Both the position numbers and the translations under genes were made by a program. This document shows positions 1 to 64,000 of a stretch of DNA of 64,000 nt, piece by piece. The notes under the pieces are model-generated. The model ran no database searches. It saw only the letters and a list, made by a program, of their open reading frames with translations, and had not been told where the DNA came from. Positions within the stretch are counted from its first letter, which is position 1; each line of letters opens with the position of its first letter. The DNA comes from Gammaproteobacteria bacterium (lineage in GTDB: Bacteria; Pseudomonadota; Gammaproteobacteria; Xanthomonadales; SZUA-36), in NCBI GenBank assembly GCA_024277815.1, contig JAJRUM010000020.1, forward strand, positions 62,001 through 126,000. Reading direction: 5' to 3'.

Positions 1-590
1 AAGGTGATCCGGTGCAACTTGTTCAGTTCGCGGAAACGCGCCATCAGCTTTTCAAGACTGGCCGAGTCAAGATTGGCAGTCGGTTCATCCGCCAGCACAA
101 GCTTGGGCTGGCTGACAATAGCCCGGGCTACAGCCACCCTTTGTTGCTGTCCACCCGATAACTGCGCTGGGCGACGATCCTCCATGCCCTGCAGGCCCAC
201 TTCTGCCAGTATCCGGAAAGCGCGCTGTTTTCGCTCGGAAGCACTGACACCCTGCACCTGCATGACAAACTCAACATTCTCCCGTGCACTGAGAACCGGT
301 ATCAGGTTGTACGCCTGGAAGACAAAGCCAATACTGTGCAGGCGTAAATCTGCCAGTGCCGCTTTTCCCAACTGGTCAACCCGCTCCCCGTCAATTGAAA
401 TCTTGCCGCTGTCCAGCTTGTCCAGGCCACCAATTGCATTCAGCAAGGTGGTCTTGCCAGAGCCCGATGGGCCGGACAAACACACAAAAGAGCCCTGCTC
501 GATTTCAAGACTGACATGATCCAGGCCTTTGATGACCGCATCACCCTGCTGGTAATACTTGCACAGGTCTACACAGCTTATAGCGGCCAT
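1..590 (-). CDS. ABC transporter ATP-binding protein, LolD/MacB-like (truncated by window edge)
   Basis: Reverse strand reads MAAISCVDLCKYYQQGDAVIKGLDHVSLEIEQGSFVCLSGPSGSGKTTLLNAIGGLD...LSGGQQQRVAVARAIVSQPKLVLADEPTANLDS: Walker A, signature and Walker B motifs; ATG at 590; followed by two FtsX-type permeases. Confidence 0.93.
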   Translation of the reverse strand, partial: MAAISCVDLCKYYQQGDAVIKGLDHVSLEIEQGSFVCLSGPSGSGKTTLLNAIGGLDKLDSGKISIDGERVDQLGKAALADLRLHSIGFVFQAYNLIPVLSARENVEFVMQVQGVSASERKQRAFRILAEVGLQGMEDRRPAQLSGGQQQRVAVARAIVSQPKLVLADEPTANLDSASLEKLMARFRELNKLHRIT

Positions 591-624
591 ACAACCCCTC
601 CTTCAATGCTCTTGACTGCTCCGT

Positions 625-1854
625 TCAAGATGTTCTCGCAATGGCTTCGACCGGCAGGTAGCGGGCGGCCCGCCAGGCCGGTAACAGGCTGGTGGCAATA
701 CCCAGAACAATGACAACCACATTGGCCAGCACCAGATCCGGCCACTGCAATACCGGATACATGACACTGGCCGCACCCATCATTTCCAGGCCCTGTGCCA
801 CGCCCGACAGGTCAATGCCATCACGCAGCACATAGATAGTAGTGACCGCCAGCAGGTTTCCAGCCAGCAACCCCAGTAACAACAACAATAGCGACTCCAA
901 CAGGAACTGGTAAACAATCGCGGAAGGCCGCATTCCGAGTGCCTGCATCAGGCCAATCTCCCTGATCCGTTCAAATACAGCCATCATCAAGGTATTTACC
1001 AGCCCAAAAGACAAAGCTAAAAACACGACAACCATCCAGACCAGCACAAAACCGTCCATCACCCGCATCATGGTCGACAGGTAAGGGTCCAGCTCAAGCC
1101 ATGATGATACCCTGGCATCTGTTTCTGCCTGAATTTTGTCTGCCAATACCTGTGGATGCCGGTAATCATGCCCCCGAACAGCAATCTCAGACACCTCACT
1201 GCCCATTCCCAGCATGGTCTGAACAACCGACCGGCCTGCATAAACAATATTCTCCTCCCGACTCTCCAGATCAGCTCGGAAGACCCCGACAATCCTAAAA
1301 CCCCGGTCTGCAATAGAATTACCGGGATCCTGGCTCATGATCACAATCCGCTTGCCCAGGCGGGTGTCAAGTCGCTGCAACAGTTTCCGGCCGATGACAA
1401 GGCCACGATCATTCGCGCCGACCAGAAAGCGGCCCTGAGTTATGTCATGGATATCAAAACCTAAGGCCTGTTCACCTTCGGGATCAACCCCAATCAATGT
1501 GACACCCCGATTTTCGTATTCACTGGAAATCATTGCGGGCACTTTCACCCGACTGGTCCAGGCCGCCACCAGCGGGTCTCCCAATACCTGCAATAACGAT
1601 GGATCCGGGGCAGGTAAACTGTGTGTCACTGACGGATCGTCAAGATAATTCGGGGCATGAATCTGGACATAGCCGGGCAAGGTATCCAGCGCCTGGGTCA
1701 CCATATTGTCAACCATGCCGCGCAATACGGCCGTCATGAAAATCATCGCCCACACGCCCACCGAAATAGCCAGTAACATGATCATCGTGCGTCTGTAATT
1801 GCGCCACAAGTTGCGCCAGGCCAAAGTACTTACTGCAACGACCCCCAATCGCAT
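625..1854 (-). CDS. FtsX-like ABC transporter permease (LolC/E-like)
   Basis: 409 aa; N-terminal TM helix, MacB-type periplasmic domain, C-terminal 3 TM FtsX domain; ATGA overlap with upstream permease. Confidence 0.88.
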   Translation of the reverse strand: MRLGVVAVSTLAWRNLWRNYRRTMIMLLAISVGVWAMIFMTAVLRGMVDNMVTQALDTLPGYVQIHAPNYLDDPSVTHSLPAPDPSLLQVLGDPLVAAWTSRVKVPAMISSEYENRGVTLIGVDPEGEQALGFDIHDITQGRFLVGANDRGLVIGRKLLQRLDTRLGKRIVIMSQDPGNSIADRGFRIVGVFRADLESREENIVYAGRSVVQTMLGMGSEVSEIAVRGHDYRHPQVLADKIQAETDARVSSWLELDPYLSTMMRVMDGFVLVWMVVVFLALSFGLVNTLMMAVFERIREIGLMQALGMRPSAIVYQFLLESLLLLLLGLLAGNLLAVTTIYVLRDGIDLSGVAQGLEMMGAASVMYPVLQWPDLVLANVVVIVLGIATSLLPAWRAARYLPVEAIARTS

Positions 1855-3095
1855 CAGACTGCTCTCATCGCGGCAACCGGTCGCAGGCTATAGAGCTTCA
1901 GCGATGGATAAATTGCCGCCAGCAGGCAAAACACAAAGACCACCACGGGCCCCATCAGCAGCGATACAAGACTGACTTTGGGATACATGACCGATGGTAG
2001 GTTAAATTTATCGGTAAGCTCCTCCATGCCCGGGTAGGCAAAACCCGCATGCGAGAAATAACTCGCAACCAGGCCACCCAATAACACACCCAGCAATAGC
2101 CCCAGCAGTGCCATCAGGAAAGTTTCAAGCAGTACCAGCAACGCCAGTTGGCGCGGCATAATACCCAGTGCCATGATCACACCAAACTCCCGGGTGCGTT
2201 CAAGCACTGACATGAGCTGGGTATTGAGCACACTGAACGCAACCAGCACAATCAGCACCGCGTACATGAACCAGGCGCTGGTCATATCTGCCTGGATCGC
2301 CTGCTTGAGGCCCGGCATTAACACGTCCCAGTCCAGTACCAGTAAACTGTTTTTTGAACCCGCAACACCCTGCAGTGACTTGAGCATGGCGGGCACACGG
2401 CGCAAATCCGGTACCGACACGGCAACCACGTGACCGCTGCCACCCATTGAGAATACATCCTGAAAATAGGCCAGAGGAATCTCTGCCAGGCCACGATCCA
2501 GCTCAGTTGCACCTGAATCAAACACCCCGACAACCGTAACCACCGCGGCGGCAAAAGAGCCATCTTTTCCGGTACCGAGAAAGGTAAGTTCATCACCTGT
2601 CGCTACCCCGAGGTTGCGCGCGGCAATGCTGCCGATCACCATCTCAGCTGCATCAGATCCGGCCAGGTAACGGCCGCTCTCCAGCAAGCCCGGCAATGTA
2701 GAAATACCTGCTTCCTGCTCCGGTTCTACACCCGCGATCTGCATCGCAAATGACCGGCCTTCACTCGACACCAGGGCAAAAGCAAACGCCCTGGCAGCAA
2801 CTTTTGCGGCAGGAAACTGAGTACGGATTTCTGCTGCAAGCAGACTGATATCATCGACGGCAAGGCGCATTTTCTGGCTTTCATGATAGCCCTCGTGCTG
2901 TATCTGCATCTGGCCACTGAAAATACGCAGGCTGTTCTCGATCATCATGTCATATGATCCGAGTTGCAGTGCGATCATGAATACCAGCAACATATTGGAG
3001 AAAATCATCGCCAGTGCTGTCAGCCAGGTACGCCGCTTCTGACGCCAGATATTGCGCCACGCCAGACGAAAACTCAGACCGATGCTAGCACGCAC
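1854..3095 (-). CDS. FtsX-like ABC transporter permease (LolC/E-like)
   Basis: 413 aa; same architecture as neighbour (LSFRLAWRNIWRQKRRTWLTALAMIFSN...). Confidence 0.88.
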   Translation of the reverse strand: MRASIGLSFRLAWRNIWRQKRRTWLTALAMIFSNMLLVFMIALQLGSYDMMIENSLRIFSGQMQIQHEGYHESQKMRLAVDDISLLAAEIRTQFPAAKVAARAFAFALVSSEGRSFAMQIAGVEPEQEAGISTLPGLLESGRYLAGSDAAEMVIGSIAARNLGVATGDELTFLGTGKDGSFAAAVVTVVGVFDSGATELDRGLAEIPLAYFQDVFSMGGSGHVVAVSVPDLRRVPAMLKSLQGVAGSKNSLLVLDWDVLMPGLKQAIQADMTSAWFMYAVLIVLVAFSVLNTQLMSVLERTREFGVIMALGIMPRQLALLVLLETFLMALLGLLLGVLLGGLVASYFSHAGFAYPGMEELTDKFNLPSVMYPKVSLVSLLMGPVVVFVFCLLAAIYPSLKLYSLRPVAAMRAV

Positions 3096-3140
3096 CGCAT
3101 GTCCCTGGAGTAAATGCCACGAGTGTCACCGGCGTAACCT

Positions 3141-3890
3141 TTACTGGCGAGGATTTCGCAGATTGGACAGGGTAAAAATTCCGCTTGGAAGATCGAGATC
3201 AAAAGCAATACTGGTCACCGTCAGTTCGGTCCACTCATCCTTCGAATCCACTTTTCCCATACGCAAAACCCTGGCAACCATCCGCCCACCCATTTCCACA
3301 ACATCGCGGGCCCGCATAACTTTCACCAGTTCGCCATCCTGGTCCCAGTACTGCTCTTCCAGCAGCACGAAGTCATCACGTATCTTCAGCACCTCCTTAC
3401 CCCAGACCACCGGCGCATCTTCATGTGGAATAGCCTCGATGATATAAACCGTATGGCCATCTACCTGCTCCTGGCCACTCAAGCTGTGCTCATACTGCTC
3501 CAGAATATCCGTAGATTTGCTGATGTCCTTGTTGGAGAAGTCACTGCCCATCCATCCCTGGCTCATCATCGAAGAGGGAATCTTGATAATGCGGTTGATC
3601 TTTGGAGAAAAGCTCCACATGCCCCTGTCTTTTAACAGGGTTCCATTGCCCTTGTCCTTTTTCGGGGCTGTGACTCTCACCAGGGACAACTGGTCACCTT
3701 CACTCCAGGCCCGCATGGACATGGAACGTTGCCAGTCAGCACGGTGGATTGTCATGGTCATTTCAGAATAAGAGTTTGTACCACGCCAATGATCCATGGC
3801 TGCCCTGACCATCTCACGGGCATCGACCACCTCAGCTGCCAGCAGACCACTGCTGGACAGGGCCGCCCACAACAACAAGAGTGTACGCAT
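3141..3890 (-). CDS. outer membrane lipoprotein-sorting protein (LolA-like fold)
   Basis: Signal peptide MRTLLLLWAALSSSGLLAAEV; W...RVTAPKKDKGNGTLLKDRGMWSFSPKINRIIKIPSSMMSQGWMGSDFSNKD typical of the family; next to ABC exporter. Confidence 0.82.
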   Translation of the reverse strand: MRTLLLLWAALSSSGLLAAEVVDAREMVRAAMDHWRGTNSYSEMTMTIHRADWQRSMSMRAWSEGDQLSLVRVTAPKKDKGNGTLLKDRGMWSFSPKINRIIKIPSSMMSQGWMGSDFSNKDISKSTDILEQYEHSLSGQEQVDGHTVYIIEAIPHEDAPVVWGKEVLKIRDDFVLLEEQYWDQDGELVKVMRARDVVEMGGRMVARVLRMGKVDSKDEWTELTVTSIAFDLDLPSGIFTLSNLRNPRQ

Positions 3891-4283
3891 TGTACCTCTG
3901 CTTACGCCTTCCATATCGTTCATTCCTGCAACCACCCGGCTTAAGGTAAGGATAGTACGCCCGCGATGTTATAACCAGAGATTCGCAGGCGGCTGTATAA
4001 TTCGCTCGCGCATTAACTTCAACTTAACGCCAGCCAAGTATTATTTATTGATGGGAAACACTTTCTATAGTGCCAGCAACAGGCCCGGGCTGGTCCATTT
4101 TTCTTACAGTCCTGGAGTCAAAGGTGATCTGCAACGATTTTTTGATGACATTACACCTGAATTTGGTTGGACCACCCGGTACGGTACTCAGGTAAAATGT
4201 GTCTGGGTGCTGGTTATCGCTGCTTGTGGATGGAAATAGACATGCAGGTGATGAGCCCCATATTGAAGCTACCGGAATTAGTA

Positions 4284-6541
4284 TGAGACGTTTTATCAGT
4301 AAAGTTGTGCGTCTGGCTATCGCGTCACAACTCGCATTCGCCTGCGCAATAATACAACCTGGCGGGAGCGTCAATGATCAGGCATTGCTGCAGAATCAGC
4401 GCACCGCGAGTGGCGTTCTTGATTTACAGGAACTGGCTGAAATTGACGTACTGGTCAAACTGGATAACCCGCATCTTTCCCGGCAAATCGCCGCTGGACT
4501 TAAGGCTCAGGCCTCCGCAACCGGCGACTTTTATTTTCGCAAACTTAAGATACAGTTTGGTGGGCAGTTCATAGCCCTGCAGGCCTCCGTCAATATTGCG
4601 GACAATACCGGTACTGTCATCAACGCCTCGGTAGCGGGTGACATATTGCTCGACTACAGCAATAACCGGCTGGTGTGGTTTCCACTTTTCAGCCAATTAC
4701 AAATCAGATCTACTGAATTCTCATTTGAAAACCAGTTTTACGAAGCAGCCACAACTGAGTTGAACGCTACGGTATTACAGCGCCTCAATGCTGACATTAC
4801 CAATACTCTGGTGCTTTATGGCAACAATGTCATCCCGCTGGAAGCAGTACCATTGGCTGAGGTTCAAGTCGGCACATCCCTGCCCGGTTTGGGCAGTGCT
4901 GTGGCCAGTCACTCGCAGAAATTGAATGGCGTCTTTGTAGTGGCCGCCAGCGCAATGTTGATTGAAACCGGTGTCACCACCATTGCCCTGGACATGAACT
5001 TCATTCCCGACCTGTCCACCTGCCCCGCTGATATTGAAGTGTCCAGAGCAGTGTTTGCCATGGATGTAGTCGCGAGGGAACCTGTAGGCCTGGCTCACAA
5101 CATGACCGGTTCGGATAGCCTGCATTACTTCTATTCAGAGATCTCCGGTGCCAGGCGACCGATGACAATCATCCACTACTGGTTTGCGGATGGGCAACCA
5201 ATAGCCGTTGAAGAACTTGCCGTTGGCCCAAGTGAGCGCTGGAGGACCTGGTCTGCCAAAGGCTTTGCCAGTCCGGGGGCTTCGCATTGGGAGGTCCTCG
5301 TGGTTGAAAAGGAATCGGGTTGTATTTTGCGTTCCCAATCCATCCGCACACTGGCTCCGGAGTTGCTGGTTCCGTCAAATATCGAAGTTGACTCATATTC
5401 TGCTTTTGCAGATCTGCGCGCTGCATTTAACACCCGAATCGACCGTTTTCCAATTAGCTCAAACACCCCGAAAATTGCCCTTATCGAAATCAGGCGACCT
5501 TTTCTCCAGGATGTATTCAAGTTATCTGTTGCTGACTTACACATAGAAGCAGCGTTTGACAAGGATGCCCTGTCAAAACTGCAGTTTGGTGCGCAGATGC
5601 TGCCATTTGAAACCCGCGACATTGTCTGCGAGCAGCGCAGTTGTCCTCCCCCTCGTGTTTGTGTCGCGCAGGTTACGCAGTGTAAACGGCTCAGGGATAC
5701 GCGCGACTGCTCATCATGCCTTTTTTACAACCCCTTGAATAACCGCTGTGTCAGCCAGGCCATTGACCCTATTTGTGAAGCCGTTCGTAACCGTCACAAT
5801 ATCAAGTACACGGCCGACCGCGCGGCCTGTATTGCAAATACAACGGCCAGCAAGCTGGATTGCGAACAGTTAAATACCCAAGCTGCACGCAGTTGCGAAA
5901 TTGAATCCGGGATTGAAGTATCTGCCTGTGAGAGTGTCAAGACAGGCATTGAAGCACTCACGGTGCTGGCCTCAGTCCATGCGAACACAAGCACCCGGGG
6001 GGTGCTCAGTGCGGTGTTCTCAAGGTTCAGAATCGAAGATGATTTTTCCCGCCTCAAAATGGATATGTCGCTGAAGTCCGACCTGACAGTCACGGGCCAG
6101 TTGGAATTCGAGCCTGGCAAGATTCCAACACCGCTGCGTGCGTGCATCAACGCCTGGAGCGTTCCTTTTACCAGCCGTGCAGTGGCTGTAAGTTCCGCCA
6201 ACAGCATTCTTACCACAATCGAAGTAGGCAAAACTGCCCTGACTGCAAACTGGTCCGGGTTTGCCATGCCTCTGAGCATGACACCCTCTCCATTGGAATC
6301 GGTCTTTGTCAACAACCCTCAACTGTTGGCCAACTGTGGAATTGGGTTAACCGTCAAGAAGGTCGCGCAGGTAATTGCAGGCGACGATGCAGAGTTTTTT
6401 TCCGGGCAAATGAAACTGGACGTTCAGCCATTGCCTACCGTCATAAAATTATCCCCGGCCACAGTGACCTACGGCAGTCATAACTTTAGCGCAGAGGCCG
6501 TGCTGGGTGAAAACTACCTGAGGTATGACATCGGCAGATAA
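4284..6541 (+). CDS. hypothetical exported protein with an embedded DUF2914-like segment and a Cys-rich region
   Basis: Long ORF; likely start MRRFISKVVRLAIASQLAFAC; segment YFYSEISGARRPMTIIHYWFADGQPIAVEELAVGPSERWRTWSAKGF...HWEVLVVEKESG resembles DUF2914. Confidence 0.65.
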
Positions 6542-7006
6542 AAATGCCGGAGGAGGTGTGCGTCCCTGCACAATATAAACTCCGACCGGCCAGAAGAGCC
6601 CAGAATCACTAAACTTACATCCATGCAAGTTTCGCTAACTCTGTCTTGACTCAACTGCCAGTCGCCTGATTCCTGTTGCCCGTGCTTTCTTCGCTACCGG
6701 AAAAAAATGGTGTCAGCAACCAGGGTCTATCCGGATCTTTGTTTCCCAGGAAGTCAGCAAGGGATGAACTGAATAAGGTAAAACAAAGATCACGGTGTAA
6801 TAGTAGTCGAGCTTGCTGAACAGATATTGAAACAAACATGAACACAAGGTAAATTCTTGATGAAAGAATGCTAAAACTGAGGAGCGTAGGTAGCGGTTTT
6901 TTCTACTATATAATCTTATTTATCAATATGTTACAGAATATTGTAGATATGTTTTCAAGAAATTCTTACGCTTATTTAACAATTACAAGAACACTGAAGA
7001 ACCAGC

Positions 7007-7687
7007 TTATTTATCCATATTCAGGCGATATCCCAGCCCCCGAACCGTTTCAATCATGGAGTTTTCAGATCCGCCATCAATTTTTTTACGCAACTTGCCG
7101 ATGTAGACATCAACGACGTTGGTCAATGGATCCATATTCAAGCCCCATACATTACTGAGTATGCGCTCCCGGCTGAACAGGGTTCCAGGGTTACTCATTA
7201 ACAATTCTATAATCGCCAATTCCTTAGCCGTCATTTTTATTTCGTTGTCAGCAACTGAAAAACGCAGGGATTGCCGGTCAAATTTCAGTGGACCTACCGT
7301 TAACACCTGCTGTTCACCTTCAATGGCAGCACTTCTGCGTATTATGGTTTCGATACGGGCCAGCAGTTCTTCAAAAGAGAACGGTTTGGTCACGTAATCA
7401 TCAGCACCCATACGCAAACCCGCAATGATGTCCTCAAGGCTATCCAAAGCCGAAAGGATTATCAGCGGGGTATTGATTTTGTTCATGCGCAGCTGCTGGC
7501 ATACCTCGTGACCATGGATTCCCGGCAGCATCAAATCCAACAGCAGCAAGTCAAAATCACCTTCAAGCGCCAGCGTCAAACCAGACTCACCATCTTTTGC
7601 TATAACGCAGAAATGGCCTTCAGCACGTAGCCCGCGCTCCAGGAAGTTGGCTATTCGTTCTTCGTCTTCAACGATTAATATTCTCAC
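7007..7687 (-). CDS. OmpR-family two-component response regulator
   Basis: MRILIVEDEERIANFLERGLRAEGH receiver domain; winged-helix C-terminus ...DVYIGKLRKKIDGGSENSMIETVRGLGYRL. Confidence 0.95.
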   Translation of the reverse strand: MRILIVEDEERIANFLERGLRAEGHFCVIAKDGESGLTLALEGDFDLLLLDLMLPGIHGHEVCQQLRMNKINTPLIILSALDSLEDIIAGLRMGADDYVTKPFSFEELLARIETIIRRSAAIEGEQQVLTVGPLKFDRQSLRFSVADNEIKMTAKELAIIELLMSNPGTLFSRERILSNVWGLNMDPLTNVVDVYIGKLRKKIDGGSENSMIETVRGLGYRLNMDK

Positions 7688-9285
7688 GCCACGGCCTTCA
7701 ATTTATCCTCAGCCGGTAAACTGACGGTTGCGACTGCGCCTTTCCCCGGTTCTCCTGTTAACGAAATACTACCCCGGTGCGCCTCAACGATTGCTTTTGC
7801 CACAGGCAGGCCCAGTCCGGTACCGTGAGCATGACTCTGAGCCTTACCACCGCGGAAAAAGCGCTGGAATGCTTGCCTTGCTTCCTCTTCGGTCAGACCA
7901 ATACCATTGTCTTGTATTGTCACTACGACCTCCCTTTCCCTTCTTTCAAGAACGACTTTTACCGTGTCACCTGGCTCAGAATATCGCAAAGCATTGTCAA
8001 TCAGAATGGCAAAAACCTGACGCAAACGACCGGCGTCGCCCATTACTACCGAGTTCTCGTCATCAAATGACTGTAGCAACTCGACCTTGCTCTTCTCCGC
8101 GTTCGCAATGAAGCCGTTACATACCGGACCAAGCAGGTTTCCAACCGAGACAGGACGAACTTTCAACCGTGGCTCGCCTGCATCAGCCCGCACCATGAAC
8201 AACAGGTCATCAACCAGGCGGGTTGCCTGGTCAACCTGCTCAATGATCCGCTCAAGTGCATCCCGGTACTCGGCCTCTGTCCTGTCGTTTCCGCGCATGG
8301 CAATTTCTGCCTCACCCCGAATGACAGTCAGCGGTGTGCGGAATTCGTGGCTGATATCGGCCAAAAGTTTACGCCGGTTTTCATCCACCATGGCAAGCAT
8401 ATCATTGCTGCTTTTCAATGCACGTGTGCGTTCGTCAACCACTGCCTCCAGGCGCACATTCGAGTCGTGCATGCTGGTCCGGTGGCCCGCGAGTTCAAGG
8501 GCCATAGTGTTGAAGGCCTCACGCAGGTGCTCAAACTCTTTTTCCTGCAACTCCGGAATCCGGTGCATCAGGTCGCCGTTTGTAAAGGCCCGGACCCCGG
8601 TGTGCAAAACATCCACGGAACGGGTCAGGCTACGGGAGAAAAACCACACAACCAAGCCGGTTACTGCGGCCAACACCAACATGAACAACGGTAATACAGA
8701 GGTTATATAACGTGACAGCGAAATGGCTTCGCGGTTGGCATCAGCGACTTCCTTTACATTGGCAACCAGGGTGTCGCCCATCAATGCCGAGAACAGTTCT
8801 GCCGTCCCCGAACTGTACAGTGCCTCCCATTCTGCGCCAGCGGCTTCATGGTCAGCTGCATCCAGCGCCTGCGCAATCGCTTCACCGGAAGTGATAATGT
8901 TCTCCACCAGGTTTTCCAGGACCTTCAGATCGTCCAGCTCATGGCGATCAAAGTCTGCTCCACGCAAGGCCGTTCTGTCTGCCAGTGCTGACCTGATCTG
9001 TTTGATGGTGGCCCGCAGGGCGTGGATGTTCTCCTGCCATTGCGGTAAATCAGCGACCTTCTCCGCAGCGATACTCTTGCGGATCAGCGCTAGCTGCTGC
9101 TCAGTCTGCGCCGCAAGCAGACGGTGGCTGTTGAGCACCGAGTTAGCCAGGGCTATCCGTTCAACATCATGTTCAAACCACTGTACGCTGTCATAGAAAT
9201 ACCACGCCAAGGCCAGCGTTATCGCCAGCATGGCTCCAAAAGCCAGGTGCAATTTGCGGCTAAATCGTGTTTTCGATGCTGTCAT
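7684..9285 (-). CDS. HAMP-domain sensor histidine kinase
   Basis: ISHEFRTPLTVIRGEAEIAM H-box; N/G boxes (NALRYSEPGD, DNGIGLT, GTGLGLPVAKAIV); ATGA overlap with response regulator; likely start MTASKTRFS. Confidence 0.94.
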   Translation of the reverse strand: MTASKTRFSRKLHLAFGAMLAITLALAWYFYDSVQWFEHDVERIALANSVLNSHRLLAAQTEQQLALIRKSIAAEKVADLPQWQENIHALRATIKQIRSALADRTALRGADFDRHELDDLKVLENLVENIITSGEAIAQALDAADHEAAGAEWEALYSSGTAELFSALMGDTLVANVKEVADANREAISLSRYITSVLPLFMLVLAAVTGLVVWFFSRSLTRSVDVLHTGVRAFTNGDLMHRIPELQEKEFEHLREAFNTMALELAGHRTSMHDSNVRLEAVVDERTRALKSSNDMLAMVDENRRKLLADISHEFRTPLTVIRGEAEIAMRGNDRTEAEYRDALERIIEQVDQATRLVDDLLFMVRADAGEPRLKVRPVSVGNLLGPVCNGFIANAEKSKVELLQSFDDENSVVMGDAGRLRQVFAILIDNALRYSEPGDTVKVVLERREREVVVTIQDNGIGLTEEEARQAFQRFFRGGKAQSHAHGTGLGLPVAKAIVEAHRGSISLTGEPGKGAVATVSLPAEDKLKAVA

Positions 9286-9428
9286 GGTAATAATTAAAAG
9301 CCTGATTCCTGCCAGCGGGCAACCGCAAGGATAGCAAAAATCGACCCCCACCTGTGACTCAACCGGGAGCACGGCGCCCATGTAGACTAGAATACCGCCA
9401 GCTAAAACTTACCAAGGAGTGCCGCCAA

Positions 9429-10319
9429 TTGAGACTGCTGATCATTTTTAACCCCCGTGCCGGCCATGGACGTGCGGTGAAGAAACTGCCAGATATCAGG
9501 GCTAAACTTGAACACCTCGGTACCAGCGCCAGCATAAAGCAGACCACCCACCCGGGTCATGGCAACGAACTGGTGAAAGAAACAGATCTGAGCGCTTTTG
9601 ATGGCGTGGTTGCTGCTGGTGGTGACGGCACGGTCTTTGAAGTCCTCAATGGACTCTACCAGCACCCCAGGCAGGCCCGGATCCCTCTTGGGCTATTACC
9701 TGTAGGTACAGGGAATGCATTTGCCCGCGACCTCGGCCTGCAACCCTCTGACTGGTCGGCAGCCATTGACTTACTTCACAGGCGAAAGATACGTAACATC
9801 GATGTCGGCTGGGTGCAGGCTGCGGACGCTACTTACTACTTTCTGAACGTCGTCAGCATGGGCTTTGCGGTAGATGCCAGCCAAACTGCGATTAAGCTGA
9901 AATTGCTCGGCAATACGGCATATACCCTCGCCACATTGTGGCAGGCGTTGAAACTGAAAAGCTTCCCGCTGGTGCTTGATCTCGATGGTATGGAGGTTCG
10001 CCAGCAAAATGTTTTCGTTACGATCTCAAACACCCGCTACACCGGCACACACTTTCTGATCGCCCCCGGTGCCGCCTTCGATGACGGGCTCCTGGACGTC
10101 ACACTGCTGGAAAGACTGCCACGCCATAAGTTGCTGAAACTGTTCCCAACGATCTACGACGGCCGGCACGTTGAACAGCCGGAAGTCTCTGTTCACAAGG
10201 CCACAAAAATCACAATTCGCTCTCCTGCCGGCATGCTGATGGGGCCGGATGGAGAGTTTCTCGGCAAGACACCGGTCACCGTCAGCTGCCTGCAAAAAGA
10301 CCTGGCAATTTTTAACTGA
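9429..10319 (+). CDS. diacylglycerol kinase family lipid kinase (YegS-like)
   Basis: LLIIFNPRAGHGRAV...GGDGTVFEVLNGL...PLGLLPVGTGNAFARDL; TTG start with AAGGAG upstream. Confidence 0.88.
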   Translation: MRLLIIFNPRAGHGRAVKKLPDIRAKLEHLGTSASIKQTTHPGHGNELVKETDLSAFDGVVAAGGDGTVFEVLNGLYQHPRQARIPLGLLPVGTGNAFARDLGLQPSDWSAAIDLLHRRKIRNIDVGWVQAADATYYFLNVVSMGFAVDASQTAIKLKLLGNTAYTLATLWQALKLKSFPLVLDLDGMEVRQQNVFVTISNTRYTGTHFLIAPGAAFDDGLLDVTLLERLPRHKLLKLFPTIYDGRHVEQPEVSVHKATKITIRSPAGMLMGPDGEFLGKTPVTVSCLQKDLAIFN

Positions 10320-10552
10320 CCATACTTAGCCCGACCTGACCCGCCAGCCCCGTTATCCAGCAGGGCCGGGTGGTAAATTTCGCCTGTTGAAAGTGGATAA
10401 TGCCATACCTGGCGGTAACCTTTGACCGTGTGGGCGCGTCATATTGCCTGAATAAGAGGGAAAACCGCTGAAACTGCAGCCTGTCCAGCCGGATGGCCCT
10501 ATTCTTGCACTACTACAAACCGAAGTTCTTAGCGAAAGAAGGAAAAAGAACA

Positions 10553-11410
10553 ATGAGGAAATCCATGGCATTCCCTATCCGTTTCTGGGCTGTCTTATTG
10601 GCCGGCCTGCTGATATATCAATTCAGCACCACGGCTGCTGCCAATAACTGTAAGTATCAGAAGGAAATCTCACTGAAACTGGACCTGACCGATAGTATCC
10701 TGCTGTCAATCGCCGCTGGTGCAGGAGACCTCAATATTCGCGGTACTGACGGTACCCACGAAGCCGTTGTTTTGGCCACGGCCTGCGTATCCAAACAGGA
10801 GTGGCTCGACCAGGTGCAAATTGAAACCGTGACGGGTAAAGAAGCCCAGATCAATGTAAACCTGCCTGACAGCACTGGCGGCTGGGCCCTGTTTGGCAGT
10901 AACTATGCCTACCTGGATCTTACAGTTGAAGTTCCATCAACCCTGGCCCTGGATGTCAGGGACAGCAGCGGTGATGCGACTTTCACCAACATTGGCAGCA
11001 TGGACCTGCAGGACAGTTCGGGACATATTGAGATCAGCACTGCCAGCGGTCCGGTGACCATCAAGGACTCGTCCGGCGACATCGAAATGAAAGATATTCA
11101 CGGGGCAGTCACTATCAGGGACTCCTCCGGAGATATCGATGTTGTCCAAGTAGACGGAAACTTCACCATCGTGGCCGACAGCTCGGGTGACATTCGCGCA
11201 AACAACATCAACGGTGAGGTACTGGTTCGCAAGGACAGTTCCGGCGATATCCGCGCAACCGAGGTGACAGAGAGTTTCATCGTTGAAGTCGATTCTTCGG
11301 GCGACATCATCGCCAGGGATGTTGGTGGCGACTTCCGCGTTCACTCGAATGGCAGCGGCACAATCAGCTCAGAAAATATCGGCGGTGCAATCGAATTGCC
11401 GCAAAATTGA
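10553..11410 (+). CDS. DUF4097-type beta-solenoid protein with DSSGD(I) repeats
   Basis: Signal peptide then about eight repeats of ~20 aa containing DSSGDI/DSSGHI/DSSGDA. Confidence 0.8.
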   Translation: MRKSMAFPIRFWAVLLAGLLIYQFSTTAAANNCKYQKEISLKLDLTDSILLSIAAGAGDLNIRGTDGTHEAVVLATACVSKQEWLDQVQIETVTGKEAQINVNLPDSTGGWALFGSNYAYLDLTVEVPSTLALDVRDSSGDATFTNIGSMDLQDSSGHIEISTASGPVTIKDSSGDIEMKDIHGAVTIRDSSGDIDVVQVDGNFTIVADSSGDIRANNINGEVLVRKDSSGDIRATEVTESFIVEVDSSGDIIARDVGGDFRVHSNGSGTISSENIGGAIELPQN

Positions 11411-11429
11411 CCCCACCGGATACACTCCG

Positions 11430-12554
11430 TCACTCTGCACAGCCCTGGCCGGACCACCGGCATTCTGGTGGTCCGGCCTTGGCCAGGCAATCGCTGACGA
11501 TACAGATCGCAGCACCCAGCGTCCAATCCCCGGTGCTCAATTCAGAACTTGCCGGCACACCCATCAGGTACAAAAAATATGGCTGATACAGTGCACGAAA
11601 ACAGGCACTTTCCGGCTTGTAGCCACTGTTGGTATCATTACGGCAGTAGTTCTCCATATCAGAAGGCTTTGAATAGCGGAACGCGCCCGCCAGATACCAG
11701 CGCTGGATATCCGCCTGCTCAACATATCTTCTGACGGTTTTCCCGGTATTCTCCGGGAGCCCGAGTCCATCCGTACAGTCTGACGTTTTCCAAAATTCGT
11801 TTTCCAGGCCAGCCGCCCATTTACATTCGGCCCGCCGGGAGTTTTGCTTCCAGACCTCATCCTGGCCCAGGCCCGGAAATGAATAACTGACCATCGGGGT
11901 ATCTGTTCCTTTTACGCTAACCAGTCTGGATGCTGCACAGCCCGGGCAAGGGAAACTGATTTGTGCCGACACCCCGCCCATCTCCGCGATTCCAAAATAA
12001 CCGTCAACCTGGCCTTCGCGCGTCGCAAGCCAGGCATACAGGCCTTCTTCAAAACCACTCAAAGTACGGGTACTAACCCGCTGACCTGCCCGCTTGCTGA
12101 GCTTGCGGTTCAGCATGCTCCACAGCAACACGGCCTGTGCGGGATGCTGCTGCTCAGCGAACCGCATTCCCGCCGTCGCATAAACGGCAACGGTGTACAG
12201 ACGGCATTCTGACTGCCAGTCAAAAGCCTGCCAGCCCCGACTGCCATCCTTCCCGGGCGGCCCATCGAGGCGGATACTGTCCAGCGCCGCAACCACTTCA
12301 TCCGTCACAGACTCAACATCAGCGATTCCCTTACCCCGGCTACCCCGCACCGGATCCGCCAGCGCGGCCGTCTCCGGACCATTGTGCCTGACCCAGCCCG
12401 TGGGCGTCTGCTGATAAATATACAACCGGGTTCCGCTGCTGCCAGCATCGTAAATAACATGACAGGCACCCCGAAGTCCGGCACGTGTGGGTTGCTGTGA
12501 GGTTGAACACGCGCACAGGAGCAGAGTCAGGATAAGTGATGTGGCTCGTTTCAT
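11430..12554 (-). CDS. GDA1/CD39-family nucleoside phosphatase (NTPDase/apyrase-like) lipoprotein
   Basis: Lipobox LLCAC; apyrase-type conserved regions: YDAGSSGTRLYIY (ACR1), YATAGMR (ACR2), GFEEGLYAWL (ACR3), GIAEMGGVSAQISF (ACR4). Confidence 0.85.
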   Translation of the reverse strand: MKRATSLILTLLLCACSTSQQPTRAGLRGACHVIYDAGSSGTRLYIYQQTPTGWVRHNGPETAALADPVRGSRGKGIADVESVTDEVVAALDSIRLDGPPGKDGSRGWQAFDWQSECRLYTVAVYATAGMRFAEQQHPAQAVLLWSMLNRKLSKRAGQRVSTRTLSGFEEGLYAWLATREGQVDGYFGIAEMGGVSAQISFPCPGCAASRLVSVKGTDTPMVSYSFPGLGQDEVWKQNSRRAECKWAAGLENEFWKTSDCTDGLGLPENTGKTVRRYVEQADIQRWYLAGAFRYSKPSDMENYCRNDTNSGYKPESACFRALYQPYFLYLMGVPASSELSTGDWTLGAAICIVSDCLAKAGPPECRWSGQGCAE

Positions 12555-12582
12555 ACCTGTGCTGATGACCGTCGGCAGGATG

Positions 12583-13344
12583 CTATTGCAGTGCTTTTAT
12601 GCGCTCATCGACCTGGTTTTCAACGCTCTGATAAGTTTCGAGCAGTTCTGCAATCCGGTTGTAGCGCTTGAGACTCAAGCCCTGTTGTTCGATTGCGGCA
12701 ATCTGTTCCTGTTCTGGCTGGCCGGATTCGTGCAGGCTACCCACCGCTAGCCAGGCGTTTGCAAACTGGTCGAGTTCTTCATCATCAGGTATATCACGGG
12801 GAGGTTTCTGGCCGGCCATTACCATGCCAAGAAACTCCTGATCAAAATCACTGGAACCGGGCAATGCTGCCAGCGCCTGCTCCAGTTTCCAACGGTTGAC
12901 ATAGCGTGTTGTCTGCATGATTTTGCCATACCCTCCCTTGCCGAAGGACTGGCCCCAACGCCCATCCTGGGCAGGCCGCAAAGCCCAGATATCGCCATTG
13001 CGAGCGCAGCTCAGGTGTTTAAAATGGCTTCCGGTCGGTGCGGTCAGCCAGCAAACCCATTTATCAATATCTTCGCGCCGGTCACTGCGTGGCGAGTTGT
13101 AGGCCTGCCGAACAACCCGCAGGGCAACTTCCTGACTGAAACTCAGACCCATACCCGAAACCGTAATCGGGTCAAGTTCCAGCGGCAGTTCTTCAGCACC
13201 CTCAAGCTCTTCAGCAGCGGGTGCTTCGGTTGTAAAGCCCAGTTCCTCTTCCCCACCTGGCTGTTCTGCATAGGCGATTGCGATCGGCAGCAGCAGTACG
13301 GCCGCTATCAAAAGCCAAAATTTTACCCACTGAATATTTTTCAT
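12583..13344 (-). CDS. hypothetical exported protein
   Basis: MKNIQWVKFWLLIAAVLLLPIAIAYA signal peptide; no domain recognised. Confidence 0.6.
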   Translation of the reverse strand: MKNIQWVKFWLLIAAVLLLPIAIAYAEQPGGEEELGFTTEAPAAEELEGAEELPLELDPITVSGMGLSFSQEVALRVVRQAYNSPRSDRREDIDKWVCWLTAPTGSHFKHLSCARNGDIWALRPAQDGRWGQSFGKGGYGKIMQTTRYVNRWKLEQALAALPGSSDFDQEFLGMVMAGQKPPRDIPDDEELDQFANAWLAVGSLHESGQPEQEQIAAIEQQGLSLKRYNRIAELLETYQSVENQVDERIKALQ

Positions 13345-13388
13345 GCGCAGAGTATAGAACATAAAAAGCCCCCTTTGCCTGCCAGTCA

Positions 13389-14972
13389 TTACCAGCTTTG
13401 CGGGTTTGCAGTCGACCATTCCTGTTGCCAGTGCTCTGGCACTGAGCCCTCTGACAGCAAACAAAGCGCAGGAATCGGCGGGTACATCTCTGCATAATTG
13501 CTGATGACCGTGCCGCCCACGCGGTGCTTGATATGCCGTGGCTGTAAATCTTCCAACCTTTCCAGTCCGGCAGCTGCCAGCAGATCAAGCAGGTTCTCAA
13601 CCATGGATTTCTGATAGAGGTATACCCGCTTACTTTTATCTTCAACGTCCAGCACTTTGCTGCGCGCCGGGTCCTGAGTTGCTACACCGGTAGGGCATTT
13701 GTCTGTATTACAGCTGCGTGATTGTATGCAGCCAACAGCAAACATCATCGCACGGGCAGAATTTACAGTATCGGCACCCAGTGCCAGTAACCTGATGACA
13801 TGGAACGCCGAAATTGCTTTACCCGAGGCGATTATCCGCACCTGCTCACGCAACCCCGTACCGATGAGTACACGATTCACAAAAACCAATGCGTCCCTCA
13901 GCGGCGTGCCGACCGAGTTGGTCAGCTCAATGGGGGCAGCGCCGGTGCCACCTTCCGCACCATCAACCGTAATAAAGTCTGGCGTGATGCCGCTTTCAAG
14001 CATTGCTTTGCAGATTGCAAGAAACTCAACCTTGTCACCAATGCACAGCTTGAAGCCAACCGGCTTGCCACCGGATAGCTCACGTAACTCCGCAACAAAT
14101 TGGAGCAGGCCAAAGGGAGAATCGAAAGTGCTGTGAGAGGGGGGAGAGACGACATCCTGGCCCATGGGAACCAAGCGTATTGCGGCAATTTCCTCGCTGA
14201 GCTTGGCCGCAGGCAGGATGCCACCATGACCAGGCTTGGCACCCTGGGACAGCTTAATCTCAATCATCTTGACCACCGGCAAACTCGCCGTTTTGGTAAA
14301 TTGTTCCGCATCAAAGCCGCCATCTTTGGTACGGCACCCAAAATAGCCTGTGCCAATCTGCCAGATGATATCTCCACCAAACTTAAGGTGGTAAGGGCTG
14401 AGCCCGCCCTCCCCCGTATTGTGCGCAAAGCCACCCATTTTTGCGCCCTTGTTCAGGGCCATAATGGCATTCTTGCTCAAGGCACCAAAACTCATGGCTG
14501 AGATATTCAGCGGTGCAGCCGCGTAAGGGTGACGGCAATTCTTCTCACCGAAAACTATTCGCGGATCATGATCCAGAACTTCCTTCGGCAGCAGTGAATG
14601 GTTGATCCATTCATAACCATCGCGATAAACATCAAATATTGTGCCGAAAGGCCGGGTATCCCGGTTACCTTTGGCGCGTTGATAGACCAACGAGCGAAAC
14701 TCACGGCTGACCGGGCGGCCATCAATATCTGATTCGACAAAGTACTGCTGAATTTCCTTGCGCACTGACTCGAATAGATAACGAAAATGGCCGATGACGG
14801 GATACAGGCGCAGGATGCTGTGCTGGCGTTGTACCATGTCATAGACACCCAGCAATACGACGGGTAGCAACACCAGTATGATCCACGCCGCTGGCGGCCA
14901 ACTTAAAGACCAGAGTGCCAGCAGTGCAATCGAGGCCACACTAAAAACGATGAATCCTTGCCGAACCGTCAT
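13389..14972 (-). CDS. FMN-binding glutamate synthase family protein (GltB central domain)
   Basis: LNISAMSFGALSKNAIMALNKGAKMGGFAHNTGEGGLSPYH...ITVDGAEGGTGAAP...CNTDKCPTGVATQ. Confidence 0.93.
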   Translation of the reverse strand: MTVRQGFIVFSVASIALLALWSLSWPPAAWIILVLLPVVLLGVYDMVQRQHSILRLYPVIGHFRYLFESVRKEIQQYFVESDIDGRPVSREFRSLVYQRAKGNRDTRPFGTIFDVYRDGYEWINHSLLPKEVLDHDPRIVFGEKNCRHPYAAAPLNISAMSFGALSKNAIMALNKGAKMGGFAHNTGEGGLSPYHLKFGGDIIWQIGTGYFGCRTKDGGFDAEQFTKTASLPVVKMIEIKLSQGAKPGHGGILPAAKLSEEIAAIRLVPMGQDVVSPPSHSTFDSPFGLLQFVAELRELSGGKPVGFKLCIGDKVEFLAICKAMLESGITPDFITVDGAEGGTGAAPIELTNSVGTPLRDALVFVNRVLIGTGLREQVRIIASGKAISAFHVIRLLALGADTVNSARAMMFAVGCIQSRSCNTDKCPTGVATQDPARSKVLDVEDKSKRVYLYQKSMVENLLDLLAAAGLERLEDLQPRHIKHRVGGTVISNYAEMYPPIPALCLLSEGSVPEHWQQEWSTANPQSW

Positions 14973-15111
14973 GACCTGTTTCTCCTGTACAGAAATACTG
15001 ACCGGGGTGCAGGCCTGCGCAGCCAGTGTCCCCAGTATTAATCTGTCATGATAGTACGGAACTTACATCAGCCCAACTGGCTTGCCACCCATTGCTCGAT
15101 CTGTGCAGCTA

Positions 15112-16344
15112 TCAATGCCCACGACGTGGTGGCACCAGCGTGTTGCCGAACAACAGCCCACCCACCAGTGATATGACCAGGCGAAACGCCAGCAATGTGG
15201 TCTCTGAAAGGTCATCGCCGGTTTCCAGAAACAGCGCTGTTGCGCCGTGGTAACCGATGATGCCGGGCACCAGCAATATAATGCCAGGCACCCGGATCAG
15301 GGCACCGGGTGACTTAAATAGACGTCCGTAGGCATTGGCCAGCACCGATATGGCTAACGAAGCCAGCAGCACGCCAAATTCCAGGCCGCCCACCGCCACG
15401 CCAACGCGGCTGATCACATAGCTGATGATCGCAGCCAGAATGGCGATATGAAAATCCTTCAACCGCACTGAAAACAACACGGCGAAGCTGAATGCGGCGG
15501 CCAGCAGTGCGGGCCAACGGATCCAGTCTGGCGGCAGCGGCAAGCTCGTAATGGCATCGATATTCGTGGGCCAGCCCATCCAGCGCACAATCACCGTGCC
15601 TATCAATACGCCCAGACCGAGCTTCAGCAGCGTTACCATCGCGCCCGCAAAGCGGGCTGACCCCGAGGCCAGATGATGGGTAGAAAGCTCGTTCACGGCG
15701 ATGGTAAGTGCCAGCCCAGGTATCAGCACGATCAGGCTCGACATGATAATAACCAGCACATTAAGACCTGGAATAATACTGTTTATCGCGAAAACCAGAA
15801 ACGTAGCGAACAATGCAGCGATGGCCTCAAGTCCGCCTTCCCGCAGGGTATCACCTGCCTGCGTCACCAACAGGCCAAGCAGCGCACCGGTCAGTGCAGC
15901 CACACCAATACCGGCCCAGGAGGTACTTAACATGACCGCAACCGCCCCGCCCGACAGGCCCCAGCAGAGTATCTGCAACCACAGCGGGTACAACTGCGCA
16001 AGCTGCCAGTCCCTGAGCTCCACGTAAGCTTCTTCCAGACGAATCTTGTCATCGAACATATCGTTGCCCAGTCGATATAGTTCGGCCGTATTGCCAAGAT
16101 TTATCGAAGGCGGATTCATACGCATTAACTGCATCGGAATGGGGCGCTGATCCTCGTCGTCACCCTTATATATAAAAGACAGGAAAATGGCTGTTGGGCT
16201 GGACAGAACCTGACAATTAAAATCCAGCTTATCAGCCAAGGCTGTCATCATGTGTTCAAATTGATGTGCCGGTACACCTGCTGCATGCAACTGACGGGCA
16301 TAACGTTTCAGAAAACGCACTTCCAAAGGTAGCTGGTTGCTCAT
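15112..16344 (-). CDS. threonine/serine exporter family protein (ThrE-like, fused two-domain)
   Basis: 410 aa; N-terminal ThrE-type domain followed by about 10 TM helices with the ThrE_2-type C-terminal half. Confidence 0.85.
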   Translation of the reverse strand: MSNQLPLEVRFLKRYARQLHAAGVPAHQFEHMMTALADKLDFNCQVLSSPTAIFLSFIYKGDDEDQRPIPMQLMRMNPPSINLGNTAELYRLGNDMFDDKIRLEEAYVELRDWQLAQLYPLWLQILCWGLSGGAVAVMLSTSWAGIGVAALTGALLGLLVTQAGDTLREGGLEAIAALFATFLVFAINSIIPGLNVLVIIMSSLIVLIPGLALTIAVNELSTHHLASGSARFAGAMVTLLKLGLGVLIGTVIVRWMGWPTNIDAITSLPLPPDWIRWPALLAAAFSFAVLFSVRLKDFHIAILAAIISYVISRVGVAVGGLEFGVLLASLAISVLANAYGRLFKSPGALIRVPGIILLVPGIIGYHGATALFLETGDDLSETTLLAFRLVISLVGGLLFGNTLVPPRRGH

Positions 16345-16510
16345 GTTTTAGCCGTAAATACTGATCCGGAAAAAGAGAGTGCAACAAGCAGAAAAAATGG
16401 GCAAGCCTGGAATGAAAAAAACTTAACCCTGTTGCATTTGAGTTTTATAATTCACACTGCTAGTCTGCCTGCTAACCTTTTCACCCTACGCTTTCAGGAC
16501 AACACTAATC

Positions 16511-17581
16511 ATGACTGGATATGCTGCTATTACCGGCTGGGGGAAATGTGTCCCACCTGCAATTCTGACCAATGACGACATCGCCAGTGTCATTGATACT
16601 TCTGATGAGTGGATCAGAACGCGCAGCGGCATCAGGGAGAGACGCGTCTCTCACGTACCAGGCAGCGACCTCGCCGCAGTTGCAGCGCAACGCGCTTTGG
16701 CTGCAGCAGACGCAGATGTCAACGATGTTGACCTGCTCATCATCGCCACTTGTACGCCGGATACTGTCATCCCCAGCACAGCCGCACACGTGCAGCGAAA
16801 AATTGGTGCCTATAACGCCGCCGTATTTGACTTGAATGCTGGCTGTAGTGGTTTTGTTTACAGTTTATCGGTAGCAACCTCCATGATCCGCTCCGGCGCT
16901 TTCAAAAAGGCTGTGGTAATTGGTTCCGAACGCATCACGTGGTTTCTGAACTGGTCTCTACGCGATACCGCCGTACTGTTTGGTGATGGTGCCGGCGCAG
17001 TTGTGGTGGAGTCATCTGAACAGGAATCCGGCCTGCTCTATTCCCACCTTGGCTGTGAAGGTGATGCAGCAGAAGCACTTCAGATCCCCAATTTCGGCAC
17101 CGCAGGAAACCGGTTCGTTGACGACTACGGCGTATTTGGTGTCCAGTTTGACGGGAGGGAAATTTTCCGTCGCGCGGTCAAGGGTATGGCCAAAGAGACT
17201 AAAATCGTACTGAACGAGCTGGGTTTGACCGATGATGACATTGACCGGATTATCCCGCATCAAGCCAACCTGAGGATTATCGAATCACTGGCAAAGCATC
17301 TTTCGATAGACATGTCCAAGGTTGAAGTGAATATCCAGAATTACGGCAACACGTCTGCCGCCACGATTCCGGTGGCCATGGTGGAAGCGCTTGAGGCCGG
17401 ACGCATCAAGCCCGGCGACCGGATATTGTTGGCTGCATTCGGTGCGGGATTAACCCGCGCTGCCGGGCTGGTTCGCTGGGGTGACCGTACCACCCCACTG
17501 CAAACCAGTGATGCCGAACTGCCACCCTGCAATCAGACTGCACTGGAAATTCTCGCTGAGGCCATCAAGCACACGCTTTAA
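16511..17581 (+). CDS. 3-oxoacyl-[ACP] synthase III (KAS III)
   Basis: DTSDEWIRTRSGIRERR; active-site DLNAGCSGFVYSL; IPHQANLRI; NYGNTSAAT. Confidence 0.92.
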   Translation: MTGYAAITGWGKCVPPAILTNDDIASVIDTSDEWIRTRSGIRERRVSHVPGSDLAAVAAQRALAAADADVNDVDLLIIATCTPDTVIPSTAAHVQRKIGAYNAAVFDLNAGCSGFVYSLSVATSMIRSGAFKKAVVIGSERITWFLNWSLRDTAVLFGDGAGAVVVESSEQESGLLYSHLGCEGDAAEALQIPNFGTAGNRFVDDYGVFGVQFDGREIFRRAVKGMAKETKIVLNELGLTDDDIDRIIPHQANLRIIESLAKHLSIDMSKVEVNIQNYGNTSAATIPVAMVEALEAGRIKPGDRILLAAFGAGLTRAAGLVRWGDRTTPLQTSDAELPPCNQTALEILAEAIKHTL

Positions 17582-17589
17582 GCCTGCCC

Positions 17590-18411
17590 ATGCCCTGGCT
17601 ATCCAGAATTGACCTGGCACAACCCTGGTGGACTGACTACCGGGCTGCGCTTGAGAAACTGCGCGGCACTCAATTCCCTGACTGCAAACAACTGAATTCA
17701 CTGCTGCCAGCACAACTGGCTTCGACTGGCGACCAGGCCATCCGTTTTGTGCCCAGCACCCAGCTTGGCGATGGCGCTTACGAATACCGTATCTACACCA
17801 CCGGCCAGGTCAGTACCCGCCCCAACAGTTGGCACGACTTGTTCAACGCCTTGGTCTGGACACGTTTACCGTTGTTGAAAAGCGCTATGAATGCGCTGCA
17901 CTTCAGTGCACTTTCAGAACAAACAGATGGCCAACGTGGGCCTTTACGGGATGCCCTGACATTATTTGACGAGTGTGGCGTTTGCATTATTTCAGCCAAC
18001 CCGGAGGTGCTAAACGCGGTGGCAGCACACGACTGGCCAAGGGCTTTTCAGGAGGCCGGTTCTAGCTGGGGCCAGGACACCCAGGTGGTTGTCAGCGGCC
18101 ACGCCATACTCGAAAAGTACCTCAAACCCTATAAATCCATGACCGCCAAGGTCATGCTAGTACAAGCAGATGCAATACATCTTCAATTGCCCCGTCGCGA
18201 CCTGCTGGACTTGTTGGATAAGCAGCTGGCCTCCAGGTTGCTGGCCGGTAAGTTGCTGCTTACGCCTTCCAGCCTGGGGCCCCTTCCACTGGCTGGCATT
18301 CCTGGTTGGTGGCCCTGCGGAGAGCAGGATGACCTTTTTTATGCCGACCAGCAGGTTTTCAGGCCACCCGGAGCAGGCTTGATGCCCGCACCTGTCATCC
18401 GGCTGACCTGA
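17590..18411 (+). CDS. DUF3025 domain-containing protein
   Basis: NSWHDLFNALVWTRLPLLKSAMNALHF and DVFDE-like segment typical of DUF3025. Confidence 0.75.
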   Translation: MPWLSRIDLAQPWWTDYRAALEKLRGTQFPDCKQLNSLLPAQLASTGDQAIRFVPSTQLGDGAYEYRIYTTGQVSTRPNSWHDLFNALVWTRLPLLKSAMNALHFSALSEQTDGQRGPLRDALTLFDECGVCIISANPEVLNAVAAHDWPRAFQEAGSSWGQDTQVVVSGHAILEKYLKPYKSMTAKVMLVQADAIHLQLPRRDLLDLLDKQLASRLLAGKLLLTPSSLGPLPLAGIPGWWPCGEQDDLFYADQQVFRPPGAGLMPAPVIRLT

Positions 18412-18420
18412 TGGGTCAGA

Positions 18421-19569
18421 TCAAGGCTGTTTAAATGGTAAGGCCTTAACTGCCTGCTGGCGATAGGCTTCAGTGCTTTGCTTTTCTGCAACCAGGAATT
18501 CCTCGATTGCAGCGCGAAAACCCTGATCCCTGATCCAGTGGCAGGAGGCGCTCATATAGGGCTCGAAACCTCGAATTAACTTGTGTTCTCCCTGGGTACC
18601 CGGATCAAACCTGGTCAACTTGTGTTCAATGCAAAATTCTATGCCCTGATAAAAGCAGGCCTCAAAATGCAGGCAGGAAACATCTTGCAGCGCACCCCAA
18701 TAGCGCCCATACAAAGTCTGACTGTCATATAGAAACAGCGATGCGGCAATGGCTTCGCCGTCCCTGGTCGCAACCACCAGCATCAGATTATCAGCCATAT
18801 TCTGACGTAACAAAGCAAAGAAACCCTGATTCAAATAGCCATCATGGCCACTGCGTTTACGGTAGGTTTCCATATAGCAACGATAAAATGCCCGCCAATC
18901 TTCATCACTGATTTCCTGACCGCATTTCCTTTGCAGGCTAACGCCCTGCTCTGCTACTTTCCGCCGCTCCCGCTTAATATTCTTGCGGCGACTGGAACGC
19001 AGGGTGTCCAGAAACTCACCAAACATGCCAAAACCCCGATTAACCCAGCAGAATTGCACCGCTTTGCGGTTCAGTATGGATGTTCCACGTACAACATCGG
19101 CCAGTAACCGTTGCGCGGGCAGATCCGGAAACAACAGGTGCCAACTGGAAAAGTCATGTGCCAGCACCAGTTGACGGGCTGCCTCAATAATCTCTGCATA
19201 GGCATCAACTGGCCGGATGTCCTGTGCAACACCAATGCGGGGTCCGGCAACGGGTGAAAACGGTATGGCACTTACCAGTTTCGGATAGTAGTGCATGCCG
19301 TGGCGGGTGTAAGCCTCAGCCCATCCCCAGTCGAAGACAAATTCTCCATAGGAGTGGCTCTTGATGTAAGACGGCATGGCTGCAATCGCCCGCCCGCCGT
19401 TGTACAACACGATGTGCAGGGGTTGCCATCCGGTCTCCGCCGCAACACAACCGCTTTCTTCCAACGCCAGCAGGTAAGCGTGTTGCACAAAGGGATTGTC
19501 AGTCGCAAACAGGCCATCCCACAGAGCGGGCGCTATTTCGGCGATTAATGAATAGGTTTTACACTGCAT
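18421..19569 (-). CDS. GNAT/FemAB-like peptidogalycan biosynthesis protein (DUF482 family)
   Basis: SSRRKNIKRERRKV...RSGHDGYLNQGFFALL...RYWGALQDVSCLHFEACFYQGIEFCIEH...GTQGEHKLIRGFEP. Confidence 0.85.
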   Translation of the reverse strand: MQCKTYSLIAEIAPALWDGLFATDNPFVQHAYLLALEESGCVAAETGWQPLHIVLYNGGRAIAAMPSYIKSHSYGEFVFDWGWAEAYTRHGMHYYPKLVSAIPFSPVAGPRIGVAQDIRPVDAYAEIIEAARQLVLAHDFSSWHLLFPDLPAQRLLADVVRGTSILNRKAVQFCWVNRGFGMFGEFLDTLRSSRRKNIKRERRKVAEQGVSLQRKCGQEISDEDWRAFYRCYMETYRKRSGHDGYLNQGFFALLRQNMADNLMLVVATRDGEAIAASLFLYDSQTLYGRYWGALQDVSCLHFEACFYQGIEFCIEHKLTRFDPGTQGEHKLIRGFEPYMSASCHWIRDQGFRAAIEEFLVAEKQSTEAYRQQAVKALPFKQP

Positions 19570-19704
19570 GAACGCTCATATTGCACCATGGCGGCGCTGA
19601 GTTAAACCAGCCAGTTTGCCGGATACCGGCGCAAGGAAATTGCCGGTCTGCTACCTAACCATGGCATGATGGCCAATCTTTTTAGCGGGCACCCATAATA
19701 AAAA

Positions 19705-20994
19705 ATGAAAACTGACGAATCTCTTGAGCGTGACATAAGTCGTTTGGGCTTTGCCGCCATAGCCTTGAACGGTGTGATTGGCGCTGGGATTTTTGCCCTG
19801 CCGGCGGTCGCCGCTGCCAAAAGTGGTAACTTCAGCCCCTGGCTGTTCCTGTTTTGCGCGGTGCTGATCATGACTGTGGTCCTGTGCTTTTCCCGTGCAG
19901 CCAGCTTCGTGACCGAAACAGGCGGCCCTATCCAGTATGCCGGGCTGGCATTCGGGCCATACGCCGGGTTTCAAACCGGTTGGCTGACTTATATTGGCCG
20001 CCTGTCAGCAATGGCTGCCAATATCAAACTGATGGTGATTTACGCCAGTTGGTTCTGGACGCCGCTGGAGTCGGGCCTGATCCACCAATTGGCAGTGACG
20101 CTTATATTCATTCTGTTGGCTACCTCAAATATCATTGGCGTGCGCAGAAGTATGCTGGTGGTCTATCTGTTCTCAGCGATGAAACTGGCACCCATATTTC
20201 TGCTGGTTCTGGTGGGGCTTTCCCATGCCCGACCCGACATTCTGTTCGCTACCGGCCTACCCGAGATAAGCACCTTTGGTGAGACTGTGCTGGTCCTGCT
20301 GTATGCATTTGTGGGCTTTGAAAGTGCGGTCGTTCTGGCGGGTGAAGCCCGCGATCCAAGAAGAGATATTCCACGCGCCCTGACTCAAACTGTGCTGAGC
20401 ATTACGCTGCTCTATTTCCTGATCCAGTGGATTTCGATATCGGTACTGCCTGAACTGGCGGGCAGTAATACACCGCTCGCCGATGTAGCCGCAGTGCTGA
20501 TGGGCTCAGCAGGTGCTGTCTTGCTGACCTTCGGTGCCGTATTTTCAATTGGCGGTAATTGTTCAGCATCCATGCTATCCGCACCACGTATGACCTACGC
20601 ATTGTCGCACATGGGTTCAATGCCCAAATGGTTCGGCGCGGTGCACCCCAGGTTCCACACACCGATCAATTCAATTGTGTTTTATTCCGTGGTGGGCCTG
20701 GGCCTCGCTCTGAGTGGCAGCTTCGTATGGCTGGCTGTCGTCAGTACGCTGGCTCGCCTGTTGAGCTATATCCTCAGTGTCGCAGCTTTGCCGGTACTGG
20801 AAAGAACCATGGAACCCTGCGCAGACCAATTCCGCTTACCGGGTGGTTATCTCATTCCGGCTTTGGCCTTGATATTGTGCTTCTGGCTGATTACTTTCGC
20901 GTCAGCGACGGCCTGGCTCACCACCATCGGATTTTTCTTGCTGGGCACCATTCTGTATTTTGCTACCGGCCGACAGAAAAGCATACCGGACTGA
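19705..20994 (+). CDS. APC-family amino acid permease
   Basis: 12-TM pattern; LGFAAIALNGVIGAGIFALPA; AFVGFESAVVLAGEARDPRRDIPRAL. Confidence 0.9.
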   Translation: MKTDESLERDISRLGFAAIALNGVIGAGIFALPAVAAAKSGNFSPWLFLFCAVLIMTVVLCFSRAASFVTETGGPIQYAGLAFGPYAGFQTGWLTYIGRLSAMAANIKLMVIYASWFWTPLESGLIHQLAVTLIFILLATSNIIGVRRSMLVVYLFSAMKLAPIFLLVLVGLSHARPDILFATGLPEISTFGETVLVLLYAFVGFESAVVLAGEARDPRRDIPRALTQTVLSITLLYFLIQWISISVLPELAGSNTPLADVAAVLMGSAGAVLLTFGAVFSIGGNCSASMLSAPRMTYALSHMGSMPKWFGAVHPRFHTPINSIVFYSVVGLGLALSGSFVWLAVVSTLARLLSYILSVAALPVLERTMEPCADQFRLPGGYLIPALALILCFWLITFASATAWLTTIGFFLLGTILYFATGRQKSIPD

Positions 20995-21009
20995 TTCGGC
21001 TTATACGCC

Positions 21010-22743
21010 TCACTTGACGCCATGCATGTTTTTACGCACCAGTGGCACCAGTGCGAAGGCGATGGCTGAGGCAACAATGCCAATCCAGAACATCATCATG
21101 AACAGGTCGCCATAACGGGCGGCCGCGGCGGCCATATCAAGCGTTTCACCTTGCGGGACGTCTATCGCCGTCAATGCCCCAAACCTGGCAGCCAGCACTT
21201 CCGAGTAGGCTGTTGCCAGAAACCACGCCCCCATCATCACACTAACGACGCTCGGCACTGACAGCTGGGTAACAGCACTTAGCCCAATAGGTGAAATACT
21301 CAACTCCCCGAGTTCAAGTACCGCATAGGCCAATACCAGCCACCAGACACTGGCCACGCCATTGAGGCCTGCCAGGTGTGCTGCATAAGCCATCGGCAGG
21401 AAAGCGAGTCCCCCGAACAACAGGCCGACCGCACTTTTTGCCGGCTTGCTTGGGTTCATGCCACGCTTATCCAGCCAGGGCCACAGCCAGGTAAAGAACG
21501 GCGTCAGGGCAACAATAAAGAAAGCACCTAAAAATGTCAGTGAGCCGGCTGTCTGTTGTACAAAAGACATGTCCCGGATAAAGGCCGCGAGCATCATCAC
21601 AGCAACTACACTGAGTAAAACCTCACCTGTTCTGAGGCGATTCTGGCCCGCCAGCTTCAAAGCCATAAGCATCGCCAGTGGGCTGACAATCAGCGGCACA
21701 ATGGTCCACGGTAGTACCGGTTCGGTGGTGGTACTTGCCACACTGAACAGGTCTTTGGTCAACAAACGGTCGGTAAAAGCGACCCAGGATCCGTAGGTTT
21801 GCTCGTACAATGTGAAAAATACCAGCACCATCATGATCAGCACAACCAGGCTGATCATTTGGTGCCGCTCAACCTGATTGCATTGCTTGATCAAAAACCA
21901 CATAAACCATGCAACCAGCACCAGCGACATGATGTGCATGGCCCCCGTCACCGTCCATGTATGCTGCATCAGCTGCCAGATGACAGCGACACCCACTAAC
22001 GAACCCAGGTAAATCGCCCATTCCCGGTTCAGCGGCCCAAGTACGCGCTCTTTCAGCAACTCCGGTTTGCGGGGCTCGGCATGGCCCTGAAGATATTTCT
22101 GGCCACTCAGGAACACCGTCAAACCCAGCAGCATGCCAATACCTGCGGCACCAAAGCCGTATTTCCAGCCAAAGGTCTCGCCGAGATACCCACAAATCAG
22201 GCTGGCAAACAGCGCACCGATGTTAATTCCAGCATAGAAAATTGTAAAACCGCCATCCCTGCGTGGATCATTTTGTGGGTACAGTTTGCCAACAATGGTA
22301 GAAATATTGGGTTTCAGAAAACCGACGCCGCCAATGATCAATGCGAGTGAAAAGTAAAATACCTGCAAAGCGCCTTCATCACGCTGGATCTCACCCCCAA
22401 CCACACGTGCCTGCTCACCCTCGAATGCCATGCCAAAGTGTCCCAGACACAGCAGTACAGCACCCGCCACCACTGCTTTGCGCATGCCCAGCCAACGATC
22501 AGCCAGCATGCCACCAATCACCGGCATGGCGTATACCATCCCGCCGTAAGCTCCGAGCAGCTGGTAACTCGGGGTATCACCCATCATGTGATACTTGATC
22601 AGATAGAGAAACAACAGTGCCTTCATGCCGTAGAAGGAAAATCGCTCCCACATTTCGGTAAAAAAGCAGATATACAGGCCTTTGGGTTGCCCCCAGAATT
22701 CATCCGCTGTTGGGAATGCTTCGCTACTTTCTGTTGCGCTCAT
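21010..22743 (-). CDS. POT/PTR-family peptide MFS transporter
   Basis: CFFTEMWERFSFYGMKALLFLYL...DPRRDGGFTIFYAGINIGALFASLICGYLGE. Confidence 0.93.
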   Translation of the reverse strand: MSATESSEAFPTADEFWGQPKGLYICFFTEMWERFSFYGMKALLFLYLIKYHMMGDTPSYQLLGAYGGMVYAMPVIGGMLADRWLGMRKAVVAGAVLLCLGHFGMAFEGEQARVVGGEIQRDEGALQVFYFSLALIIGGVGFLKPNISTIVGKLYPQNDPRRDGGFTIFYAGINIGALFASLICGYLGETFGWKYGFGAAGIGMLLGLTVFLSGQKYLQGHAEPRKPELLKERVLGPLNREWAIYLGSLVGVAVIWQLMQHTWTVTGAMHIMSLVLVAWFMWFLIKQCNQVERHQMISLVVLIMMVLVFFTLYEQTYGSWVAFTDRLLTKDLFSVASTTTEPVLPWTIVPLIVSPLAMLMALKLAGQNRLRTGEVLLSVVAVMMLAAFIRDMSFVQQTAGSLTFLGAFFIVALTPFFTWLWPWLDKRGMNPSKPAKSAVGLLFGGLAFLPMAYAAHLAGLNGVASVWWLVLAYAVLELGELSISPIGLSAVTQLSVPSVVSVMMGAWFLATAYSEVLAARFGALTAIDVPQGETLDMAAAAARYGDLFMMMFWIGIVASAIAFALVPLVRKNMHGVK

Positions 22744-23103
22744 AATTTCCTGTAGTCCGATGGCAGAAAACGGTCAAGACTCCAGTGAAATGATGTCGGA
22801 GTCAAATGCTTTGTGAAATGCCCCGGTGCTGAGTGAGCAATACCGCCTGGCTATTTCGGGGTTTGGGCGACTTGTTGTTGCTAATTTACAGACTCCCGTC
22901 TATTATTATCAGCATAGGGTTCGATAATTCCGAATCCTGTAGTTAAACGAGGGGTATTGTGAATGGAAATCATTTACCACTTTCAAGTGGCGATTTCGTG
23001 ACTCCATCTCAATAGTCATTTCAAACTCGAAAGGGAAATCTCGGGTTTTTTGTTAGACCTTCAGCATGGAAGCTACCATCTGGTTTTGTTGAAGGAGAAT
23101 CCA

Positions 23104-24531
23104 ATGAAGCGTTTCAACGCTAAGGACAATGCGAAAAGCAACGTCCGTTGTAGTACGTTTATCTCTGTTTTTGTATTTACACTTATGACCTTAAGCGCCA
23201 CATCAAGTGTTTCGGCCGCTGAACTGGTCATCAATGGCGATTTTGAGCAGCCTGACCTGACCACTTTTCCTGATGGGACAAGGGCTAAGGACAAGGGCTG
23301 GACTACTTTTCATGGTCAGAACTATCTTGGGCTGTGCACAGATGACCTTAACGAAGTCCAGTGTAATGACAATATATTGATACCGGGTTGGTCGGCCGTG
23401 TGGACCGACACACTGCTTGACGATATTCCAACAGCAGGGCGGGTTGAGATTCAGAACAATTCGCTCGTTGACCGGGTTAATCCGATCCGGGTGACGAAGG
23501 GCAAAACGCTACTTGCATACGCTAAATCCGGGCAGCAGAAAGCTGAATTGGACTCACATGACCGCAGGTTCCCCGATGGCTCGGTGGACATGAATACCAA
23601 CGTATCCATCTTCCAGGAAATTAGGGTTTGCCCCCGCGCTGCCTATCAGCTCACCTACTATTGGAAATCGCGCACGCTTTTGAACAACGACAACGATGTT
23701 CGGGTGGTCGCCAATGGAGGCGTGGTACGCATACATTCACTGAACGACAGCTGGCAGAAAGAGACCATCAATTTCGTTACTTCTGACGATACTCAATCCG
23801 GTATTGCGTTTGTATCAATCGGCGACGGCACGACTCAGGGCATGAGTCTTGACCTGGTCAGCCTTTCTGGTCCCGCAGCCGATAACTGCCCACCGCCACC
23901 TGTGTGTACACTGGATGATGACGGCAGTTCAGATGACGGCATCTCTGAGGATGGCGACTCAGAGGATGGCGGCACTACAGATGGCATTTCAGAAGATGGT
24001 GACTCCGAAGACGGGTTATTGGACGACGGAGACTCTGAAGATGGGGGCTTTGCCCAATGTCCTGCAGATGATGATTCATCCGACGACGGCTCTTCTGACG
24101 ATGGATCTTCTGACGACTCCTCTGATGATGGGACTTGCGGATTGTGCTCTGGTGACGGCATGGCAAGCCTGACCCTGCTCTACGATGGCAATGACTTCAC
24201 ACTTCACGGTCAGTCAGATGAAAAGTCCAGCGTCGAGCCACCCATATTGGGCTTGCAGGGCTTCCCCATCAACGCACTGATTAAAGTGTATGATGACAAA
24301 GACACCCTGCTGTTTGAAGGCGCTGTCCAGATTGGTCATTTCTTCGAGGTCAGCAAGCCCGGTAAGGCTCTGACCATAGAGATCATTGATCCAGCCACGT
24401 CAGAAATCGTGCAAACTGTGAAATTCCATACCTCCTGCTCTCAGCCACTGGCGAAGTATGACGAGTTTGGTGGAATCACAATATGGGATGGTGTTTCCGG
24501 AACTGAAGACGATGAATCTGAAGATGATTGA
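23104..24531 (+). CDS. secreted protein with NGDFE-type beta domain and an acidic Asp/Ser/Glu/Gly repeat linker
   Basis: Signal peptide; AAELVINGDFEQPD; low-complexity DDDGSSDDGISEDGDSEDGG...SSDDGSSDDGSSDDSSDDG; intrinsic terminator immediately downstream. Confidence 0.7.
   Translation: MKRFNAKDNAKSNVRCSTFISVFVFTLMTLSATSSVSAAELVINGDFEQPDLTTFPDGTRAKDKGWTTFHGQNYLGLCTDDLNEVQCNDNILIPGWSAVWTDTLLDDIPTAGRVEIQNNSLVDRVNPIRVTKGKTLLAYAKSGQQKAELDSHDRRFPDGSVDMNTNVSIFQEIRVCPRAAYQLTYYWKSRTLLNNDNDVRVVANGGVVRIHSLNDSWQKETINFVTSDDTQSGIAFVSIGDGTTQGMSLDLVSLSGPAADNCPPPPVCTLDDDGSSDDGISEDGDSEDGGTTDGISEDGDSEDGLLDDGDSEDGGFAQCPADDDSSDDGSSDDGSSDDSSDDGTCGLCSGDGMASLTLLYDGNDFTLHGQSDEKSSVEPPILGLQGFPINALIKVYDDKDTLLFEGAVQIGHFFEVSKPGKALTIEIIDPATSEIVQTVKFHTSCSQPLAKYDEFGGITIWDGVSGTEDDESEDD
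23914..24138 (+). repeat. imperfect GAN GAY GGN-type repeats encoding the SDDG/SEDG acidic tract
   Basis: Read directly: gatgatgacggcagttcagatgacggc...tctgatgatggg. Confidence 0.8.
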
Positions 24532-24557
24532 TTCATAGTCTGATCTGTCAGGTTAAC

Positions 24558-24595
24558 AATCCGGCCCGGTACAAATACCGGGCCGGATTTTTTTT
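24558..24595 (+). terminator. rho-independent terminator
   Basis: AATCCGGCCCGGTA-CAAA-TACCGGGCCGGATT perfect 14-bp stem followed by a T-run. Confidence 0.93.
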
Positions 24596-24695
24596 GCCCC
24601 AACAGATGCTCACCGGTGTAAACAATATATAAACAGACTGAACTGGCCAGTGATCGCCAACAGTGTATGATCATCGAAAACCTGACAGGCGACCA

Positions 24696-25973
24696 ATGAA
24701 CGACAATCACCATCCTGATCGCGGCGTGGCGAAGACCAACCAGGCGTACGTGCTGTTCATCCTTGTACTGGTTTACACCTTCAACTTCATTGATCGCCAG
24801 ATCATTGGTATTCTTGCCATACCAATCAAAGCCGACCTTGGCCTCAGCGATACTCAGCTTGGGCTAATGGGCGGGCTTGCCTTCGCCTTGTTTTACACCG
24901 GACTCGGCATTCCGATCGCGCTGCTCGCAGACCGCTTCAGTCGCACATGGATTATGACCATCGCTTTGACCGTCTGGAGCGCGATGACAGCTATTTCCGG
25001 GCTCGCGACCAGTTTCTGGCAGTTGTTTGCTGCCCGCCTGGGCGTTGGTATCGGTGAAGCGGGTGGTGTCGCACCTGCCTACTCATTGATCGCAGACTTC
25101 TTCCCACCACACCAACGTGCACGGGCATTGAGTATCTATTCTTTTGGTATCCCGATAGGCAGCGCAATTGGCATCGTTTTCGGTGGAGTTATTGCCAGCA
25201 TGCTGGATTGGCGTATCGCCTTCTTCATCGTCGGTATTGCAGGTGTGGTACTTGCGCCCATTTTCAGGCTGACCATCAAAGAACCTAAACGTGGTGGATT
25301 CGATCGTAAACGAGAGAAAAGTCAGCCACCAGATATCAAATCCATTCTACGAAGCCTGTCTCGTAAGCCCAGCTTCTGGCTGATATCGCTGGGTGCTGCC
25401 TGCTCTTCAATGATGGGATATGGCCTGTTCTTCTGGCTACCGTCGTTTTTCGTGCGCAGCTTTAATATGAGCCTGTTAGAGGCATCCCTTTATTTTGGAG
25501 CGGTACTGCTGGTCGGCGGACTGGCGGGCATCTGGGCTGGTGGCTGGTTGGGCGACCGCTTCGGGCACATGCACCGGACGCGGTACATCACGATACCGGC
25601 AGTCGCGTTTCTTGCCACCGTACCGTTTTACATTATTGCCATCATGTCTGAATCAATGCTTCTGACTTTTTCCGTACTGGTATTACCCACCGCCCTTGGC
25701 CTGGTGTGGCTGGGGCCGGTTATCTCGGTCCTGCAACACCTGGTACAACCCAATATGCGGGCCACTGCTTCAGCCATATTTCTGTTTATCAACAACCTGA
25801 TAGGTATCGGTGCGGGTACATTCCTGATTGGTCTGCTGTCCGATACACTTGCCTTGAAGTACGGTGATGAATCACTTCGCTACTCAATCCTGGCAGGTAC
25901 CATCTTCTATGTGTTGGCCGCCGGGCTGTTTTTTTTGGCCTCACGATGGGTTGAGCAAGACTGGGAGGACTGA
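24696..25973 (+). CDS. MFS transporter (spinster/UhpC-like)
   Basis: FNFIDRQIIGILAIPIKADLGLSDTQLGLMGGLAFALFYTGLGIPIALLADR. Confidence 0.9.
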   Translation: MNDNHHPDRGVAKTNQAYVLFILVLVYTFNFIDRQIIGILAIPIKADLGLSDTQLGLMGGLAFALFYTGLGIPIALLADRFSRTWIMTIALTVWSAMTAISGLATSFWQLFAARLGVGIGEAGGVAPAYSLIADFFPPHQRARALSIYSFGIPIGSAIGIVFGGVIASMLDWRIAFFIVGIAGVVLAPIFRLTIKEPKRGGFDRKREKSQPPDIKSILRSLSRKPSFWLISLGAACSSMMGYGLFFWLPSFFVRSFNMSLLEASLYFGAVLLVGGLAGIWAGGWLGDRFGHMHRTRYITIPAVAFLATVPFYIIAIMSESMLLTFSVLVLPTALGLVWLGPVISVLQHLVQPNMRATASAIFLFINNLIGIGAGTFLIGLLSDTLALKYGDESLRYSILAGTIFYVLAAGLFFLASRWVEQDWED

Positions 25974-26002
25974 AAGGCCAAGCGGCAACAGCGCCCTTCT
26001 GA

Positions 26003-26182
26003 TCAGCCGTGGGGTTTCCTGACGGCAGACCTGCTGCCGGTCGGTCTGAATAACCGTACCCAGAAAATCGCCTCCGCGCCCAGACCCAACGCCAGAAACA
26101 CGGTTGCAGGTATAGCCATGCCGACAAAATAGAGCAGGACAGCGAGGAGCAGGAAGCACAGGGTTATGAGCCTTTTATTCAT
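26003..26182 (-). CDS. small hypothetical membrane protein
   Basis: MNKRLITLCFLLLAVLLYFVGMAIPATVFLALGLGAEAIFWVRLF, two predicted TM helices. Confidence 0.5.
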   Translation of the reverse strand: MNKRLITLCFLLLAVLLYFVGMAIPATVFLALGLGAEAIFWVRLFRPTGSRSAVRKPHG

Positions 26183-26293
26183 TGCTGTTACTATAGGTTT
26201 TTCCTGCACACACCACAATAAATTTGCACATAATCATCAGCCATTCCTGGATCAGCAGGGAGCCACTTCCCAGTAGCAGTGGGACATAAGCCT

Positions 26294-27232
26294 ATGAACA
26301 GAAGAAAAATTTTAATTGATTGCGATCCGGGGCAGGACGATGCCGTCATGCTGTTGCTGGCACTTGCATGCCCGCGCGAGCTCAACATTCTGGGTATCAC
26401 TGCCGTCGCGGGTAATGTACCTCTTAACCTGACCGAGCGGAATACGCGCATTATTTGCGAGTTGGCTGGCAGGCTGGATGTTCCGGTATTCGCGGGTTGC
26501 GAGAAACCATTGCACCGGAAACTGATCACAGCCGAGAATGTGCACGGCAAAACCGGCATCGATGGTATTGATATTTACCGCCCTTCCCTGCCTTTGCAGG
26601 AACAACATGGCGTTGATTTTATTATCGAAACCTTGCTGAACGCTGAAAATGGTGCGGTGACCCTCGTACCGACCGGGCCGTTGACCAATATCGGACTGGC
26701 CATGGTCAGACAACCGGAGATCCTTCCAAAAATAAAGGAAATTGTACTCATGGGCGGGGCAATGCGTGAAGGTGGCAATACCACGCCATGTGCCGAATTC
26801 AATATTCTGGTTGACCCCGAGGCAGCACAAATTGTCATGCACTGCGGGCGACCACTAACAATCGTACCTCTCGATGTCACTCACCAGGCACTGGTTACGC
26901 GGGAGAGAATTGAGCAGTTACGGGGGCTGAATTCAAAAGTTGGCACCGCCATCGTCGGCATGATGGAGTTCTTCAACCGTTTTGACAGTGAAAAATATGG
27001 CAGTGGCGGCGCACCCCTGCATGACCCCTGCACGATTGCTTACCTGCTCAAGCCAGATTTATTTGCGGGTAAGTTGTGCAATGTTGAAGTCGAAACAGAA
27101 TCCCCATTAACCGTTGGCCACACCGCAGTCGACTTCTGGGGCGTTACCGCTCGACCGAAGAATGCCAATTGGTTGTACCAGATCGATGCAGACGGTTTTT
27201 TCGCTTTGCTGATTGAGCGGTTAGGTGTATGA
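26294..27232 (+). CDS. inosine/uridine-preferring nucleoside hydrolase
   Basis: ILIDCDPGQDDAVMLLLAL...TAVAGNVPLNLTERNTRIICELAGR; VLMGGAMREGGNTTPCAEFNILVDPEAA; HDPCTIAYLL. Confidence 0.95.
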   Translation: MNRRKILIDCDPGQDDAVMLLLALACPRELNILGITAVAGNVPLNLTERNTRIICELAGRLDVPVFAGCEKPLHRKLITAENVHGKTGIDGIDIYRPSLPLQEQHGVDFIIETLLNAENGAVTLVPTGPLTNIGLAMVRQPEILPKIKEIVLMGGAMREGGNTTPCAEFNILVDPEAAQIVMHCGRPLTIVPLDVTHQALVTRERIEQLRGLNSKVGTAIVGMMEFFNRFDSEKYGSGGAPLHDPCTIAYLLKPDLFAGKLCNVEVETESPLTVGHTAVDFWGVTARPKNANWLYQIDADGFFALLIERLGV

Positions 27233-28071
27233 ACGGAGGACCAACCATTGCCGTTATCGGTTCCATCAACCTGGATATCGTAGCCAGTGTAAAAGCATTT
27301 CCCCAACCGGGCGAGACAATAACCGATGCCACTGTCAAAAGATTCCCCGGGGGCAAGGGCGCTAATCAGGCCATTGCCGCTCATCGCCTCGGCGCATCTG
27401 TCCTCATGATTGGCAGAGTGGGCAGCGACCCTGCGGCAGATGAGGCGCTCAGCACACTGCGTAAAGAGGGCGTTGACCTGAGTTACTGTGATTCACTGCA
27501 GGGCTGTGCGACCGGACAAGCATTAATCGTCGTGACTGAGGCAGGAGAGAATCAGATTGTCGTGGCGCCTGGAGCGAATGCCGCCTTCGATGCGGAACAC
27601 CTTGTGATGCCCGAATGCGATGCTGTCATCGCCCAGCTTGAAGTGCCGATGGAAACCATTCTCAAGGCAGCAACTGTCAGCAAGGGATTCTTCTGTTTGA
27701 ATGCTGCACCGGCAAAACCTGTTCCACATGCAGTGCTGGAGCACGTTGACCTGCTGGTAGTCAATGAAATTGAAGCTACCGCACTCGGCAAGGAACGGGA
27801 TGGTTACGCCGGACTGCTTGCCATCACCTACGGCAGCGAAGGGGCAGTATTGAGCCGTCGACACCAGCAAATCGCCACAGCAAAGCCCCCGGCAGTAGAA
27901 GTTGTAGATACCACCGGCGCCGGTGATGCATTTACGGCCGCGCTGACCGTGGCACTGGTCAGCGGTATGAAACCGCAGGCTGCTTTGGAGCAAGCCTGCC
28001 TGGTGGGTGCATTGACAACCACCAGCATGGGCGCGCAGTCATCGCCGCTGGCCAGCGATATCAAGCCCTGA
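27229..28071 (+). CDS. rbsK: ribokinase (PfkB family)
   Basis: IAVIGSINLDIVASVKAFPQPGETI...FPGGKGANQAIAAHRLGA; VVDTTGAGDAFTAAL; overlaps nucleoside hydrolase stop. Confidence 0.9.
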   Translation: MNGGPTIAVIGSINLDIVASVKAFPQPGETITDATVKRFPGGKGANQAIAAHRLGASVLMIGRVGSDPAADEALSTLRKEGVDLSYCDSLQGCATGQALIVVTEAGENQIVVAPGANAAFDAEHLVMPECDAVIAQLEVPMETILKAATVSKGFFCLNAAPAKPVPHAVLEHVDLLVVNEIEATALGKERDGYAGLLAITYGSEGAVLSRRHQQIATAKPPAVEVVDTTGAGDAFTAALTVALVSGMKPQAALEQACLVGALTTTSMGAQSSPLASDIKP

Positions 28072-28077
28072 AGGAAT

Positions 28078-31000
28078 TCAGCTTAGTGGCTTCGTTTCGC
28101 GCGTGATCAACAAATACAATGCCGGAACAATAAACAGTGTAACCACTGTTGAAATCAGCATCCCGCCGATAATCACCAACCCCAATGGCGTCCACATGCT
28201 GCTGTTTTTCATCGTCAATGGCAACAGGCCACCCACTGTTGTCAGCGTGGTCAGAACGATTGGGGTCAAGCGTGTTTGTGCGGCATTGGCAATGGCATCG
28301 CGGATCCCCTCCCCTTTCCGAACCAGTTGATTGGCAGTATCGACCAGGATAATGGAGTTGTTAACCACGATACCCATCAAGCTGGTCAAACCCACGAAAG
28401 CCATGACAGAAAAGGAATAGTCAAAAGCCAACAGTGCCAGTATGGCCCCAGAGAACGCAAAAGGTATGGAGGTAAACACAATTGCAGGTTGGGCAAATGA
28501 CCGGAACTGTAAAACCAGCACTGCAAAAATACCCAGTAGTGAAATCAACAATGCCTTGAGCAGGCCCGCGAATGAATCATTTCTTGATTCCTGCTCGCCA
28601 GCGACTGTGTACCTGATGCCAGGCGGGAACTGCATTTTCTCCAGTTTTTCGACCACCCTGGCAGTGACTTCCGCAGTCAGGTAACCGCTGCGGGTATCCG
28701 CCGTCACCAAGGCATTTCTCTCCAGGTAAAAATGTTGCAGCTGAGACGGCACGGTCTGCAACTCCATGCTTATTAATTGCTTCAGGGGCACGAAAGAACC
28801 ATCATCAGCCATCACCAGCAGCTTGTTCAGGTTGTCAATTTGCGGCGTTGCGGCACTGTCCAGCCGTATCATGATGTCGTAATCATCGCCATTCTGGTCA
28901 CGATAACGGCCGACACGGCTGCCCATCAAACTGGTACGAATGGTATTATCAATACTGCTGACAGATACGTTCAGCAAGGCCGCTTTTTCCCGCCTGACGT
29001 TGATTTCCAAGTCCAGCTTTGGCCGACCCATTGGGTTGTCTACATTGACGGTGCCGGGCGTTGCCATGATCAGCGCCTCGATATCAGCAGCAGTTTGCTG
29101 CAGCAAGCCGAGGTCATCGCCCAGCACCCGGATTGCAATAGGCGCATCAACCGGCGGGCCCTGCTGAAACTCTTTGACCTTGACCTTGGCACCGGGCACC
29201 TGTGCAAAATCACTGCGCAAATCCTTTACCAACTGATGTAGTTCCGGACGCTCCAACTCATTAAGAATAACAAACAGCTGTGCCTTGTTGGCCGATTCAC
29301 CACCAGGGAATTCATTGTAGTAAATACTGGGGTTTTCCCGGCCGATGTTGGCCGCCACCGATTTGACCTGCGTATAAGAACGCACCTGCGTATCAATACG
29401 CCTGGCCAACGCCTGTGTCGCATAAAAACTGCTGCTTTCCGGTAATTCAATATTCAACAGTAACTGGGGTTTCTCTGCCTTTGGGAACAGACTGACCCCA
29501 ACTTTTGCGAACAGCGCCAGACTACCCGCAAACAGGACCAGGGATATTGAAATCACCCACAGCGGATGTTTTAGTGCCGCTGCCAGCGCAGCTTTATAGT
29601 GCTGGCAGGATAGGTGCTCAAGTTGCCGCTGCACAAAATTCCGGCCACTGCCTGGCTCCCCTGCTTTCCGTTGCCTGAACATACGACTGGCCATCAGTGG
29701 TGCCAGTGTCACCGCAATGAAGAACGAAGCGGTCAATACCAATACGACGGTGACCGGCATTGAACGCATAAAACTGCCTACATTGCTCGGCATCATCAGC
29801 ATTGGGATAAACGCAAGAATGGTCGTCGCGGTACCACTGGCGATGGCCCATGCCACCTGCCCGGTTCCACTCGCCGCCGCCTCGAGTGGAGGGAGTCCCA
29901 GCCTCAGCTTCTGGCCAATAGATTCAGTGACCACAATGGCATTGTCCACCAACAGGCCCAGCGCAATCACCAGGCCGACAATCGACATTTGCTGTAAGCC
30001 AAAACTGAAGAAATCAAGCCCGGCTATGCCGATTAACATAGAGACAGGAATCGCCAGGAGAACGATGCTCGCAGCCCTGATTCCCAGCGAGAATAGTATG
30101 ATAAGACCCACCAATACAAGACCTTGCATAAGGTTTACAAAAAACCCATTGACTTGTTTCTTGACGCTCACTGACTGGTCAAAAACAATACTGGTCGCCA
30201 TTGTGGCTGGCAGGTCGGCATTGAATTGCCTGAGTTCACTCTTCAGGCCATCCATGACATTGAAAATGTTGGTATATGCTCGCTGCTCGACCGCGACAAA
30301 CACGGCCCGCTCACCATTGTACAGACCAAGATAGGCGGGTTCGGCATCGACCAGGCTGACTTCAGCGATGTCTTCAACATGAACCACGCTTCCATTTGGC
30401 AACTTCAGGACAGTACGGCGAATCTCTTCCAGTGATTTATAATCACCACTGGTCTTAACTGAGAACCGCTTGGCTCCGGCATCAACAAACCCGCCCGGCA
30501 CATTGGCTGCTGCGCCCACCAGACTGCCTTCCAACACTTCCAGGCTCAGTCCCAGTTCCCGCATGGCTGCAGTGTCAGCTGTCACCTGGACCTGCTGATT
30601 GGGAAAGGCCATTGTACTGGCACGCTTAACGCCAGGAACGCGTGTAAATATCTTTTCCAGGCGCTCTGCCTGGTAGCGCATTTCGCGATAACTGGCCAAC
30701 TCGGACAACAACGCTACCTGTAATACATTGACATCTGTAGGCGAGGCCTGCTTGATATCAATGCTGTAGATCTGCTCTGGTAAATCAGCCCGGATCTTGG
30801 AGATAGCCTGGATGACATCATCATATTTTTCATTCGGATCCACACCAAAGTCGAACTCGACTTCAATGATGGTCACGCCATCTATGATGCGGGTCTTTAC
30901 ATCCTTGATATCCTCCAACTCATTGATTTCTTCCTCGATCGGATCAGTGACGAGTTTTTCCATATCCAGGGGACTGGTGCCAGGGTACGCCACGGTCACG

Positions 31001-31137
31001 ATGACCATCGGAAAATCAAACTGGGGATCTTCAGAACGTGGCATGGTCTGAAAGGACAACACACCGAGCAAAGTCAGCAACGCAACAACTATCAGCGTGA
31101 ACTGATGATTGCGAATAGCATTAACCGGTAGTTGCAT
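28078..31137 (-). CDS. efflux RND transporter permease subunit
   Basis: 1019 aa; AcrB/MdtB-like TM pattern, G..VDNAIVVTESI, FSVMAFVGLTSLMGIVVNNSIILVD. Confidence 0.95.
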   Translation of the reverse strand: MQLPVNAIRNHQFTLIVVALLTLLGVLSFQTMPRSEDPQFDFPMVIVTVAYPGTSPLDMEKLVTDPIEEEINELEDIKDVKTRIIDGVTIIEVEFDFGVDPNEKYDDVIQAISKIRADLPEQIYSIDIKQASPTDVNVLQVALLSELASYREMRYQAERLEKIFTRVPGVKRASTMAFPNQQVQVTADTAAMRELGLSLEVLEGSLVGAAANVPGGFVDAGAKRFSVKTSGDYKSLEEIRRTVLKLPNGSVVHVEDIAEVSLVDAEPAYLGLYNGERAVFVAVEQRAYTNIFNVMDGLKSELRQFNADLPATMATSIVFDQSVSVKKQVNGFFVNLMQGLVLVGLIILFSLGIRAASIVLLAIPVSMLIGIAGLDFFSFGLQQMSIVGLVIALGLLVDNAIVVTESIGQKLRLGLPPLEAAASGTGQVAWAIASGTATTILAFIPMLMMPSNVGSFMRSMPVTVVLVLTASFFIAVTLAPLMASRMFRQRKAGEPGSGRNFVQRQLEHLSCQHYKAALAAALKHPLWVISISLVLFAGSLALFAKVGVSLFPKAEKPQLLLNIELPESSSFYATQALARRIDTQVRSYTQVKSVAANIGRENPSIYYNEFPGGESANKAQLFVILNELERPELHQLVKDLRSDFAQVPGAKVKVKEFQQGPPVDAPIAIRVLGDDLGLLQQTAADIEALIMATPGTVNVDNPMGRPKLDLEINVRREKAALLNVSVSSIDNTIRTSLMGSRVGRYRDQNGDDYDIMIRLDSAATPQIDNLNKLLVMADDGSFVPLKQLISMELQTVPSQLQHFYLERNALVTADTRSGYLTAEVTARVVEKLEKMQFPPGIRYTVAGEQESRNDSFAGLLKALLISLLGIFAVLVLQFRSFAQPAIVFTSIPFAFSGAILALLAFDYSFSVMAFVGLTSLMGIVVNNSIILVDTANQLVRKGEGIRDAIANAAQTRLTPIVLTTLTTVGGLLPLTMKNSSMWTPLGLVIIGGMLISTVVTLFIVPALYLLITRETKPLS

Positions 31138-31145
31138 ACGCTGGT

Positions 31146-32201
31146 CTAGCGACTGTCAACGACTGTGACCAGGCTACCGTCACTAAGATAGGGTGCCCCA
31201 AGCCGGATAACCTGATCATCAGGCTTAAGGCTGCCGCGTACAGCAATTTCATCTTGCAAAATTTCAACGATCTCAACATCGACTGCATGGACAATACTTT
31301 TTTCTGCATCAAGTACAAAAACAACCGCGGACCCACCCATTGCCTTGAATACTGACTCAACCGGAATGTAATACTGCAAGTCACCGGACAGTGGTGAGAT
31401 TTCCACCCTCGCAATCAAACCCGAACGTAGCGTATAGCCTTGATCGTCGACCATGATTTCGACTTCAAAGGTGCCTGCTGCTGAGTCTGTGCTCATCGCA
31501 ATTTCAGATATTGCGCCACTAAACTCCCGCCCCGGATAGGCATCCAGAGAAATGGCCACCGGGTCACCCATACCCACTTTGACGATATCCTGATCAATCA
31601 GGCCAACCCTGACCACGGTGCCCTGCTTGTTTGATGCAAGTAAAAAGACCGGTTGGCCAGGCTTGATCAACTCACTGGACTCGACGTAACGTCGCAGTAT
31701 GCGCCCGGCATCAGGCGCGCGGATGACTGAAAGTTTCTTATTAAAGTTCGCGATTTGTAATTCCGCTGCGGCAACATCATTGGCTGCCTGCGCGTTCTGC
31801 TTCACCTGTAAAGACACCAGCGCTTCAGCATATAGCTGGCTGAATCTCGCGAGGTCCGCTGCAGATTTGCGGAAGTTGGAAGCAGCGCGTTGCTGCTGCG
31901 CATCTATCTCTTCCTGGTCAAGCGTTGCCAGCACCTGCCCGGCCACCACGGCATCACCTTCTTCTGCCTCAATACGTTCAATCAGACCACCGGTTTTAAA
32001 TGACAGGCGCATCTCATTTTTATGACTGATCCGGCCACTGGTTGTAATCGGCTGGCTGCGTTGTTCATACTTTACCGGCGCCACGGTCACCGCTACCGCT
32101 TCCGTTGAGTCGGCCCAAAGAGAACCTGGCAGCACTAACATCAGTGACAATACCGATAGTACAGAGGATTTTGAAAGCACTTGATTGAGATTGTAGTTCA
32201 T
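31146..32201 (-). CDS. efflux RND transporter periplasmic adaptor subunit (MFP)
   Basis: Signal peptide; TSGRISHKNEMRLSFKTGGLIERIEAEEGDAVVAGQVLATLDQEEID; adjacent to RND permease. Confidence 0.93.
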   Translation of the reverse strand: MNYNLNQVLSKSSVLSVLSLMLVLPGSLWADSTEAVAVTVAPVKYEQRSQPITTSGRISHKNEMRLSFKTGGLIERIEAEEGDAVVAGQVLATLDQEEIDAQQQRAASNFRKSAADLARFSQLYAEALVSLQVKQNAQAANDVAAAELQIANFNKKLSVIRAPDAGRILRRYVESSELIKPGQPVFLLASNKQGTVVRVGLIDQDIVKVGMGDPVAISLDAYPGREFSGAISEIAMSTDSAAGTFEVEIMVDDQGYTLRSGLIARVEISPLSGDLQYYIPVESVFKAMGGSAVVFVLDAEKSIVHAVDVEIVEILQDEIAVRGSLKPDDQVIRLGAPYLSDGSLVTVVDSR

Positions 32202-32242
32202 TACTGTTTAGATTCGCCCCGAGCCAATGTTTACACTGTATA

Positions 32243-32271
32243 CATCTATGTTGCCACTGTCAACATAGATG
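32243..32271. promoter_or_regulatory. perfect 11-bp inverted repeat, candidate TetR-family operator in divergent promoter
   Basis: CATCTATGTTG-CCACTGT-CAACATAGATG; both -35-like hexamers fall inside it. Confidence 0.85.
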
Positions 32272-32287
32272 ATGTATGATTCGCCCT

Positions 32288-32926
32288 ATGAACAAGCAGG
32301 CTGCGTCAGAAAAACCCTATCACCATGGTGATTTACACGAGAAAATACTGTGTTCAGCATGTGAACTGCTCGAAGAAAACACGGTGTCCTCCCTCAGCCT
32401 GAGAGCGGTAGCAAAAAAAGTCGGGGTCAGCCACACAGCACCCTATCGCCATTTTAAGGACAAGGAGAGCCTGCTGGCAGGTATTGCTGCTGTCGGCTTT
32501 GACCGCCTGTCTGCACAGCTGGCCGATGCTGTGGCTGCTTTTCCTGATGACCCGGCTACTCAGCTACAGGAAGCTGGTCACCGTTATGTGCAATTGGCGC
32601 TTGAATGTCCGCAATGCACGCAACTGATGTTTGGTGGCATCCTGCCCTGTGATGACACCTACCCTGCGCTCAGGGCCTCAGGCGATGCGGCCTTTGACGG
32701 TTTGAAACAGATCATCGAGGACGGCCAGGCCAGCGGTGCATTCAAAACAGGCGATATCGAACTGTTGGCATTGACCGCATGGTCAGCCATTCACGGGCTT
32801 AGCCTTTTACTGGTAAGCGGCAATCTGCCGGAAATACTTTCATCGATGATCGATAACCGCGCACTTACAAGCGCAGTGACAACCACCATGCTGGAAGGCC
32901 TGAAGGCCCACCACTCAGATATTTAA
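32288..32926 (+). CDS. TetR/AcrR family transcriptional regulator
   Basis: YHHGDLHEKILCSACELLEENTVSSLSLRAVAKKVGVSHTAPYRHFKDKESLLAGIA. Confidence 0.93.
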   Translation: MNKQAASEKPYHHGDLHEKILCSACELLEENTVSSLSLRAVAKKVGVSHTAPYRHFKDKESLLAGIAAVGFDRLSAQLADAVAAFPDDPATQLQEAGHRYVQLALECPQCTQLMFGGILPCDDTYPALRASGDAAFDGLKQIIEDGQASGAFKTGDIELLALTAWSAIHGLSLLLVSGNLPEILSSMIDNRALTSAVTTTMLEGLKAHHSDI

Positions 32927-32936
32927 GGAATTATTA

Positions 32937-33743
32937 GTGACACACCCAAGTTGGAAAAATACCATCGCAATCTCCGGTGCAGGCAGCGGTTTTGGCGCAT
33001 CTTTGGCACATAAGTATGCTGCGGACGGCTGGAAGGTAGCTGTCACCGATATCGATGAAAGCCGGGCACAGCAGGTTCTTTTCGAAATCAATCAACTCGG
33101 CGGTGATGGTTTTTACCTGCAGCTGGATACCACCCGCTCTGAACATTGGCAAGCCCTCGAGGAACGGGTTCTGGAGCAATGGGGTGGCCTGCATGTACTG
33201 GTCAATAATGCCGGAGTTGCGGCGGCAGGCAATATCGAAGACACCAGTATGGAAGACTGGCAATGGATACTGGACATTGATCTTATGGGTGTCGTACGCG
33301 GGTGTCACCAGTTCGCCCGCATGTTCAAACGACAAAACGGCGGGCACATAGTCAACGTCTCCTCTTTTGCCGGCCTGGCGGGCCTGCCTTTCATTACTGC
33401 CTATGGTGTTGCCAAGGCTGGCGTGGTGGCATTATCCGAAGCCCTCAGAGCAGAAATGCAACCACATGGGGTCGGCGTTACTGTTGTTTGCCCGGCATTT
33501 GTCCGCACCCGTCTGCTGGATACATTTCGTGCAACCAAACCCGATACCATGGCAACAGTTACACGCTGGATGGATACATCCGGAGTTTCTTCTGATGATG
33601 TCGCTGCAGATATTCAAACGGCGGTCAGGAATCAGACATTCCTGTTACTGACACACGCTTCCACCCGCAAGGCCTGGAAGTTAAAACGCTGGTTTCCGGA
33701 AAAATACTTCAAACAGGTGGTGAAACGCTCCAGCGGAGCGTAG
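32937..33743 (+). CDS. SDR family oxidoreductase
   Basis: AISGAGSGFGASLAHKYAADGWKVAVTDID; NNAG; S...YGVAKAGV (YxxxK); GTG start. Confidence 0.92.
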   Translation: MTHPSWKNTIAISGAGSGFGASLAHKYAADGWKVAVTDIDESRAQQVLFEINQLGGDGFYLQLDTTRSEHWQALEERVLEQWGGLHVLVNNAGVAAAGNIEDTSMEDWQWILDIDLMGVVRGCHQFARMFKRQNGGHIVNVSSFAGLAGLPFITAYGVAKAGVVALSEALRAEMQPHGVGVTVVCPAFVRTRLLDTFRATKPDTMATVTRWMDTSGVSSDDVAADIQTAVRNQTFLLLTHASTRKAWKLKRWFPEKYFKQVVKRSSGA

Positions 33744-33754
33744 ACGACATATCT

Positions 33755-34567
33755 TCATCGTATAGGATAGACCGGATGCGCCGCGCCGGGGTTATAAAGC
33801 GACAGCATTTTCGCTTCCAGCTTTGCCAACCGTTGCTGGCGGTTATCAGGACTCGGATGAGTGCTCAGAAACTGTGGCGTCCCGGATTTTGATTCTGCGC
33901 CCATTTTATGCCACAGGCTGACGGCAGCCCGGGGATCATATCCCGACCTTGCAGCCAGCTCGATACCAATAATATCCGCCTCTTTCTCAGCCGCTCGACT
34001 GTTTGGAAGCGTTACTGCCAGCATCGCTGTCAGCGCTGCCCCGGTCAGGGCAACACCCGTATTGTCAGAGGCAATCCCAACCGCAGCTACGCCGATGGCG
34101 CTGGCCATCTGTATCGACATCTTTTCTGCTGTGTGTTTAGCCAGTGCATGTGATATCTCATGAGCCATCACTTGCGCCAACTCATCATCAGTCGGCTGAA
34201 TTTTCTCCAGCAAGCCAGTGTAAATTGCCATTCGCCCGCCTGCCATGCACCATGCGTTCACCATTTTGGGGTCATCTATTACGACCACACTCCACTCCCA
34301 GCGCGAAGTATCCGGCCGCATCTTTATCGCCTCGGTAATCAGACGCCCGGTTATCTCCAAAACCCGCGCATTTACGGCTGAACTGCCCTCAATCTTGCCA
34401 GCCTGATCCAATCCCTGGACGGTCGACAGGTAGGCCTCTTTCGACGAGACAATCGCCGACTCTTCAGAAACCAGCATAAGCTGCTTACGGCCTGTAGGAC
34501 TGGTCGCACATGCTGCCAGCAATGAAGAGAGTACTACCAGGATAAGAAAACGCCGTGCGCTAATCAT
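33755..34567 (-). CDS. M48 family metalloprotease, lipoprotein
   Basis: Lipobox LLAACATSP; VMAHEISHALAKH (HExxH); STHPSPDNRQQRL. Confidence 0.93.
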   Translation of the reverse strand: MISARRFLILVVLSSLLAACATSPTGRKQLMLVSEESAIVSSKEAYLSTVQGLDQAGKIEGSSAVNARVLEITGRLITEAIKMRPDTSRWEWSVVVIDDPKMVNAWCMAGGRMAIYTGLLEKIQPTDDELAQVMAHEISHALAKHTAEKMSIQMASAIGVAAVGIASDNTGVALTGAALTAMLAVTLPNSRAAEKEADIIGIELAARSGYDPRAAVSLWHKMGAESKSGTPQFLSTHPSPDNRQQRLAKLEAKMLSLYNPGAAHPVYPIR

Positions 34568-34687
34568 ATATCTGCCTCAAAGTAAATCTCAGTTATCAAT
34601 TGTAACCGAATGCAAATATAAGCACACAATAGAAAATTCCGAACCCGATATGCGCCGATACTGTAAAATCCCCGCTCCAGTAACCAC

Positions 34688-36034
34688 ATGCATAATGCGA
34701 TGAAAAGACCTGAACTCCTGTCTCCTGCCGGTTCCCTGAATCACATGCGCTTTGCGTACGCCTATGGTGCGGACGCGGTGTATGCAGGCCAGCCACGCTA
34801 CAGCCTGCGGGTACGCAACAATGAATTCAGCAAACAGGAAACCCTCGGCAAAGGCATTGAGGAAGCCCATGGTATGGGCAAGCTGTTTTTTCTCGCCAGT
34901 AACATCGCCCCACACAACAGCAAACTGAAAACTTACATCAATGATCTGGAACCCATCATTGAAATGGGTCCGGATGCACTGATCATGTCCGATCCGGGTC
35001 TGATAATGATGGTGCGGGAACGCTGGCCGGACCAGACCATTCATCTGTCAGTGCAGTCCAATGTCGTAAATTACGCAGCGGTTAAATTCTGGCAGGGTAT
35101 GGGGCTGAAACGGATCATTATTTCGCGCGAACTTTCGCTTAAGGAAGTTGCTGAAATTCGTGAACAATGCCCGGATATGGAGCTGGAAACATTCGTACAT
35201 GGTGCCTTGTGCATTGCCTACTCCGGCCGCTGCCTTTTGTCCGGCTACATGTCACACCGCGATTCCAACCAGGGCGCATGTACCAACACCTGCCGCTGGA
35301 AATATGATGTACATGAGGCACGTGAGACTGACACTGGCGACACCGTTCCACTGGCGCTTCCTCAAGTTGACACCGAAGGCCAGCCAACCACTGAATCACC
35401 CATTGTTCTGCTGGAAGAAGAAAACCGACCGGGTGAGCTGATGCCTGCATTTGAAGACGAACACGGCACGTACATCATGAATTCAAAGGATCTGCGTGCG
35501 GTCCAGCACGTTGAAAAACTGACACGCATGGGAATAGACTCTTTCAAAATTGAAGGCCGCACTAAATCTGTCTACTACGTAGCCCGGACTACCCAGGTCT
35601 ACCGGCAAGCCATTGACGACGCCATCGCAGGCCGGTCTTTCGACATGGGCCTGATGGATGAGCTGGAAGGCATGGCCAACCGTGGCTTTACCGAGGGTTT
35701 CTATCGCCGCCATCCGCCTGCTGACTACCAGAATTATGAACGAGGCGTTGCCACCAGCGACAAACAGCAGTTTGTCGGTGCGATTCTTGACTGCAGTAAT
35801 GAGTGGCTGACGGTCGATGTTAAAAACAGATTCGAGACCGGGGACCAGATGCAACTGCTGACGACCAAAGGCAACCTGACCTTCACCCTGCCAGCCATCA
35901 TTGGCCGCAATGGCGAACCCACGGATGCAGCACCAGGCTCAGGACATGTGGTGAAAATCCCCCTGCCCGGCGACATGGAGGCAGATAACATTGATCCGTA
36001 TTCGTTGCTGATTCGCTATTTACCCACAACATAA
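34688..36034 (+). CDS. trhP: U32 family peptidase-like protein, tRNA 5-hydroxyuridine modification protein (YegQ/TrhP-like)
   Basis: PELLSPAGSLNHMRFAYAYGADAVYAGQPRYSLRVRNNEF; HGALCIAYSGRCLLSGYMSHRDSNQGACTNTCRWKY (C-x6-C-x16-C). Confidence 0.88.
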   Translation: MHNAMKRPELLSPAGSLNHMRFAYAYGADAVYAGQPRYSLRVRNNEFSKQETLGKGIEEAHGMGKLFFLASNIAPHNSKLKTYINDLEPIIEMGPDALIMSDPGLIMMVRERWPDQTIHLSVQSNVVNYAAVKFWQGMGLKRIIISRELSLKEVAEIREQCPDMELETFVHGALCIAYSGRCLLSGYMSHRDSNQGACTNTCRWKYDVHEARETDTGDTVPLALPQVDTEGQPTTESPIVLLEEENRPGELMPAFEDEHGTYIMNSKDLRAVQHVEKLTRMGIDSFKIEGRTKSVYYVARTTQVYRQAIDDAIAGRSFDMGLMDELEGMANRGFTEGFYRRHPPADYQNYERGVATSDKQQFVGAILDCSNEWLTVDVKNRFETGDQMQLLTTKGNLTFTLPAIIGRNGEPTDAAPGSGHVVKIPLPGDMEADNIDPYSLLIRYLPTT

Positions 36035-36061
36035 AAAAGGGGCCGGATACATACCGGCCCC
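36033..36061 (-). terminator. rho-independent terminator for the minus-strand gene at 36092
   Basis: Minus strand: GGGGCCGG-TATGTAT-CCGGCCCC followed by TTTTTT. Confidence 0.85.
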
Positions 36062-36091
36062 CTGCTATCAATAAACTACAGTCTGAGCCGG

Positions 36092-37165
36092 CTATTCGCC
36101 GTTAACCAAGTCTTTCAACGCCGTTTCTATCACGCCGGGTGCTGAGACCAGCTTGGTGAACCCATGTGATCCCATCATGCTCAGGTTCGGGAAGTGCACA
36201 GCCATTCTGAAACGCATGTGCAATGCCTCAACATCGCTGCCTTTGACCAGTACTTCATAGGGGAAATAGGCACGCTTTTTGCAGCCCTCGAAATCCACCA
36301 CGCTCATCTGGAAGGCATCGTCCAGATCTTTGGTATCGCTGTCACTCAGTTTCATACCAACACCAAAGACTGTCTGTGCCGTACCCGGAACGTCAATACG
36401 ATAAACCCAGGTGAGTGAGTCGCCCGGTTTGGCCAGGCCTTGCTCAACAGCAGCAACGGCTGCCTCATGAGAATCAAATGACCCAAGCTTCGATACATCA
36501 TCAAAATACTGCATACCCATCATATAGTGGTATTTATCCAGCTTCTGAGCTGTCATTTTTTTCTTGCCGGCGCCGCAGGTTCTCACCATTCCGAGTGCGT
36601 TGACGAGACTGTCATAGACCGGCCTCATGTCGCCATTCAAGCGGTAGGCATACTGTATATAAACCGGATTCATAAAACCCACTTCAACAGTACCGTCGGT
36701 TTCGGTAATACTGACGCGTTGACCTGCAGCATACCCGCCGCGAGGCGACCTGGCAGCAATAGCCTTAAGTAAATCATTGGTAACGACGATGACATTGGTA
36801 TCATCCATCGGCGCATACTGGCCGGCAATTTCGAAACCGGCGGCCTGCAACGCGCTGCGTACTTCGCGTGTACTTACTTCCAGCGTACCCTCGCTTTCAG
36901 AAGCCACTATAAACGGCTTGTGCAAAGTAATATTGTCCAGCACTTTCGGCGCTTCCGGGGCCGCGCTGGCCGCCATTTCAGGTGCCTTGTCGCCACCACT
37001 AGAATGTGCTCCGCCTGCCGCACTGGTAGTGGCCTGACTGGCTTCTGCCGAAGCAGCACCGGATGATTCTTCAGAAGCCGGCTGCGACTGACCACCACCA
37101 ATGGTACAGCCAGCCAGCAGTACTGTAAGCAGTGCAAGCACTGACATTTGCTGAGTTTTTGTCAT
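36092..37165 (-). CDS. hypothetical lipoprotein, DUF302-like; paralogue of 37336..38244
   Basis: Lipobox LLAGC; Ser/Ala/Glu-rich linker; KPFIVASESEGT...CGAGKKKMTAQKLDKYHYMMGMQYFDD. Confidence 0.7.
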   Translation of the reverse strand: MTKTQQMSVLALLTVLLAGCTIGGGQSQPASEESSGAASAEASQATTSAAGGAHSSGGDKAPEMAASAAPEAPKVLDNITLHKPFIVASESEGTLEVSTREVRSALQAAGFEIAGQYAPMDDTNVIVVTNDLLKAIAARSPRGGYAAGQRVSITETDGTVEVGFMNPVYIQYAYRLNGDMRPVYDSLVNALGMVRTCGAGKKKMTAQKLDKYHYMMGMQYFDDVSKLGSFDSHEAAVAAVEQGLAKPGDSLTWVYRIDVPGTAQTVFGVGMKLSDSDTKDLDDAFQMSVVDFEGCKKRAYFPYEVLVKGSDVEALHMRFRMAVHFPNLSMMGSHGFTKLVSAPGVIETALKDLVNGE

Positions 37166-37335
37166 GATTCTATCCCTGTTGTGTTAAAAACCAGAATCTC
37201 ACTCTTAAGCTATTCCTGCACTCAAGTGCACGGTAACTATAGCATTATTCCAGATTCGCTATCGAGATCAGTCATTTTGGATACAGATGGGCCGCCTGAA
37301 TCGGCGGCCCAAACAGTTCACAGCCAGGGATATCG

Positions 37336-38244
37336 CTACTCTGACTGAACCATATCTTCCAACGCCGTTTCTATGGTACCCGGCGAAGACATGATCTTGG
37401 TGAAGCCATGCGACCCCATCATACTCAGGTTCGGGAAGTGCACGGCCATTCTGAAACGCATATGCAATGCCTCCACATCACGGCCTTTTACCAGCACTTC
37501 ATAGGGAAAATATGCACGCTTCTTGCACCCTTCAAAATCGACCACATCTATCTGAAACGTCTCGTCCAGGCTTGCGGTGTCTTCGTTGTATGCCTTCATG
37601 CCAACCCCGAATACAGTTTGCTCTGTACCGGGGAGATCAATGCGATAAACCTTCGTCAATGCATCACCAGGCTTGGCCAGTCCCTTTTCCACCGCCGCGA
37701 CGGCAGCTTCATGCGACTTGAATGAACCCAGTTCAGAGGGATCGTCAAAATATTGCATGCCAAACATGTAGTGGTATTTACGTAGCTTTTTAGCTGTCAT
37801 ATTTTTCTTGCCAGCCCCGCAGGTTCTCACCATTCCGAGCGCTTCGACAAGGCTGCTGTAAACAGGCTGCATGTCACCTTCAAGACGATAGGCATGCTGG
37901 ATATACACCGGGTTGATATAGCCCACTTCGACTTTACCGTTGGTTGCCGTAACACTGACCCTTTGGCCGGCAGCATAGCCACCGCGATCTGACCTGGCTG
38001 CTATCGCCTTTAATTGATCACTGGTGACAACAATGATATTGGTGCCATCGACCGGCGAATACTGGCCGGCCACTTCAAACCCCGCGTCCTGCAAGGCCGA
38101 CAATGTTGCCGCCGTAACCTCCTCCACGGTTCCCGTAGATTCGGAGGCAACGACAAAAGGTTTGTACTGCTGACCTTTTGCAAGCACACTCCCCGAAAAT
38201 AAAATTGTCAACAATAACAGCAAGATGTTAGGACGGTATTTCAT
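37336..38244 (-). CDS. hypothetical exported protein, DUF302-like; paralogue of 36092..37165
   Basis: Signal peptide; YKPFVVASESTGT...CGAGKKNMTAKKLRKYHYMFGMQYFDD, co-linear with its neighbour. Confidence 0.7.
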   Translation of the reverse strand: MKYRPNILLLLLTILFSGSVLAKGQQYKPFVVASESTGTVEEVTAATLSALQDAGFEVAGQYSPVDGTNIIVVTSDQLKAIAARSDRGGYAAGQRVSVTATNGKVEVGYINPVYIQHAYRLEGDMQPVYSSLVEALGMVRTCGAGKKNMTAKKLRKYHYMFGMQYFDDPSELGSFKSHEAAVAAVEKGLAKPGDALTKVYRIDLPGTEQTVFGVGMKAYNEDTASLDETFQIDVVDFEGCKKRAYFPYEVLVKGRDVEALHMRFRMAVHFPNLSMMGSHGFTKIMSSPGTIETALEDMVQSE

Positions 38245-38504
38245 TGGTAGACTCCTGTTTGGAACCAGCCACCAACGGCCAGTGAGCTTATTAAGTAAAC
38301 CTAATATACACGTTTTTCAGCCACACGCATGAATACGGCGATTATGGCCAAAAAAAAACTTACTACACCCGGCTCGCTTTTTTTTCATTTTTTTATCGGA
38401 AAACAGTATTTTGATCCCCGGCCTACTACGCCACTGAAAATGATGTTCTAATCGTTTATCGTAGACGTTCGCTCCTGACTTTCTTACGCTGAGGACTCAT
38501 AGCC

Positions 38505-38951
38505 ATGTCTGAACAACCTTCCGGCAAACCGCACAAATCTTTCGGAATTCCGGATTTTCTGTGGCGGGTTGCCGCTTCGCTCCTGCTGGTGCTGATAACT
38601 TTTAATCCCAGCGGGTACTCTTACTTTCACTGGTTCAAGGAAGCCTTTTCGGGAACCGGCACCAGTCCCTTGCACTATTTTGTCGGTGTTGTATTGCTGG
38701 CCGGCTGGGCGATATTCATCATCGCCACCAGCCGCAGTCTCGGTAAATTCGGGACAGTTCTGAGTGCCGCCATCATCGGCACGGGGATATGGTTGCTGGC
38801 TGATATCGGTGTGGTGCAAGCGGGTTCAGCGACTGCCATCACCTGGCTGGCTCTGATCGCGCTAGCGGTATTGCTGGCCGTTGGCCTGTCATGGGCTCAT
38901 ATCTGGCGCCGCCTCAGTGGCCAGATTGAGGTAGATGAAGTGCATGACTGA
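38505..38951 (+). CDS. DUF6524-like small membrane protein
   Basis: Four TM helices; LITFNPSGYSYFHW motif. Confidence 0.65.
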   Translation: MSEQPSGKPHKSFGIPDFLWRVAASLLLVLITFNPSGYSYFHWFKEAFSGTGTSPLHYFVGVVLLAGWAIFIIATSRSLGKFGTVLSAAIIGTGIWLLADIGVVQAGSATAITWLALIALAVLLAVGLSWAHIWRRLSGQIEVDEVHD

Positions 38952-38963
38952 CCAATAACAGCC

Positions 38964-40502
38964 ATGCAAACCCGACAGGACAATTCAAAAATCAAACTGG
39001 CAGCACTGATCGTTGCTCCGCTGATCAGCCTGGCGCTGGTGTTGTTCGCAGACCTTGCCCCGGAAAATCCAAAAATCGCCTACACACTGGCCATTGCAAT
39101 CGTGATGGCAGTTTGGTGGATTACAGAAGCCGTTCCGCTTGCGATAACAGCATTGTTGCCGGTGGTACTTTTCCCACTGCTCGGCGTGGTCGATGGCAAA
39201 ACCATTTCTGCCATGTACTTCAATCATCTGATTTTCCTGTTTATCGGCGGCTTTCTGATGGCGCTGGCGATGCAACGCTGGGATTTGCACAGGCGTATCG
39301 CAATCAAGATATTGATATTCTTTGGGATCAGCCCGGGCAGAATCCTGATGGGCTTCATGTTCGCTACCGCGTTTCTTTCCATGTGGATGTCGAACACGGC
39401 CACCACCATGATGATGGTTCCTATCGCGCTATCGATCATCTACAAGCTTGAAGAAATCGTAGGCAAAGCCAAACTGGGCACTTACTCGGTTGGCCTGCTG
39501 CTGGGCATCGCCTATTCTGCATCCATTGGCGGCGTGGCAACGCTGGTCGGCACACCGCCCAACCTTTCATTCGCCCGTATTGCCAACATCATATTTCCGG
39601 CCATGCCCGAGATTTCATTTGCCGACTGGCTGGTGTTCGCTGCCTGGATAACTTTCTTTATGTTCATAGCTGCCTGGCTCCTGCTGTTTGCCATGTACCG
39701 GCCAAAACAACCGTGGGTGGGCGTGGAACGGGATGATTTCAGGAAAGAGTATCAACTCCTTGGCAAGGCCAAGCCTGAAGAGAAAATTGTTTTTGTTCTG
39801 TTCGTCACAATGGCGCTGTTATGGGTGTTCAGGTCAGGGTTCCAAATAGGGTTTATCGACATACCCGGCTGGTCACAATTGTTTGCCAACCCCGGGTTCA
39901 TCAATGATGGAACCGTCGCAATAACGATTGCCATCATCCTGTTTGCTATTCCATCCAAAACCCGCAAGGGTGAAAGGTTGATGGACTGGGAGACCGCCAA
40001 CCGCTTGCCCTGGCATATCGTGCTTCTGTTTGGCGGTGGCTTCGCACTGGCCAAGGGCTTTGTTGATTCCGGCTTATCTATCTGGTTCGGTGAGCAGTTG
40101 TCCGGCCTGTCAGGGACCCACCCGATGGTACTGACATCTGTGATCGTAACCATGATGTCTTTCCTGACCGAACTGACCTCCAATATTGCCAGCACTGAAA
40201 TGATTCTTCCAATTCTCGCGGGCATGGCTGTCAGCATTCAGGTCAACCCGCTCTTGCTGATGATACCGGCGACCCTGGCAGCATCGCTGGCCTTCATGTT
40301 ACCCGTAGCCACGCCACCCAATGCCATCGTTTTCGGCAGTGGCTACATCCAAATCAGGCAGATGGTCAAGACCGGCTTCCTGCTGAACTTCGTTGGCATT
40401 ATTGTTACCACCCTGGTCACTTACTTTTGGGGAGTACTGGTGTTCAAAATTGACATTGGCAGTTTTCCCGACTGGGCGACGACCATGATTGGCAACGGCT
40501 GA
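38964..40502 (+). CDS. SLC13/DASS family sodium:anion symporter
   Basis: WWITEAVPLAITALLPVVLFPLLGV; MWMSNTATTMMMVPIALSI; TELTSNIASTEMILPIL; LPVATPPNAIVFGSG. Confidence 0.93.
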   Translation: MQTRQDNSKIKLAALIVAPLISLALVLFADLAPENPKIAYTLAIAIVMAVWWITEAVPLAITALLPVVLFPLLGVVDGKTISAMYFNHLIFLFIGGFLMALAMQRWDLHRRIAIKILIFFGISPGRILMGFMFATAFLSMWMSNTATTMMMVPIALSIIYKLEEIVGKAKLGTYSVGLLLGIAYSASIGGVATLVGTPPNLSFARIANIIFPAMPEISFADWLVFAAWITFFMFIAAWLLLFAMYRPKQPWVGVERDDFRKEYQLLGKAKPEEKIVFVLFVTMALLWVFRSGFQIGFIDIPGWSQLFANPGFINDGTVAITIAIILFAIPSKTRKGERLMDWETANRLPWHIVLLFGGGFALAKGFVDSGLSIWFGEQLSGLSGTHPMVLTSVIVTMMSFLTELTSNIASTEMILPILAGMAVSIQVNPLLLMIPATLAASLAFMLPVATPPNAIVFGSGYIQIRQMVKTGFLLNFVGIIVTTLVTYFWGVLVFKIDIGSFPDWATTMIGNG

Positions 40503-41238
40503 CATCGTGGGCTGTGAGAAGCTTAAAGCAGATGCCATATTATGGGATTTCGACGGTACGCTGGCCGACTCAGCCAGCAAGAACATTGCCATTACTAAAC
40601 AGATACTGGCGAAGGTCGCCCCCCAGCTCACTGGCAGCAACCTGCCCGCCTGGTTATGCAGTGAAGCTGAATACCACAAGGCCAACCACGGCGCCGAGAA
40701 CTGGCGCGACCTGTACCGCAATTATTTTGGTATGAGTACAAAGGATATTGCAGCAGCCGGACCGATGTGGGAGGAGTACCAGGCGCGTGACACCACCGAG
40801 GTCAAGCTATTTGACGGCATCCGGGAAACACTCCGGAAGCTCTGTCAGATACCCATGGGAATAAGCTCAGCCAATTCCTCAGATAATATCAACAGAGTAT
40901 TGAATAATAACAGGATAAAGTCATCTTTCAGGTCAGTTATCGGGTATGAGAACTTCCCGCCGGAAGCACAGAAGCCAGCAGCCAACCCCGGCCTGAAATG
41001 CCTGCAGGAGGTCCTGCAGGACCACCATGGAAAAACCATTCTCTACGTTGGCGACCACATTGCCGATGTTCTCTTCAGCCGTAACATTGCGGCCAGCCTG
41101 GGTTCGTCCAGTACTGTGATTTCTATCATCGTCACCTACAGCGGAGCGCAACCAGACCGGTGGCGGGTACAACCAGACAAAGTCATTGGCCACCCGGCAG
41201 AACTGGCCACCCTGGTCAGCCATCAGGAATCAGAGTAA
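40489..41238 (+). CDS. HAD family hydrolase
   Basis: ILWDFDGTLADSA; ISSANSSDNI; YVGDHIADVLFSRN. Confidence 0.88.
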   Translation: MATADIVGCEKLKADAILWDFDGTLADSASKNIAITKQILAKVAPQLTGSNLPAWLCSEAEYHKANHGAENWRDLYRNYFGMSTKDIAAAGPMWEEYQARDTTEVKLFDGIRETLRKLCQIPMGISSANSSDNINRVLNNNRIKSSFRSVIGYENFPPEAQKPAANPGLKCLQEVLQDHHGKTILYVGDHIADVLFSRNIAASLGSSSTVISIIVTYSGAQPDRWRVQPDKVIGHPAELATLVSHQESE

Positions 41239-41243
41239 CAGTG

Positions 41244-42752
41244 TCAGCCCCGGTTGCTGCTGCCGGTGCGGGATACTGCTGACAACCAGTCCGCATATAA
41301 CGCATTGCGCCGGACTGTTGGCATGGCGGGTTGAAATCTTTGTCCATCTTTATGCATTGCCTGTAACTCTTCCGGGCCGTCCCAGAATCCAACTGCCAGA
41401 CCGGCAAGGTACGCACTGCCCAGCGCGGTTGTTTCAACCAACTCCGGCCGGCTAACCGGAACCCCGAGCAGGTCCGCCTGGAATTGCATCAGAAAGTTAT
41501 TCTCAGAAGCACCACCATCGACCTTCAGTTCAGTCAGTTGGACCCCTGATTCGGCATTCATGGACTCAACAATATCACGTGTCTGATACGCAATGGACTC
41601 AAGGGCAGCCCGGATAATATGCGCGCGCCCGGTACCCCGGGTCAACCCCAGGATGGCACCCCGCGCGTCCGGGTCCCAATTGGGGGCACCCAGCCCGGTA
41701 AAAGCCGGTACAAAATACACGCCATCATTGCCTTCCAGTTGTGTTGCAATCGTCTCACTTTCACGGGCATCGCTGATTATCCCCAGTTGGTCACGCAGCC
41801 ACTGGATTGCCGCACCGGCAACAAAAACCGACCCTTCCAGTGCATATGCCGGACGGCCGTACGCGTCACAACAAATGGTTGTGAGCAGGCCGTGTTGGCT
41901 GCACGGCAGTTCGCTGCCCATATTCATCAGCAGGAAACAACCGGTCCCATAGGTATTCTTGGCCTGTCCGGCTTGCCAGCAAGTCTGGCCGAACAGTGCG
42001 GCCTGCTGGTCACCCGCGATGCCGGCAATGGGTACGCCGGCCGGAATCCCATCGATCGCAGCGGTTTCACCGAACACGCTGGAACTGGCCTGCACGGCGG
42101 GCAATATGGCGTCCGGAATATCTAATAGCCGGCCCAACTCAGAATTCCAACGGTGCCGCCGGATATCGTAAAGCAGCGTGCGTGATGCATTGGTAGGGTC
42201 AGTCGCGTGAACTGCACCGGCGCTGGCAGTGCCGCCAGTAAGATTCCACAACAACCAGCTATCAATGGTGCCAAATGCCAACTCACCCGCCTCGGCACGA
42301 TGCTGCAAATCTGCATCCTGGTCAAGAATCCAGCGAATTTTGGTTGCTGAAAAATACGGATCAAGCAGCAGGCCAGTGCGTTCACGGAACAAGGGTTCAT
42401 GGCCTTCTTCGCGCAGACGCTCACAAATTTCACCACTCTGCCGACTCTGCCAGACAATGGCCCGGTACACCGGTTTGCCAGTTGCCCGATCCCATAGCAC
42501 GGTGGTCTCACGTTGATTGGTAATACCCAGCGCCGACAGCTCACCCGGACCAAGACCTGAATCAGCCAACGCTGCCGCCATCACCTGCCGGCTGACCTGC
42601 CAGATCTCCTCAGCATCGTGTTCAACCCAGCCCGGCCGGGGAAAGTGTTGGGTGAATTCAGAATAGGCGCGGCCAAGAACCCGGCCTGCGCGCGACAAAA
42701 CGAGTACAGTAGAGCCTGTAGTTCCCTGATCAATAGCAAGTATTGCAGACAT
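41244..42752 (-). CDS. glpK: glycerol kinase
   Basis: [88 protein letters not shown]. Confidence 0.95.
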
Positions 42753-42772
42753 TCAGACGAGTATACCCGAAC

Positions 42773-44926
42773 CTATTTCATATCACTGTTCTGAGCTCGT
42801 TGTTCGGGGTGGGCAAGGTCCACCAGGAACGCGTATTCCTGCGCGGTCTCGAGATATCGCCGATAGCGCCCGGAAGCACCGCCGTGGCCTGCATCCATAT
42901 TGATGTGAAACAGCAAACGGTTGTTGTCTGTACGCCGGTCACGCAACCTGGCAACCCACTTGGCTGGCTCGAAATACTGCACTTGAGAATCATGCAGGCC
43001 GGTGGTTACCAGCATATTCGGGTAGTCCTGAGCACTGACCTGATCGTAAGGTGAATAAGAAAGCATATACTCATAGGCGGCCTTCTCATGGGGGTTGCCC
43101 CACTCGTTGAACTCGCCAGTGGTTAAAGGAATAGAGTCATCCAGCATGGTGGTGACCACATCCACAAACGGAACCGCCGCCACCACCCCGTGGTATAACT
43201 CCTGAGCCATATTGACCACCGCTCCCATCAACAACCCACCAGCGCTGCCGCCCATGGCATAGGTCCGGCTCCTGTCAATAGTGCCTTGCTTCTGAAGGCT
43301 TTTGGTGACGTCAATAAAATCGGTAAAGGTGTTTTTCTTGTGCATTAAACGACCGTCTTCATACCATTTACGACCCATCTCCTGGCCACCCCGAATATGG
43401 GCAATGGCATAGACAAACCCGCGGTCAAGCAGGCTGATAACAGAATCATCAAACCACGGATCCATCGAACTTCCATACGAACCATAAGCATAAATCAGCG
43501 CTGGTGCAGTGCCATCCAGACGCGTGCTCTGGTGCCAGACAAGGGAAACAGGTACTTGCGCACCGTCACGGGCGACAACGACCATACGGGAAGTGCGGTA
43601 ATTATCACGCTTAAAACCACCCAGTACCCGGTCAGACTTTAATAGTCGGGTTGTACCGGTATTGAGGTCGATCTCCCATACCTGCCCCGGCGTTGTCAGG
43701 CTGGAATATCCATACCGGACCGTATCTGTATGCACGCTGACATTGCTGTGCAACCACATGACAGACGCCTCTTCGCCAGCACCAAGATACCTGTCTGTAC
43801 AGCCGTCGAGAGACCGTACACGAACCTTGCGCAGACCTCCTTCACGCTCACTGATCAACAGCCAGCGGTCAAAAACCTGGAAGTCCTGCACCATGGCATC
43901 ATCCCGGTGGGCAATGACCTCCCGCCATGAAGACTTGTCTGCAGAACTCTCAAGGCTGGCGGACATCAGCCGGAAATTGCTGGCATTCCAGTTGGTACGG
44001 ATAAAAAACCGGTCACCAACGTGATCAATAGCGTATTCATGGCCGGTTTCGCGCGGCAGAAATGGCTTGAACGTGCCAAGCGGTTCATCAGCAGGAAGTA
44101 CCTGGACCTCGGTCGTGTCGGTATTCTGGTGGGCCAGAAAAATGTACGCCTGCGAACGACTGCGCCATACAGAGGTGTAGAAAGTATTGTCCGTCTCCTC
44201 ATACACCAGAACGTCTTCACTGCTGTCAGTACCCAGCGTGTGGCGCATGAGCTGATAGGCCAGTAACGTTTCCGTATCCTTATTCAGGTAAAAAAGGTAT
44301 TGCCCGTCTGCCGACCAGGCCATGCCCGATGAAGCATTATCAATGCTGTCCGGCAGGAATTTCCCGCTGTCGGTATCCAGTATCTGAATCCTGTTGATGC
44401 GTCGGCCAACGATGTCTTCTGCGATTGCCACGTAGCGCTGGTCATCACTGACCTCAAAGCCGCCAAGCCGGTAAAAATCATGTCCACGTGCGCGCTGATT
44501 GCCGTCAATGAGAAGTTCTTCTTCAGCCTCCATACTGCCTTTACGGCGGGCATAGATTGCGTACTCGCCGCCCGGCTCATAACGATAGTAATGCCAATAC
44601 CCCCCTTGTTCGTAGGCCACGCTGGACTCATCGGGATCTAAACGTGCAGTCATCTCCTTGAAAAGCTCTTCCTGTAAGGGCTTTGTATGCGCCATCATCT
44701 TGTCGAAGTACTGATTTTCCTCCGCAAGATAGGCAAGCACTTGCGGGTCCTTGCGGCTGTCATCGCGGAGCCAGAAGTACTCATCTACACGGGTGTTACC
44801 GTGCAGTGTCATTTCGTGGGGACGTTTCTCAGGCATTGGCTGTTTCACTTGCACTTCAATTCTTTGGTCAGTATTGCAACTCACCAACACGGTGAAGCTG
44901 ATAAGGACGACAAAATGGATTTTCAT
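42773..44926 (-). CDS. S9 family peptidase, oligopeptidase B-like, predicted lipoprotein
   Basis: Lipobox VLVSC; P..VDEYFWLRDDSRKDPQVLAYLAEEN; GGSAGGLLMGAVVNM (nucleophile Ser); HINMDAGHGG. Confidence 0.92.
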   Translation of the reverse strand: MKIHFVVLISFTVLVSCNTDQRIEVQVKQPMPEKRPHEMTLHGNTRVDEYFWLRDDSRKDPQVLAYLAEENQYFDKMMAHTKPLQEELFKEMTARLDPDESSVAYEQGGYWHYYRYEPGGEYAIYARRKGSMEAEEELLIDGNQRARGHDFYRLGGFEVSDDQRYVAIAEDIVGRRINRIQILDTDSGKFLPDSIDNASSGMAWSADGQYLFYLNKDTETLLAYQLMRHTLGTDSSEDVLVYEETDNTFYTSVWRSRSQAYIFLAHQNTDTTEVQVLPADEPLGTFKPFLPRETGHEYAIDHVGDRFFIRTNWNASNFRLMSASLESSADKSSWREVIAHRDDAMVQDFQVFDRWLLISEREGGLRKVRVRSLDGCTDRYLGAGEEASVMWLHSNVSVHTDTVRYGYSSLTTPGQVWEIDLNTGTTRLLKSDRVLGGFKRDNYRTSRMVVVARDGAQVPVSLVWHQSTRLDGTAPALIYAYGSYGSSMDPWFDDSVISLLDRGFVYAIAHIRGGQEMGRKWYEDGRLMHKKNTFTDFIDVTKSLQKQGTIDRSRTYAMGGSAGGLLMGAVVNMAQELYHGVVAAVPFVDVVTTMLDDSIPLTTGEFNEWGNPHEKAAYEYMLSYSPYDQVSAQDYPNMLVTTGLHDSQVQYFEPAKWVARLRDRRTDNNRLLFHINMDAGHGGASGRYRRYLETAQEYAFLVDLAHPEQRAQNSDMK

Positions 44927-45092
44927 AGTAGGCGGAATACTACTGATGAATATCAAAGTTTACACGTGTTCTCGCAGAATTCACTGGAATAAATAACAAA
45001 CCGGATGTTCAGGCAATAAAAAACAGCCCGACCCCCGCCAGGACCAAAGTGGAAGCTCTTTGATCCTGACAGGAGCCAGCTGTTATTCGAAG

Positions 45093-45863
45093 CTAGTCGA
45101 TGCGCGTAGCAACAACCTTCTGGAACAGGTCACCGAAACGGGGTTCTTTACGCCAGGTGAATTTCTCTGGCTGGTCTGCCAGGTCTTTGATTTCGTTGCG
45201 CCACAAGCCCTTTGCAAAAGGCTCGAGCGTATCAAACACCAGGCTGGTAATGGGCTTAAGCGGATGCCACCAACGCGGCTTGTGGTAATCGACAAATACC
45301 ACCTTGCCACCCGGTACAACCTTGCTCAAAAACAGGTTCACCGCTTCGCGCTTGTAGGTGTCGGGCAGCTCGTGCAGCAAGAAGTAGCAGCACACGGTAT
45401 CAAAAGGCTCAAGGTCCATTTCCAGCACATTGCCGTAGTGCACCGTGGCGTTCGGGTAAGCGGCCAGCTTACGCCGCGTATTGACAACCTGTATCTCTGC
45501 TACATCAAAGACATCAAGCGTTCCTCCCGGGCCAATATGCTCTGCCAGGTTGGCCGAAAAACTGCCGTAGACACAGGCCGATTGCAGCACTCTCTGGCCA
45601 GCCTCAATTTCCACAAAAGCCGAGTTCTGCAGCTTGCGGTGCTGTTGCCAGAGGATCGTTCTGACCACAAATTCACGATCCAGAAGTTTTACGTTACGCG
45701 GGTTGATATAGGCCCAGTAGTAGACATCCTGCAGATAGTCCGGAACTTCGGGTACAGCGGCGACAGGTGCCAGTGACACGGGGGGATTTTCTGTTTGAAC
45801 CCCGGCCGACACCGCAGTCCGGAAGGACGTAGCTGGTGTGCTGGAACGCGCGACATTACTCAT
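45093..45863 (-). CDS. rquA: rhodoquinone biosynthesis methyltransferase-like protein RquA
   Basis: PDYLQDVYYWAYINPRNVKLLDREFVVRTILWQQ...RVLQSACVYGSFSANLAEHIGPGGTLDVFDVAEIQVVNTRRKL...YFLLHELPDTYKREAVNLFLSKVVPGGKVVFVDYHKPRWWHPLKPI; the xxACVYG replacement of the usual SAM motif I matches RquA as I recall it. Confidence 0.82.
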   Translation of the reverse strand: MSNVARSSTPATSFRTAVSAGVQTENPPVSLAPVAAVPEVPDYLQDVYYWAYINPRNVKLLDREFVVRTILWQQHRKLQNSAFVEIEAGQRVLQSACVYGSFSANLAEHIGPGGTLDVFDVAEIQVVNTRRKLAAYPNATVHYGNVLEMDLEPFDTVCCYFLLHELPDTYKREAVNLFLSKVVPGGKVVFVDYHKPRWWHPLKPITSLVFDTLEPFAKGLWRNEIKDLADQPEKFTWRKEPRFGDLFQKVVATRID

Positions 45864-46073
45864 GGTTCTTACCCTCTCCAAAGGTGCGTACAAGGTACGC
45901 CAGTTATTAAATCATGCCGCCAGACGCTATCCGCCATAACAGCGAAGAATTATTATTTAAGGGATGAATACCGGCCTTTTTACAACACATATCCAGATCG
46001 CTTCTTATCAGCCGGTGCGGGTACCTCCTTGTCCGTGTTGGATGCACTCTACCTGTAGCAAATGCCAGCGGCA

Positions 46074-46087
46074 ATGATCTATGTCAA
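46074..46087 (-). promoter_or_regulatory. degenerate FNR/Anr-like site upstream of rquA
   Basis: Minus strand TTGAC-ATAG-ATCAT (8/10 defined positions of TTGAT-N4-ATCAA), 7 nt beyond the ubiT stop. Confidence 0.35.
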
Positions 46088-46093
46088 CTATGT

Positions 46094-46582
46094 TTAACCC
46101 TTGTTTTGCAGCCTCTGAATCACCAGGCTTACGCTTTGCAAAAGTTTCCGCAATGGTACTGGTAAATCGTCCCAATCCATGCCGTCCATGGTGTTTTTTA
46201 CACCCAGACCGAGCTCGGTATCACCCTCAACCCGAATTCTTCTCTGGAAGAAAAGCGTGTCAGGATCTGCCTGTCTGGTAGCCAGCAAAATAAAGTCCGG
46301 GCTCTCGCCACTGATACAAACATCAGCCTCAAGTTCCCGGTCGATTGGCGTAAAGCGGTCACTGCCAACATTGATCAACCAGTCCACACACAGGTCAGCG
46401 ACTTTGATCCTCACTTTGGCACCTTCCAGAAAGTCCAGTTCGCCCTGTTTCAAGGGTTCCCGGAAAGCCTGGTTGAGAACGACCGCTAACACCTGTTTCT
46501 GGGCTGCATAGGGGATGAGTCGGCCGGGTAGTCCTACAACTTTTTTAGCAATAGGACGAACATAGTCGGTGATACTTGGCAT
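46094..46582 (-). CDS. ubiT: SCP2 sterol-binding-domain protein UbiT (O2-independent ubiquinone biosynthesis accessory factor)
   Basis: 162 aa; GAKVRIKVADLCVDWLINVGSDRFTPIDRELEADVCISGESPDFILLATRQADPDTLFFQRRIRVEGDTELGLGVKNTMDGMD; divergent from ubiU. Confidence 0.9.
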   Translation of the reverse strand: MPSITDYVRPIAKKVVGLPGRLIPYAAQKQVLAVVLNQAFREPLKQGELDFLEGAKVRIKVADLCVDWLINVGSDRFTPIDRELEADVCISGESPDFILLATRQADPDTLFFQRRIRVEGDTELGLGVKNTMDGMDWDDLPVPLRKLLQSVSLVIQRLQNKG

Positions 46583-46610
46583 AAGGTGACTCTAAGCGGA
46601 AAGAGAGATC

Positions 46611-46616
46611 AGTATA
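46611..46616 (-). promoter_or_regulatory. -10-like hexamer for ubiT
   Basis: TATACT on minus strand, 21 nt from edge of FNR box. Confidence 0.6.
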
Positions 46617-46637
46617 TTTCCTCATTCCAGCAATGTA

Positions 46638-46651
46638 TTGATACAGATCAA
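46638..46651. promoter_or_regulatory. FNR/Anr box, perfect consensus
   Basis: TTGAT-ACAG-ATCAA between divergent ubiT and ubiU starts. Confidence 0.9.
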
Positions 46652-46672
46652 TGTGAGGATATTTTCTCCAAC

Positions 46673-46678
46673 TAGAAT
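46673..46678 (+). promoter_or_regulatory. -10-like hexamer for ubiU
   Basis: TAGAAT on plus strand, 21 nt from edge of FNR box. Confidence 0.6.
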
Positions 46679-46709
46679 GTGTTGCCAATACCCGCAAACT
46701 GGAATAACT

Positions 46710-47705
46710 ATGGAACTGGTGTGCCCTGCGGGGAACCTGCCCTCATTAAAAGCTGCTATTGATAATGGTGCTGATGCTGTATACGTTGGCTTCAAGGACG
46801 ATACTAACGCCCGACATTTTACCGGCCTGAACTTCACTGAGCGTACATTTGAAAAGGCCGTTCGCTATGCACAGGATAAAGGCCGTAAGGTTTTTGTCGC
46901 CATCAACACCTGCCCGCAGCCCAACGGCTTCAAGCGCTGGCAGGCTGCCGTAGATCAGGCTGCCGAATACGGCGTAAATGCACTGATCCTTGCAGATATA
47001 GGTGTCTTGGATTATGCCAGCGAACGCTGGCCGGACCTGCGCCTGCACCTGTCAGTACAGGCCTCGGTTACCAGCGCAGAAGGCATCGGCTTTTACCATC
47101 AAAACTTTGCTATCAAACGGGTTGTTCTGCCCCGGGTGCTGTCAGTGAGTCAGGTCGCACATGTCATTACCGAATCACCCGTGCCAGTCGAAGTGTTTGG
47201 CTTTGGCAGCCTTTGCGTGATGGTAGAAGGCCGTTGCCTGCTATCGAGCTACGCAACCGGTCGCTCGCCCAACACCTATGGTGCCTGCTCACCAGCCTCT
47301 CACGTCCGCTGGGAAGAAACCCCGGATGGCACCAATACAAGGCTCAACGGCGTACTGATCGATCACTATGGGGAAGGTGAAAAAGCCGGCTACCCGACGC
47401 TTTGCAAGGGTCGCTTCCAGGTCGGCGAAAACACATACTATGCGCTCGAGGAACCTACCAGCCTCAACACCCTGTCAATCCTGCCTGAACTGCAAAGAAT
47501 CGGCGTCAGCGCGATAAAAGTCGAGGGGCGGCAGCGCAGCCCGGCCTATGTCGCACAAGTCACCGCGGTCATGCGGGCAGCCATTGACCACTGCATGACA
47601 GATGCCGAAGGCTATCAGCCAAAAGATCAGTGGATGCAGGAACTGGCCAGCGTTTCAGAGGGCTCGCAAACCACCCTCGGCGCATACCACCGGCCCTGGC
47701 AATAG
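46710..47705 (+). CDS. ubiU: U32-family protein UbiU (O2-independent ubiquinone biosynthesis)
   Basis: MELVCPAGNLPSLKAAIDNGADAVYVGFKDDTNARHFTGLNFT; GSLCVMVEGRCLLSSYATGRSPNTYGACSPA...PTLCKGRF, the UbiU cysteine pattern C-x6-C-x16-C...C. Confidence 0.93.
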   Translation: MELVCPAGNLPSLKAAIDNGADAVYVGFKDDTNARHFTGLNFTERTFEKAVRYAQDKGRKVFVAINTCPQPNGFKRWQAAVDQAAEYGVNALILADIGVLDYASERWPDLRLHLSVQASVTSAEGIGFYHQNFAIKRVVLPRVLSVSQVAHVITESPVPVEVFGFGSLCVMVEGRCLLSSYATGRSPNTYGACSPASHVRWEETPDGTNTRLNGVLIDHYGEGEKAGYPTLCKGRFQVGENTYYALEEPTSLNTLSILPELQRIGVSAIKVEGRQRSPAYVAQVTAVMRAAIDHCMTDAEGYQPKDQWMQELASVSEGSQTTLGAYHRPWQ

Positions 47706-47714
47706 GCAGCCACG

Positions 47715-48149
47715 ATGATGAAACTGTCTATTGGGCCAATTCAGTATTTCTGGGACCGCCAGCGCGTTCTGGATTTCTATCAGCAGGCAGCCGACAGCGC
47801 TGCAGAGATCGTTTACCTGGGTGAAGTTATCTGTTCCAAGCGACGACTGATCAAGTCTGCGGACTGGATCGCAATTGGCAATGAACTCAGGCAAAGCGGC
47901 AAACAGGTCATCCTGTCCTCCCTGACCCTGCTGGAAGCTGCTTCCGAGATGGGCAGCCTGAAAAAACTCTGCCGCAACGATGCCTTCATGGTAGAGGCCA
48001 ATGACATTTCAGCCGTGCAATTACTATCTGCGGCGGACAGAGATTTTGTCACCGGCCCAAGCTTCAACATCTATAATGGCCGAAGCCTGCAGTTACTGGC
48101 ACGCAAGGGCCTGAAGCGCTGGGTTCTGCCGGTAGAGCTTGGCCTATAA
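47715..48149 (+). CDS. ubiV: UbiV N-terminal part, terminated by in-frame TAA (interrupted ubiV)
   Basis: MKLSIGPIQYFWDRQRVLDFYQQAADSAAEIVYLGEVICSKRR...KRWVLPVELGL*; same reading frame as 48162..48635. Confidence 0.85.
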   Translation: MMKLSIGPIQYFWDRQRVLDFYQQAADSAAEIVYLGEVICSKRRLIKSADWIAIGNELRQSGKQVILSSLTLLEAASEMGSLKKLCRNDAFMVEANDISAVQLLSAADRDFVTGPSFNIYNGRSLQLLARKGLKRWVLPVELGL

Positions 48150-48161
48150 ACACTAAAAGAC

Positions 48162-48635
48162 TTGCAGTCACAGCGGCCTGAGGGGATGGAAACAGAAGTA
48201 TTTGCCCTCGGACGTCTGCCGCTCGCCTATTCGGCCCGTTGCTATACCGCACGTTCGCACAACCTGCCCAAGGATGATTGCCAGTTCAAATGCCTCGACT
48301 ACCCCAACGGTCGTATGCTGGAAACCCGGGAGGGTCAGGAGTTTCTTGTTCTCAACGGAATTCAGACGCAATCTGCCCTGACCCACCAGGTACTGGAGCA
48401 GCTACCGGAATTGCAAGCACTGGCTGTCGATGTACTTAGAATCAGCCCCCAATATTCCGGCACCATGAAGATTATTGAGCTCTTCGATGCCGCCCGTTCA
48501 GGTGGTGATTTGGGCTCACTGAGTAAGAAACTACTTACTTTGCTGCCTCTGGGTGCATGTAATGGCTACCTTGTCGAGCAGGCAGGGATGGATTTTGGAG
48601 CAGAGGTCCCCCATGACACTCAACAAGCTGTTTGA
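48162..48635 (+). CDS. ubiV: UbiV C-terminal part, in frame with 47715..48149 after the TAA
   Basis: METEVFALGRLPLAYSARCYTARSHNLPKDDCQFKCLDYPNGR...LNGIQTQSAL (C-x12-C-x3-C); no strong start/RBS of its own, so likely one interrupted gene. Confidence 0.8.
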   Translation: MQSQRPEGMETEVFALGRLPLAYSARCYTARSHNLPKDDCQFKCLDYPNGRMLETREGQEFLVLNGIQTQSALTHQVLEQLPELQALAVDVLRISPQYSGTMKIIELFDAARSGGDLGSLSKKLLTLLPLGACNGYLVEQAGMDFGAEVPHDTQQAV

Positions 48636-50127
48636 TCACCATCGCCGTCAGATGAACAGAAAAGCCTGGGGCGATTTACGCCAGTTTTCCGATGAGCTAC
48701 GGGCAAGTGGCCAGCTGATATCAGTGCCACAGGCGGTTGCGCCAGAACTCCAGGTCACAGCTTTGTGCCACCGCAGCCTGGTAAATGAAGGCCCTGCCCT
48801 GTGGTTTGAAAACCTGAAAGGTTTTGACATGCCCGTGCTGGGCAATCTTTTTGGCAACCAGCAAAGAATCCTCGCTGCACTCGAACTGGACAGCCGGCAG
48901 GCACTACGTGAACTGGGCCAGGAACTTGCTTTTCTCAGAAACCCGCACTTGCCCGACAGCCGGCAGTCAGCACTGGATTCCGTACCAGGATTTGCGAAAC
49001 TGGCGCACGTCACACCCAAAAAGATGGAAACGGCCCCGTGGCAGGAACATGTTATTGAAGGCCCCGATGTTGACCTCGAAATTTTGCCGGTCTCAACCTG
49101 CTGGCCCGAAGATGCCGCACCCCTGGTTACCTGGGGTATGGTCATTACGCGCGGGCCAGACAAACCACGGGTCAATCTGGCCATCTACCGCCAGCAGGTC
49201 ATTGGCAAAAACAAGCTGATTATGCGCTGGTTGGCTCACCGCGGGGGCGCGCAGGATTTCCGTGAGTTTCAGCAGGCTAACCCGGGCAAACCCTTTCCGG
49301 TTTCAGTCGTTATCGGTGCCGACCCGGCAACCCTGCTGGCAGCCGTAACACCAATACCGGACACCTTGTCGGAATACCAGTTTGCCGGCCTGTTACGGGG
49401 CCGCCGCAGCAAGGTGGTCAAATCCAGTTTGACAGGACTGCCCATTCCACACGGCGCTGAAATTGTGCTGGAAGGGCATATTTATGCTGATGAAACGGCC
49501 CTTGAGGGCCCGTTTGCTGATCACACCGGATACTATAATTCCTGCGCAGAGTTCCCGGTTTTCACTGTCGAGCGTATCAGCCACCGCAGCGACCCGGTGT
49601 ACCTGACCACCTACATGGGTAAGCCGGGGGAGGACGAACCCTCAATCATGGCATCAGCCCTCAACGAGATGTTCATACCCCTGTTGCAAGAGCAGTTCCC
49701 GGAAGTCGTAGATTTTTATCTGCCACCCGAGGCGTGTTCCTACCGCGTCGCCATCGTCAGTATCCGCAAACATTATCCAGGCCACGCGCGCCGAATCATG
49801 TTTGGTATCTGGTCATGGCTACGCCAGTTCACTTATACCAAGACCATCATCATCACAGATGAAGATATTAATATACGCAACTGGAAAGAAGTGATCTGGG
49901 CCATTTCAACGCGCGCCGATCCGGTACGGGACACCGTGCTGGTGGAAAACACACCCATCGACTACCTGGATTTTGCCAGCCCCCGACCCGGACTGGGCGG
50001 TAAAATGGGCATTGACGCCACCAATAAAATTGGCTCAGAAACTGATCGTGAGTGGGGTCGCATCGCCAGCGTGGACAGCACCACAAAAGAAGCAGTGGAA
50101 CAGATTGCACAGGCACTGGGACTCTGA
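48613..50127 (+). CDS. ubiD: 4-hydroxy-3-polyprenylbenzoate decarboxylase (UbiD)
   Basis: ISTCWPEDAAPLVTWGMVITRGPDKPRVNLAIYRQQVIGKNKLIMRWLAHRGGAQDF; GADPATLLAAVTPIPDTLSEYQFAGLLRG; DHTGYYN; overlaps end of ubiV. Confidence 0.95.
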   Translation: MTLNKLFDHHRRQMNRKAWGDLRQFSDELRASGQLISVPQAVAPELQVTALCHRSLVNEGPALWFENLKGFDMPVLGNLFGNQQRILAALELDSRQALRELGQELAFLRNPHLPDSRQSALDSVPGFAKLAHVTPKKMETAPWQEHVIEGPDVDLEILPVSTCWPEDAAPLVTWGMVITRGPDKPRVNLAIYRQQVIGKNKLIMRWLAHRGGAQDFREFQQANPGKPFPVSVVIGADPATLLAAVTPIPDTLSEYQFAGLLRGRRSKVVKSSLTGLPIPHGAEIVLEGHIYADETALEGPFADHTGYYNSCAEFPVFTVERISHRSDPVYLTTYMGKPGEDEPSIMASALNEMFIPLLQEQFPEVVDFYLPPEACSYRVAIVSIRKHYPGHARRIMFGIWSWLRQFTYTKTIIITDEDINIRNWKEVIWAISTRADPVRDTVLVENTPIDYLDFASPRPGLGGKMGIDATNKIGSETDREWGRIASVDSTTKEAVEQIAQALGL

Positions 50128-50179
50128 CCAACACGTTTTCGTGCAAAAGAAGCGCTCACTCTCGCACTACAGGTAAAAA

Positions 50180-50899
50180 GTGCGTTACCCTACGCGCATG
50201 CGACCATCGAAACCCGACACCCGTCAACACGACCCTGCACTGGTATCCACAGCCGCTGAAATTGGTGATTGTGCCCTACTGAAAGCCGTAAATGTGACCA
50301 AAGCCGGTACTTTCATGCAGTGGCGCGACGGGCAGGATTTGCTGGTACCCGTCAGTCAGCAGGTTTCGCCGATGGTTGCGGGAGAGTCATATATTGTCTA
50401 CCTGCTACTCGATCCACAGCAGCGTGTTATCGGCAGCAGCAAGCTGTACAAATTCCTGGATGAACGCGCCAAAAATATGTCGCCAGGTGAGCAGGTGGAT
50501 TTACTGATCGTGGGTAAGACAGATCTTGGCTATAAAGCTGTAGTCAACGGTACACACCTGGGCCTGCTGTACAAAGATGAAGTCTTCCAGCGCCTGCAGA
50601 CAGGCGACAGGGTCAAGGGTTATATCAAAACGATACGGGATGACAGGAAAATTGATCTCGGCCTGCAACGACAGGATGACAAAGCACGCTCGGAACTGAC
50701 AGGCCGCATCCTTGAATTCCTCAGCAAAAATGGTGGCAGCTCCACATTGACTGACTACAGCCCGCCGGAGGCTATTTATAAGCGCTATCAGGTCAGTAAG
50801 GGCAACTACAAAAAAGCCTTGGGCTCGCTCTACAAACAGCGCCTGATCAGCGTCTCAAAAGACAAGATTGAGCTCGTTTCAGCAGCTGATTCCAAATAG
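50180..50899 (+). CDS. CvfB-like S1 RNA-binding-domain protein
   Basis: NVTKAGTFMQWRDGQDLLVPVSQQ; ...FQRLQTGDRVKGYIKTIRDDRKIDLGLQ; winged-helix C-terminus. Confidence 0.88.
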   Translation: MRYPTRMRPSKPDTRQHDPALVSTAAEIGDCALLKAVNVTKAGTFMQWRDGQDLLVPVSQQVSPMVAGESYIVYLLLDPQQRVIGSSKLYKFLDERAKNMSPGEQVDLLIVGKTDLGYKAVVNGTHLGLLYKDEVFQRLQTGDRVKGYIKTIRDDRKIDLGLQRQDDKARSELTGRILEFLSKNGGSSTLTDYSPPEAIYKRYQVSKGNYKKALGSLYKQRLISVSKDKIELVSAADSK

Positions 50900-50925
50900 G
50901 CACTGGCTGGCGTGAAGTAACAAAT

Positions 50926-51789
50926 ATGATCTGCGCAACCCTGGAAAAATACACGCAACATGCCGGTATCAGCATGTTACGCCTGACCGTATTGCTGGCG
51001 GTGGTCTCTACCCCCGTTCATGCCGGACACTTCGACCAGCTTGAGGGTAAGCCTAAACTACGTTCTGCATCAGCGCTGGTTGTTGATGCCAATAACAATA
51101 TCATTTACAGCAAAGACATAGACTCTGTCCGCCCGATTGCTTCCATCACAAAACTGATGACGGTGATGGTAGTTCTGGATTCCGGCATTGACCTGGATGA
51201 AAAAATTACCGTAACAAAAGCAGACCGTGACCTGGTTCAGTTGACCGGTTCCAGGCTGGAATACGGCGCTGCACTTTCCCGCCGGGAAATGATCATGCTT
51301 GCAATCATGTCATCAGAAAACCGCGCAGCGACGGCGCTGGGCAGGAACCAGCCAGGTGGTATGCAGGCATTCATTGCTCAGATGAACAAAAAGGCCACCC
51401 AACTCGGTATGCTGAGCAGCCAGTTCGCCGACCCGGCTGGCTTACATGTGGAGAATGCTTCGACTGCCCGAGACCTGATGAAGATGGTTTTGGCCGCGCA
51501 GACATATCCATTGATCAGGAAGGCCAGTACCACAACCCGGATTGAGGTTCACCCCTATTCCAAACGCGGGCCACTGGTATACGGCAATACCAACCGACTG
51601 TTGAAAAACAAGAACTGGAAAATCAACCTGAGTAAGACCGGCTATATCAACGAAGCCGGTCGTTGCCTGGTTATGCAGGCTGAAATCGAGGGTGAACCGG
51701 TATCCATTGTACTGCTGAACTCTTTTGGCAAGCTCACCCCTTTTGGCGATTCCAACCGCTTACGTCAGTGGATGCTGTCGAGTGGCTGA
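50926..51789 (+). CDS. pbpG: D-alanyl-D-alanine endopeptidase (PBP7/PbpG-like)
   Basis: RPIASITKLMTVMVVLDSG (SxxK), SSENRAA (SxN), NLSKTGYINEAGRCLVM (KTG). Confidence 0.92.
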   Translation: MICATLEKYTQHAGISMLRLTVLLAVVSTPVHAGHFDQLEGKPKLRSASALVVDANNNIIYSKDIDSVRPIASITKLMTVMVVLDSGIDLDEKITVTKADRDLVQLTGSRLEYGAALSRREMIMLAIMSSENRAATALGRNQPGGMQAFIAQMNKKATQLGMLSSQFADPAGLHVENASTARDLMKMVLAAQTYPLIRKASTTTRIEVHPYSKRGPLVYGNTNRLLKNKNWKINLSKTGYINEAGRCLVMQAEIEGEPVSIVLLNSFGKLTPFGDSNRLRQWMLSSG

Positions 51790-51848
51790 GCGCTATGCCC
51801 GGATAGGTACGGGCAATACAAACCTGATTTAACACAAAGGAATTTTAT

Positions 51849-52970
51849 ATGGCATTCGTTGGCAAACAGCTACGCTCCCTGATCAGGGAAGACAATACAC
51901 TTGAACTCTCGCTGGTCGAAGTGGAAATGCCGGAACCCGGCCCCAATGAGGTCGTGGTGAGAGTAGAGGCCGCACCGCTTAACCCGTCCGATCTTGCTCT
52001 ACTGCTGGGTCCAGCCGATATCAGTACCGCCAGGCAAAGTGGCACACCGGAATATCCACTTGTTCACTTTGACATCCCGGCCGGCTTTATGAAATTGGTT
52101 GCTGCCCGGGTTGGCCAGCCCTTGCCAGTGGGCAACGAAGGCGCGGGTGTGGTGGTTGCAGCAGGGAGTTCCGACGCTGCCCAGGCTTTGCTGGATAAAA
52201 CCGTGGGACTGGTTGGCGGCGAAATGTATGCCCAATACCGGTGTGTGGATGCATCGACGTGCATGGCGTTACCCGCCGGCACCTCGGCGTCAGAAGGTGC
52301 CTCCTGCTTCGTCAACCCAATGACCGTTCTGGCAATGATCGAAACCATGCGTGCCGAAGGACACAAGGCCCTGGTGCACACAGCAGCCGCCTCGAACCTC
52401 GGACAAATGCTCAACCTTGCCTGTCTTGAGGACGGTATTGAGCTTGTCAATATTGTGCGTAAGCCCGAACAGGAGGAAATCCTGAGAAAGCTTGGTGCCA
52501 GATACATCTGCAACTCCACGGCTGACACTTTCTTTCAGGACCTGACCAGTGCACTGACTGAGACAGGCGCTACAGTTGCATTTGATGCGACGGGAGGCGG
52601 CAAGCTGGCTAGCCATATCCTGACCTGTATGGAAACAGCAGCAGCCCAATCCATGAGCGAGTACAACCGCTATGGTTCAGATGTATACAAGCAGGTCTAT
52701 ATTTACGGTGCGCTGGATCGCAACCCCACTGTGCTGTCGCGCAATTTTGGATTCTGTTGGGGCGTCAATGGCTGGTTGGTGATGTCGGCGTTGCAAAAAC
52801 TTGGTATGCAGAAGACCGTGGAGATGCGGACCCGGGTTGCTGCCGGCCTCAAAACTACTTTTGCCAGCCACTACTCAAATGAAATCTCTCTCGCTGAAGC
52901 ATTATCAATGCAGGCAATTGCCGTCTACAGCAAGCAGGCAACCGGTGAGAAATTCCTGATTAAACCCTAG
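51849..52970 (+). CDS. zinc-binding-dehydrogenase / MDR-family oxidoreductase
   Basis: PEPGPNEVVVRVEAAPLNPSDLALL; VGNEGAGVVVAAG; LVHTAAASNLGQMLNL. Confidence 0.88.
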   Translation: MAFVGKQLRSLIREDNTLELSLVEVEMPEPGPNEVVVRVEAAPLNPSDLALLLGPADISTARQSGTPEYPLVHFDIPAGFMKLVAARVGQPLPVGNEGAGVVVAAGSSDAAQALLDKTVGLVGGEMYAQYRCVDASTCMALPAGTSASEGASCFVNPMTVLAMIETMRAEGHKALVHTAAASNLGQMLNLACLEDGIELVNIVRKPEQEEILRKLGARYICNSTADTFFQDLTSALTETGATVAFDATGGGKLASHILTCMETAAAQSMSEYNRYGSDVYKQVYIYGALDRNPTVLSRNFGFCWGVNGWLVMSALQKLGMQKTVEMRTRVAAGLKTTFASHYSNEISLAEALSMQAIAVYSKQATGEKFLIKP

Positions 52971-52981
52971 CGCAGGAATAC

Positions 52982-54499
52982 TCATCTACACAAAGCATTG
53001 ATCAGTACGGCCCGGGTATCCGCCGGGTCGATCACAGCATCTATTTCAAGATGTGCGGCTGCCTCTGTTGCTTTGCCCGCTTCGTACATCCGGGCCACCA
53101 GCTTGTTGAACAGGGTTTCACGTTCGGCCGGGTCCGACACAGCTTCCAGTTCTTTTTTATACCCCAGTCGCACAGCGCCTTCCAGCCCCATCCCACCGAA
53201 CTCGCCTGCGGGCCAGGACGCTGTGTAGACCGGGTTGGCAAAACTACCACCGGTCATGGCCATGGCGCCGAGGCCATAGCCTTTACGCAGGATTATCGCC
53301 ACCATTGGAACCTTGAGGGCTGCGCCGGCGAGAAACAGCTCAGACATCCGGCGCACAGCGGCCTCGCTCTCGCTGTCAGGGCCGACCATAAAGCCGGGTG
53401 TATCGGTCAACGAAACCACCGGTAAACCAAAAGTATTGCAAACCTTCAGGAAGCGGGCAGCTTTTCCTGCTGATTCAGAATCGATTGCACCACCCAACTG
53501 CTGGCAGTCATTGGCAAGCAGGCCTGCCGGTCGTCCTTCCAAACGTATAAAGCCAGTAATAACACTGCGCCCATAGCGATGCTGAAGCTCCAGAAACGTA
53601 CCCTCATCAGCGATGGTCTCAATGACTTTGTGAACTGAGTACGCCCAACGCCTGTCCTGCGGTATCACCTCACGCAGCACCGCCTGGTCAACAACACTCC
53701 AGTCCCTGGCCTGACCCTGGAAATAGGCTAGCAACTGCTGCGCCAGGCGGGTCGCATGTGCTTCATCTTCTGCAACAATATCAATGACACCATTCTTTTC
53801 CTGCACCTCAACCGGCCCAATCTCACCGGGTGCAAAAGATCCCAGCCCACCCCCTTCGATCATCGCCGGACCGGCCATGCCAATAAAGGATTTGCGGGTT
53901 GCAATGGTAAAATCTGCACAACCAAACAGGGCCGCACTGCCGGCAAAGCAGTAGCCGTTGGCAACGGCTATACGTGGCACCTTCCCGGCCAGACCTGCCC
54001 AACTGCTGAAAGACCTGAGGTTAAGTCCCGCAATCCGGGTAACAACATCAGCATCACCCGGCCTGCCACCACCACCCTCGGTATACATGATGACCGGCAA
54101 TTTCAGTTCTGCTGCCAGTTCACAGGCACGATCCAGCTTTTTATGGTGAAAGTATCCCTGCGTACCCGCCAGCACGGAGTAGTCATTGACAACCACCACG
54201 GCGCGGGTCGCTTCCTTACCAAACTGGTTGGCATTGATCGTACAGGTTCCGGTAATAATGCCATCTGCGGCAGTGTTGGCTTGCAGGTCTTGATAGTCCC
54301 TGCGGTTACGCTGGGCTGCTACAGCCAGTTGCCCATACTCAAGAAAGGAATCCTCATCGACCAGATCATGCAGATTCTCCCTGGCGGTGCGAAAACCCTT
54401 GGTATGACGCACCTCCATCGCGGCCTGTCTTTGTGAGTCCAGGGTTTTTGCGAGGCGCTGGTGTAGTGCCTCTAGTTTGCTGGGGGTTTTACTGCTCAC
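52982..54499 (-). CDS. acyl-CoA carboxylase carboxyltransferase (beta) subunit
   Basis: YSVLAGTQGYFHHKKLDRACELAAELKLPVIMYTEGGGGRPGD; GFMVGPDSESEAAVRRMSELFLAGAALKVPMVAIILRKGYGLGAMAM. Confidence 0.9.
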   Translation of the reverse strand: MSSKTPSKLEALHQRLAKTLDSQRQAAMEVRHTKGFRTARENLHDLVDEDSFLEYGQLAVAAQRNRRDYQDLQANTAADGIITGTCTINANQFGKEATRAVVVVNDYSVLAGTQGYFHHKKLDRACELAAELKLPVIMYTEGGGGRPGDADVVTRIAGLNLRSFSSWAGLAGKVPRIAVANGYCFAGSAALFGCADFTIATRKSFIGMAGPAMIEGGGLGSFAPGEIGPVEVQEKNGVIDIVAEDEAHATRLAQQLLAYFQGQARDWSVVDQAVLREVIPQDRRWAYSVHKVIETIADEGTFLELQHRYGRSVITGFIRLEGRPAGLLANDCQQLGGAIDSESAGKAARFLKVCNTFGLPVVSLTDTPGFMVGPDSESEAAVRRMSELFLAGAALKVPMVAIILRKGYGLGAMAMTGGSFANPVYTASWPAGEFGGMGLEGAVRLGYKKELEAVSDPAERETLFNKLVARMYEAGKATEAAAHLEIDAVIDPADTRAVLINALCR

Positions 54500-54552
54500 T
54501 GATATACTTCGGACATGCTGTACGGGTAGTCATGCTCTGACACCGCGCCCGG

Positions 54553-55158
54553 CTATGCTCCCTGCATCTTGATTTTCACAAGCTGAAGAAAATCAGCAAC
54601 CTCAGCGCTCTCGACCCGTGTGTCGTTGTACTCCGCAGCAAATACTGCCCGCAAATCCTGCAGACTCAGATATTCAGGGTGATGGAGCTCGGCGATAGAA
54701 GCGTATTGAAACTCAATGCCATGTTTGGCGACAAAAAGTGAATACACGTGAATTGCAGGCGAAGCGGAGCCAATGTCGCCAAAAACTGAAGCAATACCAT
54801 CATCCCCGGGCGGGGCCTCTATCTCGCCAAAATACAGGTGGCGCTTGTTGATGACCCAGCCATTATTCCTGAATACGATGCCAATCGACTGGCCACTGAT
54901 AATGGCCTTGTGTTCTTTACTGAAGGCCGTTTCAATTACGCCCGGATAGGCCACCACGGCAAAGGTGCGATTGGTTTTGACACCCCTACTGACGCTGTAC
55001 AGATTGGACACGCGTATCGCCGGCCCATTCTCCAGTAACTCAATCCCGTAATTGCCGAATTTCAGCTGGATCCGGTCACTGTTTCCCAGCGCACGAGCAT
55101 GCTTTTCTGCAACGGAAATTTCATCCTTATTCTCTATTGCGGAGCGGCTAACAGACAT
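54553..55158 (-). CDS. hypothetical protein
   Basis: Intact ORF MSVSRSAIENKDEISVAEKHARALGNSDRIQLKFGNYGIE...; no domain recognised. Confidence 0.55.
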   Translation of the reverse strand: MSVSRSAIENKDEISVAEKHARALGNSDRIQLKFGNYGIELLENGPAIRVSNLYSVSRGVKTNRTFAVVAYPGVIETAFSKEHKAIISGQSIGIVFRNNGWVINKRHLYFGEIEAPPGDDGIASVFGDIGSASPAIHVYSLFVAKHGIEFQYASIAELHHPEYLSLQDLRAVFAAEYNDTRVESAEVADFLQLVKIKMQGA

Positions 55159-55300
55159 AAATGGATTCCAACCCAATACCGAATGCCCGTATTGTACTAT
55201 TAGTGGCTGTACTCGGTAGCGGGAGTAAGCACATCTGTTGCCGCTAATTGTTCTTTTCTGGTCTATAATCCCCCGCCACCATCGGCTCAGGAACCCGTCA

Positions 55301-56200
55301 ATGTTTAGAAATCTGCGCTTTTACCGTGTTACCAGCCCCTGGCCTGACAGCGAACAGGAACTGTCCGACATGCTGGCTGAAAATGCTTTCTCGCCCTGTG
55401 GCTCCTTTTCTGAGCGCAGTGCTGGCTGGGAAGCCATGGAGAACCATGAAGATGCGCTGTTGTGCAGACGACTCAATGGTGCCGACCTGTTACAGCTACG
55501 GACCCAGAGCCGGGTATTGCCGCTTGCCGCTGTCAAGGAGGCGCTGGAAGACAGGGTTGCTGAATTCTCTGCACGCATGGCCCAGGAACCTACACGTGCC
55601 GAACTGCGGCGCCTGAGGGAAGAAACCCGGGACAAGCTTTTGCCCAAAGCACTGGTCAAATCAGAGCGCAATCGTGCCTGTTTCCTGCATTCAGAATCGC
55701 TACTGGTAATTGATACGGGTACCCCGGCCAAGGCTGAATGGCTGCTGGACCAGTTACGGCCCTGTTTTGGCGAGTTTGGCTTCGTCCCGCTGACGTTCAA
55801 TAACGCGCCTGCAGAATTACTGCGGCGGATTTTTATGGGTGATGCCCCGCTGGGTTTCTCACTGGGTCGCGAATGCCGCATGCAGGATGCATCAGACAGA
55901 AAATCCACTGTCAACTGGATGGATTTTGAGTTGAGTGATAACTCCATCCGTCAGCACGTTATCGAGGGTATGAATCTGACGCACCTCGGTATTGGCTTCG
56001 ACGAAGTAATGCATGCTGTCATCAGCGACGAGGCTGTCATCAGCAAACTAGAATTCATCAGTGGTGACGCTGCTGATAATATGGACGGTGAGGATCCGAT
56101 GGCACGCCTGGATGCTGATTTTGTTTTGTTAACCGGTGTGATACGGCGCCTGGTTGACGACCTGAAGAAATTACTCGGTGGCTACGCCAGTGGCGCATGA
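55301..56200 (+). CDS. rdgC: recombination-associated protein RdgC
   Basis: MFRNLRFYRVTSPW; LLPKALVKSERNRACFLHSESLLVIDTGTPAKAEWLLDQLR; DFVLLTGVIRRLVDDL. Confidence 0.92.
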   Translation: MFRNLRFYRVTSPWPDSEQELSDMLAENAFSPCGSFSERSAGWEAMENHEDALLCRRLNGADLLQLRTQSRVLPLAAVKEALEDRVAEFSARMAQEPTRAELRRLREETRDKLLPKALVKSERNRACFLHSESLLVIDTGTPAKAEWLLDQLRPCFGEFGFVPLTFNNAPAELLRRIFMGDAPLGFSLGRECRMQDASDRKSTVNWMDFELSDNSIRQHVIEGMNLTHLGIGFDEVMHAVISDEAVISKLEFISGDAADNMDGEDPMARLDADFVLLTGVIRRLVDDLKKLLGGYASGA

Positions 56201-56263
56201 ACCTGCACCGCTGCAACCTGAACAGAGCCATTTCCATTTATCGCCAAAGTGAGGCCTAGAAAA

Positions 56264-57712
56264 ATGTCCGATCATGATTACACTGACAAAATACTGGATG
56301 CATTCAGGCAAATCAGCCAGATTCCCCGCCCATCGCGAAAGGAACAGAAAATAGTTGCCTGGTTGTTGAACTGGGCCGCCGGGAACGGCCTGCAGGCAAA
56401 AACTGATGACGAGTTGAATATTGTCATTGAAGTGCCTGCCTCGCAGGGTTTCGAAGATACACAAACGCTGGTCCTGCAGGGCCACCTGGACATGGTCTGT
56501 GAAAAGGCCAAAGGTTTCAGCCACGACTTCGATAATGATCCGATTGAGCTGGTCTATACGGATGATGGCTGGCTCACGGCCAACCAGACCACACTTGGCG
56601 CTGATAACGGCATTGCTATCGCTATGGCCATGGTGGCAGCGACGGATAAGACCATCGGGCATCCTCCTCTCGAGTTGCTTTTCACCACGGACGAAGAAAC
56701 CGGACTGACCGGCGCAACTGCGCTGCAGCCCGGGTTTATCAAGGGCAAGCAACTACTCAACATCGATTCAGAAGACGAAGGTGTTTTCACTGTCGGATGT
56801 GCCGGCGGCGAAGATGCCAGGTTGCTGTTGCCTTTCACCACGGACGAATCCCTGCCGGAATACCAGGCCTTCAGGCTGGTCGGCGGCGGCATGTCCGGCG
56901 GGCACTCAGGCATTGATATCATCGAGCGGCGGGCCAACGCCATCAAGTTGCTGTTCCGGGCTATTCACGAGGTCTGCAACATCACTGATGCGCGTATCTC
57001 CACCGTCGCAGGTGGCACAGCCCGCAATGCCATTCCCCGCGATGCAGAAGCGATTCTTTTGATCCCGGCAAACGATGCTGACAACGCCCAGGCCAGCATC
57101 GCAATCCTGGAACGGAAACTGCAGGCAGAGTACGCCAAAACAGACCCGAACCTCACCATGACCCTGAGCGCCGCAGACGGCGACTTTCAGGCCGCAACGC
57201 GCGCCGTAACCCGCCGGGCGATCGATACCGTCTTTGCCTACCCCGACGGGGTGGCAGAAATGTCCAAGGATATCGCCGGCCTGGTGGAAACCTCCAATAA
57301 CCTCGCCCTGGTCAAGGTCGAGGATGGAAAAATGGTCTTACTTTCAAACCAGCGCAGCTCCAACATGGACAGCCTTGCACTGCTTTGCGAGCGCATTATG
57401 TCAGTCGCCAGACTGGCGGGTGCCGAAGGCGAGACCAGTGGCGGCTACCCGTCATGGCAACCAAATATGGACTCGGAATTGCTGGCCCGTTGCCAACGGG
57501 TCTATCAGCAGCGGTTTGGCAAACAGCCGGTTGTCGAAGCGATCCATGCGGGGCTGGAATGCGGCATCATTGGCGCCAAGTATGATGGAATGGACATGAT
57601 CTCCTTCGGCCCAACCATCAAAAACCCGCACTCACCTGATGAAAAGATCGAAATCGAGTCTATCGGCAAAGTGTGGGATTTCATGGTAGCGTTGTTCCAG
57701 TCCTACAAATAG
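56264..57712 (+). CDS. pepD: aminoacyl-histidine dipeptidase (PepD, M20)
   Basis: ILDAFRQISQIPRPSRKEQKI; LQGHLDMVCEK; TTLGADNGIAIAMAM; FTTDEETGLTGA; GGHSGIDI. Confidence 0.94.
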   Translation: MSDHDYTDKILDAFRQISQIPRPSRKEQKIVAWLLNWAAGNGLQAKTDDELNIVIEVPASQGFEDTQTLVLQGHLDMVCEKAKGFSHDFDNDPIELVYTDDGWLTANQTTLGADNGIAIAMAMVAATDKTIGHPPLELLFTTDEETGLTGATALQPGFIKGKQLLNIDSEDEGVFTVGCAGGEDARLLLPFTTDESLPEYQAFRLVGGGMSGGHSGIDIIERRANAIKLLFRAIHEVCNITDARISTVAGGTARNAIPRDAEAILLIPANDADNAQASIAILERKLQAEYAKTDPNLTMTLSAADGDFQAATRAVTRRAIDTVFAYPDGVAEMSKDIAGLVETSNNLALVKVEDGKMVLLSNQRSSNMDSLALLCERIMSVARLAGAEGETSGGYPSWQPNMDSELLARCQRVYQQRFGKQPVVEAIHAGLECGIIGAKYDGMDMISFGPTIKNPHSPDEKIEIESIGKVWDFMVALFQSYK

Positions 57713-57727
57713 CCGGAGCAAGCAGGC

Positions 57728-58810
57728 ATGTACCTGATAACCAACCGTGTACTACATGAAGACCAGCAAGGCCTGAAAGTTTTTGGCAAAGAACCCAACC
57801 CGCTTGGCCCCAATGAACTGCGTTTGGTCAAAGTTGAAGGTGTGCGGAATCCGCAGGTAGAAGTACTGGCAGATGAACTGCCACTAACCGAAGCACAGGC
57901 ACACTCAGACAAACACAAACTTGATCTGGATCTCAAGCAACAGTGGTATGCGAGTTTGCGGGTAGCCTGCGAGCTTTTTGACCTGGCCCGCACACAGAAC
58001 AGACACCTGCTGTTTTTTGTGCATGGCTACAACAATGATATCGGCGATGTCCTTAAAACCGCCAACGAACTGGAAAAACTATACAAGGTCATCGTGGTGC
58101 CTTTCTCCTGGCCAGCCAACGGCGGTGGCAAGGTATCCGGTACCAGCGCCTACCTCGATGACAAGGATGACGCCCGCAGCTCAGCAACAGCTTTCCATCG
58201 CGCTGTGCAAAAAATCCATTTTTATCATCGCCTGCTGACCAAAAGTCTGCGTACTGAACTGCTCGCCAGAGCCGTTGATAAATATCCTGACAATGGTGAG
58301 AAAGCCCGTAGCATGTTTACGCGGGAAATGGACAAAAACTGCAAGGTATCACTCAACCTGATCACCCACAGCATGGGTAACTACGTGTTGAAATATGCTG
58401 CCAAACCCAGTGGCAGCAGCCTCAGAAAACTGGTATTTGACAATATCTGCCTGGTCGCAGCCGATGTAAATAACCCCGGCCATGCAAGCTGGGTTCAAAG
58501 CCTCCCTTCACGCGGAAGGGTCTATGTTGTCATCAATGAAAACGATGGCGCATTGAAATGGTCGCGCAGGAAGCCTGGCGAAGAACAACTGGAACGACTG
58601 GGACACCACTTGCGCAACCTGACAGCAAACAATGCTTACTACGTCGACGTCACAGGCAACCGTGGCGTGGGGAGTGAGCACAGTTACTTCAAAGGCCGCA
58701 GCGTTGACAGAAACTCAACACTGAAAAAGATTTTTACCCAAATGTTTGAAGGCAGAAAATCGGAAACCAGGCTCAAATATCATCCCGACATCAACGTTTA
58801 TCGAAGTTGA
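57728..58810 (+). CDS. alpha/beta hydrolase (DUF900-like)
   Basis: LLFFVHGYNNDIGDVL; LITHSMGNYVLKYA nucleophile elbow. Confidence 0.82.
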   Translation: MYLITNRVLHEDQQGLKVFGKEPNPLGPNELRLVKVEGVRNPQVEVLADELPLTEAQAHSDKHKLDLDLKQQWYASLRVACELFDLARTQNRHLLFFVHGYNNDIGDVLKTANELEKLYKVIVVPFSWPANGGGKVSGTSAYLDDKDDARSSATAFHRAVQKIHFYHRLLTKSLRTELLARAVDKYPDNGEKARSMFTREMDKNCKVSLNLITHSMGNYVLKYAAKPSGSSLRKLVFDNICLVAADVNNPGHASWVQSLPSRGRVYVVINENDGALKWSRRKPGEEQLERLGHHLRNLTANNAYYVDVTGNRGVGSEHSYFKGRSVDRNSTLKKIFTQMFEGRKSETRLKYHPDINVYRS

Positions 58811-58825
58811 CCGTAGACAGAAAAC

Positions 58826-59125
58826 TCAACTTACCTTGCGCTTTTTCATTTTGTTGTAGAGTAATCTGGCTAAATCGAGAATCAAACTGACAACAAACCC
58901 AACTACCATGTAATAGACAATCGTGATAATCCAAAACTGGTCAATTTCCTCATAGAAGAAATGTCGAAATGAAATTCCAAAAACTGTATAAATGACAGCG
59001 GTGTACATGGCCAGGGGAGCACCACGATCCTTAATCGTACTAAATCGATTGGCAATAAGATAAGCCACAAAAACAAGCGCAACTTCAATGGAGGCTGCAA
59101 GATTTACATTCAACTCATATATCAT
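58826..59125 (-). CDS. small hypothetical membrane protein
   Basis: 99 aa with three predicted TM helices. Confidence 0.5.
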   Translation of the reverse strand: MIYELNVNLAASIEVALVFVAYLIANRFSTIKDRGAPLAMYTAVIYTVFGISFRHFFYEEIDQFWIITIVYYMVVGFVVSLILDLARLLYNKMKKRKVS

Positions 59126-59423
59126 AATCAGTTACCCAACTCTTCGTGCCACCATTCACAAACTTGAAAATAGCCACAATTGCTAGAAAATAGACCACCG
59201 TTGCCCCCGTAGTTGAAAAACATCCACCCACCTCGTTGAACCGCCTTGTAGAACGTCTCAGCCAAAAACCAATGGCCTGCCTGGTTTATGCCGATCCAAA
59301 GCTCCAGATCACACATGGTTCGGTTGACCTGCCCCCAATCTCAGTACCAAAGTTTTCTTAGTTGAGCACCGGTCGAAAAACCCGCCAGAACCAGGATTAT
59401 AAACAGTGGATGGCATTTACCGT

Positions 59424-60548
59424 CTAAGTACGGGCCTGTCTCATCTCCAGCAGCACCATCGTTTCGAAGTGTGCGGTAGCTGGAAACAAGTCCAGCAAAT
59501 GAACAGACTTAATACGAAAACGCCTGCTCAGGCTGCGTAAGTCTCTGGTCAGGCTGGCGGGGTTACAACTGACGTAGAGCACATGGCGGGGTTTGATCCG
59601 GTTCACCCAGCTATTCAAGGCAGGAAAGCCACGGCGTGGGGGATCGAGCAGCAATGTGTCGAAACCGGTGGCACCGGCCCGGCGGGTGAAGAACGCCAAT
59701 GCCTGGTCGTCATACAGGTCTATCTGCTGAACGTTTGTGGTCACCGCATCAACATACCTGTCAACCAGCGTGCGCTCACCCCCCGCCAGCGCATAAGCAT
59801 CCGACAGGTTGCCGGAACCTGAAAACAGGTCCAACAAACGCGATGTGCCTGCTTCTGCCAACCGGTCTTGCACGCGAGCCTGCAACTGCTGGTTCATTGC
59901 CTCAAACACCTGCGAAAAGCCACCATGAGCATAAGCCTCATCCCAGCAAATACTGACCTCGCCGGACTTTAGGTACAACTCACAATGGCCATGTCCGGCA
60001 TGCGACTGCGTCCAGCCACCCTGATACAGTTGATCAAGTACAGGTCGCAATTCCGGACGCACTATTTTGCAATCGGGTATCGGCAAAACATCGTTACTGA
60101 CGGCGTCGAGCATACCGATATACTTGTGCCGATAGTGCAGTTGCACGCGATTCCGATAATCCAGCCGGTGCGGTGCAGGCACAACTTCAACGGACTCATC
60201 GGCTACGCCCAATGGCCCAAGGTAGCGCACCAACGCAGCTTTCTTATAGCCCAGCTCACTGTCATAATCAGTGTGCAAAAACTGACATCCAGGGCACTTG
60301 TCAAAGTGTGGGCAATACGGTTCTGTCCGGTTTTCTGCATGTTGCTCCAATTGCACAAGGCGTGCAAACTGAACCCCTTTGGCGCGTTTATAGACTCGGG
60401 CAGTGCCTGTTTCCCCGGGCAGTGTGGCAGCGATAAAAGTCACGCTTCCACCTGCTTTTGAAACCCCCTGTCCCAAGGGGTCAATATGGTCGATTTCAAA
60501 CTCAATCACCCGGCCTTTTGCCGGGGTCACCCTGTTTCTGCGTTTCAT
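59424..60548 (-). CDS. TRAM-domain class I SAM-dependent RNA methyltransferase (RlmC/RlmD/TrmA family)
   Basis: GRVIEFEIDHIDPLGQGVSKAGG (TRAM); CPHFDKCPGCQFLH (Fe-S Cys); LLDLFSGSGNLSDAYA; DPPRRGF; VLYVSCNPASLTRDL. Confidence 0.92.
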   Translation of the reverse strand: MKRRNRVTPAKGRVIEFEIDHIDPLGQGVSKAGGSVTFIAATLPGETGTARVYKRAKGVQFARLVQLEQHAENRTEPYCPHFDKCPGCQFLHTDYDSELGYKKAALVRYLGPLGVADESVEVVPAPHRLDYRNRVQLHYRHKYIGMLDAVSNDVLPIPDCKIVRPELRPVLDQLYQGGWTQSHAGHGHCELYLKSGEVSICWDEAYAHGGFSQVFEAMNQQLQARVQDRLAEAGTSRLLDLFSGSGNLSDAYALAGGERTLVDRYVDAVTTNVQQIDLYDDQALAFFTRRAGATGFDTLLLDPPRRGFPALNSWVNRIKPRHVLYVSCNPASLTRDLRSLSRRFRIKSVHLLDLFPATAHFETMVLLEMRQART

Positions 60549-60702
60549 TTAAACTGCTTTGGTTGCCCCGGGTGAGTTCTGCGTCAAGCGATTGTCCAAC
60601 AATGTCAAGCAAAGTACCACCAGACCACATAAATTACAGGCAGATTGCAAACGTGCCAGGGTTACACATGCTTCGTACCACGTGCTATATTCATAAATTG
60701 TA

Positions 60703-62190
60703 ATGAACCTCAAAACCACCCCCATTTTTGACAACAGTTATGCGCGGCTACCGCAGCAGTTTTACAGCTGCCAGCTACCCGAAGCTGTCAGTGCGCCCGG
60801 ACTTATTCGTGTGAACCATGCGTTGGCCGGCTACCTTGGTTTTGACCCTCATTGGCTGGAATCTGCGGCCGGGGTAGAACTCATTGCCGGCAACTACATT
60901 CCAACCGGCGCACAGCCTCTCGCCACAGCCTATGCCGGTCATCAGTTTGGTGGCTGGAACCCACAAATGGGAGACGGAAGAGCGGTTCTGCTTGGCGAAG
61001 TGATCGCCACTGACGGCAAGCGCCACGATATCCAGCTCAAAGGCTCTGGCCGCACAGCCTGGTCCCGCAATGGCGATGGCCGGTCGCCTTTAGGTCCGGT
61101 ATTGCGCGAGTATATCGTCAGCGAAGCCATGGCAGTTTTAGCTGTACCGACAACCCGTGCACTGGCAGCAGCGACCAGTGGCGAATGGGTGAGACGTGAA
61201 GAACGCTTGCCCGGCGCGGTGCTGGTACGCGTAGCCCGGAGTCATATCCGCATTGGCACGTTTCAGTATTTTGCTTCCCGGCAAGACCACGGTGCACTCA
61301 GGGCTTTGGTGGAGCACGTCATTCAACGTCATTATCCCGGGGCCGCACAAGCGGAAAACCCGGTGCGGGCCATGCTTGATGGAATCGTCGCCCGCCAGGC
61401 AACGCTGATTGCCCGCTGGCAATCACTGGGCTTTGTTCATGGCGTCATGAACACTGACAACATACTGGTTTCCGGGGAAACCATCGACTACGGGCCCTGC
61501 GCCTTTATGGATGCGTTCGACGCTGCTGCAGTATTCAGCTCCATTGACCAGAGTGGCCGTTACGCCTACCGCAACCAGCCACATATAGCGCACTGGAACC
61601 TGAGCATGCTGGCACAGGCGCTGTTGCCGATGCTGCATGAAGACCACGATCAGGCCATCAGCACAGGCCAGGCTGCAATAGATGTATTTCCTGACCTGTA
61701 CATGGCCGCGTATCAACAAGAGATGCGCCGGAAACTTGGACTCACGACAGAACAAAAAGATGATAACGCGCTCATACAAGACCTGCTGGAGTTGATGCAG
61801 GAACACCAGACTGATTTCACCTTGGCTTTTCGGCGCCTGTCAGATTTGGCAGACCCGGAAAACTCAACGGCAAACCACGTTAGCTCAATATTTGAGTTCC
61901 CGGCAGCTTTTAACCCCTGGCTGGAGCACTGGAGATCAAGAACCGGCTCTGAGCCACAACCAGCCAAAGCACGGCAACTGGCTATGTATTCCATTAATCC
62001 AGCCTTTATCCCACGCAATCACCTGCTTGAAGAGGCAATTGCAGCCGCAGTCAGCCGGCAGGATTTCAGTGACTTCCATGCACTGGCAGACGTATTGGCA
62101 CGACCCTTTGAGTTTGATGCCGAAAGGCAGCGTCATGCTTTGCCGCCGCGGCCTGAACAGATTGTAAGACAAACATTTTGTGGTACCTGA
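60703..62190 (+). CDS. selO: protein adenylyltransferase SelO
   Basis: YAGHQFGGWNPQMGDGRAVLLGEV; IQLKGSGRTAWSRNGDGRSPLGPVLREYIVSEAM; GVMNTDNILVSGETIDYGPCAFMD; C-terminal ...FCGT. Confidence 0.94.
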   Translation: MNLKTTPIFDNSYARLPQQFYSCQLPEAVSAPGLIRVNHALAGYLGFDPHWLESAAGVELIAGNYIPTGAQPLATAYAGHQFGGWNPQMGDGRAVLLGEVIATDGKRHDIQLKGSGRTAWSRNGDGRSPLGPVLREYIVSEAMAVLAVPTTRALAAATSGEWVRREERLPGAVLVRVARSHIRIGTFQYFASRQDHGALRALVEHVIQRHYPGAAQAENPVRAMLDGIVARQATLIARWQSLGFVHGVMNTDNILVSGETIDYGPCAFMDAFDAAAVFSSIDQSGRYAYRNQPHIAHWNLSMLAQALLPMLHEDHDQAISTGQAAIDVFPDLYMAAYQQEMRRKLGLTTEQKDDNALIQDLLELMQEHQTDFTLAFRRLSDLADPENSTANHVSSIFEFPAAFNPWLEHWRSRTGSEPQPAKARQLAMYSINPAFIPRNHLLEEAIAAAVSRQDFSDFHALADVLARPFEFDAERQRHALPPRPEQIVRQTFCGT

Positions 62191-62229
62191 AAACAAGTGA
62201 TGGTACCTCTGCTTTTGAGGAGAATAACA

Positions 62230-62658
62230 ATGCAAAGAGACCACCAGATAAAGTGGGTTGGCGACCTCCGCTTTGTTGGCACAGGTGCCAGTGGCCAAAG
62301 TGTAAACATAGACGGTGAACGGCAAACCGGCCTGTCACCGATGGAGATGCTGTTGTTGGGCACCGGCGGGTGTGCCTGTATAGACCTGGTGATGATTCTT
62401 GCAAAAGCCCGCCAAAAGGTTGTCGATGCCCGGGTTGAGATTGGTGGCCAGCGTCGGGAGGAACCGCCCCGGTACTACACAGACATAGCGCTACATTTTG
62501 TGGTTAAAGGCTTCGCTGTAAAAGAGCATCACGTAAAACGGGCAATCGGCCTTGCCATGGACAAGTACTGCTCAGCATCCGCCCAGATGGCGGCACTGGC
62601 AGAAATAACCACCAGCTACGAAATTATTGAGGCTGACCCGACCGAGACAGTCCTGTAG
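62230..62658 (+). CDS. OsmC family protein
   Basis: QTGLSPMEMLLLGTGGCACIDLVMILAKARQKV. Confidence 0.9.
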   Translation: MQRDHQIKWVGDLRFVGTGASGQSVNIDGERQTGLSPMEMLLLGTGGCACIDLVMILAKARQKVVDARVEIGGQRREEPPRYYTDIALHFVVKGFAVKEHHVKRAIGLAMDKYCSASAQMAALAEITTSYEIIEADPTETVL

Positions 62659-62737
62659 GATAAGCGGGAAAATTCCAGCCAGATCAGTTTCGGGTTGCTT
62701 TTTGCTGCCAATCTCAGTTTCATATTTTGGAGATATC

Positions 62738-64000
62738 ATGTTAACTTTGTTTCGCACTCTGCTGTTTTTATTCGTATTAATCCTCTCTCAGGCCGCACTA
62801 TCCGCTGAGAAAGAAGAACAGCCCATTGCCGGCCTCAATGCAGCGACCCTTAAGGGTCTCGAGTGGCGCAGCATCGGCCCGGCCCTGACGGCCGGACGTA
62901 TCGCTGATATAGCAGTCAACCCGCAGGATCGCAGCACCTGGTATGTCGGCGTGGGTAGCGGGGGAGTGTGGAAGACAAGTAATCGTGGTACCACCTCGAG
63001 CCCGGTTTTCGACACACAGGCCTCCTATTCGATTGGCAGCATTACTATTGACCCCAACAACCCAGCAGTCGTCTGGGTAGGCACAGGCGAGAATGTCAGT
63101 GGGCGCCATGTAGCCTATGGCGATGGTATATACAAAAGTCTGGATGCTGGTAAGTCGTGGACCAACATGGGTCTGCAGGACTCGCAACATATCGGCATGA
63201 TCGCGGTAGATCCGCGTGACTCCAACGTAGTTTATGTCGCGGCCCAGGGGCCGTTGTGGTCAGCCGGTGGAGACAGGGGGCTGTATAAAACTATCGATGG
63301 CGGTGAGAACTGGGATCTCATTCTGTCTAAAGGCAAGTACACTGGCGTAAATGAAGTGCATCTTGATCCCCGTAACCCGGATGTGATTTACGCTTCCACG
63401 CACCAGCGTCTCAGAAACGTCGCAGCACTGATGGATGGCGGCCCCGAGTCGGGCATCTACAAATCCACTGATGGCGGCCGCAACTGGCGCGAATTGACCA
63501 GCGGCATCCCTGCCGAAGACAAGGGCAAGATTGGCCTGGCCATCTCCCCGGTCGACCCGGACGTCATCTATGCCACCATCGAACTGGCACAACGAACCGG
63601 TGGCCTGTGGCGTTCCACAGATGCCGGTGAAAGCTGGGAAAAACGCAGTGATGAAGTCTATAGCGGTACCGGCCCTCATTATTATCAGGAAATCTTCGCC
63701 AGCCCACATGACGTGGATACGGTCTACCAGGTAGCACCCACCCTGTACCGGACAACCGACGGCGGCAAGACCATGCAAGCCGTCAAAAATAAGTCCGTAC
63801 ATGGTGATTACCATGCCATTGTGTTTGACCCGGCGGACCCGGACTACCTGATGGTTGGCACCGACGGCGGGGTTTACGAATCTTTCGATGCCACGGAACA
63901 CTGGAAATTTTTCGCCAACATGCCCATCACCCAGTTCTACAAAGTAGCAGTCGACTATGACGAACCTTTTTACAACATTTATGGCGGCACACAGGACAAC
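62738..64000 (+). CDS. VPS10/BNR-repeat (sialidase-like beta-propeller) secreted protein, truncated by window edge
   Basis: My translation: MLTLFRTLLFLFVLILSQAALSAEKEEQPIAGL...GLEWRSIGPALTAGRIADIAVNPQDRSTWYVGVGSGGVWKTSNRG...GIYKSTDGGRNWREL...; absent from ORF track because no stop in window. Confidence 0.88.
   Translation, partial: MLTLFRTLLFLFVLILSQAALSAEKEEQPIAGLNAATLKGLEWRSIGPALTAGRIADIAVNPQDRSTWYVGVGSGGVWKTSNRGTTSSPVFDTQASYSIGSITIDPNNPAVVWVGTGENVSGRHVAYGDGIYKSLDAGKSWTNMGLQDSQHIGMIAVDPRDSNVVYVAAQGPLWSAGGDRGLYKTIDGGENWDLILSKGKYTGVNEVHLDPRNPDVIYASTHQRLRNVAALMDGGPESGIYKSTDGGRNWRELTSGIPAEDKGKIGLAISPVDPDVIYATIELAQRTGGLWRSTDAGESWEKRSDEVYSGTGPHYYQEIFASPHDVDTVYQVAPTLYRTTDGGKTMQAVKNKSVHGDYHAIVFDPADPDYLMVGTDGGVYESFDATEHWKFFANMPITQFYKVAVDYDEPFYNIYGGTQDN

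Follow-up and report, generated by a model that had tools for sequence, protein, structure and literature searches.

The locus lies in a 64-kb window, the whole stretch of DNA that was analysed, from the genome of a member of an uncultured Xanthomonadales/Lysobacterales-like family of Gammaproteobacteria. Its features, in order of position, are as follows.

45030..45077, minus strand: strong terminator-like hairpin directly 3' of rquA, with a stem of 20 pairs and then a T-rich tail (pattern match only)
45093..45863, minus strand: rquA, type A (rhodoquinone synthase family), 256 aa; NF038261 289.8 bits, cut-off 175
46094..46582, minus strand: ubiT, SCP2-domain accessory factor of O2-independent ubiquinone synthesis; NF047962 141.6 bits, cut-off 46.9
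46638..46651, no strand: FNR-type box TTGATACAGATCAA between the divergent ubiT and ubiU (sequence match only)
46710..47705, plus strand: ubiU, 4Fe-4S O2-independent hydroxylase subunit; NF047963 553.3 bits, cut-off 440
47715..48635, plus strand: ubiV, interrupted open reading frame; halves scoring 188.9 and 171.5 bits against NF047965
48147..48149, plus strand: in-frame TAA within ubiV, codon 145 (from translation; Asp/Glu codons in relatives)
about 48652..50127, plus strand: ubiD, prenylated-FMN-family decarboxylase; TIGR00148 498 bits, cut-off 245

The preliminary description had placed a five-gene cluster here, and rquA, ubiT, ubiU, ubiV and ubiD were all found at these positions with matches to NCBIfam-type models, ubiT, ubiU and ubiV lying together at one locus of the window; ubiV, however, is interrupted. 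Cys169, Cys176, Cys193 and Cys232 of UbiU have the same numbering as the E. coli UbiU cluster ligands (PMC6747719). The TAA in ubiV splits Cys40 from Cys176, Cys189 and Cys193 of the CXnCX12CX3C cluster motif (PMC6747719); all four cysteines are present and fit the motif when the gene is read across the stop. The position of codon 145 is occupied by Asp or Glu in eight relatives, in all of which ubiV is intact, and one base change therefore accounts for the stop. The frames of ubiT, ubiU, ubiD and rquA are intact in the genome that carries it. A genuine stop would leave the locus of this one genome unable to serve anaerobic ubiquinone synthesis.

The box TTGATACAGATCAA was the sole perfect match to an FNR box in the window. 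Perfect or one-mismatch boxes were found at or in the ubiT–ubiU spacer of most related loci; none was found at this spacer in G001.

That the protein encoded at 45093..45863 is RquA, as the preliminary description had it, is supported by a curated model, by a tree in which it falls among RquA sequences, and by its motif I. The comparison of RquA with UbiE/COQ5-type models that had been proposed there was clear-cut: the protein covered positions 1–218 of the 218 in the NF038261 profile with 289.8 bits, far above the equivalog cut-off of 175, and scored at most 37.8 bits with any UbiE or MenG model, which rules out a generic UbiE/COQ5 methyltransferase. This separation rests on the HMM scores (290 versus 38 bits); the tree, which placed type A inside the RquA sequences at starred support, had no UbiE outgroup. 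Within the tree, type A grouped with RquA present as single copies, from Rhodocyclales and from one genome of another class. The RquA signature is a motif I with Gln replacing Asp and Val replacing Gly (PMC7813818), and both are found in type A (VLQSACVYG; E. coli UbiE, VLDLAGGTG). Of the two SAM-contact residues of R. rubrum RquA, D118 and D143, the ribose-binding Asp at the D118 position is kept (Asp120), while the D143 position is Asn (Asn145) in every aligned type A of the family. The D118A/D143A double mutant of R. rubrum RquA is dead (PMC9814641), and the Asn would count against type A as a rhodoquinone synthase, tempered by the presence of Asn at the same position in E. coli UbiE and in another RquA clade. 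No close match to a solved RquA structure was found by sequence.

The ubiD gene of the locus was the single match to TIGR00148 in the genome at E <= 1e-60. Its product lay above the subfamily cut-off of this model (498 versus 245 bits) and below the equivalog cut-off of PRK10922 (676 versus 788 bits). Among 39 family genomes, the 14 with ubiU all had ubiD and none of the 25 lacking ubiU did, and E. coli lacking ubiD makes ubiquinone only with O2 (PMC6747719); the proposal that ubiD belongs with ubiTUV is borne out on both counts.

The same genome encodes a second RquA above the RquA cut-off (type B), directly downstream of frdABCD, the FrdA and FrdB of which exceed the cut-offs of the fumarate-reductase models. 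Types A and B (labels of this analysis, not equated with Groups A and B of Stairs et al.) share about 46 % identity and come from two clades; an AU test rejected them as sister paralogues (p = 0.0005), and with that a recent duplication within the family. Several family genomes possess the frd-linked type B without ubiU, and several relatives devoid of any ubiTUVD genes keep an frd-linked RquA. Rhodoquinone had been introduced as the quinone used for fumarate reduction; since an RquA sits in the frd operon itself, it is not self-evident that the copy at the ubi locus is what supplies the fumarate reductase. Neither this second RquA nor the ubiV stop had been recorded in the preliminary description.

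Linkage of type A rquA to ubiTUVD was found in five family genomes, including this one (G000, G001, G005, G012 and G026), in two arrangements, with rquA placed after either ubiT or ubiD. In five further family genomes a divergent membrane-anchored RquA-like gene (type C), scoring below the RquA cut-off and encoding an N-terminal transmembrane helix, is linked to ubiTUVD in a third arrangement. Because of this recurrence in four other genomes and, with the divergent gene, in five more, the linkage is more than chance. The neighbours of type C, read from the sequences as ribokinase-like and nucleoside hydrolase-like, gave no hint of its role. A survey of rquA neighbourhoods, as suggested earlier, showed the linkage to recur within the family but in none of the 52 genomes outside it that have both rquA and ubiU, and a general linkage across the Pseudomonadota was rejected on this sample. 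Within the family, a ubi-type RquA (A or C) was found in 12 of the 14 genomes with ubiU versus three of the 25 without (p = 8e-6 by Fisher test, without correction for kinship). Type A occurred without detected ubiU in three family genomes, which was counted against the explanation preferred below, and the RquA gene and ubiU were on separate contigs in G037 (type A) and G033 (type C). No plasmid-borne relatives of rquA were found.

The menaquinone route was not detected in the 39 family genomes, with no MenA over the cut-off and no MqnA or MqnD; menaquinone was accordingly ruled out as the fumarate-reductase quinone, and rhodoquinone is therefore the only candidate low-potential quinone. Genes for O2-dependent UbiH/UbiI-type hydroxylases are present in the genome and the remaining ubi genes are encoded elsewhere, so the locus is not the self-contained module that it had been called. 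The apparent paradox of a need for rhodoquinone without O2 had also been raised, and has a published answer: according to PMC11707229, the O2-independent pathway is present as well in 73 of 84 rquA genomes.

The locus is probably an FNR-controlled anaerobic quinone locus, at which ubiquinone would be made without O2 and part of it aminated to rhodoquinone for the fumarate reductase. From the genes, together with the published chemistry of RquA (PMC9814641) and the need for UbiTUV and UbiD without O2 (PMC6747719), we infer the catalysis, the regulation and the division of labour between the RquA copies. Under anoxic conditions UbiD would decarboxylate the prenylated precursor, UbiT, UbiU and UbiV would serve the hydroxylations without O2, with shared Ubi enzymes encoded elsewhere, and RquA would swap a methoxy group for an amino group from S-adenosylmethionine on part of the ubiquinone. 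Rhodoquinol would then hand electrons to FrdABCD, the dedicated fumarate reductase, the last gene of whose operon is the second rquA. The two copies are probably used under different conditions or for different complexes, one linked to anaerobic ubiquinone synthesis and the other to fumarate reductase. The cut-off-passing gene models, the recurrent linkage, the conserved FNR box, the co-occurrence of ubiD with ubiU, the tracking of ubiU by ubi-type RquA, the lack of menaquinone genes and the order of FrdA/FrdB followed by type B are consistent with this reading; the ubiV interruption in this genome counts against it.

That interruption would be explained if the locus were decaying in this strain, with ubiV a fresh pseudogene, ubiquinone therefore made only with O2, and rquA a leftover or acting on aerobically made ubiquinone. 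We regard this as somewhat unlikely. The separated cluster ligands, the available UbiH/UbiI-type genes and the relatives that retain an frd-linked RquA without ubiTUVD all fit it, but the frame is intact apart from one changed base, the four other genes are intact, and a draft-assembly error accounts equally well for the TAA. Another reading, in which one ancestor passed on a chance gene order and the linkage is without functional meaning, draws on the confinement of every case to one family, the separate contigs in G037 and G033, and the 52 other genomes that leave the two genes unlinked; it is improbable in our view, given that type A occupies two locus arrangements and type C a third, and that the presence of either tracks ubiU.

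The two RquA homologues at two separate loci of each genome also raise the question of whether type A is still a plain rhodoquinone synthase. Type B might make the rhodoquinone, and types A and C might have an altered substrate or a role in the anaerobic ubiquinone pathway, as would fit the Asn of every aligned type A, the tenure of the same locus by type C in five relatives and the occurrence of type B without ubiU. We doubt that this is so: type A scores far above the cut-off and has the motif-I signature, its neighbours in the tree are single-copy RquA, and the Asn is shared with UbiE and another RquA clade. More broadly, though it is unlikely, we tentatively suggest that the family keeps two functionally distinct RquA of different clades, one wired to fumarate reductase and the other to the ubi genes, with a changed substrate or acting on ubiquinone emerging from the UbiTUV machinery, the ubi slot of sister species being held by the membrane-anchored type C.

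On the preferred reading, that of an anaerobic quinone locus, rhodoquinone requires ubiquinone as substrate just when the O2-dependent hydroxylases stop, and the rquA–ubiTUVD linkage, together with the tracking of ubiU by ubiD, suggests selection for joint synthesis of substrate and product. It is directly testable whether the RquA of two clades in one genome can replace one another or are adapted to different quinone pools.

That rquA and ubiTUV occur in the same genomes is known from published work; no published report was found of rquA–ubiTUVD linkage or of genomes with dual rquA from two clades, and rquA–ubiTUV linkage is not described in the main-text passages of PMC11707229 that were consulted. 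Type A resembles R. rubrum-type RquA (NF038261) in its whole-profile score over the cut-off, its Gln/Val motif I and its ribose-binding Asp, but differs in the Asn at Asp143, in its place in a ubiTUVD locus and in being accompanied by a second RquA from another clade. As in E. coli and the Pseudomonadota covered in PMC11707229, ubiT stands beside ubiUV with an upstream FNR-type box and the UbiU cysteine positions agree, whereas ubiD and rquA in the locus, and the ubiV stop in this genome, are different. The placement of type B after frdABCD is an instance of the published association of rquA with complex II genes (Stairs et al., 2018, PMC5953543); the same study reported no proximity of rquA to other candidate enzymes of quinone biosynthesis and, among 182 organisms, none with both of its own RquA groups. 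In metabolic logic there is a likeness to the Magnetococcia as presented in PMC11707229, where mass spectrometry of Magnetococcus marinus showed O2-independent ubiquinone and its conversion by RquA to rhodoquinone; here the same logic is read from genes, and in a genome with UbiH/UbiI-type hydroxylases, unlike the Magnetococcia, which are described there as being without the O2-dependent pathway.

rquA, ubiT, ubiU and ubiD, which the preliminary description had placed side by side, were all recovered with NCBIfam scores above the model cut-offs (for ubiD, that of the UbiD family). The genome concerned (G000) is a 2.98 Mb draft in 77 contigs with a completeness of 93.8 %.

Genes of the rquA-ubiTUVD locus in the window
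45093-45863, minus strand: rquA (NCBIfam RquA, 289.8 bits; cut-off 175)
46094-46582, minus strand: ubiT (NCBIfam UbiT, 141.6 bits; cut-off 46.9)
46710-50127, plus strand: ubiU, ubiV and ubiD together
within 46710-50127, plus strand: ubiU (NCBIfam UbiU, 553.3 bits; cut-off 440)
within 46710-50127, plus strand: ubiD (UbiD family, 498 bits; cut-off 245)

The HMM comparison proposed for separating RquA from UbiE-type methyltransferases favoured RquA, as the rquA product scored 37.8 bits at best against UbiE/MenG models. Its motif I reads VLQSACVYG (VLDLAGGTG in Escherichia coli UbiE), and the Gln and Val of this motif are a mark of RquA (PMC7813818). Sequence matching placed TTGATACAGATCAA, the sole perfect FNR consensus in the window, in the ubiT-ubiU spacer (46638-46651), with a perfect or one-mismatch FNR box at the corresponding position of the majority of related loci, and a strong terminator-like hairpin 3' of rquA. 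A DASS-family sodium-coupled anion symporter, possibly a fumarate/succinate carrier, lies about 5 kb from the locus (38964-40502); directly 3' of ubiD, 50180-50899 was read as an S1/CvfB-like protein, with no NCBIfam matches.

ubiV was located in the plus-strand run with ubiU and ubiD, but its frame was broken, which the preliminary description did not mention, by an in-frame TAA at 48147-48149 (codon 145 of the translation). The same codon encodes Asp or Glu, in an intact frame, in eight related genomes. The stop separates Cys40 from Cys176, Cys189 and Cys193, the four being the cluster ligands of the pattern CXnCX12CX3C (PMC6747719). As assembled, G000 could not make an intact UbiV, which weakens the linkage claim for this exact genome; the stop may stem either from one wrong base in the draft assembly or from a recent mutation. 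In the related genome G012, ubiD (locus L045, 4175-5652) is divided between two reading frames that overlap, which points to a frameshift or to a fault in the assembly.

RquA homologues were sorted into types A (the window type) to D across 39 genomes of the family, in which the named relatives are MAGs labelled Gammaproteobacteria, Xanthomonadales or Lysobacterales. The linkage of rquA with ubiTUVD is real and recurrent. Type A lies inside the locus in G000, G001, G005, G012 and G026, either adjoining ubiT or after ubiD. Type C, a divergent RquA-like protein (144-150 bits) with CAFG in place of CVYG in motif I and an N-terminal transmembrane helix as read from sequence, is encoded within the ubiTUVD locus, with its gene and ubiT converging, in G024, G027, G029, G030 and G031 (L052:9110-9916, L053:7710-8579 and L056:9440-10246, among others). 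Type D is a further clade below the cut-off (G036, G037 and partly G038). Types A and B were combined in six genomes, C and B in five, and A and D in two. ubiU was found in 14 of the 39 genomes; type A or C was present in 12 of these 14 vs three of the 25 ubiU-negative genomes (Fisher P=8e-6, uncorrected for shared ancestry or genome incompleteness).

A ubiD orthologue was found in all 14 ubiU-positive genomes and in none of the 25 others; the remoter UbiD-family proteins that occur in a few of the 25 were not regarded as orthologues. E. coli lacking ubiD makes some ubiquinone with O2 and none without it (PMC6747719). Taken together, these observations make the family ubiD look like part of the anaerobic ubiquinone route; since orthologues occur only with ubiU, ubiU-negative members probably use another decarboxylation route for ubiquinone made with O2. 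The locus is not the self-contained module that had been envisaged: two UbiH-family hydroxylases are encoded together on contig 42 of G000, so ubiquinone can probably also be made with O2.

A second RquA in the same genome was unexpected. This protein (type B; contig 21, 36138-36866; locus L058, 8133-8909) scored 294 bits, also above the RquA cut-off, and is 46 % identical to the window RquA over the aligned part. frdABCD lies directly upstream, and type B directly follows frdABCD in most family members possessing it. FrdA and FrdB of G000 exceeded curated quinol:fumarate reductase cut-offs; FrdC and FrdD were family matches, FrdC below its cut-off. No MenA above cut-off and no MqnA or MqnD was detected in the family genomes, which leaves FrdABCD with rhodoquinone as its sole low-potential quinone candidate.

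A phylogeny was built from 96 RquA proteins, and each of the four types formed one clade in it. Type A grouped with RquA of Rhodocyclales (Zoogloea) and of G414, a genome that lies outside the class, and type B with another set of single-copy RquA. A tree holding A and B together was rejected (AU P=0.0005), which, with their different groupings in the phylogeny, indicates that the two copies have separate origins. The window RquA has Asp at the position of Rhodospirillum rubrum D118 and, like every type A protein of the family that was aligned, Asn at that of D143; a double alanine change of D118/D143 inactivates R. rubrum RquA (PMC9814641). The type D clade and UbiE of E. coli likewise have Asn at the D143 position, so type A, a putative rhodoquinone synthase, may still bind SAM.

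The proposed neighbourhood survey found linkage of rquA with ubiTUV within the family but none beyond it, among 398 genomes of the phylum, 398 of the order and 369 of the class searched for RquA. In the 52 outside-family genomes with both rquA and ubiU, the two were on separate contigs or, where they shared one, no less than 700 kb apart. Stretches of as much as 9.5 kb flanking some 80 outside-family rquA genes contained no ubiT, ubiU, ubiV or ubiD, a number of these stretches being cut short by contig ends. Several of these rquA genes adjoin frd genes, a published kind of association (PMC5953543). RquA proteins of 172-177 bits adjoin frdABCD in L167, L168 and L169, loci from other families of the order, and the NF038261 cut-off (175 bits) divides their clade. 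Nearly every outside-family rquA genome was single-copy, the exceptions being G262 and G484 (7 % contamination).

According to Stairs et al., none of 182 organisms encoded both of their own two RquA groups (PMC5953543). In the main texts consulted, neither an rquA gene inside a ubiTUVD locus nor a bacterium with RquA of two clades was found described, so both may be new. PMC11707229 reports the O2-independent pathway in 73 of 84 rquA genomes, ubiTUV as compact FNR-linked loci, and rhodoquinone in Magnetococcus marinus with the O2-independent pathway alone; a 2026 survey extended rhodoquinone to 24 orders (PMC13386864). The metabolic logic is known, the gene arrangement appears new, and the second RquA is an unexpected addition.
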